Positions 1 through 47,011 of a stretch of 47,011 nt of DNA are shown here, one piece after another. The notes below the pieces were generated by a model. That model did no database searches. It had not been told where the DNA came from and saw nothing but the letters and a program-made list of their open reading frames with translations. Position numbers and translations under genes: made by a program. The stretch covers positions 1 to 47,011 of the forward strand of contig JAJTWZ010000031.1 of the NCBI GenBank assembly GCA_021463145.1. The letters run 5' to 3'. The first letter of the stretch is position 1; each line of letters opens with the position of its first letter. This DNA comes from Blastocatellia bacterium (GTDB taxonomy: Bacteria; Acidobacteriota; Blastocatellia; UBA7656; JADIYM01).

Positions 1-134
1 AGCAACCGCGAACCCGCCGTCTGGTCCGTCACCGTCGTCACGCGGTTCTGGCCGTAGACGAACGCCGTCGTTCCCGAGACCGTCCGTACCCGCGGCCGCC
101 AGGGACAGTCTTGCGTTGCTTCGACTGAATCCAT
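1..134 (-). CDS. Partial hypothetical protein, runs off left edge
   Basis: A reading frame of 44 codons starts at ATG 134 and continues past the window edge. The start is preceded by a purine-rich GAAGGTGA that can act as ribosome binding site. Third positions in the distal 27 codons are almost all G or C, as in real genes of this window. The product begins MDSVEATQDC and I recognise no family. It would be divergent from the gene at 367. One caution: bases 99-113 (minus strand) match, with one mismatch, the 15-base end of the dispersed repeat at 19683 and 26298, so the frame might overlie a repeat remnant. Confidence 0.4.
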   Translation of the reverse strand, partial: MDSVEATQDCPWRPRVRTVSGTTAFVYGQNRVTTVTDQTAGSRL

Positions 135-351
135 TCACCTTCGAGATACCGAACAATGGGCGATGGAACCAATCCCCATGGAATCGATCTCCCCGTGGAA
201 TCGAGCCGGTAGAACCGTAACGCGGCGCCGTCTCGACGTTCTATTCGATCGCTCTGCGGCCGATGCCGTTTACGTAGCGTCCTCAGCCCGCCGAAGCCGC
301 TGGTACTGCTCACGAACCGCACGGCAGAGGCAGACTCCGTGCATTGCCGGT

Positions 352-357
352 TATCAT
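352..357 (+). promoter_or_regulatory. Candidate -10 element (TATCAT), leaderless start
   Basis: TATCAT ends 9 nt before the GTG at 367, and no Shine-Dalgarno sequence lies between. A transcript starting about 7 nt downstream would begin at or next to the start codon. I see no good -35. The same geometry recurs elsewhere in the window and supports choosing GTG 367 over the upstream ATG codons. Confidence 0.35.
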
Positions 358-366
358 TCTCTGCAC

Positions 367-2397
367 GTGCCCAAGCTCCCGCTTACTTCCAATCGCCCGC
401 GAAGGCGCTTCCTCTGGGCGCCGCTCGCCGCTACGTCGATCGGGGTTGCCCTCGTTGCCGGTCTCGCCATCACCGGCTGGCGACTGTGGCGGCGTCCCAC
501 GCCATCCGAACCTTCTCGACTCACCAGGGTTGTCACTCTCGCCGGCGAGGGACCGCGCGTTGCGTCTAGCGGCCTCGCCGATCCATTCGGCGTGGCAGCC
601 TCGCCGGACGGCGCGATCTACGTCACGGACGGCGACGGCGGACGAGTTTTCCGTATCGCCAGCGGGGAATCTGATTTTGCGACCGTTGCCGAAGGACTCG
701 ACATGCCATCCGCGCTCGTTGTGCTACCCGGCGGCGATCTCGCCGTCGCCAATACCGGGGCCCACACGATAGTCCGCGTGAACCCGGAAACCGGCGCCGT
801 GACGATAGCCGCCGGAGCAACCGGAAAGCGTGGATTCGCGAACGGAACCGCATCCGAGGCGCGATTCGACGCGCCGATCGGCGTGGCTGCGAGTTCGGAC
901 GGGTCTATCTTCGTTGCCGACACCTACAACGACAGGATTCGGAAGATCGCGCCCGACGGCGCCGTTACCACGATCGCCGGCGGAGACGGGACACTCGACA
1001 CACCGTGCGGCGTTGCAGTCGCGCCGGACGGCGCCATCGTAGTTGCCGACACCGGTCACGCAAGACTCGTCCGCATCGATCGCGACGGCACGGCGATCCC
1101 GGTAGCCGGACCCGACGGCCTCGCCGAACCGACCGGCCTCGCGATCGGATCCGACGGTGCGATCCTCGTCGCGGACGCCGGCGAATCGACCGTCTGGTCG
1201 TTCTCCGCCGACGGGCCGAAGCGGTTTGCCGGCGACGGCTATATCGGACGCGCCGATGGCGAACTCTCGAACGCCCGATTCAACAGGCCGACGGGAGTCG
1301 CCGTCACCCCTGACGGCATCGTCGTAGTTGCCGACAGCGTCAATGGCGCCGTTCGAGCCATCGTCCCGGCCGAGTTCGAGGGTGGGCGCAGGATCGACGT
1401 TACGGTGGCCCGTTACGACCTCGATGAAATGCGCGCCGCGCTTCCGTCGCGCTGGCCATACTCGCCGCCCGAACGGACGCGCGAGATTGCCGCGACCTTC
1501 GGCGAAGCGCGTACCGAGAACTGGGCCGATGGCGTCTGGATGCACAACGCGCTGGATGTACCAGGACCACCCGGCGAGACCGTTCGCGCAATTGTCGACG
1601 AACGTGTCCGGCGGCCGCTTGCAGCCGCCGGAGCCGGCGATCGCAGCGAATACCTCCGGCTGTCGATTTTCGCCTATGTGCACGTTCGCATAGGGCGCGA
1701 CTCGGCCGATCGCGTCCTCCCGGGGTCGCCATTCGAGATCCTGACAGGCGATGACGGATCGGTGCGCCGAATACGGCTACGCCGTGGGGAGCGGATCGCT
1801 GCCGGACAGGCGATAGGAACCCTGAACCGCTTCGGACACGTCCACCTGACCCTCGGCTCTCCCGGCGGCGAGATCAACCCGCTCCTCGTTCTCCGGCTTC
1901 CCGGGCTCGTCGACACCATCGCACCGGCCGTGGAGTCAGTCTCGCTGGAGACCGAGACCGGAACGCCGATCGCCGCTTCGTCGCCCTTCGCCGTCTCGGG
2001 CCGCGTGCGGGTACTGGTTCAGGCGTGGGACCGCACCGACGGGAACGCCGAACGTCGACGGCTCGGAGTATTTCGATTGGGTTACGAAGTCCTTGACGCG
2101 TCAGGCAACAGGGTCGCAGGCGAAGGCACGGACCGCGCCTCCATCTCGTTCGAGCGGTTGCCGATGGACGCCCGGGGCGGCCAACTCGCCTTCGCCAGAG
2201 GCAGCCGGTCCTGGTTCAGCGGTCCGACAGTGTTCATCTATCCGGTGACGAACATCGTTCGCGATGGAGAGTCTCGCGAGGAGTTCTTTGACACATCGTC
2301 GTTGGAAGCGGGGGCGTACACGCTTCGGGTATTCGCCGAGGACGCCTTCGGCAATCGTACGGCCAGGGACGTGGCGATACAGGTGGTCCGGTCCTGA
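367..2397 (+). CDS. Membrane-anchored NHL beta-propeller / M23-like peptidase fusion
   Basis: The 676-residue product starts with a short basic stretch and one membrane segment (about residues 13-36). Residues about 55-340 hold NHL-type repeats of the form GVAVAPDGAIVVADTG, predicting an extracytoplasmic beta-propeller. Residues about 375-515 look like an M23 (LytM) peptidase domain: H393-x3-D397 in HNALD and H491-x-H493 in GHVHL match the zinc ligands of the family. A beta-rich C-terminal domain follows. M23 enzymes cut peptidoglycan peptides; whether this one is active is not shown. In-frame ATG codons at 163 and 178 would add a poor, arginine-rich extension lacking a ribosome site, so GTG 367 is preferred. 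Fusion of a propeller to M23 is unusual. Confidence 0.75.
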   Translation: MPKLPLTSNRPRRRFLWAPLAATSIGVALVAGLAITGWRLWRRPTPSEPSRLTRVVTLAGEGPRVASSGLADPFGVAASPDGAIYVTDGDGGRVFRIASGESDFATVAEGLDMPSALVVLPGGDLAVANTGAHTIVRVNPETGAVTIAAGATGKRGFANGTASEARFDAPIGVAASSDGSIFVADTYNDRIRKIAPDGAVTTIAGGDGTLDTPCGVAVAPDGAIVVADTGHARLVRIDRDGTAIPVAGPDGLAEPTGLAIGSDGAILVADAGESTVWSFSADGPKRFAGDGYIGRADGELSNARFNRPTGVAVTPDGIVVVADSVNGAVRAIVPAEFEGGRRIDVTVARYDLDEMRAALPSRWPYSPPERTREIAATFGEARTENWADGVWMHNALDVPGPPGETVRAIVDERVRRPLAAAGAGDRSEYLRLSIFAYVHVRIGRDSADRVLPGSPFEILTGDDGSVRRIRLRRGERIAAGQAIGTLNRFGHVHLTLGSPGGEINPLLVLRLPGLVDTIAPAVESVSLETETGTPIAASSPFAVSGRVRVLVQAWDRTDGNAERRRLGVFRLGYEVLDASGNRVAGEGTDRASISFERLPMDARGGQLAFARGSRSWFSGPTVFIYPVTNIVRDGESREEFFDTSSLEAGAYTLRVFAEDAFGNRTARDVAIQVVRS

Positions 2398-2473
2398 GCA
2401 TCCGTCGTGCGCCGGCGCGAACGCGGAAGGCGTACACCGTCGTCGGCCGTGGGTCGAGGGGGCTGGCAGGAGG

Positions 2474-3853
2474 CTACTTCAAGCGGAATTTCACGACAAA
2501 GGTCCGGCACGCCGCATAGAGATCTCCCTTGTCGTCGAACGCGAGCCCAAATGCCAGCCCCTTCGTCGGACCGAAAGTATGAAGGTAACGTCCGTCCGGT
2601 GCATAAACGACGATTCCGCCGATGTCGGCCACGTAAACGCGACCCTGGTGGTCGACAGCGACGTCGTGGGTCGATCTCAGCTGTCCCGGCTCGTTTCCAC
2701 TGCTGCCGATCCGGTTTACGAACCTCCCTGTCGACGAGTAGTGAAACACCGACTCGTTGAACCGGCCGAGCAGGTAGATGTCGCCAGCACCGTCGACTGC
2801 GACTCGAACAGCCGGGTCGCTTCGATCGGATATCGACGAAATGGCGTCCTTCACCTCGAGCAGAGTGGAGCCATCGGCGCCGAACCGGTGGATGTTCTCG
2901 TTCTGGAGAATGGCGGTGAGCGAGCCATCGAGACCGATCGCCAGGTCCTCGAATCCTCCACCTGGAAGACCGGGACGACTTGCCATCGGCGCGCCGGTTC
3001 CGAGCTCGAATCGCAATACCCGGCCAGTTTCGAGCACCGATATCCCGGTCGCGTCGGTCGCAAGCCGGTGCACGATCTTTTTCGGATCCATCATCCACTG
3101 GCTGACGAAAGCGCCATTGGCATCGAAAATCTGAACCCGTCCGCCCGAATACTCGGCTGCGTAGATCCGTCCCGACCGGTCCACTGCAACCGAGCGCAGG
3201 TCCTTGAAATTCCCCGGCCCAATGCCATCGGACCCGAATGCGAGCACAACTTCGGCGACAGCCGGATTCGAGCTGCGAATCGAGTCGCCGGCTGCGTCGA
3301 TTCGGGGCGGAGAATGCGGTGGAGGGGGAGGCGCCCCCGGTATCGACCTGGTCGAGCTCAGCGCGAAGAAGGTCGCGGCAACGACGCCGAGCACGACGAG
3401 GCCAATGACGCACGCGGTCACGATTGCCGCGACTCGAACGGTTCGGCCGGAAGGAAGCGACTCCCCCAAGGCTTTGACGGCATCGCCGATTGCATCGCGC
3501 AGATCCGCCGCGTCGATGACGTGGTGCGTTTCGTCGAAGACAAGGTTCTCGCCGCGTTCGAGCCGTTCGACGGCTGCCTTCGCGTCGGTCAGGCTCGAGC
3601 CGAAGCCGCGGCGGTAGAACTTGATGGCCCGCAGCTTGTCGCCTCGGCGCGCGAGGGCCGCGACGTGGTTCAGAAGCTGTAATTCCTCGAGTGTCGGGGG
3701 CTCGCCGCCTTTGACGTCCCAGTCGAACAGTCCGGCCGCAACGTCGCGCAACATGACCGACGAGCCGCAGTACCCGCAGCGCGCGGTCTCGTCGGACGGC
3801 GACGAAACGTCGAGCGGCGCGGTACAGGACGGACATTTGAAGGTCTTCGGCAA
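2474..3853 (-). CDS. Zinc-ribbon / L7-L12-like / NHL propeller membrane protein
   Basis: Predicted 459 residues from TTG 3853. Residues 7-29 form a zinc ribbon (CPSC and CGYC). Residues about 55-100 resemble the C-terminal domain of ribosomal protein L7/L12 (GDKLRAIKFYRRG followed by DAKAAVE), a module also found as a small protein-interaction domain outside ribosomes. A membrane helix lies near 140-165, then a proline-rich linker and NHL-type repeats such as GQLRSTHDVAVDHQGRVYV to the end. Topology would place ribbon and L7/L12-like domain in the cytoplasm and the propeller outside. The start is uncertain: the frame stays open to TTG 4003, but residues upstream of the ribbon look non-native. 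It converges on the NHL-M23 gene, which suggests related function. Confidence 0.7.
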   Translation of the reverse strand: MPKTFKCPSCTAPLDVSSPSDETARCGYCGSSVMLRDVAAGLFDWDVKGGEPPTLEELQLLNHVAALARRGDKLRAIKFYRRGFGSSLTDAKAAVERLERGENLVFDETHHVIDAADLRDAIGDAVKALGESLPSGRTVRVAAIVTACVIGLVVLGVVAATFFALSSTRSIPGAPPPPPHSPPRIDAAGDSIRSSNPAVAEVVLAFGSDGIGPGNFKDLRSVAVDRSGRIYAAEYSGGRVQIFDANGAFVSQWMMDPKKIVHRLATDATGISVLETGRVLRFELGTGAPMASRPGLPGGGFEDLAIGLDGSLTAILQNENIHRFGADGSTLLEVKDAISSISDRSDPAVRVAVDGAGDIYLLGRFNESVFHYSSTGRFVNRIGSSGNEPGQLRSTHDVAVDHQGRVYVADIGGIVVYAPDGRYLHTFGPTKGLAFGLAFDDKGDLYAACRTFVVKFRLK

Positions 3854-4050
3854 AGCGAGGAGGAGTCTGCGACGGAATGGCTCGGGAGCGCAACGCGAAT
3901 GGAAGATCCCCACCCACCTGGTCGCCGTGCGACCCCGGCAAAAATAACTGTGGCGAAGTTCGGAAACCGGCTGTAACATCTTCGAACCCCAAAACGACAG
4001 CAAGTCCCTGCTTTCGCCGGCCCCTTCCAGCTACGCGCTTCCGCGCACGA

Positions 4051-4067
4051 CCGCACATTAAGTGCGG
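4051..4067. promoter_or_regulatory. Perfect 6-bp inverted repeat (possible operator or leader hairpin)
   Basis: CCGCAC-ATTAA-GTGCGG is a perfect hairpin 36 nt upstream of ATG 4104, in the 250-bp region between two divergent genes. There is no T-run, so it is not a standard terminator. It may be a regulator site or a 5'-leader hairpin of the downstream gene. Confidence 0.35.
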
Positions 4068-4103
4068 CGGTTTCCGACGCCCCATTCGTCGAGTTCAACC
4101 CGC

Positions 4104-7064
4104 ATGCCATTTTCGAATCGTTCTGTCGCTCTGGGAGCGCTGTTCCTCGTCGTCTCCTACGGACTACCGGTCGTAGCACTAGCTGGCCAGGGACCGCGCC
4201 TTTCGAAACGCATCGTCGAGCCAAGCCCGGTCTCCGGTCAGGATGGCGAGGATCCAGACAGCCGGTGGCTGACGGCGCTCTATCTCGAGCTCAGCGCCGG
4301 CGGCGCGTTTGCCCTGGAAGAGAGCGAGTTGCTGCGACGCTGGGCATCGGGAGCCGAACTGGATCGGCTGGAGCTGGCCGTTCTCCGGTCCCGCGTCCTG
4401 CTGCGCGCGTTCGTGCAGCATGTCGATCTGACGGAGGACGACTCGAAGCTGCTCGAGGCCTACCAACTCGCAACTGCGCGCCGCTCTACCGCGATTCTCG
4501 ATCAGAAGATGCGCCTGCTCGCGGAACGAGAACATGCAGCCAAGGCGGCTGCCCCTCGGGAGCCAGCCGCCCCGCCGCCGAACGATACGTGCGCCGGTGC
4601 CGTTGTCATTCCAGGATCGGGGCCGTTTCCCGCCATATCGGCCGTGACCGCCGACATCACCGATGCAACGAGCGCTGGCGACCCGGCCGCGCCGGCCTGT
4701 CAGACCAGCGTTTCGCGTTCGACCTGGTACAGCTTCACGCCAACCACGACCGCCGTGTACACGATTTCGACGTGCGCGGATGCCGGCACGGCAACGACGG
4801 TCGATGACACGGTCATTGGCGTATACACGTCGACCGGCGGCTGTTCAGGCCCGTTTACCGCCGTGCCGACGACGGCAAACACGAACGGATGCGACGACGA
4901 CTCGTGCGCCAGCGAGGAGAACCAGGCCGAGTTGATTACGGAGTTGGCTGGAGGGACGACGTACTACGTCGTCGTGTGGCTATTCGGGAGTCCGGCTCCG
5001 ACCGCCGGAAACACCGCGGTGCAACTCGAAGTGTCGCAGGCTCCGATACCGTCGTCGGACGTATGTTCGGGCGCCGCGCCGCTCACACTTTCACAACCCG
5101 TTGCCGGCTCGACGCTCTCCGCGGCCAACGATTATGTTCTCGCACCGGCTGCCGCCTGTTTTACGGGAGTCGGGCAGACGGTCTCGTCGTCCGTTGGCCG
5201 CGACGTCGTCTACAGCTTCACACCGGCTGTATCCGGGGCGTACTCGTTCCGGATCACGAACGTGAGCACGGCAGCGAACGCGGTCCTGTATCTTTCGACG
5301 GTATGCCCGGCGTCGTCGCCCGGATCGCCAGGAACGGTGACCAGTTGCGCGAACGCGGCGAATCGAACGCCCGGCGGAACATCGGAGGAGTCGATGTGCG
5401 CCTCGCTTGCGGCAGGCGTGCCGGTCTTCGTGTTCGTTGACGAAGCCACCATGACGGTCGGCACGACGTTCACGATCGAAGTAACCGCGTGCACGCTGGA
5501 AGCCGAGCCGAACGGGACGTCCGGGACGGCCAGCACCCGGTCGTGCGGGATCGAGGGCGCTCTTTCGCCGTCGGCCGACGCGGACTTCTATTCTCTGGGC
5601 GCGACGTCGGCCGGGCAGCGCGTCTTCGCGACGGTCGACGGTGTGGCTGGAAACTCGTCGGACTTCGATCTTCGCGTCACTACATCGACGGACACGCTCG
5701 AGTACGATGACGCCGACAACGATGCACCCCTCGGACCGTTCGCGCCGAATGTGTCAGGCACGACACTGACGGCGGCATCGGCATTCCTGCGAGTCAGCCA
5801 CGTCAATCCGGGCACGCAGGCCGAACCGTACAGGGTCTACTCGGTCATCCAGCCGCCGAGCGCGCTGGCTTCGGCCGAGTCGGAGCCGAACGGCTCCACG
5901 GCCCAGGCTAACTCCGCCGGGTCCAACTATTTCTCCGGTGCACTGTCAGGACCTTCGCCCTCGACCGATGTCGACGTATTTCAGACACCGGCGGCCGCCG
6001 GCGATTTGCTCTTCATAGGTCTCGACGGCGATCCGACTCGCGCGAATACGCCGCTGAACGCAAGACTCGAGCTGCTCGATTCCACTGGCGCCGTCCTGGT
6101 GAGCGCCAACGACGGCAATTCGAGCTCGAACACCACTTCCGGAGCCGCGTCGCTCACGGCGACGGCGCCACGATCGCCGGGAGAGTCGATCGTCCTCCGC
6201 GTGACCGTATCGGGCACGTACTTCGTGCGCGTATCGGCGGGGTCGGCGTCGGCGACGACGGCCGCCGGCGACTATCTGGTGTCGATCGCGAAGAACTGCC
6301 AGACCGGAGGTGGAGGCGCCGGATCCGGTCCCGGCGCCGACGGGCCCGGTTTGTACGCGCCCTCGACAGGCGCCTTCTTTCTCCGAAACTCCAGCTCCAA
6401 TGGCCCGGCCGATATCGTGTTCACCTACGGAGCTGCGGGTTCGGGTCTAGTCCCTCTTACCGGTGACTGGAACGGCGACGGCGTGGACACGCCCGGCCTG
6501 TACAGTCCGGCGACTGGCGCCTTCTTCCTTCGTAACGCCAACTCGGGCGGCGCGGCGGACCTCGTGTTCACGTTCGGAGCCGGAGGCGCGGGCTTCGTCG
6601 CAATTACCGGTGACTGGGACGGAAACGGGACCGACACGATCGGTCTGTACCAGCCTGCGACCGGTGCATTCTTCCTGAAGGACACGAACGCCAGCGGCAA
6701 CGCCGACATCGTTTTCACGTTCGGTGCGGGCGGCCAGGGATTCGTTCCTGTCGACGGCGACTGGGACGGAAACGGAACCGACACTATCGGCCTCTACGTG
6801 CCCTCCAGCGGAGTCTTCTTTCTCCGAAACGCCAATGCCGGCGGTCCGGCCGATCTCGCATTCACGTTCGGAGCCGGTGGCCAGGGATTCGTGCCGGTCG
6901 CGGGTGACTGGGATGGCAATGGCGCCGACGCGATCGGAATCTATGCGCCTTCCACGGGTGCGTTCTTCCTTCGCAACACGAATACGAACGGTGCGGCCGA
7001 CATCGTGTTCACGTTCGGCGCTGGAAATGCAACTCCGCTGGCCGGTGACTGGGATGGCCTGTAG
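4104..7064 (+). CDS. Secreted PPC-domain protein with C-terminal FG-GAP-like repeats
   Basis: 986 residues from ATG 4104, where a clear signal peptide begins (MPFSNRSVALGALFLVVSYG, cleavage near ALAGQ); the upstream GTG 4062 would add 14 serine/arginine-rich residues. The N-terminal ~150 residues are helical and charged. The middle (about 155-720) contains several beta-sandwich domains resembling bacterial pre-peptidase C-terminal (PPC) domains, with motifs such as SEPNGSTAQANS and TYYVVVW. From about 746 to the end come five near-identical 49-residue repeats carrying DWDGNGTD, a calcium-loop-like motif of FG-GAP/VCBS repeats. Likely extracellular or surface-bound adhesive or structural protein. 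It lies 48 nt upstream of the DUF1800 gene and probably shares its transcript. Confidence 0.75.
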   Translation: MPFSNRSVALGALFLVVSYGLPVVALAGQGPRLSKRIVEPSPVSGQDGEDPDSRWLTALYLELSAGGAFALEESELLRRWASGAELDRLELAVLRSRVLLRAFVQHVDLTEDDSKLLEAYQLATARRSTAILDQKMRLLAEREHAAKAAAPREPAAPPPNDTCAGAVVIPGSGPFPAISAVTADITDATSAGDPAAPACQTSVSRSTWYSFTPTTTAVYTISTCADAGTATTVDDTVIGVYTSTGGCSGPFTAVPTTANTNGCDDDSCASEENQAELITELAGGTTYYVVVWLFGSPAPTAGNTAVQLEVSQAPIPSSDVCSGAAPLTLSQPVAGSTLSAANDYVLAPAAACFTGVGQTVSSSVGRDVVYSFTPAVSGAYSFRITNVSTAANAVLYLSTVCPASSPGSPGTVTSCANAANRTPGGTSEESMCASLAAGVPVFVFVDEATMTVGTTFTIEVTACTLEAEPNGTSGTASTRSCGIEGALSPSADADFYSLGATSAGQRVFATVDGVAGNSSDFDLRVTTSTDTLEYDDADNDAPLGPFAPNVSGTTLTAASAFLRVSHVNPGTQAEPYRVYSVIQPPSALASAESEPNGSTAQANSAGSNYFSGALSGPSPSTDVDVFQTPAAAGDLLFIGLDGDPTRANTPLNARLELLDSTGAVLVSANDGNSSSNTTSGAASLTATAPRSPGESIVLRVTVSGTYFVRVSAGSASATTAAGDYLVSIAKNCQTGGGGAGSGPGADGPGLYAPSTGAFFLRNSSSNGPADIVFTYGAAGSGLVPLTGDWNGDGVDTPGLYSPATGAFFLRNANSGGAADLVFTFGAGGAGFVAITGDWDGNGTDTIGLYQPATGAFFLKDTNASGNADIVFTFGAGGQGFVPVDGDWDGNGTDTIGLYVPSSGVFFLRNANAGGPADLAFTFGAGGQGFVPVAGDWDGNGADAIGIYAPSTGAFFLRNTNTNGAADIVFTFGAGNATPLAGDWDGL
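6341..7061 (+). repeat. Five tandem ~147-bp coding repeats
   Basis: Five copies of a 49-codon unit, each with GLYxPxTGAFFLRN, ADIVFTFGAG and GDWDGNGTD-like segments. The last copy is shortened and ends the protein at DWDGL. DNA similarity between units is high enough to allow copy-number change by recombination. Confidence 0.85.
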
Positions 7065-7112
7065 ATACAACGCCGCCGGCATTGGCGGAAACAGCCCCAA
7101 GAGGGAATCGAG

Positions 7113-9188
7113 ATGATGGAACGACTGCTAAAGACAATCCTCGGAATCGTCGTGGTGGCGCAGCCGATTGCGTTTGGACCTGGCGTCCCGTCAGCGCTGG
7201 CACAGAGTCCGCCGGCCGGAACCGGGCTGCAGGCGCAGTACTTCGACACGAAGAACTTCAACGACCTGAGAGTGACACGAGTCGATCCGTCGGTGGACTT
7301 CGACTTCGGCGCCGGCACGCCCGATCCTTCGATCCAGGGCGACACGTTCTCGATCCGCTGGACCGGCGCAATCCGGGCGACTGCGACAGCGACTCACACG
7401 TTCTACACACTTTCCGACGATGGAGTGCGGCTGTGGGTCAATGGAGTGCTCGTCATCGACAACTACACCATCCACACGGCGACGGAGAACACCGGAACGA
7501 TAGCGCTCGAGTCGGGCAAGGTCTACGCCATCAAGATCGAGTACTTCGACCAGACCGGACCTGCCGTGGTGCGGTTGTCGTGGTCGCATCCGTCGATGAC
7601 GAAGACAGTGGTTCCACAGTCGGCGCTGCTTCCCGCGACGCGCGCCGAGGCCGGGCGCCTGCTCGCACAGGCGAGCTGGGGCGCGACCGAGACTCTTCTC
7701 GATCACGTCCAGCAGGTCGGAGTGTATGCCTGGCTCGACGAACAGTTTGCCGCGCCGATCAGTGGCTACCCGGTTTATCCGTATTTCCCGTCATCGGCGC
7801 CGCCGGATTGCGTGACGGTTTCCGGAGATCCCAATCAGCAGTGCCCTCGCGACAATTACTCGCTTTTCCAGGTGCAATTGCGATTCTTCCAGAATGCGAT
7901 GAGCGGCCAGGACCAGCTGCGGCAGCGAGTGGCGTTCGCATTGGGACAGATCATCGTCGTGTCGGGCAACGAGGTTTCACTGGCGTACGCGAACGGCGAC
8001 TGGCACCAGATGCTGACGGTGAACGCATTCGGCAACTACCGCACATTGCTCGGCGAGGTGACGCTCAATCCTCTCATGGGCCGTTATCTCGATATGGTCA
8101 ACAACGACAAGGGGAACGCGAGCGGCACCATCAGGCCGAACGAAAACTACGCGCGTGAGTTGCTTCAGCTGTTTTCCATCGGCACCGAACAGCTGAATCT
8201 GGACGGCACCAAAGTCATCGTGGACGGCGCGACGGTCCCGACTTACGGGCAAGACGAGGTCAAGGGATTCGCAAAGGTGTTCACGGGCTGGACCTATCCG
8301 ACGCTTCCAGGCGCCACGCCGATCCGCCACAACCCGTCGTACTACCGCGGCCCGATGGAGGCCTTTCCTGGAAATCACGAAACGGGAACCAAGCTGCTGC
8401 TGAACGGCGCCGTCCTGCCGGCCCGCGACGATGCGGTAGCTGACTTGAACGCGGCGCTCGACAACGTGCACGGCCATCAGAACGTCGCGCCTTTCATCAG
8501 CCGCCGCCTGATCCAGAACCTCGTGACCAGCAATCCGACTCCCGGGTACGTCGCCCGTGTTGCGACCGTGTTCAACGACAACGGAGCAGGAGTGAAGGGC
8601 GATCTCGCCGCAGTCGTCCGGGCGATTCTGGTCGACGCGGAGGCGCGCGACGCCTCTCAGCTCACGTCAACTTCCGGAAAGCTGAAAGAGCCCGTTCTGC
8701 TGATGCTCAACGTCGTCCGCGCGCTCAACGGTCAGACGGACGGCGTCTACCCGAGGTCGCAGTCGGCGTCGCTCCTTCAGAACCTGTTCCATCCGCCATC
8801 GGTGTTCAACTACTACCCACCCGACTTCCAGCTCGCCGGGACGCCGCTCTACGGACCGGAGTTCGCGATCATGAATTCGTCGACGGCGATCAACCGCTCC
8901 AACTTCGTCAACACGGTCGTCTACACGACGCTGATCGCCCCGGACTCTTCGGTGCTTGGCGCGACGGGAACGTCGTTGAACTTCGCGAATCTACAGGCGC
9001 TGGCCGGCGACCCACCGGCAATGGTCGAGAAGCTGAACGACGTAATGATGAGCGGCCAGATGTCTCAGGCCATGAAGGATGCGATCGTCACCGCCGTCAA
9101 TGCCCAGAGTCCGACAGACACGCTTGCCCGGGCGCGATGCGCGGCGTATCTGGTCGCCACGTCGCCCCAGTTCCAGGTGCAGAGGTAA
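7113..9188 (+). CDS. Secreted PA14-DUF1800 domain protein
   Basis: 691 residues with a signal peptide (MMERLLKTILGIVVVAQP, cleavage near ALAQS). Residues about 38-160 are a PA14-like domain (YTLSDDGVRLWVNGVLVID), a beta-barrel module often linked to carbohydrate binding. The remainder is DUF1800, with the family signatures NENYARELLQLFSIGTE and FHPPSVFNYYPPDF. DUF1800 proteins are exported, of unknown biochemical role, and nearly always adjacent to a DUF1501 gene, as here (6-nt gap). Ribosome site GAGGG lies 8 nt before ATG 7113. Fusion of PA14 to DUF1800 suggests a polysaccharide-related surface role; that is inference. Confidence 0.9.
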   Translation: MMERLLKTILGIVVVAQPIAFGPGVPSALAQSPPAGTGLQAQYFDTKNFNDLRVTRVDPSVDFDFGAGTPDPSIQGDTFSIRWTGAIRATATATHTFYTLSDDGVRLWVNGVLVIDNYTIHTATENTGTIALESGKVYAIKIEYFDQTGPAVVRLSWSHPSMTKTVVPQSALLPATRAEAGRLLAQASWGATETLLDHVQQVGVYAWLDEQFAAPISGYPVYPYFPSSAPPDCVTVSGDPNQQCPRDNYSLFQVQLRFFQNAMSGQDQLRQRVAFALGQIIVVSGNEVSLAYANGDWHQMLTVNAFGNYRTLLGEVTLNPLMGRYLDMVNNDKGNASGTIRPNENYARELLQLFSIGTEQLNLDGTKVIVDGATVPTYGQDEVKGFAKVFTGWTYPTLPGATPIRHNPSYYRGPMEAFPGNHETGTKLLLNGAVLPARDDAVADLNAALDNVHGHQNVAPFISRRLIQNLVTSNPTPGYVARVATVFNDNGAGVKGDLAAVVRAILVDAEARDASQLTSTSGKLKEPVLLMLNVVRALNGQTDGVYPRSQSASLLQNLFHPPSVFNYYPPDFQLAGTPLYGPEFAIMNSSTAINRSNFVNTVVYTTLIAPDSSVLGATGTSLNFANLQALAGDPPAMVEKLNDVMMSGQMSQAMKDAIVTAVNAQSPTDTLARARCAAYLVATSPQFQVQR

Positions 9189-9194
9189 AAGGCC

Positions 9195-10580
9195 ATGATC
9201 ATTTTGAACCGAAGGGGATTCCTGAAGCGTGGCTGCGACGCGCTGGCGATGACCGCGTTCGCCAGGAGCCTGGGTATGCTCAACTTCGCGACGACGGCGT
9301 CGGCGCAGAGTGCCGCCGACTACAAGGCTCTCGTCTGCATCTTTCTGTTCGGCGGCAACGACTCGAACAACATGATCGTGCCGCACGAACAGGCCGAGTA
9401 CGACGCGTATGCCGCCGTTCGAACGACGGCGTCCGGCATCAACATCGCTCGTGACACGTTGCTTCCCATACGACCGCCAAGTCTGAACAAACAGCTCGGG
9501 CTGCATCCGAGCATGACGCATCTGCACCGTCTCTGGAATCGGGGCCAACTGGCGATCGTTTCCAACGTCGGCACGCTGGTCGAGCCGATGACGCGTGCGC
9601 AATACCTGGCGAACACCGCGCTGAAGCCGGCGGCACTCTTCTCTCATTCGGATCAGCAGGGGCAATGGCAGGCTTCGATTTCGGATGGACTGCCAGGCAC
9701 GGGATGGGGTGGCCGAATGTCGGACGTCACGTGGCCGCTCAACGGCGGCGTGAACTTCCCGATGTCGCTTTCCGTGGCGGGCAACAACCTTTTCGCGACC
9801 AGCGGTGCGCACGAGATGCTCAATGTGCCCTCGACCGGCACATTCGGATTGCGCGGCTTCGGATCATCTTCTGCGCAGATGGCTCGTTACAACGCCATGC
9901 AGACGATCCTGACCCAGGACGCCGACAAGACCCTCGTTGCGCGCTCCGCCGGAACGATCGATCAGGCGATCGACTACAGCACGATCATCGACCCGATCGT
10001 AAACTCGACGACGTCGACGATCGAGAAGATGTTCGCCAAGCAGAGCGCTTCGATCAGCCGGCAGTTGCTGCGAATCGCCAAAGTGATCGAGCGCCGTGAG
10101 ACTCTCGGGCTCAAGCGCCAGATCTTCTTCTGCTCACTTGGCGGATTCGACACCCACAACGGACAGGCAACGACACAAGCGACGCTGCTCCAGCAGCTCA
10201 GCCTGGCAATGAAGACGTTTTACGACGCCACGGACAAGCTTGGCGTGGCGTCGCGCGTGACTACTTTTACTCTGTCGGATTTCGGCCGCACGTTGCAGCC
10301 GGCGGCCGGAGCCGGCACCGATCACGCGTGGGGCTCGCACCAGTTGGTGATGGGCGGGGCAGTGAGAGGCGGTGACGTCTACGGGCTCTGGCCGACCCTC
10401 ACGCTTGCCGGCCCGGACGATTCGGGCTCGGAGGGACGCTGGATTCCGACCACTGCGGTCGACCAGTACGCGGCGACGATCGCGCAGTGGTACGGCGTGG
10501 CGCCGGTCGATCTTCCGGTGGTGCTGCCAAACCTGAATCGTTTCGCAACTAGTGACATGGGCTTCTTCGTGATCGAGTAG
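9195..10580 (+). CDS. DUF1501 family protein, Tat-exported
   Basis: 461 residues. The N-terminus NRRGFLKRG is a twin-arginine signal, followed by a hydrophobic stretch and ATTASAQS cleavage site, so the protein is exported folded. Family motifs are VCIFLFGGNDSNNM near residue 50 and SDFGRTLQP with DHAWG near 365-380. DUF1501 is in the alkaline-phosphatase/sulfatase superfamily; its substrate is not established. Ribosome site AAAGG precedes ATG 9195, which lies 6 nt after the DUF1800 stop, indicating one operon and probably one complex or pathway. Confidence 0.92.
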   Translation: MIILNRRGFLKRGCDALAMTAFARSLGMLNFATTASAQSAADYKALVCIFLFGGNDSNNMIVPHEQAEYDAYAAVRTTASGINIARDTLLPIRPPSLNKQLGLHPSMTHLHRLWNRGQLAIVSNVGTLVEPMTRAQYLANTALKPAALFSHSDQQGQWQASISDGLPGTGWGGRMSDVTWPLNGGVNFPMSLSVAGNNLFATSGAHEMLNVPSTGTFGLRGFGSSSAQMARYNAMQTILTQDADKTLVARSAGTIDQAIDYSTIIDPIVNSTTSTIEKMFAKQSASISRQLLRIAKVIERRETLGLKRQIFFCSLGGFDTHNGQATTQATLLQQLSLAMKTFYDATDKLGVASRVTTFTLSDFGRTLQPAAGAGTDHAWGSHQLVMGGAVRGGDVYGLWPTLTLAGPDDSGSEGRWIPTTAVDQYAATIAQWYGVAPVDLPVVLPNLNRFATSDMGFFVIE

Positions 10581-10606
10581 GAAGGAGACGCCGGGGGCGA
10601 GTGCGG

Positions 10607-10638
10607 AATTGCCTACGGGTTTGCCCGCCTCGGCAATT
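10607..10638 (+). terminator. Long hairpin, candidate terminator after DUF1501 gene
   Basis: AATTGCC (10607-10613) pairs with GGCAATT (10632-10638), and inside it CGGG pairs with CCCG around a TTTG loop. There is only a weak T-run afterwards. Its place 26 nt after the operon end supports a terminator or 3'-end stabiliser. Confidence 0.5.
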
Positions 10639-10736
10639 TCGAGCGTTCGCGAGATGGACGAATGGATGCGGCCAGAGGAGGCTGCAGCAGGGCCGTGAGA
10701 TCTCGCTCACGGCCCGCCACGTTCGTGACGATCCTG

Positions 10737-10742
10737 TAGACT
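10737..10742 (+). promoter_or_regulatory. Candidate -10 element (TAGACT), leaderless start
   Basis: TAGACT ends 8 nt before ATG 10751, and there is no Shine-Dalgarno sequence between. The predicted transcript would begin at or next to the start codon. No convincing -35 is seen. Confidence 0.4.
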
Positions 10743-10750
10743 GCCGGCCA

Positions 10751-11704
10751 ATGAGTGCGCGAATCGTCTGGCTGATCCTGTGCGGCATATGGGGATCCAC
10801 GTGGCTGGCCATCAAGGTCGGCCTTCGCGACCTGCCTCCGCTTTCATTTGCCGGCATTCGCTTCGTGATTGCGGTGCTTCTCATCTACGGGGTCGTTCGC
10901 GGTCTGGGCATCGCGCTTCCAAGATCCCGAAAGGACTGGACTCTGATCGGGCTGACGGGATTTCTGGCGTTCACCGTCAATTACGGGCTGCTCTTCTGGG
11001 GTGAACAGCACATCCCATCGGGGCTGGCTTCCGTGCTTCAGGCGACGATTCCGGCATTCGGGTTTCTGATTGCGCATTTTCATCTGCCGGGCGAGCGGGT
11101 GACACCGGGAAAGGTAGCTGGCGTCGTCCTCGGAATCTCCGGTGTCGGCGTCATCTTTTCTGACCAGCTATCCGTCAGCGGCATCCTCGCGTTGTGGGGC
11201 AGCGCGGCAATCGTCGTTGGCGCGGCCGCCTGTGCGTATGCCAATGTGATCGTAAAGGCGCATTGCGGCCACGTTCATCCGGCTGTGCTTGCCGGCGGTC
11301 AAATGGCTTTCGGCCTCGTGCCGCTCGTAGCCGGAGGGTTGATCCTCGAGGGAAATCCATTTGGCTTCAACTGGACCTGGCCGGCGATTGCGTGCCTCGT
11401 CCACCTCGCAGTAGTCGGATCAGCAGTCGCGTTCCTGCTCTACTACTGGCTCGTCCGGCACATGGATGTGACCAGAACGATGCTCATTGCGCTCGTGACT
11501 CCTCTCATCGCCGTCGCCGCCGGCATCGTCTTTCTTGGCGAGGCGATCTCGTGGCGCCTCGTTGCCGGCGGGGTCTGTATCATTTCGGGGATCGCACTCA
11601 TCAACCTGCGCCGCCGCAGAGGCGGACTCTCTGGCCCCCTCGTTACTGCCGGAGCAGATGGACTGACAGACGTCGAGCGCGCTGCGCTCGAAACCCATCC
11701 GTAG
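10751..11704 (+). CDS. EamA/DMT-superfamily transporter
   Basis: 317 residues with ten predicted membrane helices in two homologous halves, starting MSARIVWLILCGIWGSTWLA, the classic EamA N-terminus. The second half ends with PLIAVAAGIVFLGEAISW, also typical. Members export amino acids, nucleosides or other small metabolites; the substrate cannot be told from sequence. The frame extends upstream to 10601 but the extra 50 residues are not EamA-like, and a -10 hexamer sits just before ATG 10751. Confidence 0.9.
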   Translation: MSARIVWLILCGIWGSTWLAIKVGLRDLPPLSFAGIRFVIAVLLIYGVVRGLGIALPRSRKDWTLIGLTGFLAFTVNYGLLFWGEQHIPSGLASVLQATIPAFGFLIAHFHLPGERVTPGKVAGVVLGISGVGVIFSDQLSVSGILALWGSAAIVVGAAACAYANVIVKAHCGHVHPAVLAGGQMAFGLVPLVAGGLILEGNPFGFNWTWPAIACLVHLAVVGSAVAFLLYYWLVRHMDVTRTMLIALVTPLIAVAAGIVFLGEAISWRLVAGGVCIISGIALINLRRRRGGLSGPLVTAGADGLTDVERAALETHP

Positions 11705-11757
11705 ACCGGCCACACGCGGAGTCCAGGTGCGCGAACCGTGACATCGGAGGTCGCGCA

Positions 11758-13332
11758 TTGAAAGGGATGCATTCTAGAAGACCGAATGTAGGGTTCTGTG
11801 TCGATGTCTGCGACGGGTCGATTGCGTATGCCAGGATCCTTGACCCGGATCCCGCCGGGCTCGGATGCATCGATCCGGCGGCAGCGGCCGGTGCTGCAGT
11901 GCAGCCGGCTCAGGGGACTGACGAGCCTGTCGCCGGGGCCATTGCGTGCGACGCGGCGGCCGTCGTTCGCGAACTGGATCGCGCTGCGAGGCACCGCGAT
12001 GTCGCGCCGTGGATCCCGCTTGGCGGCGTTTTCCTCGTCTGGATTCTGATTGTTGCGGCCGTTATCGCGGGCGGCGGCCCCTTCGGGGTCCTGATGGCGG
12101 TGGCGGCTGCCGTAGCCGTTACCTGGGCGGCTTACGGTGCCGTCAAACGTATGGACGCGAAGGCAGGCTCGTCGTTGATCGTCTACCGCATCGACGAGGC
12201 GACCAGGCGGCGCTTCTCCGCGCTCCAGGCCGCCACGCGGAAACTCGCGAGCTCGAGCCGGGTCTGGCACGTTCCGGCCGAGGGCAGGCTGATAGAACCG
12301 CAGCACGAATTCGGCGCGTTGCGCTTCCTTCGCCGATATCGCATCAGACCGGGACTTTCCACGCCGGCGCGCACCTTCTCGAACCTGGCGATTCCGACGA
12401 TGTACGGCGAGGCAAGGCGCTACTTTTTCTTTCCGGACAGGGTTCTGGTCTACGATTCCCGCGGCGTGCGTCCGCTGCCATACGATCGGGTGAATCTACG
12501 CACTTTCGAAGTGCTGGTGGTCGAAGACGAGGACGTACCGTCTGACGCACGTGTCGTCGGCGAAACCTGGCTTCACCCGCTTTCGGACGGATTGCCAAAT
12601 CCGGCCGTGCACGGGAATCGACGGTGCCCGATCGTGCTTTACGGCGCGCTCGAACTCGCCGGGAAGGCCGGGACCCCGGACCTGTTCCACGGATCGTCGC
12701 CAGGGGCGCTCGAGGCCTTCGCCGCGGCCCTCCACGCCATCGCAGCCGAGGATGAATCCGATGAAGCCGACGCAGAAGCGGAGGAGTCCGGACCGGGCGC
12801 CGCTGAACCTGGAGAGGCCGAGATCGACTGTGACCTCGTAAGTGCCGTCCTGCGCTACGCCGTGGGCGGGGGCATCTGCAGCATCGATGCTGTTGGGACG
12901 CGTTTCACGATCGCGTTCGCGCTGGCGGCACGCCTGCTCGCAACGTTGGAAGATGAAGGGTTCCTCGGGCCGGCTCGAAAGGACGGATCCCGCGCAGTCC
13001 GTCGCTCGGCCGTTCGCTGCGTGGCGCTCCTCGATCGCAATGGCAACGAGACCGGCGACCGGAAGAGGCGCGCCGGACGGCCCGCGGTACACCGGCGGCG
13101 GCGGGGACAGCCGCTCGAATCGCACGAAATACTCGGCGTTACATCGGCTGCTTCGGTGGCTGAGATCACGGAAGCCTACCGCGAACTGGCGCGCCTCTAT
13201 CATCCCGACAAGGTTGCGTCGCTCGCGCCCGAGCTGCAGGAACTGGCCGAACAGCGGATGAAGGAAATCAACGCGGCGTATTCTGCGCTGACGGGCACTT
13301 CGCAGTCCGCCCGTCGCGCCAGAGAGCGCTGA
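11758..13332 (+). CDS. Membrane protein with C-terminal J domain
   Basis: 524 residues from TTG 11758, chosen because GGAGG lies 7 nt upstream; ATG 11767 is too far from it. Two membrane helices lie near residues 85-126. A central region of about 300 residues, including an acidic stretch near 340, matches nothing I know. The last ~65 residues are a J domain (HEILGVTSAASVAEITEAY) with the essential HPD motif at 482-484 in YHPDK. J proteins stimulate the ATPase of DnaK-type chaperones, so this one probably recruits Hsp70 to the inner membrane face. It lacks the zinc-finger and substrate-binding domains of DnaJ. The open frame extends into the transporter gene upstream, but that part is a shadow. 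Confidence 0.8.
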   Translation: MKGMHSRRPNVGFCVDVCDGSIAYARILDPDPAGLGCIDPAAAAGAAVQPAQGTDEPVAGAIACDAAAVVRELDRAARHRDVAPWIPLGGVFLVWILIVAAVIAGGGPFGVLMAVAAAVAVTWAAYGAVKRMDAKAGSSLIVYRIDEATRRRFSALQAATRKLASSSRVWHVPAEGRLIEPQHEFGALRFLRRYRIRPGLSTPARTFSNLAIPTMYGEARRYFFFPDRVLVYDSRGVRPLPYDRVNLRTFEVLVVEDEDVPSDARVVGETWLHPLSDGLPNPAVHGNRRCPIVLYGALELAGKAGTPDLFHGSSPGALEAFAAALHAIAAEDESDEADAEAEESGPGAAEPGEAEIDCDLVSAVLRYAVGGGICSIDAVGTRFTIAFALAARLLATLEDEGFLGPARKDGSRAVRRSAVRCVALLDRNGNETGDRKRRAGRPAVHRRRRGQPLESHEILGVTSAASVAEITEAYRELARLYHPDKVASLAPELQELAEQRMKEINAAYSALTGTSQSARRARER

Positions 13333-13403
13333 CGTGCAAGTAGATCGCACAATCCATCTGGATTCCGTGACATCGGTCATATTTTCAACGCCGCCCGGAC
13401 GCC

Positions 13404-13409
13404 TAGACT
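13404..13409 (+). promoter_or_regulatory. Candidate -10 element (TAGACT) for porin-nrfHA cluster
   Basis: TAGACT lies 18 nt before ATG 13428 and 9 nt before the alternative GTG 13419. Transcription from it would serve the porin, nrfH and nrfA as one unit. No clear -35 is visible. Confidence 0.3.
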
Positions 13410-13427
13410 CCAGCCGAGGTGAACAAC

Positions 13428-14783
13428 ATGAACAAGTGCGGGCTTGTAACTGCTATCGCTGTAGTTCTATTCGGCCTCTGCGCCCCGGCAATGGCGCAAG
13501 GCACGCCTCCAGGCCAGGGCTCCGCATCGGCGCCCGCTCCCAAGCCAAAGGGGCTGGCCGCGGAGGTCAACGACGAGTTGCCCGATTGGGTGCGCTTCGG
13601 AGGCGAGTACCGATTCCGGTTCGAGTCATTTTCGGGAATGAAGGGTGTCGAGGACACGCGCGACGGTTACGCGCTGTCGAGGCTTCGGCTCGATCTGCTG
13701 TTCAAGCTGGGCGATCACGTCCGGTTGTTCGTTCAGGGGCAGGACTCGCAGGCTGGCGGCATGGCCGCGAATCCGGATCCGCCGACGCACGAGAACACGT
13801 TCGACCTGCGACAGGCGTGGATCGAAATCCGACAGCGTGAGAAGACCGGCTGGGCACTCCGCATTGGCAGGCAGGAGCTTGCCTACGGCGACCAGCGGCT
13901 CGTCGGCTCGCTCAACTGGTCGAATGTCGCGAGGACTTTCGACGCCGCCAAGCTCACCTACACGCACTCGCACGTCAGTGTGGACGCATTCGCATCGTCG
14001 GTCGTCGCGATTTCCGACAACGTGTTCGACAAGCACGTCGACGGCGCGAATTTCTATGGTATTCACGCGACGTTTCCGAAGGCCGTCCACAAGGCGCAAC
14101 TCGACGCTTACACCTTCTGGAAGACCAATCCGCACATCGTCGACGAGCTCTCGAAGCCCGGCGATGCGGATACGTGGACGTACGGCGCGCGTCTCGCCGG
14201 CTCGGCGGGCAGCCGAATCGAATACGGCCTGGAAGCCACGGGGCAGGCAGGCACCTTCGCGACCAGCGACATACGCGCCGCGGCATTTCACGGCCGTCTG
14301 TCGGTCGGCGTGCTTCGGAATCCTGCACTGTTGCGGCCCCGCATCGAGTTCAACTTCGCCTCGGGCGACGAGGATCCGGCTGACGGCCGGCGGGGGACGT
14401 TCGATCAGCTCTTCCCGACGGGTCACGACAAGAACGGGCTGATAGACCAGGTTGGCTACCGGAACCTTCGCAAGGTCCGCGCCGGCGCGACGTGGAAGCC
14501 CCACGGCCGGGTAGTAGTCGATCTCGACTACAGCGACTTCTGGCTCGATGAAGCCAGGGACGGGCTCTACGACGCCGCTGGAAACCTGGTGGCCAGGATC
14601 CCCGCCGGCGCCGTGAGCAAGCACGTGGCGCGAGAACTCGACATTCAGGCGGGTATTAATGTTGCGCCGGGCACGACGATTGGTGTTGGATACGGCTACT
14701 GGTTCCCAGGCAGTTTCTGGAAGGCTGCGACGCCGGGCGCTTCGCGCGATTTCGTCTATTCGTCTTTGACTTACCGTTTCTGA
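13428..14783 (+). CDS. Outer-membrane porin, alginate-export-like family
   Basis: 451 residues. The signal peptide starts MNKCGLVTAIAVVLFGL with cleavage after AMAQ. The mature part is rich in alternating beta strands and aromatic residues and ends VYSSLTYRF, with the terminal phenylalanine typical of outer-membrane barrels. The motif VRFGGEYRFRFE near the N-terminus and RLRLDLLFKL match the alginate_exp type of 16-18-stranded porin. GAGG sits 8 nt before ATG 13428; GTG 13419 is an alternative start. It overlaps the nrfH region directly and may admit nitrite or other anions to the periplasmic reductase; that role is inference. Confidence 0.8.
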   Translation: MNKCGLVTAIAVVLFGLCAPAMAQGTPPGQGSASAPAPKPKGLAAEVNDELPDWVRFGGEYRFRFESFSGMKGVEDTRDGYALSRLRLDLLFKLGDHVRLFVQGQDSQAGGMAANPDPPTHENTFDLRQAWIEIRQREKTGWALRIGRQELAYGDQRLVGSLNWSNVARTFDAAKLTYTHSHVSVDAFASSVVAISDNVFDKHVDGANFYGIHATFPKAVHKAQLDAYTFWKTNPHIVDELSKPGDADTWTYGARLAGSAGSRIEYGLEATGQAGTFATSDIRAAAFHGRLSVGVLRNPALLRPRIEFNFASGDEDPADGRRGTFDQLFPTGHDKNGLIDQVGYRNLRKVRAGATWKPHGRVVVDLDYSDFWLDEARDGLYDAAGNLVARIPAGAVSKHVARELDIQAGINVAPGTTIGVGYGYWFPGSFWKAATPGASRDFVYSSLTYRF

Positions 14784-14830
14784 TGCTGACGCCGAACCCG
14801 CTCGTGCTGCGGGGTGGCGTAACTGGATCG

Positions 14831-15310
14831 ATGAGCCTAAGTACCGATTTCAAGTTCACGAAGGAACGGGTGGCCCGACTGGTTCTGGCGTTGGCGTTCG
14901 GCTCAGCCATCGGCATCGTCGGATACACGTTCGTGTACGCAAAGGGTTACTCGTATATGAGCGACGATCCTGGAGCTTGTGCGAACTGCCACATCATGAA
15001 CGAGCAGTTCGACGCGTGGATGAAGTCGAGCCATCACGCCGTCGCGACGTGCAACGACTGTCATACGCCGAAGGACTTCGTTGGCAAGTACACGACGAAG
15101 GCGTCGCACGGATTCTGGCACTCGTTCTATTTCACGACCGGAACCTTTCACGAGCCCATTCAGATAGGAGAAAGCAGCTTCGAGGTAACCGAGGAAGCGT
15201 GCCGGAACTGTCACGGCGATCTCGTGGAACCGCTCGAATTGTCAGCCGAAGACGGCGGCGAGAAGATGTCGTGCATTCGCTGCCACCGGAACGTCGGCCA
15301 CCTGCACTGA
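14831..15310 (+). CDS. nrfH: Cytochrome c nitrite reductase small subunit NrfH
   Basis: 159 residues. A single N-terminal membrane helix (about 14-37) is followed by four haem c motifs: CANCH 50-54, CNDCH 74-78, CRNCH 124-128 and CIRCH 148-152. The first is followed by I-M, matching the CXXCHXM motif whose methionine ligates haem 1 in NrfH. The protein takes electrons from quinol and passes them to NrfA. An upstream ATG 14783 overlaps the porin stop by one base and would add 16 residues (MLTPNPLVLRGG), which look untypical; the coupled position makes it possible. Confidence 0.92.
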   Translation: MSLSTDFKFTKERVARLVLALAFGSAIGIVGYTFVYAKGYSYMSDDPGACANCHIMNEQFDAWMKSSHHAVATCNDCHTPKDFVGKYTTKASHGFWHSFYFTTGTFHEPIQIGESSFEVTEEACRNCHGDLVEPLELSAEDGGEKMSCIRCHRNVGHLH

Positions 15311-15350
15311 ACAATACGGGGATCCGCCGGGACCCGCGCGAGGAAGAGCA

Positions 15351-16745
15351 ATGACGGAACCCACTCCAGAGACTCAGCAGTCCACGAAACGCGGTCGCCG
15401 GATTTTCATCCTGGCTCTTGTCGGCGCCCTGCTGGTGGGAGTCGGCGCTACTGCGATGCTGGTCAACATATTCCAGAAGAAGCAGGAAGCTCGCAGCACG
15501 TTCTACCGAGTCGTCGAACTGACGGACGATACCGACGATCCGGCCGTTTGGGGAAAGAACTTTCCGCTGCAGTACGACGGCTATCGCCGGACGGTGGATC
15601 AGTCGCGAACGCGCTTCGGCGGCAGCGAAGCCGTTCCACGAACGCCGACGGCCGCCGATCCGCGCAGCATCGTCGCTCAGTCGAAAATCGAGGAGGATCC
15701 GCGCCTCGTCACCATGTGGGCGGGCTATGCGTTCGCCAAGGACTTTCGCGAGGAGCGCGGGCACGCCTTCATGCTCGAAGACCAGACGTTCACCGAGCGT
15801 CAGGACGTAGCGAAGCAACCGGGAACGTGTATTCACTGTCACGCGTCTGTCTATACGGCCTATAAGCGGCTTGGCGGTGGTGACATTTTCAAGGGCTTCG
15901 AGGCGCTCAACCAGATGCCGTACTTCGACGCCCGGAAGGAAGTCTCGCATCCGGTCGCGTGCATTGACTGTCACGATCCGTCGACGATGGCGCTGCGCAT
16001 AAGCCGTCCCGCCTTCATGGAGGGAATTCGGGCGGCGAAGGCGGCCGAGGGCATCGCGAATTACGACGTAAACACGATGGCGTCGCGGCAGGAAATGCGG
16101 AGTTTCGTCTGCGGTCAATGCCACGTCGAGTATTATTTCAAGGGGCCGGAGAAGCGGCTGACGTACCCGTGGCAGAAGGGGTTGAAAGTCGAGTCTATCC
16201 TGGCCTACTACGACGAAGTTCAGCACAAGGACTGGACGCACGCCGATACCGGGGCGCCCGCGCTCAAGGCCCAGCATCCCGAATTCGAGATGTGGAACCA
16301 GGGCATCCACTCGCGAGCGGGCGTGGCGTGCGCCGATTGCCACATGCCGTACCAGCGCGAGGGAGCGTTGAAAGTCAGCGACCACCACGTGCAGAGCCCG
16401 TTGCTCAACATCAATCGAGCCTGTCAGACCTGCCACAAGGCGAGCGAGGAAGAGCTGAAGTTGCGTGCGGAGACGATACAGGCCAGGACATTCGCGCTGA
16501 GGAACCTTGCGATGGACGCCTTGGTCGAGCTCATCGACGACTTGAAGGCGGCAAAGGCCGCCGGGAAGACGGACGAGCAGCTTGCAGCAGCGCGTGACTT
16601 CCAGCGAAAGGCGCAGTTCTTTCTCGACTTCGTGGAGGCAGAGAATTCGACCGGATTCCACGCGCCTGCTGAAGCCGCTCGAATCCTCGGCGAGTCGATC
16701 AATTTTTCCAGGAAGGGTCAACTCGCGATCCGTCCACGGGCGTAG
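15351..16745 (+). CDS. nrfA: Ammonia-forming nitrite reductase NrfA (CXXCH type)
   Basis: 464 residues with an uncleaved-looking N-terminal anchor (19-40). Five haem motifs are visible: CIHCH 160-164, CIDCH 204-208, CGQCH 254-258, CADCH 327-331 and CQTCH 358-362. The first aligns with the active-site haem, which is CXXCK in E. coli NrfA; here the lysine is replaced by histidine, as in some known lineages such as Campylobacter. Other landmarks are present: NFPLQYDGY near 70, CGQCHVEYYF with the active-site tyrosine, and KAQHPE with the catalytic histidine at 309. It reduces nitrite to ammonium with six electrons. AGGAAG lies 5-6 nt before ATG 15351; the gene follows nrfH by 40 nt. Confidence 0.95.
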   Translation: MTEPTPETQQSTKRGRRIFILALVGALLVGVGATAMLVNIFQKKQEARSTFYRVVELTDDTDDPAVWGKNFPLQYDGYRRTVDQSRTRFGGSEAVPRTPTAADPRSIVAQSKIEEDPRLVTMWAGYAFAKDFREERGHAFMLEDQTFTERQDVAKQPGTCIHCHASVYTAYKRLGGGDIFKGFEALNQMPYFDARKEVSHPVACIDCHDPSTMALRISRPAFMEGIRAAKAAEGIANYDVNTMASRQEMRSFVCGQCHVEYYFKGPEKRLTYPWQKGLKVESILAYYDEVQHKDWTHADTGAPALKAQHPEFEMWNQGIHSRAGVACADCHMPYQREGALKVSDHHVQSPLLNINRACQTCHKASEEELKLRAETIQARTFALRNLAMDALVELIDDLKAAKAAGKTDEQLAAARDFQRKAQFFLDFVEAENSTGFHAPAEAARILGESINFSRKGQLAIRPRA

Positions 16746-16811
16746 TGCTGGAATCTTCCGGAGCGCCGGGCCACGGCCGGGCGAGGGCGCGGCTTGGTCA
16801 CGGCTGATCCA

Positions 16812-18242
16812 ATGGACGTCAGGGAAGTCGGACCACGGTTCCCGTTTCTCGCAGGGTTCGGTTCCGGCTGGCTCGTTCTCGGGGCACTAGGCGCGCTGCT
16901 GGCCGTCGCGGTATCGGCAGCGGCCTTCGACATCGGCATCGTTGCTGCGCTGGCCGCAGTCGCTGCCGGATCGATCGTCCTCGCCCGGCGCTCTCCCGAG
17001 GCTCTCCTTGCGATCTGGCTTGCCAGTTCGCCCTGGCTCTCGTTTGCGTTGCGCTATCCGGAACTCCAGTCGGTAGTGACTTTCGACCGCATCGTCATAC
17101 CGGCCATAGTGCTGGGGTTGGTCGCAAAGGGCGTGCGCCGCGACGGAAGACTCCCGCGCATCCATCCCGGCGAAGTCGCTGCCGCGGTGTTCGCGTGTGT
17201 GGCGCTCGCCAGTGTCGCGCTCGCGTCGATCGAGAAGGGCTACGCGCTGCGCACGGCCTTCGACTCGTTCGTCCTCCCGGTGGCGCTTCTGTACGGCGTT
17301 CGTACCGGGTTCGACGTCGCACGTGGGCGAACGGCGATCGTTGCGGCTTCCGTTGCCCTCGGGCTTGTGCTGCCGCTTCCGGGACTGTGGGAATTCGCGA
17401 CCGGCTCGGACCTCTTTGCATACCAGGGGGCGTCGATATTCCGGACCGGGATCGTCCGGCCGAACGGACCGTTCGTCACCGACAACTCTTACGCGATGAT
17501 TGGCGCCACGATGGCGCTGTTCGTCCTCTGGTCGCCAAGAGCGTTGGGTGTGAAGGTTCGGGGTGCGGCGACCGCATTGTGGGCTGCGGCGCTTGCCGGA
17601 TGCGTGCTGACGGCCGCCATTCCGTTGTTCAGGACAGTCATCGCCTGCACTTGTCTTGCGGCAATGGTGCCTTGGCTCGTCGAGCACAGAGCTCGCAGTA
17701 TTGCCCGGGCGGTGCTGGTCGGTCTTCTCGTTGGAATTGCGAGCCTTCCAGCCATTCTCGCGGTTTCGGGCACTTCGGTCTTTCGCGATCGGATCGTCGA
17801 TCCATCCAGCGGATTCAGCCGGGCCGCAACGTATCTCGCTGGAGCGGACATCGTCGGCGACCGTCCGATTCTAGGGGTTGGACTTACGAACTATCACGAG
17901 TATTTCGTCGGGAAGTTCGGCGACGCCTGGTACGTGGAAGTCGAGACTGTCGGCGACGAAGGGGCCGAGAGCTACCCGCACAACAACGTGCTCAGCGTCT
18001 GGGCCGAGCTCGGCCTGATCGGACTCGTGCCATTTGCGGCCGCCGGGATCATGCTCGCCGGGTATTGCTGGCGCTGCAGGGATGTCGAGGCGCTGGGACT
18101 GATGGCGGCCTACGCGCTGCCCGGGATCACGCTCGTGACGTGCTATTCGGCGGATCTGAATCTGACGGTCGCAACGCTCGCCGGCGTGTTGCTCGCGCGC
18201 CACGGGTGCGGGACCGATAGCTTGCCGCGGCCGGGTTCATAG
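16812..18242 (+). CDS. O-antigen ligase (Wzy/WaaL) family membrane protein
   Basis: 476 residues, about 10-12 membrane helices. A large loop near residues 340-405 carries GVGLTNYHEYF and SYPHNNVLSVWAELG; the PHN motif followed by a helix is characteristic of the Wzy_C superfamily, which joins glycan chains to lipid A core, polymerises O-units or glycosylates proteins. The specific substrate is unknown and no LPS genes are adjacent, although two glycosyltransferases occur later in the window. TTG 16794 is an alternative start six codons upstream; neither has a clear ribosome site. Confidence 0.8.
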   Translation: MDVREVGPRFPFLAGFGSGWLVLGALGALLAVAVSAAAFDIGIVAALAAVAAGSIVLARRSPEALLAIWLASSPWLSFALRYPELQSVVTFDRIVIPAIVLGLVAKGVRRDGRLPRIHPGEVAAAVFACVALASVALASIEKGYALRTAFDSFVLPVALLYGVRTGFDVARGRTAIVAASVALGLVLPLPGLWEFATGSDLFAYQGASIFRTGIVRPNGPFVTDNSYAMIGATMALFVLWSPRALGVKVRGAATALWAAALAGCVLTAAIPLFRTVIACTCLAAMVPWLVEHRARSIARAVLVGLLVGIASLPAILAVSGTSVFRDRIVDPSSGFSRAATYLAGADIVGDRPILGVGLTNYHEYFVGKFGDAWYVEVETVGDEGAESYPHNNVLSVWAELGLIGLVPFAAAGIMLAGYCWRCRDVEALGLMAAYALPGITLVTCYSADLNLTVATLAGVLLARHGCGTDSLPRPGS

Positions 18243-18300
18243 GGAATAATCCCGGCGCTCTGTCGCCTCCCGCCCGATGCGGCCACCCGGCCGAACCCGG

Positions 18301-18321
18301 AACGGAGGCGCTCCGTTTTTT
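18301..18321 (+). terminator. Intrinsic terminator
   Basis: AACGGAG-GCG-CTCCGTT forms a 7-bp stem with a 3-nt loop and is followed by TTTT. It ends the O-antigen ligase transcript only 21 nt before the purK start codon, so the purK promoter must overlap it or lie upstream and read through. Confidence 0.8.
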
Positions 18322-18342
18322 CCGTACCGGTTCCGGACGTAG

Positions 18343-19524
18343 ATGAAGATCGCCACTTCCCCAATCGTACTGCCCGGCGCCGCGATCGGCGTCCTTGGAA
18401 GCGGTCAACTCGGCCGGATGTTCGCGATCGCGGCGCGCCGGATGGGATATCGCGTTCACACGTTCTCGCCCGAGGGAGATACTCCGACGGGTCAGGTGGC
18501 TGACGTCGAGATTATTGGACAGTACGACGACCTGGATGCGGTCAGACAGTTCGCGTCGAACGTTCGGGTCTTGACCTTCGAGTTCGAGAACGTGCCGTCG
18601 GGGTCCGTCGAAGCTGCTGCCGAGTTAGTCCCGGTCCGCCCCGGTGGCGCCGTGTTGCACATCGCGCAGAACCGGTTGCGAGAAAAGACGTTCCTCGCCG
18701 GCAATGGCTTTCCGGTTGCGCCGTTTGCCGCGGTTCGTTCGGTTGAAGATCTTGCCTCGGCCGTGGAATCGATAGGACTGCCATCGGTGCTGAAGACGGC
18801 CGGATTCGGGTACGACGGAAAAGGCCAGACGAAGTTGCGGACGCCGGACGACGTGTCGGCCGTCGTGGCCGGCGGCGTACGAGAGGAACTCGTCCTCGAA
18901 GCCTTCATCGACTTCGCGTGCGAGCTTTCGGTAGTCGCGGCGCGCGGTGTGGATGGCGCGTTCGTGGATTGGGGCGTGATCGAGAACGTGCACTCACGCC
19001 ACGTCCTGGACGTTTCGGTGGCGCCGGCGAGCGTGCCCCCGGACGTTGCCGAGGAGGCGGTCCGCATTGCACGAGGAGTGCTCGAGTCGCTCGACGTGGT
19101 GGGAGTTCTCTGTGTGGAGTTCTTCTGCACGCGGGAAGGGAAGCTGCTGGTGAACGAACTGGCGCCGAGGCCGCACAACTCGGGACACCTGACATTCGAC
19201 GCCTGCGTGACGAGTCAGTTCGAACAGCAACTGCGGGCCGTCTGCGGACTGCCGCTCGGTTCGACCCGGCTATTGCGTCCGGCAGCGATGGCGAATCTGC
19301 TTGGGGACCTCTGGGAACACGGCGAGCCCGACTGGGAGGCGGCGTGTGCGGTGCCGGATGTGAAGATTCACCTCTATGGAAAAATGCATCCGAAGCCCGG
19401 GCGGAAGATGGGGCACCTGACCGCGCTGGCCGAGTCGCCGGAAGAAGCGGCGCGGATAGTGATCGAAGCGCGCGCAAGGCTGACGAGAGACCGTACTGGC
19501 ATTCAATCCGCGGATCGGCAGTGA
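18343..19524 (+). CDS. purK: N5-carboxyaminoimidazole ribonucleotide synthase PurK
   Basis: 393 residues, ATP-grasp fold. It converts AIR, bicarbonate and ATP to N5-CAIR in purine synthesis. Diagnostic motifs: GVLGSGQLGRM near residue 16, TFEFENVP near 81, VLKTAGFGYDGKGQ near 150, and NELAPRPHNSGH near 270, then GKMHPKPGRKMGHL toward the C-terminus. The length is slightly above the usual 355-385. The partner purE, often adjacent, is not in the window. There is no clear ribosome site before ATG 18343; a terminator ends 21 nt upstream. Confidence 0.95.
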   Translation: MKIATSPIVLPGAAIGVLGSGQLGRMFAIAARRMGYRVHTFSPEGDTPTGQVADVEIIGQYDDLDAVRQFASNVRVLTFEFENVPSGSVEAAAELVPVRPGGAVLHIAQNRLREKTFLAGNGFPVAPFAAVRSVEDLASAVESIGLPSVLKTAGFGYDGKGQTKLRTPDDVSAVVAGGVREELVLEAFIDFACELSVVAARGVDGAFVDWGVIENVHSRHVLDVSVAPASVPPDVAEEAVRIARGVLESLDVVGVLCVEFFCTREGKLLVNELAPRPHNSGHLTFDACVTSQFEQQLRAVCGLPLGSTRLLRPAAMANLLGDLWEHGEPDWEAACAVPDVKIHLYGKMHPKPGRKMGHLTALAESPEEAARIVIEARARLTRDRTGIQSADRQ

Positions 19525-19682
19525 CCACAGCCGGCACTCGGGGCACGTCGCTCGAGGTGCTCGGCGATGAAGCGTCGAATCGGCGTCGAACGGAAGTCGA
19601 CAGCCGATGTATTGACGACATCCTCAGTTATCGAGCCAGGATCCAAATCGGGAGCCGGACTCGATAGCAAGCTTGTTCCGGG

Positions 19683-19757
19683 CTGCTGCCAGCAGATTCC
19701 CCAAGTCGCTGAGTCTGCTTCGGTTGGCGCGAAGGAAGACTGTCCCCGGCAATCTCC
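19683..19757 (+). repeat. Dispersed intergenic repeat, copy A
   Basis: In the 337-bp gap between purK and the BI-1 gene, which has no coding signal. A 73-base stretch aligns without gaps to 26298-26370 with 55 identities (75%). Both start with CTGCT and share a well conserved end AAGACTGTYCCCGGCAA. Just after it CCCCGGCAATCTC occurs twice in tandem (about 19744 and 19757). Confidence 0.65.
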
Positions 19758-19845
19758 CCCGGCAATCTCACGTCGGCCGTACACGGACCTCTTCTTGTCC
19801 GTCATTCGCCGCACTCTGACAACGGATCGGATTGTATCGGCCTGG

Positions 19846-19854
19846 TGCTACAAT
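19846..19854 (+). promoter_or_regulatory. Extended -10 promoter (TGCTACAAT), leaderless start
   Basis: TGcTACAAT matches the extended -10 consensus TGnTATAAT with one mismatch and ends 7 nt before ATG 19862. Transcription should start at or within one base of the start codon. An extended -10 explains the absence of a good -35. Confidence 0.6.
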
Positions 19855-19861
19855 CCACGTC

Positions 19862-20578
19862 ATGAACATGAACCCCATGCCGCGAACGTCATTCGGCTCA
19901 ACCGGCGTTCTCGAGAACGTCGTCGCCGACTTCTTTCGACGCGTCTACCTGTGGATGACTCTCGGTCTTGCGACGACCGGCGTCATCGCCTTCTTCGTCT
20001 CGACGTCACCCGCCCTGGTGCTCGCCATCTTCGGCAGTCCACTGCGCTGGGTGGTGTTCCTCGCTCCACTCGGAGTCGTACTGCTGATGAGCTTCCTGGA
20101 GGAGAAGCTGAGCCCTGCGCTGGCTACCGGGCTGTTCTTCCTCTACGCCGCCCTGAACGGCGTGTCACTGGCTTCGATATTCCTCCTTTACACGGGAGCA
20201 TCGATCGCGGTCGTGTTTTTCATTGCGGGTGGAATGTTCGCGTCGATGTCGGTCTTCGGGTTCGTCACGAAACGCGATCTGTCCGCAATGGGACGCTTCT
20301 TCTTCATGGGAGTGATCGGATTGATCATCGCTTCCGTCGTGAACCTCTTCCTCGGCAGCCCGGCGCTTACGTGGGCGATATCTGTCGTCGGAGTCGTGAT
20401 ATTCGCCGGTCTGACGGCGTGGGACACGCAGAAGCTGAAGGAGATGGTCTCGTCGGGCATCGTGGTTTCGGGCACCGAGGCCGCGCGCAAGCTTTCGATC
20501 TACGGGGCACTGACGCTCTATCTCGACTTCATCAACATGTTCCTGTTCCTGCTGCGGTTGTTCGGAAATCGCCGGTAA
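19862..20578 (+). CDS. Bax inhibitor-1 / YccA family membrane protein
   Basis: 238 residues, seven predicted membrane helices after a short N-terminal tail (MNMNPMPRTS). Signatures are GASIAVVFFIAGGMFASMS and the conserved AWDTQKLKEM near the fifth-sixth helix. Bacterial members are linked to calcium leak or to control of the FtsH protease. The frame is open to 19832, but the promoter fixes ATG 19862 as the start. A strong terminator follows, so the gene is monocistronic. Confidence 0.92.
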   Translation: MNMNPMPRTSFGSTGVLENVVADFFRRVYLWMTLGLATTGVIAFFVSTSPALVLAIFGSPLRWVVFLAPLGVVLLMSFLEEKLSPALATGLFFLYAALNGVSLASIFLLYTGASIAVVFFIAGGMFASMSVFGFVTKRDLSAMGRFFFMGVIGLIIASVVNLFLGSPALTWAISVVGVVIFAGLTAWDTQKLKEMVSSGIVVSGTEAARKLSIYGALTLYLDFINMFLFLLRLFGNRR

Positions 20579-20605
20579 CAGGCTGGAAATTCAGATAGTT
20601 GAAGG

Positions 20606-20634
20606 AACGGGCTTGCCAAGGGGCAAGCCCGTTT
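20606..20634 (+). terminator. Intrinsic terminator
   Basis: A perfect 12-bp stem, AACGGGCTTGCC (20606-20617) with GGCAAGCCCGTT (20622-20633), closes a 4-nt AAGG loop and runs into T residues. It ends the BI-1 family transcript. Confidence 0.9.
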
Positions 20635-20677
20635 GCGCGATGACCGCCGGTCGCCCCGAGTTTTTTCGGCAACTCGT

Positions 20678-20706
20678 GGAACCTTTGCCGGACAAGGTCG
20701 CAATAC
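20678..20706 (+). promoter_or_regulatory. Candidate ECF-type promoter (GGAACC)
   Basis: GGAACCTTT at 20678 resembles the AAC-containing -35 of ECF sigma factors. A spacer of about 16 nt leads to the region GCAATACGAG. It lies about 60 nt before the sigma-factor ATG, where an autoregulatory promoter is expected. The -10 half is not diagnostic. Confidence 0.4.
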
Positions 20707-20740
20707 GAGTGTGAGCCGGCGAAGCGATCAAGGCATCCGA

Positions 20741-21358
20741 ATGATCCGTTCCTCCGAACAGTCCGATGCCGAATTGCTCGCTCGATCCAACAATGGTGAC
20801 GAGGCGGCATTTCTGCTTCTTTACCGGAGAACGCAGGGGCCGGTCTTCCGATTTGCAATGCAGATGAGCGGCTCGCGGACGATTGCGGAGGACGTCACGC
20901 AGGAGGTGTTCCTCGCGCTTGCGAGGGGCGGCAGCCGGTTCGATCCGGCAAAGGGGTCTTTGCAGTCCTACCTGTTCGGAGTGACGCGAAATCAGGTCCT
21001 TCGTCGACTCGACAAGCGGGCGAACCTGGTCTCGATCGACGAAGAGCGGGATTGCGGTGCGGCGGCGGGATCATTCGAGGCAGCGGCGGATCAGCACGGT
21101 GATCTGGCCCGCGCGCAGACAGTCGATCTCGTGCGGCGGGCAGTCCAGTCGCTCCCCGTGAACTATCGGGAGGTCGTCGTGCTTTGCGACCTCGAGGAAG
21201 TCAGCTACGAGGACGCGGCCGCTGTGCTCGACTGCGCCATCGGGACGATTCGATCGCGCCTGCATCGGGCGCGGGCTATGTTGGCCGAGCGCCTCCAGTT
21301 CGTTCGGGAATCCGCTCCGTCCGTGTCGCGTGCGGGCGATTCGAGGTATGTCGTATGA
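20741..21358 (+). CDS. ECF-family RNA polymerase sigma factor
   Basis: 205 residues from ATG 20741. Region 2 includes DEAAFLLLYRRTQGPVFRFA and the ..IAEDVTQEVFLALAR segment; region 4 near 130-185 includes LPVNYREVVVLCDLEEVSY and IGTIRSRLHRARAML, the recognition helix. Regions 1 and 3 are absent, as in ECF sigmas. The frame is open to 20633 but the added 36 residues run through the terminator and are rejected. Its last four bases overlap the anti-sigma gene (ATGA), so the two are co-translated. It likely drives its own operon from the GGAACC promoter. Confidence 0.93.
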   Translation: MIRSSEQSDAELLARSNNGDEAAFLLLYRRTQGPVFRFAMQMSGSRTIAEDVTQEVFLALARGGSRFDPAKGSLQSYLFGVTRNQVLRRLDKRANLVSIDEERDCGAAAGSFEAAADQHGDLARAQTVDLVRRAVQSLPVNYREVVVLCDLEEVSYEDAAAVLDCAIGTIRSRLHRARAMLAERLQFVRESAPSVSRAGDSRYVV

Positions 21359-22199
21359 CTTGCGAGGAATTCATCAGCAGACTTCAGGCCCTGGGGCGCG
21401 GCGAGTCCCCCGGCCAGGAGGCGCGCGACCACGCCGAGTCGTGTGAAGCCTGCGCCGAGACGTTGACCACGTCGGGACACGTCGATGCGCTGCTCCGGTT
21501 GCTGGCGAGGAGCGACGATGGGCTCGAGGCGCCTGCGCGCATCGAGGAGACAGTTCTCGGCGCCTTCAGGCTCGCGCACGGTACGGCAAACGTGGTGTCG
21601 ATGCAGCCGCACGCAGTGGCGCCGGCCGTTGCTCCGCGCCGTTTCGCATACCGCTGGATGGGTGCGGCCGCCGCGATTGCAGTGGCAAGTGCCGCATCGC
21701 TCGTCGCCTGGCAGTCTTTCCGGTCCAGCGATCTGCTGCCGCAACCGCCTGTCGAGCAAGGCGCACCCGCGCCCGAACGAACACCGTCGCCGCCGTTCGC
21801 ATCGCGGCCCGGAGCGGCGCCGAGCGTGCGCCCGGGCGACGGCAGCTATCAGGGCGCGGCGCCGGGACGCGGCAACGCGCGGGCACCGATAATTCCAGTT
21901 TCGACGGTCAGGAAGCCGGTGCGGCCGGTAACCTCCGCACCGAATCCATCTGCCGACGAACCGGCCGAATTCGTTACCGATTTCTATTCGCTGGTCCCCG
22001 CATCGGGCTTCGCACCGACGGAGGGAGGCCAACTCGTTCGTCTCCAGGTTCCGCGGGCTTCGCTCGCATCTCTTGGCGTGCCAATTCCGGTCGGAAACCC
22101 GAACGGATCGGTCACTGCCGATCTGGTGATGGGCTATGACGGTGTGGCGCACGCGATTCGTTTCGTACAACCAACAAGGTCAAGTGAGAGGAGTTCCAG

Positions 22200-22203
<4 letters not shown>
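21355..22203 (+). CDS. Zinc-type anti-sigma factor with membrane anchor
   Basis: 282 residues. The N-terminus holds H26-x3-C30-x2-C33 (HAESCEAC), the zinc motif of ZAS-type anti-sigma factors. A membrane helix is at about 101-121, followed by a proline/alanine-rich periplasmic linker and a folded C-terminal segment of ~75 residues (about 200-275) ending near MGYDGVAHAIRF. It should hold the upstream ECF sigma factor inactive until a signal acts through the zinc site or the periplasmic domain. Overlaps of 4 bp at both ends (ATGA) couple it to the sigma factor and to the next gene. Confidence 0.88.
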
Positions 22204-23318
<1,115 letters not shown>

Positions 23319-23344
23319 GCCCCTCACCAGCAGGTCATTCGAAG

Positions 23345-23374
23345 AGCCCCGCGCTTACCCGCGCGGGGCTTTTT
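23345..23374 (+). terminator. Intrinsic terminator
   Basis: AGCCCCGCGC pairs with GCGCGGGGCT around a 6-nt loop and is followed by TTTT. It lies 26 nt after the third gene and ends the sigma-factor operon. Confidence 0.93.
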
Positions 23375-23421
23375 CGTTTGTCGAACGGCATCGCCCGTTC
23401 GAAACGGAATCGCAGGCCGGC

Positions 23422-23450
23422 TTGACACGCCCTGCCTATGGCCGTAGTTT
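23422..23450 (+). promoter_or_regulatory. Sigma-70-type promoter (TTGACA-N17-TAGTTT)
   Basis: A perfect -35 hexamer TTGACA (23422-23427) with an ideal 17-nt spacer leads to TAGTTT (23445-23450). The predicted start is near 23457, leaving an unusually long leader of about 220 nt before the dihaem protein gene. Confidence 0.75.
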
Positions 23451-23456
23451 GCGATT

Positions 23457-23678
23457 GAAACCCGTTCCGGCCCCCTGGAACGATCTCCAATCACATTTCC
23501 GCCCCCACGCTAGCGCGGATTTCGCGCGAAATTCAGATGGCCTTTGTCTCGGTCGCTCGGCGACGGCTACGCCGGGTGCGAGCGATGCGACTGCGAAGCA
23601 AGGGCTTCATCTCGCGGAAACGATTGCCGGCACGTTACCCACGACGATCCGGCGCTGCTCCCCGAATGAGGTAAGACC
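23457..23678 (+). other. Long palindrome-rich 5' leader
   Basis: About 220 nt without an ORF. It holds CGCTAGCG (23508-23515), a perfect 14-bp palindrome ATTTCGCGCGAAAT (23519-23532), and a hairpin at 23553-23585 (TCGCTC/GAGCGA enclosing GGCG/CGCC). The ribosome site GAGGT sits 7-8 nt before ATG 23679. It matches no riboswitch I know; the palindromes may be operators. Confidence 0.45.
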
Positions 23679-25271
23679 ATGAAGAACAGGTGGGGCGCGA
23701 AAGCGCTCGTCACACTGGTGTGGTGCGTCTGCATCGGCGTACTGGCCATTCCGGCGGCCGCACAGCTCATCGATCGCTCGATGTCGCCGAACTCGCTCAA
23801 CGAAGGGATCAACAAGTCGTACGCCGAGCAGGCAGGGGCCGGCAGGGGCGATGCGCTGACTCCGAACTCCTCCGCCTACGTCATCGGCCGCGACCCGTTT
23901 CGTGCGATTCGCAGGGGCCGGCAACTGTTTCAGCGCAAGTTCGCGCTTGCGCAGGGACTGGGGCCACGCCACCTCGACGGAGTCGGTGACATCAACGTGG
24001 AACTCGCACTTGGGGCCGGTCTCTCGGACAGTTGCGCAGCGTGCCACGGCCGGCCCAGGGGCGGAGCCGGGTTCGGTGGCGACGTCGTGACGCGTCCCGA
24101 CAGTCGCGACGCGCCGCATCTCTACGGACTGGGGCTCAAGGAGATGCTCGCCGACGAGATGACCGCAGAATTACGCGCCATTCGGGCGGCGGCCGTTGCG
24201 GAAGCCGCAAAGTCCGGACAGATGGTCACCAGGTCTCTGGAAGCGAAGGGAATCAGTTTCGGGTCGATCAAGGCGGCTCCGGACGGAGCCGTCGACACGA
24301 CGGCAGTGGACGGAGTGGATCCGGATCTGCGGGTCCGGCCGTTCTTTGCCCACGGCGGGACGATCTCGATCCGTGAGTTCGTCATTGGCGCCCTTAACAA
24401 TGAGATGGGTATGCAGGCGTTCGATCCGGACCTCCGAGCTGCCGGCGCAGGGGCAACCGTGACGACGGCAGGCGGATTGGTTCTGGACGGTTCGAAAGAC
24501 GCCGTCGAGTTTCTCGAGGTGACGAGCGCGACGGACGATCCCGACCTCGACGGCCGGGTGAACGAAGTTCCCGAAAGCATCGTCGACTTTTTCGAGTTCT
24601 ACCTGTTGAACTACTTCAAGCCGGCTGTTTACCAGCAGACACCCGAGACGGCTCAGGGTCTGAAGGCGTTCAGAAAGGCAGGCTGTACAACGTGTCACGT
24701 TCCCGATCTCACCATCGATCGGGATCGGCGCGTGGCAGACGTCGAAACGGTCTACGACCCGGTTCGAGGCGGCTTCAACAACCTCTTTTCGACGGCGACC
24801 GGGCTCTTTCACCAGGTGGACGATGGCTCGGGGCAGCCAGCGTTGAAGGTGCCGAACTACGGCTCGTTCGTCGTCAGGAATCTCTTCACCGACTTCAAAC
24901 GGCACGATCTCGGACCTTCGTTTTACGAGAGGAACTACGGCGGCACGACTCAGACGGAATTCCTGACTACTCCGTTATGGGGCGTGGGGTCGACCGGTCC
25001 GTACGGGCACGACGGCCGGAGCATCAACCTCCGCGAGGTCATCCTAAGGCACGGCGGCGAGGCGCAGGCGTCGCGCGACGCATTCGACAGGCTGCCGAAG
25101 GGAAAACAGGCGGCAATCGTCGCCTTCCTCAACTCGCTCGTGCTGTTCCCGCCCGACGACACGGCGTCGAACCTGGACGCGGGCGATCGAGCTGCGGCCG
25201 GGTATCCCCAGGTCGCGCACGGCAGCATCAAGCTGACGGTCCTGTTCAACGATCCAAACGATCGCGAATGA
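23679..25271 (+). CDS. Dihaem oxidoreductase, DUF1111 (DHOR) family
   Basis: 530 residues with an N-terminal signal peptide (cleavage near IPAAAQ). Two haem c motifs are present, CAACH 119-123 and CTTCH 336-340. The segment TTPLWGVGSTGPYGHDGR near 430-450 and the final KQAAIVAFLNSL helix are typical of the DUF1111/DHOR family, relatives of MauG and dihaem cytochrome c peroxidases; its electron partner and substrate are unknown. It has its own sigma-70-like promoter and is monocistronic, ending at a strong convergent hairpin. Confidence 0.88.
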   Translation: MKNRWGAKALVTLVWCVCIGVLAIPAAAQLIDRSMSPNSLNEGINKSYAEQAGAGRGDALTPNSSAYVIGRDPFRAIRRGRQLFQRKFALAQGLGPRHLDGVGDINVELALGAGLSDSCAACHGRPRGGAGFGGDVVTRPDSRDAPHLYGLGLKEMLADEMTAELRAIRAAAVAEAAKSGQMVTRSLEAKGISFGSIKAAPDGAVDTTAVDGVDPDLRVRPFFAHGGTISIREFVIGALNNEMGMQAFDPDLRAAGAGATVTTAGGLVLDGSKDAVEFLEVTSATDDPDLDGRVNEVPESIVDFFEFYLLNYFKPAVYQQTPETAQGLKAFRKAGCTTCHVPDLTIDRDRRVADVETVYDPVRGGFNNLFSTATGLFHQVDDGSGQPALKVPNYGSFVVRNLFTDFKRHDLGPSFYERNYGGTTQTEFLTTPLWGVGSTGPYGHDGRSINLREVILRHGGEAQASRDAFDRLPKGKQAAIVAFLNSLVLFPPDDTASNLDAGDRAAAGYPQVAHGSIKLTVLFNDPNDRE

Positions 25272-25282
25272 GGTGACGCACG

Positions 25283-25317
25283 CGACGGGAGCGGCCGGAT
25301 ATGCCGTTCCCGTCGCC
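25283..25317. terminator. Bidirectional hairpin between convergent genes
   Basis: GCGACGGGA-g-CGGC pairs with GCCG-t-TCCCGTCGC around a 7-nt loop; the internal g and t can also wobble-pair. It lies 11 nt after the DUF1111 stop and 9 nt from the stop of the opposing SIMPL gene, so it can serve both. Confidence 0.7.
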
Positions 25318-25326
25318 CCTGCGCCT

Positions 25327-26226
25327 TCAGGGTGCGGTCCACTGACAGCGGACCTTCAGGAAGAGCGTCAACTGTACCGTGGGCTCGATTCCGGCCGGAT
25401 TTATTACGGCGTCGAACGATTCGTTCGAAAGCGGGTCGTAATAGGAAGTGCTCGTTTTCCTCCTGTCTACGACGCGCGCGGTGGAGGCTTCGCCAGCCTC
25501 ATAGGCGGTGTAGGTCTTGTACAGATCGCCGGGCGCAAACGAGGCATATCGCTCTTCGGAAACGGCCTTCGTCTTTAGCTGGACGCCGAGAAGGGAGCTG
25601 TAGCTCGCGATTTTCCTGTTCACGATCCGGGACGCTTCCTCGAGCATTTTCAACCGGGCGGAGCCCATGTCGGCGACGACGTAATCGACCTTGATGAGGT
25701 CGTAAATACCGAGTTGCGCGGCGGCGGCCACCAGGCGCTCGAAGATCGCGCGATCGGCGTAGCGAAGCGAGACTGTCTTCTTGGTCTGAAATCCGGTCAG
25801 CGCTTCGCGCGACGTGCGCCCCGAGACCGAGTAGTCGTACACGGGGTTCTGCGTGATGAAATCCACGAAAACGTCCTCGCGGCGAACGCCGATTCCGGCG
25901 GCAGCCGTCACCAGGTCCGAAACGAGCTTGTCGGTCTTCCGGTTGCTTTCGGCCGCGTTCGGCGCTTCCTGCGCGATTCCGAAGACGGCCACGAAGCTGT
26001 CGGGTCTTACGTTCTGAAGAACATAGGCCTCGACGTACGGCACGGGCTGAACGTCCTTCGGATCGTAGAGCAGCAGGTCGCCGGCGAGCGGTATCGCCGG
26101 CGGGGTACTCCGAGTGTTGTAGTACTGGTTTCCAGCTTCCCGCTGGTAATTCTGGTTTCCGCGTTCCTGGGCGTGAGCCGCCGCGGCACACAGAGCGACG
26201 ACGGCGACGAGTTGTATGAATCGCAT
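25327..26226 (-). CDS. SIMPL-domain (DUF541) periplasmic protein
   Basis: 299 residues. A signal peptide (MRFIQLVAVVALCAAAAHAQ) is followed by a region rich in asparagine and tyrosine. Residues about 70-290 form the SIMPL/DUF541 fold: VRPDSFVAVFGIAQEAP, GIGVRREDVFVDFITQNPVYDY and the final VQLTLFLKV. Members occur in the periplasm or outer membrane; the biochemical role is unclear. GAGG lies 7 nt before ATG 26226. It is transcribed toward the DUF1111 gene and away from the toxin-antitoxin island. Confidence 0.85.
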   Translation of the reverse strand: MRFIQLVAVVALCAAAAHAQERGNQNYQREAGNQYYNTRSTPPAIPLAGDLLLYDPKDVQPVPYVEAYVLQNVRPDSFVAVFGIAQEAPNAAESNRKTDKLVSDLVTAAAGIGVRREDVFVDFITQNPVYDYSVSGRTSREALTGFQTKKTVSLRYADRAIFERLVAAAAQLGIYDLIKVDYVVADMGSARLKMLEEASRIVNRKIASYSSLLGVQLKTKAVSEERYASFAPGDLYKTYTAYEAGEASTARVVDRRKTSTSYYDPLSNESFDAVINPAGIEPTVQLTLFLKVRCQWTAP

Positions 26227-26297
26227 ACTCGGGCCTCACTGGTTTCGACTTGTTTCGTAACTCCACATCGGTGAATTCAACTGCTACGCACAGTAAT

Positions 26298-26370
26298 CTG
26301 CTCCGAGCAGATCCCGCAAGTAGCTAAGTCTACGCCATTTACCGCGAGATAAGACTGTTCCCGGCAATTT
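26298..26370 (+). repeat. Dispersed intergenic repeat, copy B
   Basis: Aligns without gaps to 19683-19755 (55 of 73 bases identical). It lies in the 279-bp gap between the SIMPL gene and the higB pseudogene, at the left border of the toxin-antitoxin island. No coding potential is seen in it. Confidence 0.65.
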
Positions 26371-26471
26371 ATGTGAATGCACAGGGGTGAAGGGGTGAAG
26401 ATTCCGAGTGTGATCCTCACGCCACCATCAGTTCCGATGATGCTGGGATTGCAAGGACGTCGAATCGGACC

Positions 26472-26499
26472 TTGTCAGATATTCCATTGCGGCAATATT
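26472..26499 (+). promoter_or_regulatory. Candidate promoter of higBA (TTGTCA-N16-AATATT)
   Basis: TTGTCA (26472-26477) and AATATT (26494-26499) are separated by 16 nt, and the GTG of the toxin frame follows 6 nt later. No Shine-Dalgarno sequence is visible, so this would again be a leaderless transcript. Confidence 0.4.
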
Positions 26500-26505
26500 C
26501 AGTTT

Positions 26506-26872
26506 GTGGAATGGGACGTCGAGTTCACGGATGTCTTCGAGGATTGATGGAACGGGCTCGACGAGACTGAGCAGGAAGATGTCGCGGCTTGCGTCGGGTT
26601 ACTGGAGCAGAAGGGGCCTTCGTTGCCGCATCCTTGCAGTAGCGGGATCAAGGGTTCCCGGCACGATCACATGCGAGAACTTCGAATTCAGCATGCCGGC
26701 AAACCGTATCGGGCCCTGTATGCGTTCGATCCACGCAGGGTGGCTCTACTGCTGCTTGGCGGAGACAAGACGGGGAATGCACGGTGGTATGGAAGTGTAT
26801 GTCCCGATCGCTGACCGGTTGTTTGACGAGCATCTCGTGTCGCTCGGAAGTGAGGAACAAGACGATGGCTAA
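26506..26872 (+). pseudogene. higB: HigB-type toxin pseudogene (nonsense plus frameshift)
   Basis: Reading from GTG 26506 gives VEWDVEFTDVFED, then TGA at 26545-26547 where relatives have a tryptophan codon. The same frame continues with WNGLDETEQEDVAA, IKGSRHDHMRELRIQHAG and YRALYAFDPRRVALLLLGG, all typical of HigB/Gp49-type mRNA-cleaving toxins. At ARWYG (about 26791) one extra G shifts the frame; the true C-terminus VPIADRLFDEHL continues in another frame to 26872. Two independent lesions mean the toxin is dead unless the sequence has errors. The end overlaps the antitoxin start by 8 bp, the usual higBA arrangement. Confidence 0.85.
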
Positions 26873-27185
26873 GCCATTCAGGGTGCTAAGAGACAGAATG
26901 CCGCCGGAGTCTCGCGAACTTGCGGCTGCGAAGACAAAGAAGCTCGTGGCTGGCATGCCGCTCAACGAACTGCGCGCCGCACGGCGGTTGACGCAAGAGC
27001 AGCTGGCGGCGAAGCTTCACGTGAAGCAGGCATCGGTTTCCAAGCTCGAACGCCGAGCGGACATGTACATCAGCACGCTGCGAGGTTACGTCGAGGCGAT
27101 AGGCGGTGAGCTCGAGATCGTCGCCAGGTTTCCCGACGGGGACGTCCGCATCGACCAGTTCACCGAGGACGCGGCAACTTTTTAG
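26865..27185 (+). CDS. higA: XRE-family antitoxin (HigA-like)
   Basis: 106 residues from ATG 26865. A helix-turn-helix of the Cro/C1 type spans about residues 40-90 (LTQEQLAAKLHVKQASVSKLE), followed by YISTLRGYVEAIGGELEIVARF, typical of antitoxins partnered with Gp49/HigB toxins. It would bind the toxin and repress the operon. The partner is a pseudogene, so this is an orphan antitoxin that appears intact. The frame is open upstream to 26784 but that part overlies the toxin end. Confidence 0.9.
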   Translation: MAKPFRVLRDRMPPESRELAAAKTKKLVAGMPLNELRAARRLTQEQLAAKLHVKQASVSKLERRADMYISTLRGYVEAIGGELEIVARFPDGDVRIDQFTEDAATF

Positions 27186-27348
27186 GCCGGTCTTCTGTCT
27201 TCGTAGTCCGAACTAGTGCGTCTGATAATGGAAATTACGAGCAGTTGTCCTAGTAGGGGCGGCGGTCTTCCCAGTCGCTTGCGGGCGGACCGATGTTCGC
27301 TTGGCACGCCGCCCTGTTTCCGGCCAGACGCTGCGGTATGAATAAGTT

Positions 27349-27410
27349 GGGGTCCCCTCAGAACGAAATTATGCCACGCTCGACCTAATTCCGTTTTCTG
27401 ACGGGACCCC
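27349..27410. repeat. 62-bp imperfect palindrome
   Basis: GGGGTCCC (27349-27356) pairs perfectly with GGGACCCC (27403-27410). The arms extend inward as TCAGAA..CG..AATTA against TAATT..CG..TTCTGA, around a ~14-nt centre. It lies in the 318-bp gap between higA and the GNAT gene, which otherwise shows nothing. The form suggests a REPIN- or MITE-like element. Confidence 0.7.
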
Positions 27411-27503
27411 AGGATCACGGTCGGCGCGTGGCGCACCACCGAAGGCTGCCCGATGCACGTTGTATAGTCGCGAAAGTGGTTACAAAAGGGACGTCCACCG
27501 AGC

Positions 27504-28001
27504 CTATTCAGCAATGCGGCGAAGGTCCTTGACGAGGATGAACAGGTGGAGCAGATCGGTGGGGGATTCGATGAAGTCGAAATGGCGATAGAACGCCTGT
27601 GCCCCTTCGTCCTTCGCGTGTACTGCAAGCGCGCGAACTCCCGCGATGTCCGCAGCTTGCAGTGTTCGCTGCATCGCATTCCGAAGCAGGCCGGCGCCCA
27701 GTTTCTTCCCTTGCCAACCTACAGCAACGCCCATCCGAGCCAGGAGCATTATAGGTACTGGATGCCGAGCTAAGCCCTTCGTCAACCGATCGGGGGCATC
27801 GTCGTAGTTTACTTCCGCGACAACAAGGGAATAGAACCCGATCACCGTATCATCGGCGAGCGCGACGTAGGTCTGCGAAGCGTTGGCTTGCTGGTTGTGT
27901 AAAGCAAAGCGGGCCAGGAAACGGTTGAGCGCTTCCTGGCCGCAGTCGAACGTCTCTACAGCGTGCTGGCGAGACAGCTTTTCAATACGAAAGCACGTCA
28001 C
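27504..28001 (-). CDS. GNAT acetyltransferase toxin of DUF1778-GNAT system
   Basis: 165 residues. It has the GNAT fold: FDCGQEALNRFL near 20, the acetyl-CoA loop VGWQGKKLGAGLL near 95-107, and the catalytic tyrosine in AFYRHFDFI near 137. These features match TacT/AtaT/KacT-type toxins, which acetylate the amino group of charged tRNAs and stop translation. The start overlaps the antitoxin stop by 4 bp (ATGA). Both genes look intact, so this is the only complete toxin-antitoxin pair of the island. Confidence 0.92.
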   Translation of the reverse strand: MTCFRIEKLSRQHAVETFDCGQEALNRFLARFALHNQQANASQTYVALADDTVIGFYSLVVAEVNYDDAPDRLTKGLARHPVPIMLLARMGVAVGWQGKKLGAGLLRNAMQRTLQAADIAGVRALAVHAKDEGAQAFYRHFDFIESPTDLLHLFILVKDLRRIAE

Positions 28002-28288
28002 CGTGCCGAGTCGCTATCAAAAAGGCCCGGTTCGCTAAACAGCCGCTGCACACGGGGCAGCGCACGCGGTTCAGCATCGAGCGCTGTCATGAACGCCGCC
28101 CACTGTTCTGCATCCAGCCCGAAATGCCGACGATCAGCAAGGGTCTCTTCAGCACGTGAGAGCGCGCTGTCCAAGACAAAATCACTTACTGACCTATGAG
28201 CAGCTTCAGCTGCTTCATAGAGTGCCTTCTTGGCCGCAGGTGTGAGCCGAAGATCCAACTTCTCGGTCCTTGTCGTGCGTTTGACCAT
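27998..28288 (-). CDS. DUF1778 ribbon-helix-helix antitoxin
   Basis: 96 residues. The N-terminus KLDLRLTPAAKKALYEAAE is a ribbon-helix-helix DNA-binding fold, followed by RSVSDFVLDSAL, typical of DUF1778 antitoxins; the C-terminal tail (about 60-96) would wrap the GNAT toxin. An excellent ribosome site, AAGGAGGT, lies 6 nt before ATG 28288. It should repress its own promoter together with the toxin. Confidence 0.92.
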   Translation of the reverse strand: MVKRTTRTEKLDLRLTPAAKKALYEAAEAAHRSVSDFVLDSALSRAEETLADRRHFGLDAEQWAAFMTALDAEPRALPRVQRLFSEPGLFDSDSAR

Positions 28289-28559
28289 GACTTACCTCCT
28301 TCCCACTTTTCCACCGTACACGGGTTGCCCGACAATGTCACGACAAATTCTCGAGTGTGGTGGAATCGACAGGCTGGAACTTGCAGCCGTTCGGCCAGCC
28401 AATCTCTTGGTCGGGCTTACAGCACCCAATGAGCCGAAACTTACTCTTGCACATTGGGCGCAACGTGAGTGTTGTCATGCGAGAGGCTATGAAGAGGCGA
28501 AGAGGCCCAGTAGGCAGGGGTAGCCCGGGGCGACCTTGGGGCACGTAAAGTTTCCACAT

Positions 28560-29072
28560 TCAAGCGAGGTTCTTTCGAATCGTGGCAACTGTCATGAACA
28601 ACTGAAGAGGATTCCTCGCGGCGGCCTCGAAGCCGTAGCGTGCGTAGAATCTGCGCGCCGCCTCGTGCTTGGCTTCGACGAACAGCCCCCGGCCTCCGAC
28701 GATCTCCGAAGCCTTTACGACGTTGAGCATCGCGTGCTTGAGGAGCGCTTCGCCGAGTCGATTTCCTTGCACTCGAGTGTCTACAGCCAGTCGGCCCAGG
28801 AGAACGATTGGGATCGGGTACTTGCCTAATCCCGTTCTCATCGCTTCGGTCACGTCATCAGGGTCGAGGTTGCGGGGTGCGAGGGTGCAATTCGCTACGA
28901 CCTGCGGCCCGCGAAGGGCGACGAAGGTACGCGAGGCCTCGCGTTTCTGTTGCTGCTGAGCGTACGTCGCCAGAAACTCGTCGAGCGCCGGCTCGCCGCA
29001 GGAGAAGCTCCTTCTGTCGTGCTCGGCGCTCAAGAGTACTGGTCCGGAGACCGGTTCCTCGTTACCGCTCAA
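28560..29072 (-). CDS. Second GNAT toxin of DUF1778-GNAT type
   Basis: 170 residues, open and apparently complete. FSCGEPALDEFLATYA near 23, the acetyl-CoA loop TRVQGNRLGEALL near 100 and FYARYGFEAAA near 142 match the same family as the GNAT toxin at 27504. The start overlaps the end of the DUF1778 frame by 11 bp. Its antitoxin is frameshifted, so translation may be uncoupled and low, or the toxin may be neutralised by the other antitoxin. Sequence divergence between the two GNAT proteins is high, so they are not a recent duplication. Confidence 0.9.
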   Translation of the reverse strand: MSGNEEPVSGPVLLSAEHDRRSFSCGEPALDEFLATYAQQQQKREASRTFVALRGPQVVANCTLAPRNLDPDDVTEAMRTGLGKYPIPIVLLGRLAVDTRVQGNRLGEALLKHAMLNVVKASEIVGGRGLFVEAKHEAARRFYARYGFEAAARNPLQLFMTVATIRKNLA

Positions 29073-29347
29073 GTATGCTCTTCTCCGTAAGCAGCTTCTT
29101 CAGACGCGGAATCTCGCGAGGCTGCGCGTCGAACGCCTGATTGAACGCCTTCCACTGCTCGAGCGGGATCGTAAGCCGAGACTCGTCTTCGATCACACGC
29201 TTGGCTTCGAGCGCCGCGCATTCGAGGACAAACTCGCTCAGCGACTTGTGCCGCAACTCCGCCGCTTCGACGAGCAGTTCCTTCTGTTCGTCGGTAGCAC
29301 GGATGTCGAGCCGAGTCCCCTTTCTTGCTCTCTCTCACGGCTCCCAT
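29062..29347 (-). pseudogene. Frameshifted DUF1778 antitoxin
   Basis: From ATG 29347 (ribosome site GGAAGGAAGTGAC upstream) the frame reads MGAVRESKKGDSARHP and loses family similarity. In the next frame the expected sequence continues: TRLDIRATDEQKELLVEAAE, then RHKSLSEFVLECAALEAKRV and a normal C-terminus ending at 29062. The break lies between codon 4 and codon 11, where a (GA)4 tract (29328-29336) and a G4 run (29317-29320) occur. Loss of one G, or gain of one GA unit, would restore a full DUF1778 protein. It may be a true mutation, a phase-variable tract or a sequencing error. Confidence 0.85.
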
Positions 29348-29424
29348 AAGTCACTTCCTTCCAGAGCATTAGGTGTTGTACACACATTGTCCGGACTGAC
29401 GTATCAGACTAATTCCGATTCTGA

Positions 29425-29703
29425 ATCATCGTTCTTTCACATGATGGATTCAATCAGACGCCAACGTGGCGGTCGGTCATCGTCATTCCGATATCGACAT
29501 CTGCATTGCAAGCCACGCGAGGGCCTACGGTTCTTGAGATTGCGTCTGGTGTCGCAGGACTGCGGAGGCCCGGTCTCGCAATCTGCCATGAGGTCACGAC
29601 GGTCGATCGCTCGAAATTGACAACACGGATCGGAGCATTGCCTGACACCGCGCTCGAAGAAGCAGGCAATGGGCTGAGGGTCGCACTCGATTTGATCGAA
29701 TGA
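29425..29703 (+). pseudogene. 5'-truncated MazF/PemK toxin remnant
   Basis: The frame after TGA 29422-29424 reads IIVLSHDGFNQTP, SVIVIPISTSALQATRG, LRRPGLAICHEVTTVDRSKL and ends GLRVALDLIE at TGA 29703. This is the central and C-terminal two thirds of a MazF-family endoribonuclease, including the CHEVTTVDRSKL hallmark. The first ~30 residues, which include the early strand and conserved RGE-type segment, are missing, as is any start codon or MazE antitoxin. It is a dead remnant, oriented opposite to the frameshifted DUF1778 locus beside it. Confidence 0.8.
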
Positions 29704-29856
29704 TTACGGCACATATGCGGTGTTGTGACCATCCAGTGACCGTCGTTTCGCGCTCCAGCCGGCGATGGCGGCCCGCCCCGAACGGGAGTAGGATCGGCGT
29801 GATTCTTCGACTCGGACAAGTCGACTTGCGCTCGGTGGATGGCGGCGCGTGACCCG

Positions 29857-30243
29857 ATGAGAGTTCACACGATTTTCTACGTGGCTGACCAGGCGAAAGC
29901 CGCGTCGTTCTACTCGCACGTGCTCGACGCAACGCCGGTTCTGGATGTAACAGGCATGACGGAATTCGCCATCTCTGAAGAGACCGTCCTCGGTCTGATG
30001 CCCGAGTCCGGAATCAGGAGACTGCTCGGAGACAAGCTGCCCGCCTTTCACGGCAGTCCGGTGACCGCGCGCGCGGAGCTCTACCTCGTCGTCGAGGATC
30101 CCGGCGCCTGCCATAGCCGGGCGCTGGAGGCCGGTGCGCTCGAGTTGAGCGGTCTCGAACTCCGCGATTGGGGAGACCACGTCGCTTACTCCATTGACCC
30201 CGATGGCTACGTCCTCGCGTTCGCATCCAGAGCCGAGCGTTGA
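29857..30243 (+). CDS. VOC-superfamily (glyoxalase-like) protein
   Basis: 128 residues from ATG 29857; ATG 29839 is an alternative six codons upstream. MRVHTIFYVADQAKAASFY is the standard first strand and helix of the vicinal-oxygen-chelate fold, and YSIDPDGYVLAFA is the standard last strand, with the DPDG turn. Metal-binding residues are not clearly complete, so it could be an enzyme or a binding protein (for instance a bleomycin-type resistance relative). It borders the toxin-antitoxin island and no partner gene is evident. Confidence 0.85.
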   Translation: MRVHTIFYVADQAKAASFYSHVLDATPVLDVTGMTEFAISEETVLGLMPESGIRRLLGDKLPAFHGSPVTARAELYLVVEDPGACHSRALEAGALELSGLELRDWGDHVAYSIDPDGYVLAFASRAER

Positions 30244-30574
30244 CGGATTGCCGCCAGGAACGATAGCAACCCGAACTGGCGGAACGAAACTGCCTCGCTG
30301 AACCGGCACCGAATGCGGACAACCGCAGAGGCAACGCCGCACAGAGGCGAAGCCGTCAATGTAGCGTGCCCCGAGCGCCGGCGCACAAGGACTGGCGAGG
30401 CAATTGGTGGTTGCCTGCGGACCGCGCCGATCCGCTCGGGGGATGATCCGGAAGATTCGACCAGCTTCGGCTTACTGCTCATTGTGACCCGCCCTCCGAT
30501 TCTTTGCCTGCCACGCAACATTCCACCCCAGTCCACGTAAGCCCGGTTTCCCCTGGGCCGTTGCCGTAACTGCA
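30244..30574. other. 331-bp intergenic region, no feature seen
   Basis: No reading frame with coding character, no clear promoter and no terminator-like hairpin could be supported between the VOC gene and the glycosyltransferase gene. Confidence 0.5.
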
Positions 30575-32056
30575 ATGAACGCCACGATCCACACGGAGTC
30601 CCCGAAAGCGGATTCGCTGCCGCGTGCAACCGCGACGTTTCGCCTGTTGCTCTACGGCGCGGCAGTCGTGCTCGTCGCCACACTGGTTGCCGGCTTCGTG
30701 CTGCCCGTGCCGTGGGCCTGGTCGATCGGATTCGTCTATATCCTTTACGATACCTGGCTTCTCGCAACCATGGTTCGTTCCAGCAGGCGCGCCGTGCTGG
30801 CGGGAAAGTCGAAGGCCCTCGACGACGCCGACGTCGAAACCGTCTCGATGGCCGTCCTGGTGGCGTTTCGCAACGAGCGAGTCGTTCTGCCTCAGACGAT
30901 CGACGCGCTCCTGAAGCAGACCGAGCGCGCCGAAGCCATCGTGCTCGTCGACGACGGTTCCACCGACGATTCCGTGCTCTGGCTGACCTCGGAGTTCGAA
31001 CTGGAGTTCGACGGAGACCTTGGGCGCTCGGTACGCGAACCGTCGATGATCGTCATCCGTAAACCGCACTCCGGGAAGGCCGCATCGCTCAATGTTGCTC
31101 TTGGCTTGATGGTCGCGGACCTGATCGTAACCATTGACGCCGACACGATGCTCGCGCCAGATGCCCTGGCGGCTGTTCGACGCGCCTTTGCCGCTGATCC
31201 CGATCTCTCGGCCGCGTGCGGGGTGCTCGCGCCGACATGCGCGGGCGGCCCGGGCGCACGGGCATTTCAACTCTTCCAGACCTTCGAATATCTGCGCGCG
31301 TTCCTCTGGCGGTTGGCGTGGATGCGCGACCGGACGCTCGTCCTCGTGTCTGGCGCCTTCGCGGCGTACAGGCGCTCGTCGCTCGTCGCGATTGGGGGAT
31401 TCGACGCGACCAGTCGTGTGGAGGACTACGAGGTGATGTTCAGGCTTCACCGGGCCAGTCACGAGGCCGGTAAGCCGCTCTCGGTCGGAGTCATCGGCGA
31501 CGCCCGCGCGGTGACGGATGCACCGGCCGGAGTCCTGGCATTTCTGCGGCAACGCACGCGATGGTTTGCCGGGTTCATCGAGACGATGAACCGAAACGCC
31601 GATCTGGTCGGCTCGCGTCAGCACGGACGGTTCGGTACCTACCACCTGCCCGTCAAGACGATTGACATGCTGCTCCCCGTCTACGGGCTGGGTGCTACCG
31701 CAACTCTGGCGATGCTGCTGCTGCTCGGGTACGGCCTCGACGCTCGGATACTGGCCGTCGTCCTGGCAAAACTGCTTTTCGACATCGTCTGCTACGCGCG
31801 ATGCATTCAGCTGTTCGAAGCCTGGCAGGGGCGTCGGCCGTCGGCCTCTCTTTACGGTAGAGCGCTGCTCGCTACGCTCCTCGAACCCGTCTTTTTCCAA
31901 TTGCTGCGACAGACGGGAGCGCTGCTCGGGTGGATAGCCTACGTGCGAGGGCGGATAGATTGGGCGCCGGCGAGATCCGGGAGGATCCAGGAGACATTGA
32001 CTGCGGCCGACCGCAGCGAACCAGCGAGCAAGTCCCCGCAATTCCGCGGCCAGTAG
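30575..32056 (+). CDS. Membrane glycosyltransferase, family 2 (processive type)
   Basis: 493 residues. Two membrane helices lie at about 23-66, then a cytoplasmic GT-A domain with the nucleotide-sugar motif VDDGSTDDS (125-133), DAD at 188-190 and QRTRW near 330, and three to four further helices. QxxRW is the mark of processive enzymes such as cellulose, chitin, hyaluronan or poly-N-acetylglucosamine synthases. No PilZ domain or accessory pga/bcs genes are adjacent, so the polymer is unknown. No strong ribosome site precedes ATG 30575. It converges on the radical SAM gene. Confidence 0.88.
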   Translation: MNATIHTESPKADSLPRATATFRLLLYGAAVVLVATLVAGFVLPVPWAWSIGFVYILYDTWLLATMVRSSRRAVLAGKSKALDDADVETVSMAVLVAFRNERVVLPQTIDALLKQTERAEAIVLVDDGSTDDSVLWLTSEFELEFDGDLGRSVREPSMIVIRKPHSGKAASLNVALGLMVADLIVTIDADTMLAPDALAAVRRAFAADPDLSAACGVLAPTCAGGPGARAFQLFQTFEYLRAFLWRLAWMRDRTLVLVSGAFAAYRRSSLVAIGGFDATSRVEDYEVMFRLHRASHEAGKPLSVGVIGDARAVTDAPAGVLAFLRQRTRWFAGFIETMNRNADLVGSRQHGRFGTYHLPVKTIDMLLPVYGLGATATLAMLLLLGYGLDARILAVVLAKLLFDIVCYARCIQLFEAWQGRRPSASLYGRALLATLLEPVFFQLLRQTGALLGWIAYVRGRIDWAPARSGRIQETLTAADRSEPASKSPQFRGQ

Positions 32057-32211
32057 CATCTGCGTCGTACAAATGCGATGGTCCGACGCCGGCGCCTGGC
32101 CGGGCAACGTATTCGCCACGTCGACGGTCGCGCCAGCGGACCGCCCGGCAAAGAAGTAACCGAAGCGTTACGCCGACATCTCGGGTGTTCAGGGTGGACG
32201 CAATCACTGCG

Positions 32212-32227
32212 TGGCGGAGGTCCGCCA
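32212..32227. terminator. Short hairpin between convergent genes
   Basis: TGGCGGA-gg-TCCGCCA is a 16-bp near-perfect palindrome in the 259-bp gap between the glycosyltransferase and radical SAM stops. There is no T-run on either side, so terminator function is only suggested by position. Confidence 0.3.
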
Positions 32228-32315
32228 GCGTCATCGCCCCGTTCGATGGCAAAGACCTGGGGGCAGGCCGATTGTCTTCGGATGCGTCACCACCCACAAC
32301 TCCCTGACGACGAGG

Positions 32316-33881
32316 TTAGTCCCCTGCCAGTCCTGCAATCGTGTCCGCCCGCTCCTCTCCACCAAGGCTCGCGCGATGACGGCGGAAGGCCAGCCACGAC
32401 TCCTTTGCGAGGCGACCGATGACGCGGCGGTTCTGTCCGATCACCTTCGCCCACGCCCACGCATTCATCTGGGGGAAGTAGATGCCGCGGAAGCAGAGCC
32501 GCGCGAGCAGATGGCTGATCCGATAGCCGAGTGGATGGTCCGCGATCGCGTCGATCGCCCGCGCCGTTGCCTCGGGGCTGTAAGACGAAGACCACGCGTG
32601 ATCCACCTCGATCTGCGCCTGGGGAATCGTCATCTTGAGCGGCGTATGCGCCATCTGGAACGGAGCGAAATCCATCCAGTGCGTCGGCCGCGTCAACCGT
32701 CCCGCCTTCTGCAGACGGTCATAGAGCGGCGTCGCCGGGAACGGCGTCAACTGGCCGAAGACCGGCAGTCCCGGCGGCCAGGTTCGAACCTGTTCGAGCG
32801 TTCGCTCGGCCACGCCCGGCGTGTCGTTGTCCATGCCGAAGATGAAGGACGTGATCGCGTAAATGTTGCGCTTCGCGAGCCGGTCGAGCACGGGCGCGTA
32901 CTCGTTCGGCTTGTTGAATCCCTTGCTGACGTCGGCGAGGTTCACCGGGTCGATCGATTCCATCCCGATGAAGATCCACTTGCCTCCGGCTTCGGCGATC
33001 AGGTCGACGAGCTCCTCGTCGCGCAGCAGGTTCGCGCTGATCTGCGCGACCCACGGCAACTGCGCATCGGCTGCGATGATGTCGCGCAATAGCGACTTCG
33101 TCCGCTTCACCTTGATCGCGAAGTTGTCGTCGACGAAGAAGACGGCGATCTGGCCGTTCTCCTGGCGCGCGCGGCTCTTCAGCCGCAGCACCTCGTCCAC
33201 GATGCTCTCGTTCGAGCGGAAGCGGATCGAATCGCCGAAGAAGCCCGTCACCGTGCAGAACTCGCAGCCGTACGGACAGCCGCGGCCCGACTCGATGGGA
33301 ATCAGCCGCAACGATCCCCAGCCGCCGCCGACGTCGCGCAGCAATCTGCGTGCGAACTTCGGCACGAGGTTGAACTGCGCCAGGTCGAGCGACTCCCACG
33401 GAATGGCCGGATACGGCTGGAGGTCGGGCTTCTTCTCGACGCCGTTCGCGTCCACGGGCTCGTACACCTCGCGAAGCTCGCCGCGTTCGACATCGGCGAC
33501 GATCTGCGGCCACGTGAGATCGGCCTCGCCTAGCGCGATCGCATCGACGTGGCGCTTGCCGCCGTCCCGTCCGAGCGCTTCGTCGGGCATCTCGGTTACG
33601 TGCGGGCCGCCCATCACGACAGGAACTCCAGTCCGCCGGACGGCATCGGCCATGCGATACGCCTTCGCGACCATGCGGGTCATCGCCCCGATTCCGACGA
33701 GATCGATCCCTTCGTCGACGACGTATTTCGCAAGCTCGTCTTCAGTTATCGCTCGTGTATTGCCGTCGATGAGGACGACATCGTGTCCGGGCGGCGTCAG
33801 CGCCTGAAGGAGGAACATCCAGAGGTGCGGTTGAAAATTGCGGGTGATTCCGTTGTCCGGGTTATAGAGCAGGATTCGCAC
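32316..33881 (-). CDS. B12-binding-domain radical SAM enzyme
   Basis: 521 residues. Residues about 1-140 form a Rossmann-like cobalamin-binding domain (GIGAMTRMVAKAYRMAD, VVMGGPHVTEMPDEAL); the base-off DxHxxG motif is not evident. The radical SAM domain starts with C202-x3-C206-x2-C209 in GRGCPYGCEFC, ligating the 4Fe-4S cluster that cleaves S-adenosylmethionine, and contains VVF-like FFVDDNFAIK and SFIFGMDNDTPG. A ~120-residue C-terminal region is family specific. Members methylate or rearrange unactivated carbons in lipids, hopanoids, pigments or antibiotics; the substrate here is unknown. The start is GTG 33881 with GGAG 6-7 nt upstream. Confidence 0.88.
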   Translation of the reverse strand: MRILLYNPDNGITRNFQPHLWMFLLQALTPPGHDVVLIDGNTRAITEDELAKYVVDEGIDLVGIGAMTRMVAKAYRMADAVRRTGVPVVMGGPHVTEMPDEALGRDGGKRHVDAIALGEADLTWPQIVADVERGELREVYEPVDANGVEKKPDLQPYPAIPWESLDLAQFNLVPKFARRLLRDVGGGWGSLRLIPIESGRGCPYGCEFCTVTGFFGDSIRFRSNESIVDEVLRLKSRARQENGQIAVFFVDDNFAIKVKRTKSLLRDIIAADAQLPWVAQISANLLRDEELVDLIAEAGGKWIFIGMESIDPVNLADVSKGFNKPNEYAPVLDRLAKRNIYAITSFIFGMDNDTPGVAERTLEQVRTWPPGLPVFGQLTPFPATPLYDRLQKAGRLTRPTHWMDFAPFQMAHTPLKMTIPQAQIEVDHAWSSSYSPEATARAIDAIADHPLGYRISHLLARLCFRGIYFPQMNAWAWAKVIGQNRRVIGRLAKESWLAFRRHRASLGGEERADTIAGLAGD

Positions 33882-34377
33882 GAAGTTCTCCGATCTACCA
33901 AGGTGAGTGTAGCGATGTCATCGACGCCGCATCGGTACCACCGCATCGGCGGTACGGCCGACTCTGACCGACCTTTCCGAAACGGCAAGCGCCTTCACCT
34001 ACCGGTGGACAACTCCGCAACGCACAAAGCACCGAGACGATCCGGGCTGATTTGCTATGTGGGTGCCAGACAGACTATGCCGATTGGACCGGCAACACAA
34101 CGTCGCGTCGGCTCCGGACCGAAGGTTTGCTCCACTGTTGAAAGTTGTCTTGCGACATCTTACGCGGGGGCGGCGACGCGAGCACCGCCGAGTAAGGCGG
34201 CGAGCTACTTCAGATCACCAGTCCGGAGATACGAAAACCTCCGGTGCGACCAAAGGAGAAGCAGCAGCATCACGCTTGGTTCTCGTGTGAGGGGAGCCGA
34301 GCCGGCATCTCTGCTCGCTCAACCCTGCAACCTGAATGCGGGAGGGCTATTCGCGAAGCCCGAAAAAGTGCACGGCA
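33882..34377. other. 496-bp intergenic region
   Basis: No convincing gene. It holds a candidate sigma-54 site (34053-34068, minus strand), the double word CCGCATCGG near 33928 and 33944 within an imperfect palindrome, and a hairpin CCGGAG/CTCCGG at 34223-34244 without a T-run, downstream of the DUF971 gene. Confidence 0.5.
34053..34068 (-). promoter_or_regulatory. Candidate sigma-54 promoter for radical SAM gene
   Basis: On the minus strand TGGCAC-CCACA-TAGCA differs from the -24/-12 consensus TGGCAC-N5-TTGCA at one base, and the invariant GG and GC are correctly spaced. Transcription would start near 34042, about 160 nt before GTG 33881. An NtrC-type activator is encoded at 44678. The match could be chance. 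Confidence 0.35.
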
Positions 34378-34728
34378 TCAGCCTTCCGCTTTCGAATCCG
34401 GCCGGGCGCGCGCCTCACCTCGACAGCCGTCGCACGGACAGAACCTGCGCAGCCGTTGCCACGAGTAGATACCGTCGGAATGCGTGTCGGTGAAGACGAA
34501 CCTGACGGCGTAAGAACCCACGTGCTCGCATTCGATCACGTCTACGGACACCGGAATCGACCCGGGAGCGATGCGCGTGACGCCAGTCCATTCGTCCACG
34601 CATTTCGCGCAACCGCAGAACTCCCTGAGCAGGCTCGCCGGAAACTCACTGACGTGTCCGTCATCCCATTCGATCCTGATTTCGCGCGGCGCGGTTCTGC
34701 GTATCGAGGTCGGCCGGGATATCGACAT
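34378..34728 (-). CDS. DUF971 (gamma-butyrobetaine hydroxylase N-like) protein
   Basis: 116 residues from ATG 34728 (GGAG 6 nt upstream; GTG 34734 is an alternative). IRIEWDDGHVSEFPASLLR is the characteristic DUF971 start. Cysteine motifs CGCAKC and FCPCDGC could bind a metal; the first corresponds to the C-x-C-x-x-C seen in the zinc-binding N-domain of gamma-butyrobetaine hydroxylase. Stand-alone members are often encoded near iron-sulfur genes. It begins 13 nt after the SBBP gene stop and is probably co-transcribed with it. Confidence 0.85.
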   Translation of the reverse strand: MSISRPTSIRRTAPREIRIEWDDGHVSEFPASLLREFCGCAKCVDEWTGVTRIAPGSIPVSVDVIECEHVGSYAVRFVFTDTHSDGIYSWQRLRRFCPCDGCRGEARARPDSKAEG

Positions 34729-34740
34729 TCTCACTCCAAG

Positions 34741-36534
34741 TTACCTGGTAAACGTGAGTGTTGCCTGTCCACCATCTGGATTGACCACCCGAACCGGCAC
34801 CTGCACACCCTTCGGAAATCGGGACTTGAGTTGCTTCCCCCTCCCGACCGAAATGGAGGTCGGCCCGCCGACCACCACATCTGGCCATGGCGTCGAGTCG
34901 GCTCCCAGATAAACAACTGCGTCAGCAGCGATGTTGGAACCCGTTATTATCAATCGATACGGACGTTTAGCACTCACTATCTGAGAAATAACCGGAGGCA
35001 CGATGACGACTTCATCGGTTCCTAGCGTTGTGACGAAACCGTTATCCGTGCTGCCGGCCGGACAAGGACAGATCGCTCCGAAACTGCCAGGAGTTACGGG
35101 AAAGCCGGAGGAAAACGTCTGGCCCCCGAACGCCACCACACCATCCTGGCCTACTGCTGCAGCGTTGGCATTTTCTCCACCAGCGCCACCAAGATACGAC
35201 ATAAAAGCTAGTGTGCCATCTGAGCGCAGGCGGAGGATCATTGCGTCGGACTGGAATCCCGGCTCGACGCAGCCTCCGCATATCGATTGAATTGGAGAAA
35301 CGACGTTCAGATCCTGCGAGCGCGTCAACCCGACGGCCGTTACGGCGCCGTCACTTCCAGCTGCAAGACCGAGCAACTCGTCGTTTCGCGACCCGCCGAA
35401 ATATGTCGAGTAGGTAATTTCCCCTCCATCCGCGGTCAGCCGAGCCACAAACGCGTCACCGCCGCCTCCGGGGATGGACTGCGCCGGATTGACAAGCGGA
35501 AGCGCAGACGAACTCGTCGACCCGGCGAGGACAATCGAGCCGTCCGGCGAGAGGGTAACCGCGCGAATGGCGTCTCGGCCGAAGCCTCCAAAATAGGTTG
35601 ACCAGGACAGTTCTCCGGTTGCGGTGACTCGCGCGACGAAGCCATCGAGGCTGGTCTCAGGCGACGGACCACCGGCGTTTGCCGCCTGCACTGGGTTCTT
35701 TGTCAGAAAATCGAGTGAAAATGAGGTGCCCGCGAATACCGCGCCTCCGTCCGGCGTCACGGCGATTGCCGATCCCCCGTCCCCGCGGTTCCCGCCGATG
35801 TAGGACGAGAACAGAACGCCTGAGCCGTCCGGATTCAGCTTGGTGATGAAGCCCTCCGAGCCCTGCTTCTTGTCCGGTTCGAATGCATTGTCACGCGGGA
35901 TGCCGAACGAGTTCGTCGAACCGGTAACGAACGCGTTCCCTTCCGCATCCACAGCGATCCCGGCTGCGTAGTCGTCGTGCTCTCCGCCGAGGTAGGTCGC
36001 ATAGGAGAATGGTCCGCCCTCCGCCGGAATCTTGACGACGAACGAATCGATGCAGTCGCCCCCGGCGCAGGTCGGGAAGCGCCCGTTCTCGAGATCGTAC
36101 GCGTCGGGGGTCACGGGAAAGTCGAGCGAATTCGTCACGCCGGTCACATAGACGTTTCCGGACGGATCGACCGAAACACCGGATGCCCGGTCGTCGGCCG
36201 AGCCTCCGATATAGGTCGAATTGACCACGCGTGAACCGTCGGCCGAAACTTTCATGACGAAAGCGTCGGTCGGTCCCCGGCGCGAAGTCTGTCCTGCATC
36301 GAGCACGGGGAAATCGGCCGACGACGTTTCGCCCGCGAGGATGACATTTCCCTCCCGATCGATGGCGACCGCCGCTACGCTGTCGCGTCCACTACCGCCA
36401 ACGAAGCTAGAGAATCCGACGACAGTCGGCGGATCTTCGCCCTGCAGGGGTTCAATGGCGGCCCGCCCTTGACCGTTGAGCGCGAATGCCAGAACGGCAA
36501 CGACGATCGAGCAATGGGTAATGCGATTGGGCAT
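34741..36534 (-). CDS. Secreted SBBP-repeat beta-propeller protein with IPT/TIG-like end
   Basis: 597 residues with a signal peptide (MPNRITHCSIVVAVLAFALN). At least seven repeats follow, each of form STYxGGxxxDxxxxIAVDxxGNxxVTGxT..FPV, the SBBP (beta-propeller) family. A C-terminal ~90-residue domain (IVSAKRPYRLIITGSNI to the end) resembles an IPT/TIG immunoglobulin-like fold. Such proteins are exported and cell-surface associated, with unknown ligands. A candidate -10 sits 8 nt before ATG 36534. Confidence 0.88.
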   Translation of the reverse strand: MPNRITHCSIVVAVLAFALNGQGRAAIEPLQGEDPPTVVGFSSFVGGSGRDSVAAVAIDREGNVILAGETSSADFPVLDAGQTSRRGPTDAFVMKVSADGSRVVNSTYIGGSADDRASGVSVDPSGNVYVTGVTNSLDFPVTPDAYDLENGRFPTCAGGDCIDSFVVKIPAEGGPFSYATYLGGEHDDYAAGIAVDAEGNAFVTGSTNSFGIPRDNAFEPDKKQGSEGFITKLNPDGSGVLFSSYIGGNRGDGGSAIAVTPDGGAVFAGTSFSLDFLTKNPVQAANAGGPSPETSLDGFVARVTATGELSWSTYFGGFGRDAIRAVTLSPDGSIVLAGSTSSSALPLVNPAQSIPGGGGDAFVARLTADGGEITYSTYFGGSRNDELLGLAAGSDGAVTAVGLTRSQDLNVVSPIQSICGGCVEPGFQSDAMILRLRSDGTLAFMSYLGGAGGENANAAAVGQDGVVAFGGQTFSSGFPVTPGSFGAICPCPAGSTDNGFVTTLGTDEVVIVPPVISQIVSAKRPYRLIITGSNIAADAVVYLGADSTPWPDVVVGGPTSISVGRGKQLKSRFPKGVQVPVRVVNPDGGQATLTFTR

Positions 36535-36542
36535 TTTTCAAC

Positions 36543-36548
36543 TCTATA
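36543..36548 (-). promoter_or_regulatory. Candidate -10 element (TATAGA), leaderless start
   Basis: On the minus strand TATAGA ends 8 nt before ATG 36534, with only A-rich bases and no Shine-Dalgarno sequence between. No strong -35 is seen. Confidence 0.35.
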
Positions 36549-36660
36549 ACAGCCTTGTCGATGCGCCGGAAAGCGAAAGGGCGCGCGATGGCGCCAGGAG
36601 TACTGCAGGTCACTGTGCCGAAAGTAGAACGGAGCGCGTCGACTTCGATGTGCGACGTCC

Positions 36661-36800
36661 TGCGCGAAGCGCTTCGGACTGCGACGTGAAGCGCCGCTTC
36701 TGTAGTTGAAGAATCGAACCCGTTGCGCGACCTCGAACGTCTTCCCCTCCCCGCTCACCGAAAGCGGCGCTTCAGGCCGCACTCCAAGGCGCTTCGCGCA
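36661..36800. repeat. Fold-back element with two ~40-bp inverted arms
   Basis: The arm 36661-36701 is matched in inverted orientation by 36761-36800, with about 85% identity including GCGCGAAGCGC and TGAAGCGCCGCTT. The arms flank a ~59-nt centre. The element fills the middle of a 354-bp gap between the SBBP gene and the metallophosphatase gene, which shows no coding signal. Confidence 0.75.
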
Positions 36801-36888
36801 AGTGCCGGTCGCGCGCCGTGCGCGTAACGGCCGGCGACGACATCGTTGCAGGGTGTCAGATCAACTGAGCAAGTGGAATGCACTGGAG

Positions 36889-37950
36889 TCATTGAACGCC
36901 TTCGGCCCGGTAGCGCTCCTCCCTGGCCGCGCGAACCGCGTCTTTCTGTCGCTTGACCATCGCCTCGGCCGCCGGATCGGGAACGATCGGATCGTCGAGC
37001 TTGACGTAGTCGTTCCAGGCCGACTCGACACGATTCGAATCGTCGAGCCTGAGCCCCAGCACGCCGAGTTTCTGAGTCTTGTACCACGAAAAAACGACCC
37101 TCATCGGGCCGTCCAGCCGTGCCTCGAGCCCAGCGCCCATGACGCTTCCGTCCGAAGAGCCCGCCCCGAACGAATTCGCCACGATGACCACATCCGGCCT
37201 GTTTTCGAGTCTGTCGAACACTCGCACGAAATCGGCAAGCGGCAGGTACGCGAGCACGACGACGACATCGGCCACCTTCCGTGCCGCGGCAATTTGCACT
37301 TCGAGAGCCGCCCCCGGCTCCGTAGACCGAAAGCCGGAGGCCGGATCGACCACACCATCCGAAATCCCGACGATAGCAACTTTGACCGCCCGGGCCCCGC
37401 CGGACCGTTGCACCTCCCGCACTACGAACGGCGAGAATGGCCGAAACGCCGACGAAGCCGGCTCGATATTCGCGGATACCAGAATCTCGCGAATGGGACC
37501 GCCTTCCGCGCTCGAATCGACAAGCCCATCGACTGCCGCGATATCGTGGACCGTAACGTTGACCGCAGCGAAGCCCGACTCCTGGAGGGCCCTGTAAACG
37601 GCCCCAGCTTCGGCCCTCAACACGGCAGACGTGGAAGCCTGCCCTGTCGTTATCGGACGCGAAGTAAAACCGGCATCCACCACAAGTGTCCCAACGTCGG
37701 GGTGTTCCTGCTGGAAAGATCTGATTGCGCCCATCCGATAGCCGAATCCGCCCAGTTTCGGGTTCCCCATACAGCCACAACCATCCAGCGAGCCCATGAT
37801 CTCGGACCCGTAGAAGATCACAAGATCGGCTCCTTCGATGCGAGCGACAGGGCCGGAACTACCACCTTCCATTGGCGATTTCGGTGAACACGCCGTAAGA
37901 AGCGCCGCCACCGCAAGCGTCGCGACCGCCGCAATTTGCCGACTCCGCAC
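36889..37950 (-). CDS. Lipoprotein, degenerate 5'-nucleotidase-like (CGC motif)
   Basis: 353 residues from GTG 37950. A lipobox LLTAC places the lipidated cysteine at residue 21. The order of segments (LVIFYGSEIMGSLDGCGC, LGGFGYRMGAI, LVVDAGF, VKVAIVGISDGVV, VVVVLAYLPL) follows the UshA/5'-nucleotidase metallophosphatase fold. The usual metal ligands are not kept: NDxHG, DxGD and GNHE have no clear equivalents, and a CGC motif (58-60) takes the place of the first. It may be non-catalytic or use another centre. It follows its paralogue at 37959 by 8 nt. Confidence 0.7.
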   Translation of the reverse strand: MRSRQIAAVATLAVAALLTACSPKSPMEGGSSGPVARIEGADLVIFYGSEIMGSLDGCGCMGNPKLGGFGYRMGAIRSFQQEHPDVGTLVVDAGFTSRPITTGQASTSAVLRAEAGAVYRALQESGFAAVNVTVHDIAAVDGLVDSSAEGGPIREILVSANIEPASSAFRPFSPFVVREVQRSGGARAVKVAIVGISDGVVDPASGFRSTEPGAALEVQIAAARKVADVVVVLAYLPLADFVRVFDRLENRPDVVIVANSFGAGSSDGSVMGAGLEARLDGPMRVVFSWYKTQKLGVLGLRLDDSNRVESAWNDYVKLDDPIVPDPAAEAMVKRQKDAVRAAREERYRAEGVQ

Positions 37951-37958
37951 GTGTCGGC

Positions 37959-38984
37959 CTACTGGGCGACCGGCTTCAGCTTCCAGGACGCGCCCTTTGC
38001 CCGTTGAACGGTAAGTCGCGTTTCCGGGTCGTCAGGGACGTCGGGCGACAGCAGCACAGTCCGGCGACGGATTGTCCAGCGCCTGGCCGCGGCAGGCCCC
38101 AGCGACGGAAAAAGCCGTAATTCCGTAATCGATTTTGCTTCGTCTCCGACGGCCACGGTCGCGGGACGATCCAGATCCATTTCTCCCTTTGGCGCCGCTT
38201 TCCGATTGGCCACTACGATCAGATCCACACCGGGAACCGCTTCCTCGATCCGATTCGCCGAATTTTCGTCCAGATGCGCCAACACGATCAGGAAGTCGCA
38301 TTTCGCGCGAAGCTCGGCGCCGTACTTCCGCGCCGCCGCGAGGGGATCGCTGACTTTCCAGTGGCTGCCGGGCTCTACGCGGTCTGGCATCCCGGTGACA
38401 CCCAGGATGCCGACACGTATGACATCGGACTGGGACGCCGACGATGGCGGCGACACGTTGAGCACGACGTAAGGCTTGAATCCGACGAACTCCGCGCTGG
38501 CGGGCTCGACATTTGCCGAAATGAAAGCGTCCAGCGCCGGGAACTCCTTCACGCGCTCGTCGTAGCCGGCCTTCGCCCGCAACGGATCGAGTACCCGAAG
38601 ATCCGGCACCGCGACGTTCAGGACGTCGAACCTCGCAACGCCGAGTGCACGCAGTATCCACTCGTTCTTGATCGCGGAGTCGTAGACCGCTTCGCTCTGC
38701 TTCCTGGCCGGATCGAAGACACGTCCCGCATCGACCTTCAGGATGCCGGCCTTCCCTTCCAGACGCCTGGCCAGTTCGGCCGCGTAGCCGGCACGTCTCG
38801 CCAGCCCCCCGACGGGCAGTTTGCATCCGCACGGTTCGATCAGCCCGTTCATGTCGCCAGTCGCCTGTATCGACAGCACGTACCCGTCGTGCTTCCCGTA
38901 CAGATCCACCGGCTCCTGGCCACTCGCCGGCACCGGGGCGCCGGCCATACTCACTCCCAACAAGATCAGTGCAAGAACTCTCAC
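37959..38984 (-). CDS. Secreted degenerate 5'-nucleotidase-like protein (CGC motif)
   Basis: 341 residues from GTG 38984 (GGAGG 9 nt upstream). A signal peptide ends near VPASGQ. GLIEPCGCKLPVGGLARRAG (about 47-66) combines the CGC motif with the GGLARR helix start of 5'-nucleotidases; ILKVDAGRVFD and VIRVGILGVTGM follow the same fold. The HD and GNHE metal motifs are absent. It is a distant paralogue of the lipoprotein gene downstream and both form one operon, divergent from marR. Confidence 0.7.
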   Translation of the reverse strand: MRVLALILLGVSMAGAPVPASGQEPVDLYGKHDGYVLSIQATGDMNGLIEPCGCKLPVGGLARRAGYAAELARRLEGKAGILKVDAGRVFDPARKQSEAVYDSAIKNEWILRALGVARFDVLNVAVPDLRVLDPLRAKAGYDERVKEFPALDAFISANVEPASAEFVGFKPYVVLNVSPPSSASQSDVIRVGILGVTGMPDRVEPGSHWKVSDPLAAARKYGAELRAKCDFLIVLAHLDENSANRIEEAVPGVDLIVVANRKAAPKGEMDLDRPATVAVGDEAKSITELRLFPSLGPAAARRWTIRRRTVLLSPDVPDDPETRLTVQRAKGASWKLKPVAQ

Positions 38985-39082
38985 CGTACGCGCCTCCAGT
39001 CGTCAAGAAGGTCGATTCGACGCAGACCCCGCAACGATACCCGAGACGTCGACTGTCTGCCACCACGGCCGGAACCCGGCGT

Positions 39083-39111
39083 TTGACACTCGTCGTCGTG
39101 ACGACTACCGT
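39083..39111 (+). promoter_or_regulatory. marR promoter with embedded inverted repeat
   Basis: TTGACA (39083-39088) and TACCGT (39106-39111) are separated by 17 nt. The last 14 nt of the spacer are the perfect inverted repeat GTCGTC-GT-GACGAC (39092-39105). The -10 ends 7 nt before ATG 39119, so the message is leaderless. A dimer bound between the two hexamers would block polymerase, a usual form of MarR autorepression. Confidence 0.65.
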
Positions 39112-39118
39112 TCGGCCA

Positions 39119-39583
39119 ATGCCCGGTTCGCTCCAAAGAGACTTGAAACAGTCGAAGCCCTTCGATTCACTCGAGGAGGAAGTCTTCCTCAACCTCCAGA
39201 GGACGGCCGAGACCCTCATTGGCGGCCTCGCCGAAGCGCTGAAGCCATTCGACCTCACCGCTACGCAGTACAACGTGCTGCGCATACTGCGCGGCGCCGG
39301 AAACGACGGCATTCCGTGCCGCGAAGTATCCGAGCGAATGGTCAACCGCGACCCCGACGTGACGCGATTGCTCGACCGCCTCGAAGCGCGAGGCTTAGTC
39401 GCACGCACCCGGCTCGTGTCGGACAGGCGTGTCGTAATGGCGCGTATCGCGGACGCAGGCCAGCGGGTACTCGTGCGTGCAGATCCCGCGGTGAGCGCCT
39501 TTCTGCAGACGGCAATGTCCCGAATCGAACCTTCCCGAATGAGATTGCTGAACGAGGCGCTCGAAGCGCTTCGCGATGCTTGA
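39119..39583 (+). CDS. MarR-family transcriptional regulator
   Basis: 154 residues from ATG 39119, fixed by the promoter; the frame is open to 38969 but the extra 50 residues cross the -10 and -35. The winged helix spans about 35-105: LTATQYNVLRILRGAG, VSERMVNRDPDVTRLLDRLE (recognition helix) and the wing RLVSDRRVVMARI, all standard for MarR. It is expected to bind as a dimer and respond to small phenolic or oxidative signals; the ligand is unknown. It is divergent from the metallophosphatase pair, which it may regulate, and 18 nt upstream of a glycosyltransferase gene. Confidence 0.93.
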   Translation: MPGSLQRDLKQSKPFDSLEEEVFLNLQRTAETLIGGLAEALKPFDLTATQYNVLRILRGAGNDGIPCREVSERMVNRDPDVTRLLDRLEARGLVARTRLVSDRRVVMARIADAGQRVLVRADPAVSAFLQTAMSRIEPSRMRLLNEALEALRDA

Positions 39584-39601
39584 GACTGGCCGCGACTACC
39601 G

Positions 39602-40594
39602 ATGCCGCAAACGCATGCAATTCAGAGCATCGACCTCTCGTTCGTCGTCGAGACGCTGAACCTTCGTGTCGCACACGACTACACTCCCCTCGATACGGCC
39701 TTGTCCGCCTTGTCTCACCAGACTGCTGACCGCGCTCGATACGAGATCCTGGTTGTCGTGGACCCAGCAAAGGAGCCAGGGCTTCGGGCGCATCTTGGGC
39801 GCGACTGGCCCGGCGTGCGCGTCGTCGAGGTCGAGCCCGGAACCCACTACTACGCGATGAAAAACGCCGGAGCCCGCGCGGCGTGTGGCCGTCTGGTCGG
39901 TTATGTCGATGCCGATTGCTCTCCAGTTTCGACCTGGGCCGATTCGATTGTTGAGGCACTTACCAGCGGCCAAAGCCCTCCGGCAATTGCGGTCGGCAGC
40001 TACGATACCCCTCGATCGGGAGAGTCCTGGATTGCCAAGGCCTTTTTGATCACGATTTTCGGACGCCACGCGGGTCGTACCCGATGCGCCACCTCGAGCT
40101 TCGCCGCGAGTAACAGCGCAGTGCTGCGCGAGCGGATGCTGTCGGATCCGTTCAACGACCACCCGTACTTTCACGGTCCCGACGTGGAGTTCGCATCCAG
40201 GGCTCTCGCCCGTGGCGACAGAATCGAACTTGTTCCTGGCGCGACCAGCCTGCACGATCACGAGCCCGGGTTTGCCGCTCAACACGGCCGCGGACTCTAC
40301 TGGGGGTACTGCTTTCTGCGGCTGCGGCGCGAGAGCGATGTGAGGGTTCCTTACGGAGCGCTGTTCCGGAGGCTCGGTAAACTTGCGCCGCTTGCGTTGA
40401 TTCCCGCAAAGACGTTCATCGACCTCAGGCGCGCTTTTCAGCTTCGCCGGGATCTTGCTTTGAATCCAATTGCGTTAGCTGGCGTGAGTGGGCTGCTGAT
40501 CCTGAACGCATTCTCGGTGTCGCTTGGGGCGATGAGATACGAGGCCGGGCTGCCGCCTCCACGGCAACCACAGGATCACAACTTTGCCCGTTAG
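39602..40594 (+). CDS. Glycosyltransferase family 2 protein
   Basis: 330 residues. The GT-A fold starts IDLSFVVETLNLRVAHDYTP, continues with YEILVVVD and MKNAGARAACGRLVGYVDAD, with the metal-binding DAD near 102-104. A hydrophobic stretch near the C-terminus (NPIALAGVSGLLILNAF) may contact the membrane. Sugar and acceptor are unknown. It lies 18 nt after marR and is probably co-transcribed. The frame-initial TPLDTALSALSHQ spacing is typical for the family. Confidence 0.85.
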   Translation: MPQTHAIQSIDLSFVVETLNLRVAHDYTPLDTALSALSHQTADRARYEILVVVDPAKEPGLRAHLGRDWPGVRVVEVEPGTHYYAMKNAGARAACGRLVGYVDADCSPVSTWADSIVEALTSGQSPPAIAVGSYDTPRSGESWIAKAFLITIFGRHAGRTRCATSSFAASNSAVLRERMLSDPFNDHPYFHGPDVEFASRALARGDRIELVPGATSLHDHEPGFAAQHGRGLYWGYCFLRLRRESDVRVPYGALFRRLGKLAPLALIPAKTFIDLRRAFQLRRDLALNPIALAGVSGLLILNAFSVSLGAMRYEAGLPPPRQPQDHNFAR

Positions 40595-40618
40595 CCGAAC
40601 TGCATTCCTCTCCGTGCT

Positions 40619-40654
40619 TCCGATTGCGGCGTCTCGGGAAGCCTCGCAATCGGA
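40619..40654. terminator. Hairpin between convergent genes
   Basis: TCCGATTGCG (40619-40628) pairs perfectly with CGCAATCGGA (40645-40654) around a 16-nt loop. It lies between the glycosyltransferase stop and the stop of the convergent receptor gene. No T-run is present. Confidence 0.5.
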
Positions 40655-40676
40655 GACACGAAGCGGATAGCCCCTC

Positions 40677-43600
40677 CTAGAACTCGTACCTGATGCCAAA
40701 CTGCATGACGCGCGGCGGGGCCAGGGTGTCCTGGTAACGGCCGAACGTCCCGCTGTTAGTCAGATCGAGCGAAATCGACGATACGTCGAAGCGGGCGGTA
40801 TTCGTGGCATTGAAGACTTCCCAGCGGAACTGGATCCGATGCCCTTCCCACGGCAGCTTGAACTCCTTGCCCAGGCCGAAGTCGAGCGAGAAAAATCCAT
40901 CGCCGCGAATGATGTTGCGACCGCCCGACTGCCCGGCTCGAGTGTTCCTGAACGTGGTGATGGCCAGATCCGGATTGTCGAATAGGTTCGGACCGTCCGG
41001 CAGCCGGGTAGTGTTGCCCTTGATGTCGCCGGTCGGAGTCGCCCAACCAGTGATATTCCAGTTCGTCGGCCAGATCCGGCCGTTTCCAACCGACACCGGG
41101 AAGCCCGACGACATCCGCAGGATGCCGCTCAACTGCCAGCCGCCGATCAGCGCATCGGTGACGGAGTTCGCATCGGATGCGAGCCACCTGCCCTTTCCAA
41201 CCGGCAGTTCCCAAAGCCAGTTGGCATTGAATGCGTGGGTGGTGTCGAAGTCCGACACGGCGCGATTCTGATTCCGGTCGAACGCATTGATGATGAACCC
41301 CGTCGTGTTGTAGTCGCTTCCGAACTGGGTCGTTCGCTCGCCTTCCGATGTCAGGTCGATAGACTTGGACCACGTGTAGTTCAGGTCGAAGGTGAGTCCG
41401 TGATTCAACCTCTTTCGAAGCATTACCTGCAGGCCGTTGTAGTTGGTGTCCTCGTTCGAACGCCAGGCGGCAAGGCTCGAGTACTGGTCGTCGAAGTAGA
41501 GTCCGGGACCGAATCGCGACGGATAGACGAAGTCGAGGTAGTACTGAACGAACGTCCAGTCCGGCGCGAGGAATCCCGCCAGCCGGTACGCACGTTGCGA
41601 GGCGGTAAGTCCGTTGGCCGCCAGATCCGGGTAAAGATTCTCGAAGTAGGGAATTCGGGGCACGTCACGAATTCGCGTGCTGGTGGCAAGGTAGTCGGCC
41701 AGGATCCCCGATACGGTGTTCCAGTCCTGTCCAGACTCCGGATCGCGGAAATTGACCGGCTGGGCGAGGTCCGATTGGGCCAGGCGGTTGCGGGCGAACC
41801 TTCCAATGTAAGCCGTCTCGAGTGTCATGTCCCACGGGAGCTCTCGCGAGAACGAGAGATTCACCGTGTAATCGACCGGCGTCACGATATTCCGGTCGAG
41901 ACCGAACGTTATGGCGAAGGTGTCGGGCGGCAACGACGCCGGGAAGCCGCCCGCAGGAGCGCCGGGGAGCGGGGGCAGCACTCCAACTCCCGCATAGCGC
42001 GGCGACGTGGAGACGTCGTACCCACCGGACGGATTCTCGAGCTGAGTAGTCAGGCCAACCGAACCGTCTCGATCGAACGTGCTCGCAAGCCCCGCTCCGA
42101 TCCGTTCGTAGTAGACACCGAATCCGCCGCGGATCGAGCTGCCGTCCGGCCCGCCGAATACCTTCGACCAGAAACCGTCGGTAAAGCCCGGCGACCAGGC
42201 GATGGCAACCCGGGGCGCGAAGTTGTTCTTGTCCCACGGATAGTATCCGTCGCGACCGTTCGCAGGCCCGGCCAGATCGAATGCCACGGAGGGTGCGGCA
42301 TAAGCCGGGATGCCGTTGGCGGCATTGTCGATTCGCGTCTGGAAAAACTCGTCCAGCGGAATGGTCGGAGCGACCTGCAATCCGTTGGTCTCCCATGGCG
42401 GCGAGTAAAGGCTCCATCGCAATCCGCCGGAGAGCACGAGATTCGGCCGGATCTTCCACGAGTCCTGGACATAGAGCTCGTACTCGTTGGCGGCGAAGTC
42501 CCTGACTACCGGCGTGCCGATCGGCAGAGGGTTGCCCTCTCTGTCGTAGCTGTACTGAACGAAAACATAGTCGAGCAGGCCGAGCGTCGCGACCATCGCG
42601 TCGAGGTAAGCAACCTCGAATGTGGAGCTCAGGTCAGGAAGCGTCAGCTCTTCGCCAGTACCGTCGAGCCACGACGAATTGGACCGCGTGAACGGGAACG
42701 AGTTGTCGAAAGACTTCGTGTGGAAGCGAATGAATCGCATGTTCGTGCCGAAGCCGAACGTGTGCGATCCCTTGATCCACGTCAGGTCGTTCGCGACGTT
42801 GTGTGTCGGAATGACGCGGCTCGACGAGTACGTGTTCGCAACTATGCTGTCGAGGCCCCGGAAACCGAACGACGCTTCGGACGAGGCCCCAGCCGACTCC
42901 AGTCCCTGCCGGGTGAGTCCGTATCGAAACGAATTCGTGATCGAATCGGTGATGAGGCTGGTGTAGCCGATGGCATACCCTCGGCTGTTGTCGATGTCAC
43001 GGTAGCGGGGAGGCCCGCCCGGAAACTGCGGCGGGAAGTCTTCGGCGTTGTCGGCAAGGTTGCCGCGCCAGAATATGAAGTTCCGGTCATTGATCGTAAA
43101 GTCGGCGCGCGCGATGTAGGTGTTGTTGCGAACCGCAACGGGCGCCTTGAACCGGAAGCCTTGAAAATTGAGGCCATCGCCCGACGTGACGTCGTTCGGC
43201 AGCGGATACTGTTGGAAGATCGACTGCGCGACGGCGCTCACCCCGATTCCCAGGGGATCGATATCGGCGATGTCGCCCGGGTCGAGCGTCGTGACCCCGC
43301 CGCTCGTGTTCTCGTACCGAAGCAGGCCCTGCCTCAATAACGCGGATGGCACGGTCCGCAGCACGCTGTCCTCACGCGCGTCACGGCGTCCCTCATAGTT
43401 CACGAAGAAGAAGAACCGATCCTTCCAGAACGGACCGCCGAACGAGCCGCCGAACACATTTCGAAGCAGCTTCGGCCGCTCCACGCCGGCGAGATTGTTG
43501 AAGTAGCTGTTTGCCGTCGTGACGGTATTCCTGTGGAACTCGTATGCCGAGCCGTGGAACTCGTTGGATCCGGACTTCGTCACGAGCGATACCTGCGCCC

Positions 43601-44309
43601 CGGCTCCCCGTCCCCCGTCGGCGTTCGCGTTGGACGTGACGACCCTGAACTCCTGCACGGAGTCCAGCGTCACAGGAATGACGCTCTGGAACGGTAGCCC
43701 TTCCTGTTGATCGTTGACGTCTATCCCGTCGAGGGTGACATTCGATTGGTCGCCGCGAGCTCCGTTCACTGCACCCGAACGTTGATCGTCGTGACCGTCG
43801 CCCGGATCTGTCTTGGTGACGCCAGGCTGCAGGCTGAGGAGGTCGACGACGTTGCGTCCCTCGATTGGGAGCTGCCGGATCTGTTTCTCTCCAATTGTAT
43901 TCCCAATGGTTGCATCGGTACGGTTGATGGTCTCGGCGCCGCTCACGATTTCGACCGTCTCGGTGACGTCTCCCGCCTCGAGCGGTATGTCGAAACTGAG
44001 CGGCGTATTGACCTGAATCGCCACGGCTTCGAGCGTCGCTGGACGGAACCCGTTTGCGGCGACCTTTATGTCGTACGTTCCCGGCGGTACCTGGGCCATC
44101 TGCCACACGCCACGCTCGTTCGTCTGCGTTTCGCGAGACAGGTTCGTGGCCGTATTGAGGATGGTCACCGTTGCTCCGACGATCGCATCGCCGCGCGCGT
44201 CGCGAATGGTGCCTCCGATCGAGCCGAACGCCTGTCCGGTGGCCGGAACCGCAAAGCCGAGAAGGACGACGATGCCAAGCATCGTCGCGCGAAGTTTCGA
44301 GGAACGCAT
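40677..44309 (-). CDS. Oar-like TonB-dependent receptor
   Basis: 1,210 residues. A signal peptide ends near VPATGQ. Residues about 28-105 are a carboxypeptidase-regulatory-like beta-sandwich (GTIRDARGDAIVGATVTI). A plug domain follows (TIGNTIGEKQIRQLPIEGRN, then NVTLDGIDVNDQQEG), and the rest is a large beta barrel ending VMQFGIRYEF with the terminal phenylalanine needed for outer-membrane assembly. Oar-type receptors are abundant in Acidobacteriota and import unknown large ligands, probably glycans or peptides. GGAGG lies 9 nt before ATG 44309. No TonB/ExbBD genes are nearby. Confidence 0.93.
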   Translation of the reverse strand: MRSSKLRATMLGIVVLLGFAVPATGQAFGSIGGTIRDARGDAIVGATVTILNTATNLSRETQTNERGVWQMAQVPPGTYDIKVAANGFRPATLEAVAIQVNTPLSFDIPLEAGDVTETVEIVSGAETINRTDATIGNTIGEKQIRQLPIEGRNVVDLLSLQPGVTKTDPGDGHDDQRSGAVNGARGDQSNVTLDGIDVNDQQEGLPFQSVIPVTLDSVQEFRVVTSNANADGGRGAGAQVSLVTKSGSNEFHGSAYEFHRNTVTTANSYFNNLAGVERPKLLRNVFGGSFGGPFWKDRFFFFVNYEGRRDAREDSVLRTVPSALLRQGLLRYENTSGGVTTLDPGDIADIDPLGIGVSAVAQSIFQQYPLPNDVTSGDGLNFQGFRFKAPVAVRNNTYIARADFTINDRNFIFWRGNLADNAEDFPPQFPGGPPRYRDIDNSRGYAIGYTSLITDSITNSFRYGLTRQGLESAGASSEASFGFRGLDSIVANTYSSSRVIPTHNVANDLTWIKGSHTFGFGTNMRFIRFHTKSFDNSFPFTRSNSSWLDGTGEELTLPDLSSTFEVAYLDAMVATLGLLDYVFVQYSYDREGNPLPIGTPVVRDFAANEYELYVQDSWKIRPNLVLSGGLRWSLYSPPWETNGLQVAPTIPLDEFFQTRIDNAANGIPAYAAPSVAFDLAGPANGRDGYYPWDKNNFAPRVAIAWSPGFTDGFWSKVFGGPDGSSIRGGFGVYYERIGAGLASTFDRDGSVGLTTQLENPSGGYDVSTSPRYAGVGVLPPLPGAPAGGFPASLPPDTFAITFGLDRNIVTPVDYTVNLSFSRELPWDMTLETAYIGRFARNRLAQSDLAQPVNFRDPESGQDWNTVSGILADYLATSTRIRDVPRIPYFENLYPDLAANGLTASQRAYRLAGFLAPDWTFVQYYLDFVYPSRFGPGLYFDDQYSSLAAWRSNEDTNYNGLQVMLRKRLNHGLTFDLNYTWSKSIDLTSEGERTTQFGSDYNTTGFIINAFDRNQNRAVSDFDTTHAFNANWLWELPVGKGRWLASDANSVTDALIGGWQLSGILRMSSGFPVSVGNGRIWPTNWNITGWATPTGDIKGNTTRLPDGPNLFDNPDLAITTFRNTRAGQSGGRNIIRGDGFFSLDFGLGKEFKLPWEGHRIQFRWEVFNATNTARFDVSSISLDLTNSGTFGRYQDTLAPPRVMQFGIRYEF

Positions 44310-44431
44310 GACGTCAGACCTCCGGTGTGAGCGGAGTGCCGGTCCTCGACTGCTCGTGCAGACCAGGGGCTACGGCCGCATCCGCGTGTTGAGTCGCTGG
44401 AGTGAAAGGAATCGAACGGGAACTGCGCCTA

Positions 44432-44460
44432 CAGATACAAGAAACGTCCGTATCGCGCAA
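44432..44460 (-). promoter_or_regulatory. Candidate promoter of Oar-like gene (TTGCGC-N17-TATCTG)
   Basis: On the minus strand TTGCGC (44455-44460) and TATCTG (44432-44437) are 17 nt apart, predicting a start near 44425 and a leader of about 115 nt. It adjoins the plus-strand TACAAT at 44461-44466, so the two divergent promoters would share DNA. Confidence 0.35.
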
Positions 44461-44466
44461 TACAAT
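44461..44466 (+). promoter_or_regulatory. Candidate -10 (TACAAT) upstream of NtrC-type gene
   Basis: TACAAT is followed 6 nt later by ATG 44473, which opens a 25-codon frame (MRGRLLASLPKGRAARR...) ending at 44550. The regulator gene begins at 44678. The small frame may be a leaderless leader peptide or chance; the rest of this 368-bp intergenic region shows nothing else firm apart from a TTGACA at 44570 without a matching -10. Confidence 0.3.
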
Positions 44467-44662
44467 CAACGCATGCGCGGCCGCTTACTAGCGAGCTTGC
44501 CCAAAGGCCGCGCAGCCAGGCGCACGAACCGGGCATCGATGTGCGCTTGAAGCGCGTCTGCTCGCGCAGTTGACATTGCTTGACCAAGTCGAAGGCTCTT
44601 GCGCTTCCCTGGCGATCCGCGCTTGTCGCAAGGCGGCTTTCGGGCAAAGATACGGGCCGACT

Positions 44663-44674
44663 GGAGGCGCCTCC
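44663..44674 (+). promoter_or_regulatory. Shine-Dalgarno inside a 12-bp palindrome
   Basis: GGAGGCGCCTCC is a perfect palindrome whose first half is the ribosome site of ATG 44678. The anti-Shine-Dalgarno half lies directly beside it, so the site could be masked by pairing (GGAG with CTCC around GCGC) or between two transcripts. Confidence 0.4.
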
Positions 44675-44677
44675 CAC

Positions 44678-46069
44678 ATGCCCAGCCATCGAATCCTTGT
44701 CGTCGACGACGAAGACACACTCCGCGAGGGAATCCTCGCCTACCTGCGATCGAACGGCTTCGAGGTGGCGGAAGCCAGATCGTGCGCGGGCGCCCGAGAA
44801 CTGTTCCAGTCGTTCAAGCCCGACGTCGCCGTCATCGACTATCTGCTTGGCGACGGGAACGCGTTGGATCTGTTGCCGGGGATTCGCGAGTCCGATCCGG
44901 ATACGCCAATTCTCATACTCACGAGCCACGGGAGTATCGACCTTGCCGTCCGGGCGATGAAGGAAGGCGCTGACCAGTTCCTCACCAAGCCGCTGGAGTT
45001 CTCGGCCCTTCTGGTGCTCATCCGGCGCGCGCTCGAGAAAGAGCGCGTCCGGCGCAAGCTGGCCGCGAGCCGGTCGCGCGATTCGCGCGATTCCATCGAA
45101 CCGTTCCTAGGAACGAGCGCCGCCATCCGTCAGCTTGCGAGCGACGCCGGGCGAATCGTAAAGGCCGAAAGCCCCGTGCTGATTCAGGGAGAGACGGGCA
45201 CGGGCAAGAGCCTCCTCGCGCGCTGGCTCCACAACAATGGTCCTCGCGCGGACGAGGCATTCGTGGAGTTCAATTGCGCCGGACTATCACGCGAGCTCGT
45301 CGAAACCGAGTTTTTCGGCCACGAGCGAGGAGCCTTCACCGGTGCCGTCGCGGCGAAGATGGGACTGCTCGAAGTTGCTCACCGTGGCACCGTGTTCCTC
45401 GACGAGCTCGGGGACATGGACGTCCAGATCCAGCCGAAGCTTCTTAAGGTTCTCGAAGAAAAGCGATTCCGCCGCGTCGGAGAACTTCGAGACCGGCAGG
45501 TGGACGTAAGACTCATCGCCGCCACCCACCAGGACCTCGAGGCGCTCGTTAAGCAGAAGCTGTTTCGAGCGGACCTGTTCTTCCGGGTGAGCACGATTCC
45601 ACTGGTGATCCCGCCGCTGCGCGACCGCATCGAGGATCTCATTCCACTTGCGCATCATCTCGTGTCGGAGATAGCAATCGACCTGGGGGCCGGGCCGATC
45701 GAACTATCGCGAGACGCTGAGCAGGCTCTTGCCGGTTACTCGTGGCCTGGGAACATTCGGGAGCTTCGTAACGTGCTCGAGCGCGCTATCCTGCTGCGTG
45801 ACGGGGTGGTGCTGACACCGCGTAATCTGCGGTTCGCCGCGCCGGCCGAACAAAACGCTGGTGCGGGCGTCTTGCGGGAAGACGGAGATACGCATTTCAC
45901 ACTCGCCGAGAACGAGAGGAGGCATATCGTGCGCGTCCTCGAGTCGACCGGCGGTTCTGTCGTCGCGGCGGCGAAGGTACTCGGACTCTCGCGAAGCAGC
46001 ATGTACGAACGGCTCAAGAAGCACTCGATCGATCCGTCGACTGCCGCGGCGTCTCTGCGCGCCGGTTAA
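44678..46069 (+). CDS. NtrC-family sigma-54-dependent response regulator
   Basis: 463 residues from ATG 44678. The receiver domain (1-120) has acidic pocket D10-D11 and phospho-acceptor D54 in VIDYLLGD. The AAA+ domain has Walker A GETGTGKS (171-178), the sigma-54 contact loop GAFTGA (218-223) and Walker B VFLDE (239-243), with the arginine-finger region in FRVSTIPLVIPPLRDR. The Fis-type helix-turn-helix ends the protein (SVVAAAKVLGLSRSSMYERL). It activates sigma-54 promoters after phosphorylation. No sensor kinase is adjacent, so the pair is split or lies beyond the window. Target genes are unknown. Confidence 0.95.
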   Translation: MPSHRILVVDDEDTLREGILAYLRSNGFEVAEARSCAGARELFQSFKPDVAVIDYLLGDGNALDLLPGIRESDPDTPILILTSHGSIDLAVRAMKEGADQFLTKPLEFSALLVLIRRALEKERVRRKLAASRSRDSRDSIEPFLGTSAAIRQLASDAGRIVKAESPVLIQGETGTGKSLLARWLHNNGPRADEAFVEFNCAGLSRELVETEFFGHERGAFTGAVAAKMGLLEVAHRGTVFLDELGDMDVQIQPKLLKVLEEKRFRRVGELRDRQVDVRLIAATHQDLEALVKQKLFRADLFFRVSTIPLVIPPLRDRIEDLIPLAHHLVSEIAIDLGAGPIELSRDAEQALAGYSWPGNIRELRNVLERAILLRDGVVLTPRNLRFAAPAEQNAGAGVLREDGDTHFTLAENERRHIVRVLESTGGSVVAAAKVLGLSRSSMYERLKKHSIDPSTAAASLRAG

Positions 46070-46441
46070 GCGCCGTGGAGGGTAGAGCGGACCGTGAATT
46101 GGTGCGCGCCTCGTGTTGGAGCAGGCCGAGGCCTGGAGCGTGCTCTTGGGTAGAACGCGCCGCGAGGTACGGCGCGCCGTGGAATTCGATCAAAGGTCAG
46201 GAACGCTGATTGGCATATCGTCCCTCTCGAGCTTCATCGTAGCTTGGTGGACTGGCGTACGCGTGTCGAACTGGGAGGGAGTCCGTCCGGATTCGACAGT
46301 TTCCGGACGTCCGCTACTGAAGAGCGCCGGCGCGAAAGTACCGTTGCCCACGATCGGAAGGCCCGCACTCGGCCTCGAAGAACCAGGCCGTGAAACTCCG
46401 CGACCGCGGAGCGGGCGATAGCGCCGGAGCAACGGTGCTTC

Positions 46442-46479
46442 CTGTCAACGTGGAAATGCCCTGTCAACGTGGAAATGCC
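46442..46479 (+). repeat. Tandem 19-bp direct repeat, two copies
   Basis: CTGTCAACGTGGAAATGCC occurs at 46442-46460 and again immediately at 46461-46479 with no mismatch. It is not part of a frame with coding character. Confidence 0.9.
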
Positions 46480-46513
46480 TCGAGTTTGGCCTTCCGATTG
46501 GCAAACGGGTCCG

Positions 46514-46530
46514 CGACCGCGGAGCGGTCG
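46514..46530. repeat. 17-bp palindrome CGACCGC-GGA-GCGGTCG
   Basis: A perfect 7-bp stem with a 3-nt loop. Further copies lie at 46608-46624 (identical) and 46847-46863 (loop GAA), and a weaker one at 46401-46417. It looks like a REP-type unit. Confidence 0.8.
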
Positions 46531-46543
46531 ATATAATAGCCGT

Positions 46544-46626
46544 GGGTCGCGCGCAGCGAGTACAGCGAGCAAGCGCGCGACCCGCGGAACCGCCCGCCGC
46601 GTCCTACCGACCGCGGAGCGGTCGCA
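46544..46626. repeat. Composite palindromic element, copy 1
   Basis: An 11-bp inverted repeat GGGTCGCGCGC/GCGCGCGACCC (46544-46554 with 46573-46583) encloses an 18-nt loop. It is followed by about 25 nt of conserved linker (GCGGAACCGCCCGCCGCGTC) and the 17-bp palindrome at 46608. The same order is repeated at 46773. Confidence 0.85.
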
Positions 46627-46772
46627 TCGTTCGTCCCAATGCGCGTCGGTGGCGGCGCAATCGACGTTGTGTCCCGGCAAGGAGGCACCTCTCATCGGCC
46701 GAAGACCGAGATTCGTACGGTTCGAACTGCGATCCCAATGCGACCGGGTCCGCGGTCGGCGCGGTTGGGCAT

Positions 46773-46865
46773 GCGGTTCCGCGGGTCGCGCGCGGCGAGC
46801 GCTGCGGGCAAGCGCGCGACCCGCGGAACCGCCCGCCGCGTCGTACCGACCGCGAAGCGGTCGCA
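46773..46865. repeat. Composite palindromic element, copy 2
   Basis: A perfect 21-bp inverted repeat (46773-46793 with 46812-46832) encloses an 18-nt loop that keeps the pattern of copy 1 (GCGAG...GCAA). The linker and 17-bp palindrome follow as in copy 1, with only two or three differences. The longer stem shows copy 1 has lost or never had the outer 10 bp on its left side. Confidence 0.85.
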
Positions 46866-47011
46866 TTGTCTGCACCACGATGAACTCGGGGGAATTGCGT
46901 CATACCGCAATCGATCCGACTGCGGAACGATCGAACCTCCGCTTGCAAACTCCAACCCAGGGTGGATTGGATCGGGCCGCGGCGAGCTGCGGGTTTGACG
47001 GTCTGTGCGAC

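Follow-up and report, generated by a model that had tools for sequence, protein, structure and literature searches.

A REPIN-like family of three-hairpin repeats in a Blastocatellia bacterium, probably moved in trans by a small HUH/Y1 transposase akin to IS200

At the right end of a 47,011-nucleotide stretch of DNA from a Blastocatellia bacterium (contig JAJTWZ010000031.1, hereafter the window) lies a repeat unit built of three hairpins, which we consider likely to belong to a REPIN-like, non-autonomous repeat family that depends for its movement on a small, IS200-like HUH/Y1 transposase acting in trans and bearing the TnpAY1 subclass 1.2 signature. The family sits on both sides of the transposase gene that probably moves it, and the mobility of the window's own copies is argued from the dispersal of the family.

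A direct repeat of 91 nt (46540-46630 and 46779-46869, starts 239 nt apart) is 90% identical between its two copies. The original prediction had described two like-ordered modules of ~85 bp here, each a long inverted repeat (11 and 21 bp) with an 18-nt loop, followed by a fixed linker and a CGACCGC/GCGGTCG palindrome. The common order, both 18-nt loops, the linker and the palindrome (CGACCGC-GRA-GCGGTCG at 46608-46624 in copy 1 and 46847-46863 in copy 2) are all present, as are perfect 21-nt arms in copy 2 (46773-46793 and 46812-46832), while the arms of copy 1 measure 15 nt (46540-46554 and 46573-46587, 93% complementary) and the module of 85 bp does not correspond to the natural unit, which has three hairpins and a full length of ~115-120 nt. 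Single-stranded DNA folds here are stable (z = -3.7 and -6.3). Further small palindromes lie at 46401-46417 (degenerate) and 46514-46530; the former does stand alone, as had been proposed for the palindrome, but the latter forms the left-hand hairpin of the first unit, which therefore runs from ~46510 to 46628; its boundaries were set by comparing genomic contexts, 15 of them distinct on the left and 12 on the right. The right end thus contains the following features:

46401..46417, + strand: solo degenerate small hairpin CGACCGCGGAGCGGGCG, from the repeat search
46510..46628, + strand: complete three-hairpin unit of subfamily I (TCCG - hp1 - ATAG - hp2 - linker - hp3 - CAT), from the match to covariance model R1 and the genome flanks
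46514..46530, + strand: hp1, the left small hairpin, CGACCGC-GGA-GCGGTCG, from sequence
46536..46539, + strand: ATAG foot of the long hairpin, TAG being common to units beside homologous tnpA genes
46540..46587, + strand: hp2, the long hairpin, with 15-nt arms and an 18-nt loop, from inverted-repeat search and fold
46588..46607, + strand: linker from hp2 to hp3, from copy comparison
46608..46624, + strand: hp3, the right small hairpin, CGACCGC-GGA-GCGGTCG, on the same strand as hp1, from copy comparison
46741..46758, - strand: degenerate hp3 of an inverted partner unit, ~116 nt past the first hp3 (doublet arrangement), like RE-RE at contigs C109, C103, C11, C33 and others
46773..46832, + strand: fold-back long hairpin with perfect 21-nt arms, both of right-hand type, a rearranged hp2, from the fold and comparison with complete copies
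46847..46863, + strand: hp3 of the rearranged second module, with a GAA loop, from sequence

With filters off, the covariance model R1 scored 37.8 bits at 46514-46630, and the rest of the last kilobase did not exceed 15.4 bits. The second module (46779-46869), predicted to be another full copy, is a rearranged partial unit that retains hp3 and the linker and has no hp1 of its own; its stem reaches 21 bp because the left arm originates in an inverted unit, on that unit's right-hand side, the degenerate hairpin of which lies at 46741-46758. Ten other places have the whole 331-bp arrangement at 82-90% identity over at least 250 bp, and the 331-bp stretch has 100 BLAST matches in the genome. Two tandem repeats were also seen in the window, a perfect 19-bp repeat just ahead of the unit (46441-46479, two copies of CCTGTCAACGTGGAAATGC) and a 147-nt repeat (6553-7018, 3.2 copies, 73% match) inside the ORF at 4062-7064.

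The genome (G000; 173 contigs, 5.28 Mb) contains 408 matches (211 + 197) to the palindrome CGACCGCGNAGCGGTCG at up to one mismatch, compared with two (1 + 1) for a reversed control. This count, which had been suggested as the way to tell a mobile family from a module occurring only here, reveals a dispersed, high-copy family and rules out a purely local duplication; with the fold scores, it also excludes a chance origin. Among the matches listed, 78 of 100 palindromes (93 of them on contigs of known length) lie less than 1 kb from a contig end, and the window itself ends in such a contig-end array; repeat arrays may chiefly account for the fragmented state of such genomes.

The anatomy of the unit was read from 56 segments covering 126 kb of the same genome, which hold 161 small hairpins and 47 complete units. 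In each unit, hp1 is followed by a few nucleotides ending in ATAG, the long hairpin hp2, a linker and hp3, giving a core of 105-113 nt. Two subfamilies could be distinguished, type I with 31 units (left end TCCG-CGACCGCGGAGCGGTCG) and type II with 16 (left end TGACCGCGAAGCGGTCA). In distinct, non-redundant contexts (15 left and 12 right for type I, 11 and 6 for type II), type I conservation drops to background beyond TCCGC|hp1 and hp3|GCA; for type II, a few positions are still common to some left contexts. Fifteen unrelated left flanks with exact ends speak against a local satellite, in which recombination or template switching between palindromes would amplify the repeats without a transposase and tnpA would be an embedded bystander, an explanation that we regard as unlikely even though the fold-back rearrangement seen in the second module of the window is of the kind that favours it.

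Some copies depart from this plan. Ten carry a ~100-nt insert (TTCCCCACACGCC...TTTCATAGCA) between ATAG and the hp2 stem (contigs C5, C8, C11, C161, C103, C121, C84, C157 and C42), a nested repeat apparently placed at the TAG foot, which could mark an insertion or cleavage point. On C68, C2, C8, C13 and C84 we found truncated tandem forms, in which hp1 and half of hp2 are followed by another hp1, joined in the hp2 loop; this suggests template switching at the long hairpin.

A search with the PF01797 profile detected two Y1_Tnp genes in the genome (84 and 89 bits), one on contig C119 and one on C128, so that the window holds no transposase, as the original prediction had said, and a Y1_Tnp gene with the same repeat at both ends, which it had proposed to look for, does exist elsewhere in the genome:

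L062:2344-2793: tnpA of C119, with type I units on both sides pointing to the gene
L063:2189-2638: tnpA of C128, with type II units on both sides pointing to the gene

Both genes are single-copy, each encoding a protein of 150 aa, and the two proteins are 51% identical. That each gene is flanked by its own subfamily is a second observation that weighs against the satellite explanation. Both proteins pass the cut-off (55 bits) of the IS200 model NF033573 with 62 and 63.5 bits, and phmmer matched the TnpA of ISHp608 (E = 0.0026). An H-x-H motif, WQ and Y---Q--HH are conserved across six aligned proteins, our two included. Judged from its sequence, the pair carries the TnpAY1 subclass 1.2 signature (Y---Q--HH), an assignment made by motif. 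A class-2 RAYT identity was ruled out by Y---Q--HH (in place of Y---NP) and by the REP_Tyr model NF047646, on which the C128 protein reaches 27 bits against a cut-off of 80 and the C119 protein is not among the matches listed. Elsewhere in the genome, a 31-aa C-terminal tnpA remnant lies beside a weak unit match (locus L215, G000:C144:18300-20000) and is perhaps a decayed third transposase locus.

We examined 112 distinct tnpA loci, comprising those retrieved from genome searches, two Bacteroidota plasmids, and L122 and L123. Y---Q--HH is present at 106 of the 112. Among named homologues, the nearest come from two MAGs, one of Acidobacteria gp4 and one of Chthoniobacteraceae. Among the 110 loci with enough flank, 77 have an inverted match between upstream and downstream flanks above the 99th percentile of 1000 mismatched pairs (median 64.5, compared with 19.5 for mismatched pairs), none of 300 pseudo-sites in the window passed the same test, and 33 loci have no significant inverted flanks. 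The test was also passed in direct orientation at 34 of the 110, as palindromes can. A search grammar of a small hairpin, TAGC[CG] and hp2, in outward-in orientation, matched at 57 of 112 loci upstream and 56 of 112 downstream, compared with 17 and 10 in the opposite orientation and 2 of 224 in shuffled sequence; TAGC is itself part of this grammar. Some relatives have GTAG at hp2 where the window unit has ATAG.

In 97 grammar matches with an hp3, a GNA loop occurs in 77 hp1 and 72 hp3 hairpins, and in both for 62, while TNC is found in only 3 of 194 small hairpins. GNA triloops form very stable DNA hairpins. Since GNA prevails and TNC is rare, hp1 and hp3 are in direct orientation, as they are in the window unit, where both lie on one strand. 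Within units, hp1 and hp3 resemble each other over the 11-nt core (0.71, compared with 0.54 shuffled, 0/1000) and the 5-nt 3' tail (0.40, compared with 0.27, 0/1000), and their 5' 4-mers are weakly alike (0.32, compared with 0.27, 9/1000). Between the upstream and downstream units of a locus, hairpin cores are identical at 0.86 and 0.80, compared with 0.59 and 0.53 in shuffled sets (n=30).

The direct hairpins bear on a possible but less favoured explanation, an IS200/IS605-type miniature resembling a PATE, in which hp1 would be the left-end and hp3 the right-end hairpin of a deleted IS200-type element that is cut out as a ~110-nt circle of single-stranded DNA, and the doublets described below would be secondary. 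A PATE combines near-terminal palindromes with a lack of inverted terminal repeats and of target duplication; our units have near-terminal direct hairpins and sharp ends, and the TnpA scores as IS200. PATEs of Haloquadratum are described as IS605 derivatives with palindromes close to their termini (PMC3119063). Against this explanation, tnpA is found not between hp1 and hp3 but beyond the unit, with a convergent unit on either side, and its copies are few and divergent, unlike those of an IS.

The distance from the end of hp3 to the tnpA start has a median of 24 nt (n=53), and that to the stop a median of 9 nt (n=44), with 28 of 44 at 30 nt or less. This abutment on the stop, together with the stable folds, would suit RNA or DNA structures that persist because they serve a function (as mRNA 3' ends, as terminators, or as sites for gyrase or IHF) and not because they spread as mobile DNA. 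We think this most improbable, as the hairpin sequence is specific to each tnpA and not to a host factor, and no Rfam family reaches its gathering score in the window.

Searches among plasmids returned five records, none of them cyanobacterial. On the Persicobacter sp. JZB09 plasmid CP012861, full units flank tnpA on both sides, and R1 has 16 matches in 632 kb. The Bernardetia plasmid has small hairpins near tnpA at two loci (L204, L219) and no R1 match in the record; not every subclass-1.2-like locus, then, has this anatomy. At both loci the small hairpins are followed by ...TTTGTAG and hp2 is missing, which may represent a less complex version of the unit.

R1 was built from an alignment of 62 of 88 extracted units, with the structure given by hand (RNAalifold placed helix 2 one column off). 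In the alignment, 79.9% of cells are paired, compared with 57.4% after shuffling (0/500) and at most 51.5% in slid controls, and the covariation score is 0.543 compared with 0.190 (0/500), supporting three helices, with the covariation arising partly by construction because the rows were chosen by the hairpin grammar. The independent part of the structural support comes from R1 matches at loci outside the training rows: at E <=0.1, the model has 158 matches across the window and 69 such loci taken together, some of these loci sharing genomes with training rows. An anatomy conserved across divergent hairpin sequences is a further point against the satellite explanation.

We scored 39 related genomes with R1, up to 112 candidates in each, so that the counts per genome are floors. 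All 26 genomes with a tnpA match contain units (from at least 3 to at least 112), the tnpA matches of G004 and G033 being weak, compared with 5 of the 13 genomes without one; the other eight have none. This co-occurrence gives a Fisher p = 2.1e-5, a value that is too small because the genomes are related, and it argues against a satellite, whereas the units found without a detected tnpA (G022, at least 2; G023, at least 10; G026, at least 35; G034, at least 25; G035, at least 19) argue for one. G023, G026, G034 and G035 have at most one Y1_Tnp match each, which may reflect lost or overlooked transposases or a different amplifier. Other Y1 enzymes were rejected as partners, since G037, with 11 PF01797 matches, and G020, with one strong match, have no units.

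Within genus g16, G021 and G025 have at least 58 and 62 units and one tnpA each, and both units and tnpA are absent from G017 and G037. Two convergent genes of G025 enclose an array of ~2 kb (L205:9704-11778). The site is empty in G017, where it measures 66 nt, and in G037, where it measures 195 nt, while G021 carries a shorter array of its own at that site. The array is a lineage-specific gain or loss; such lineage-specific presence counts against structures kept for function, and the position between convergent genes counts in their favour. Arrays in g16 grow locally, most units sitting in a few of them, and local amplification therefore matters in this genus; here neighbouring units are mainly tandem (19 tandem, 7 convergent, 4 divergent; 58 of 87 matches typed), an observation in G021 and G025 that favours a satellite.

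In G315, an acidobacterial MAG, neighbours within 200 nt are convergent in 33 cases and never divergent or tandem, with a median gap of 7 nt (114 of 131 matches typed). The genome of the window has eight convergent pairs, one tandem and one divergent among its 47 complete units; six of the convergent pairs are type I-type II with gaps of 67-76 nt, one is II-I (144 nt) and one I-I (119 nt). The Persicobacter plasmid has five convergent and one divergent (13 of 16 typed), most convergent gaps being 35 nt, and at the tnpA loci, with 138 of 158 matches typed, 17 pairs converge, 16 are tandem and 10 diverge. Convergent doublets therefore dominate in two sets, G315 and the genome of the window, which is a further point against a PATE-like origin, and a tnpA between two convergent cognate units is the doublet plan with cargo.

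The original prediction had compared the repeats to REP/BIME or REPIN families mobilised by RAYT transposases. As far as the available text of the published accounts goes (PMC3116915, PMC6006769, PMC8266576), REPIN/BIME systems with class-2 RAYT (TnpA-REP) likewise have high-copy short palindromes, inverted doublets and a low-copy Y1 transposase flanked by its own repeats. The likeness ends at the details: the unit here has three hairpins instead of one, its small hairpins are direct within the unit, no GT[AG]G stands at hp1 or hp3 and the foot in the window is ATAG, and the transposase is Y---Q--HH and not the Y---NP of a class-2 RAYT.

The transposases instead share Y---Q--HH, WQ, a length of ~150 aa, low copy number and low identity between the copies of one genome with TnpAY1 subclass 1.2. 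In the accessible part of the survey by Quentin et al. 2018, this subclass is of low copy, is entered as 'no' for REP, is generally without IS200 end structures and occurs mainly in Cyanobacteria and Bacteroidetes (PMC6006769). By contrast, most loci in the window's phylum, one in a Chthoniobacteraceae MAG and one on a Bacteroidota plasmid carry flanking units; from these sequences we claim that the published 'no REP' does not apply here and that our loci would extend it. IS200/IS605 elements (subclass 1.1) and PATEs share the HUH/Y1 enzyme, same-strand end hairpins and short transposase-free derivatives, but here the units on the two sides of tnpA are inverted, where those elements would have a single left and a single right hairpin, and tnpA has not multiplied (two genes, 51% identical, plus the 31-aa remnant), the repeats far outnumbering it. 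TIRYT also have inverted repeats flanking a Y1 transposase, with examples in Acidobacteria (PMC3733652); they differ in that 20 of 26 fall in the longer subclass 2.1, with Y---LNP, in the accessible survey text (PMC6006769), and in that their inverted repeats are not described there as hairpin triples. Our search of the open-access literature, with subscription papers mostly outside it, found no paper on repeats of subclass 1.2 TnpA.

For the favoured explanation, trans mobilisation by the IS200-like TnpA, we propose a working model. The unit comprises a short hp1 with a GNA loop, a spacer of ~5-10 nt that ends in TAG, the long hp2, a ~20-nt linker, and a short hp3, again with a GNA loop and on the strand of hp1. 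In analogy to IS608 and TnpA-REP, TnpA would bind the folded single strand through the hairpins plus the TAG foot, and its tyrosine (Y115 in the C119 protein) would cut next to hp1 and hp3. TnpA-REP binds the REP strand only, and GTAG helps recognition and the choice of cut site, according to the available text (PMC8266576). The strand would then be transferred at replication forks, again as in IS608 and TnpA-REP, and we infer single-strand transposition from this analogy. Recombination, or template switching from one hairpin to another, might then lengthen or rearrange the arrays.

On balance, we lean towards viewing this as a second, separately arisen REP/transposase partnership, drawn from the IS200-like class-1 branch of Y1 enzymes, in which a subclass 1.2 TnpA would be paired with a three-hairpin, TAG-footed single-stranded DNA substrate arranged in convergent doublets. 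The partnership would extend across much of one bacterial phylum and is found also in a Chthoniobacteraceae MAG and on a Bacteroidota plasmid. It would have escaped notice because searches for REPs asked for GT[AG]G and units of one hairpin. The units provide a candidate substrate, assay sequence and role for subclass 1.2 TnpA. The many divergent transposase/hairpin pairs, some with several per genome, could be used to test how Y1 enzymes tell hairpins apart and whether REP-type symbioses arose more than once.
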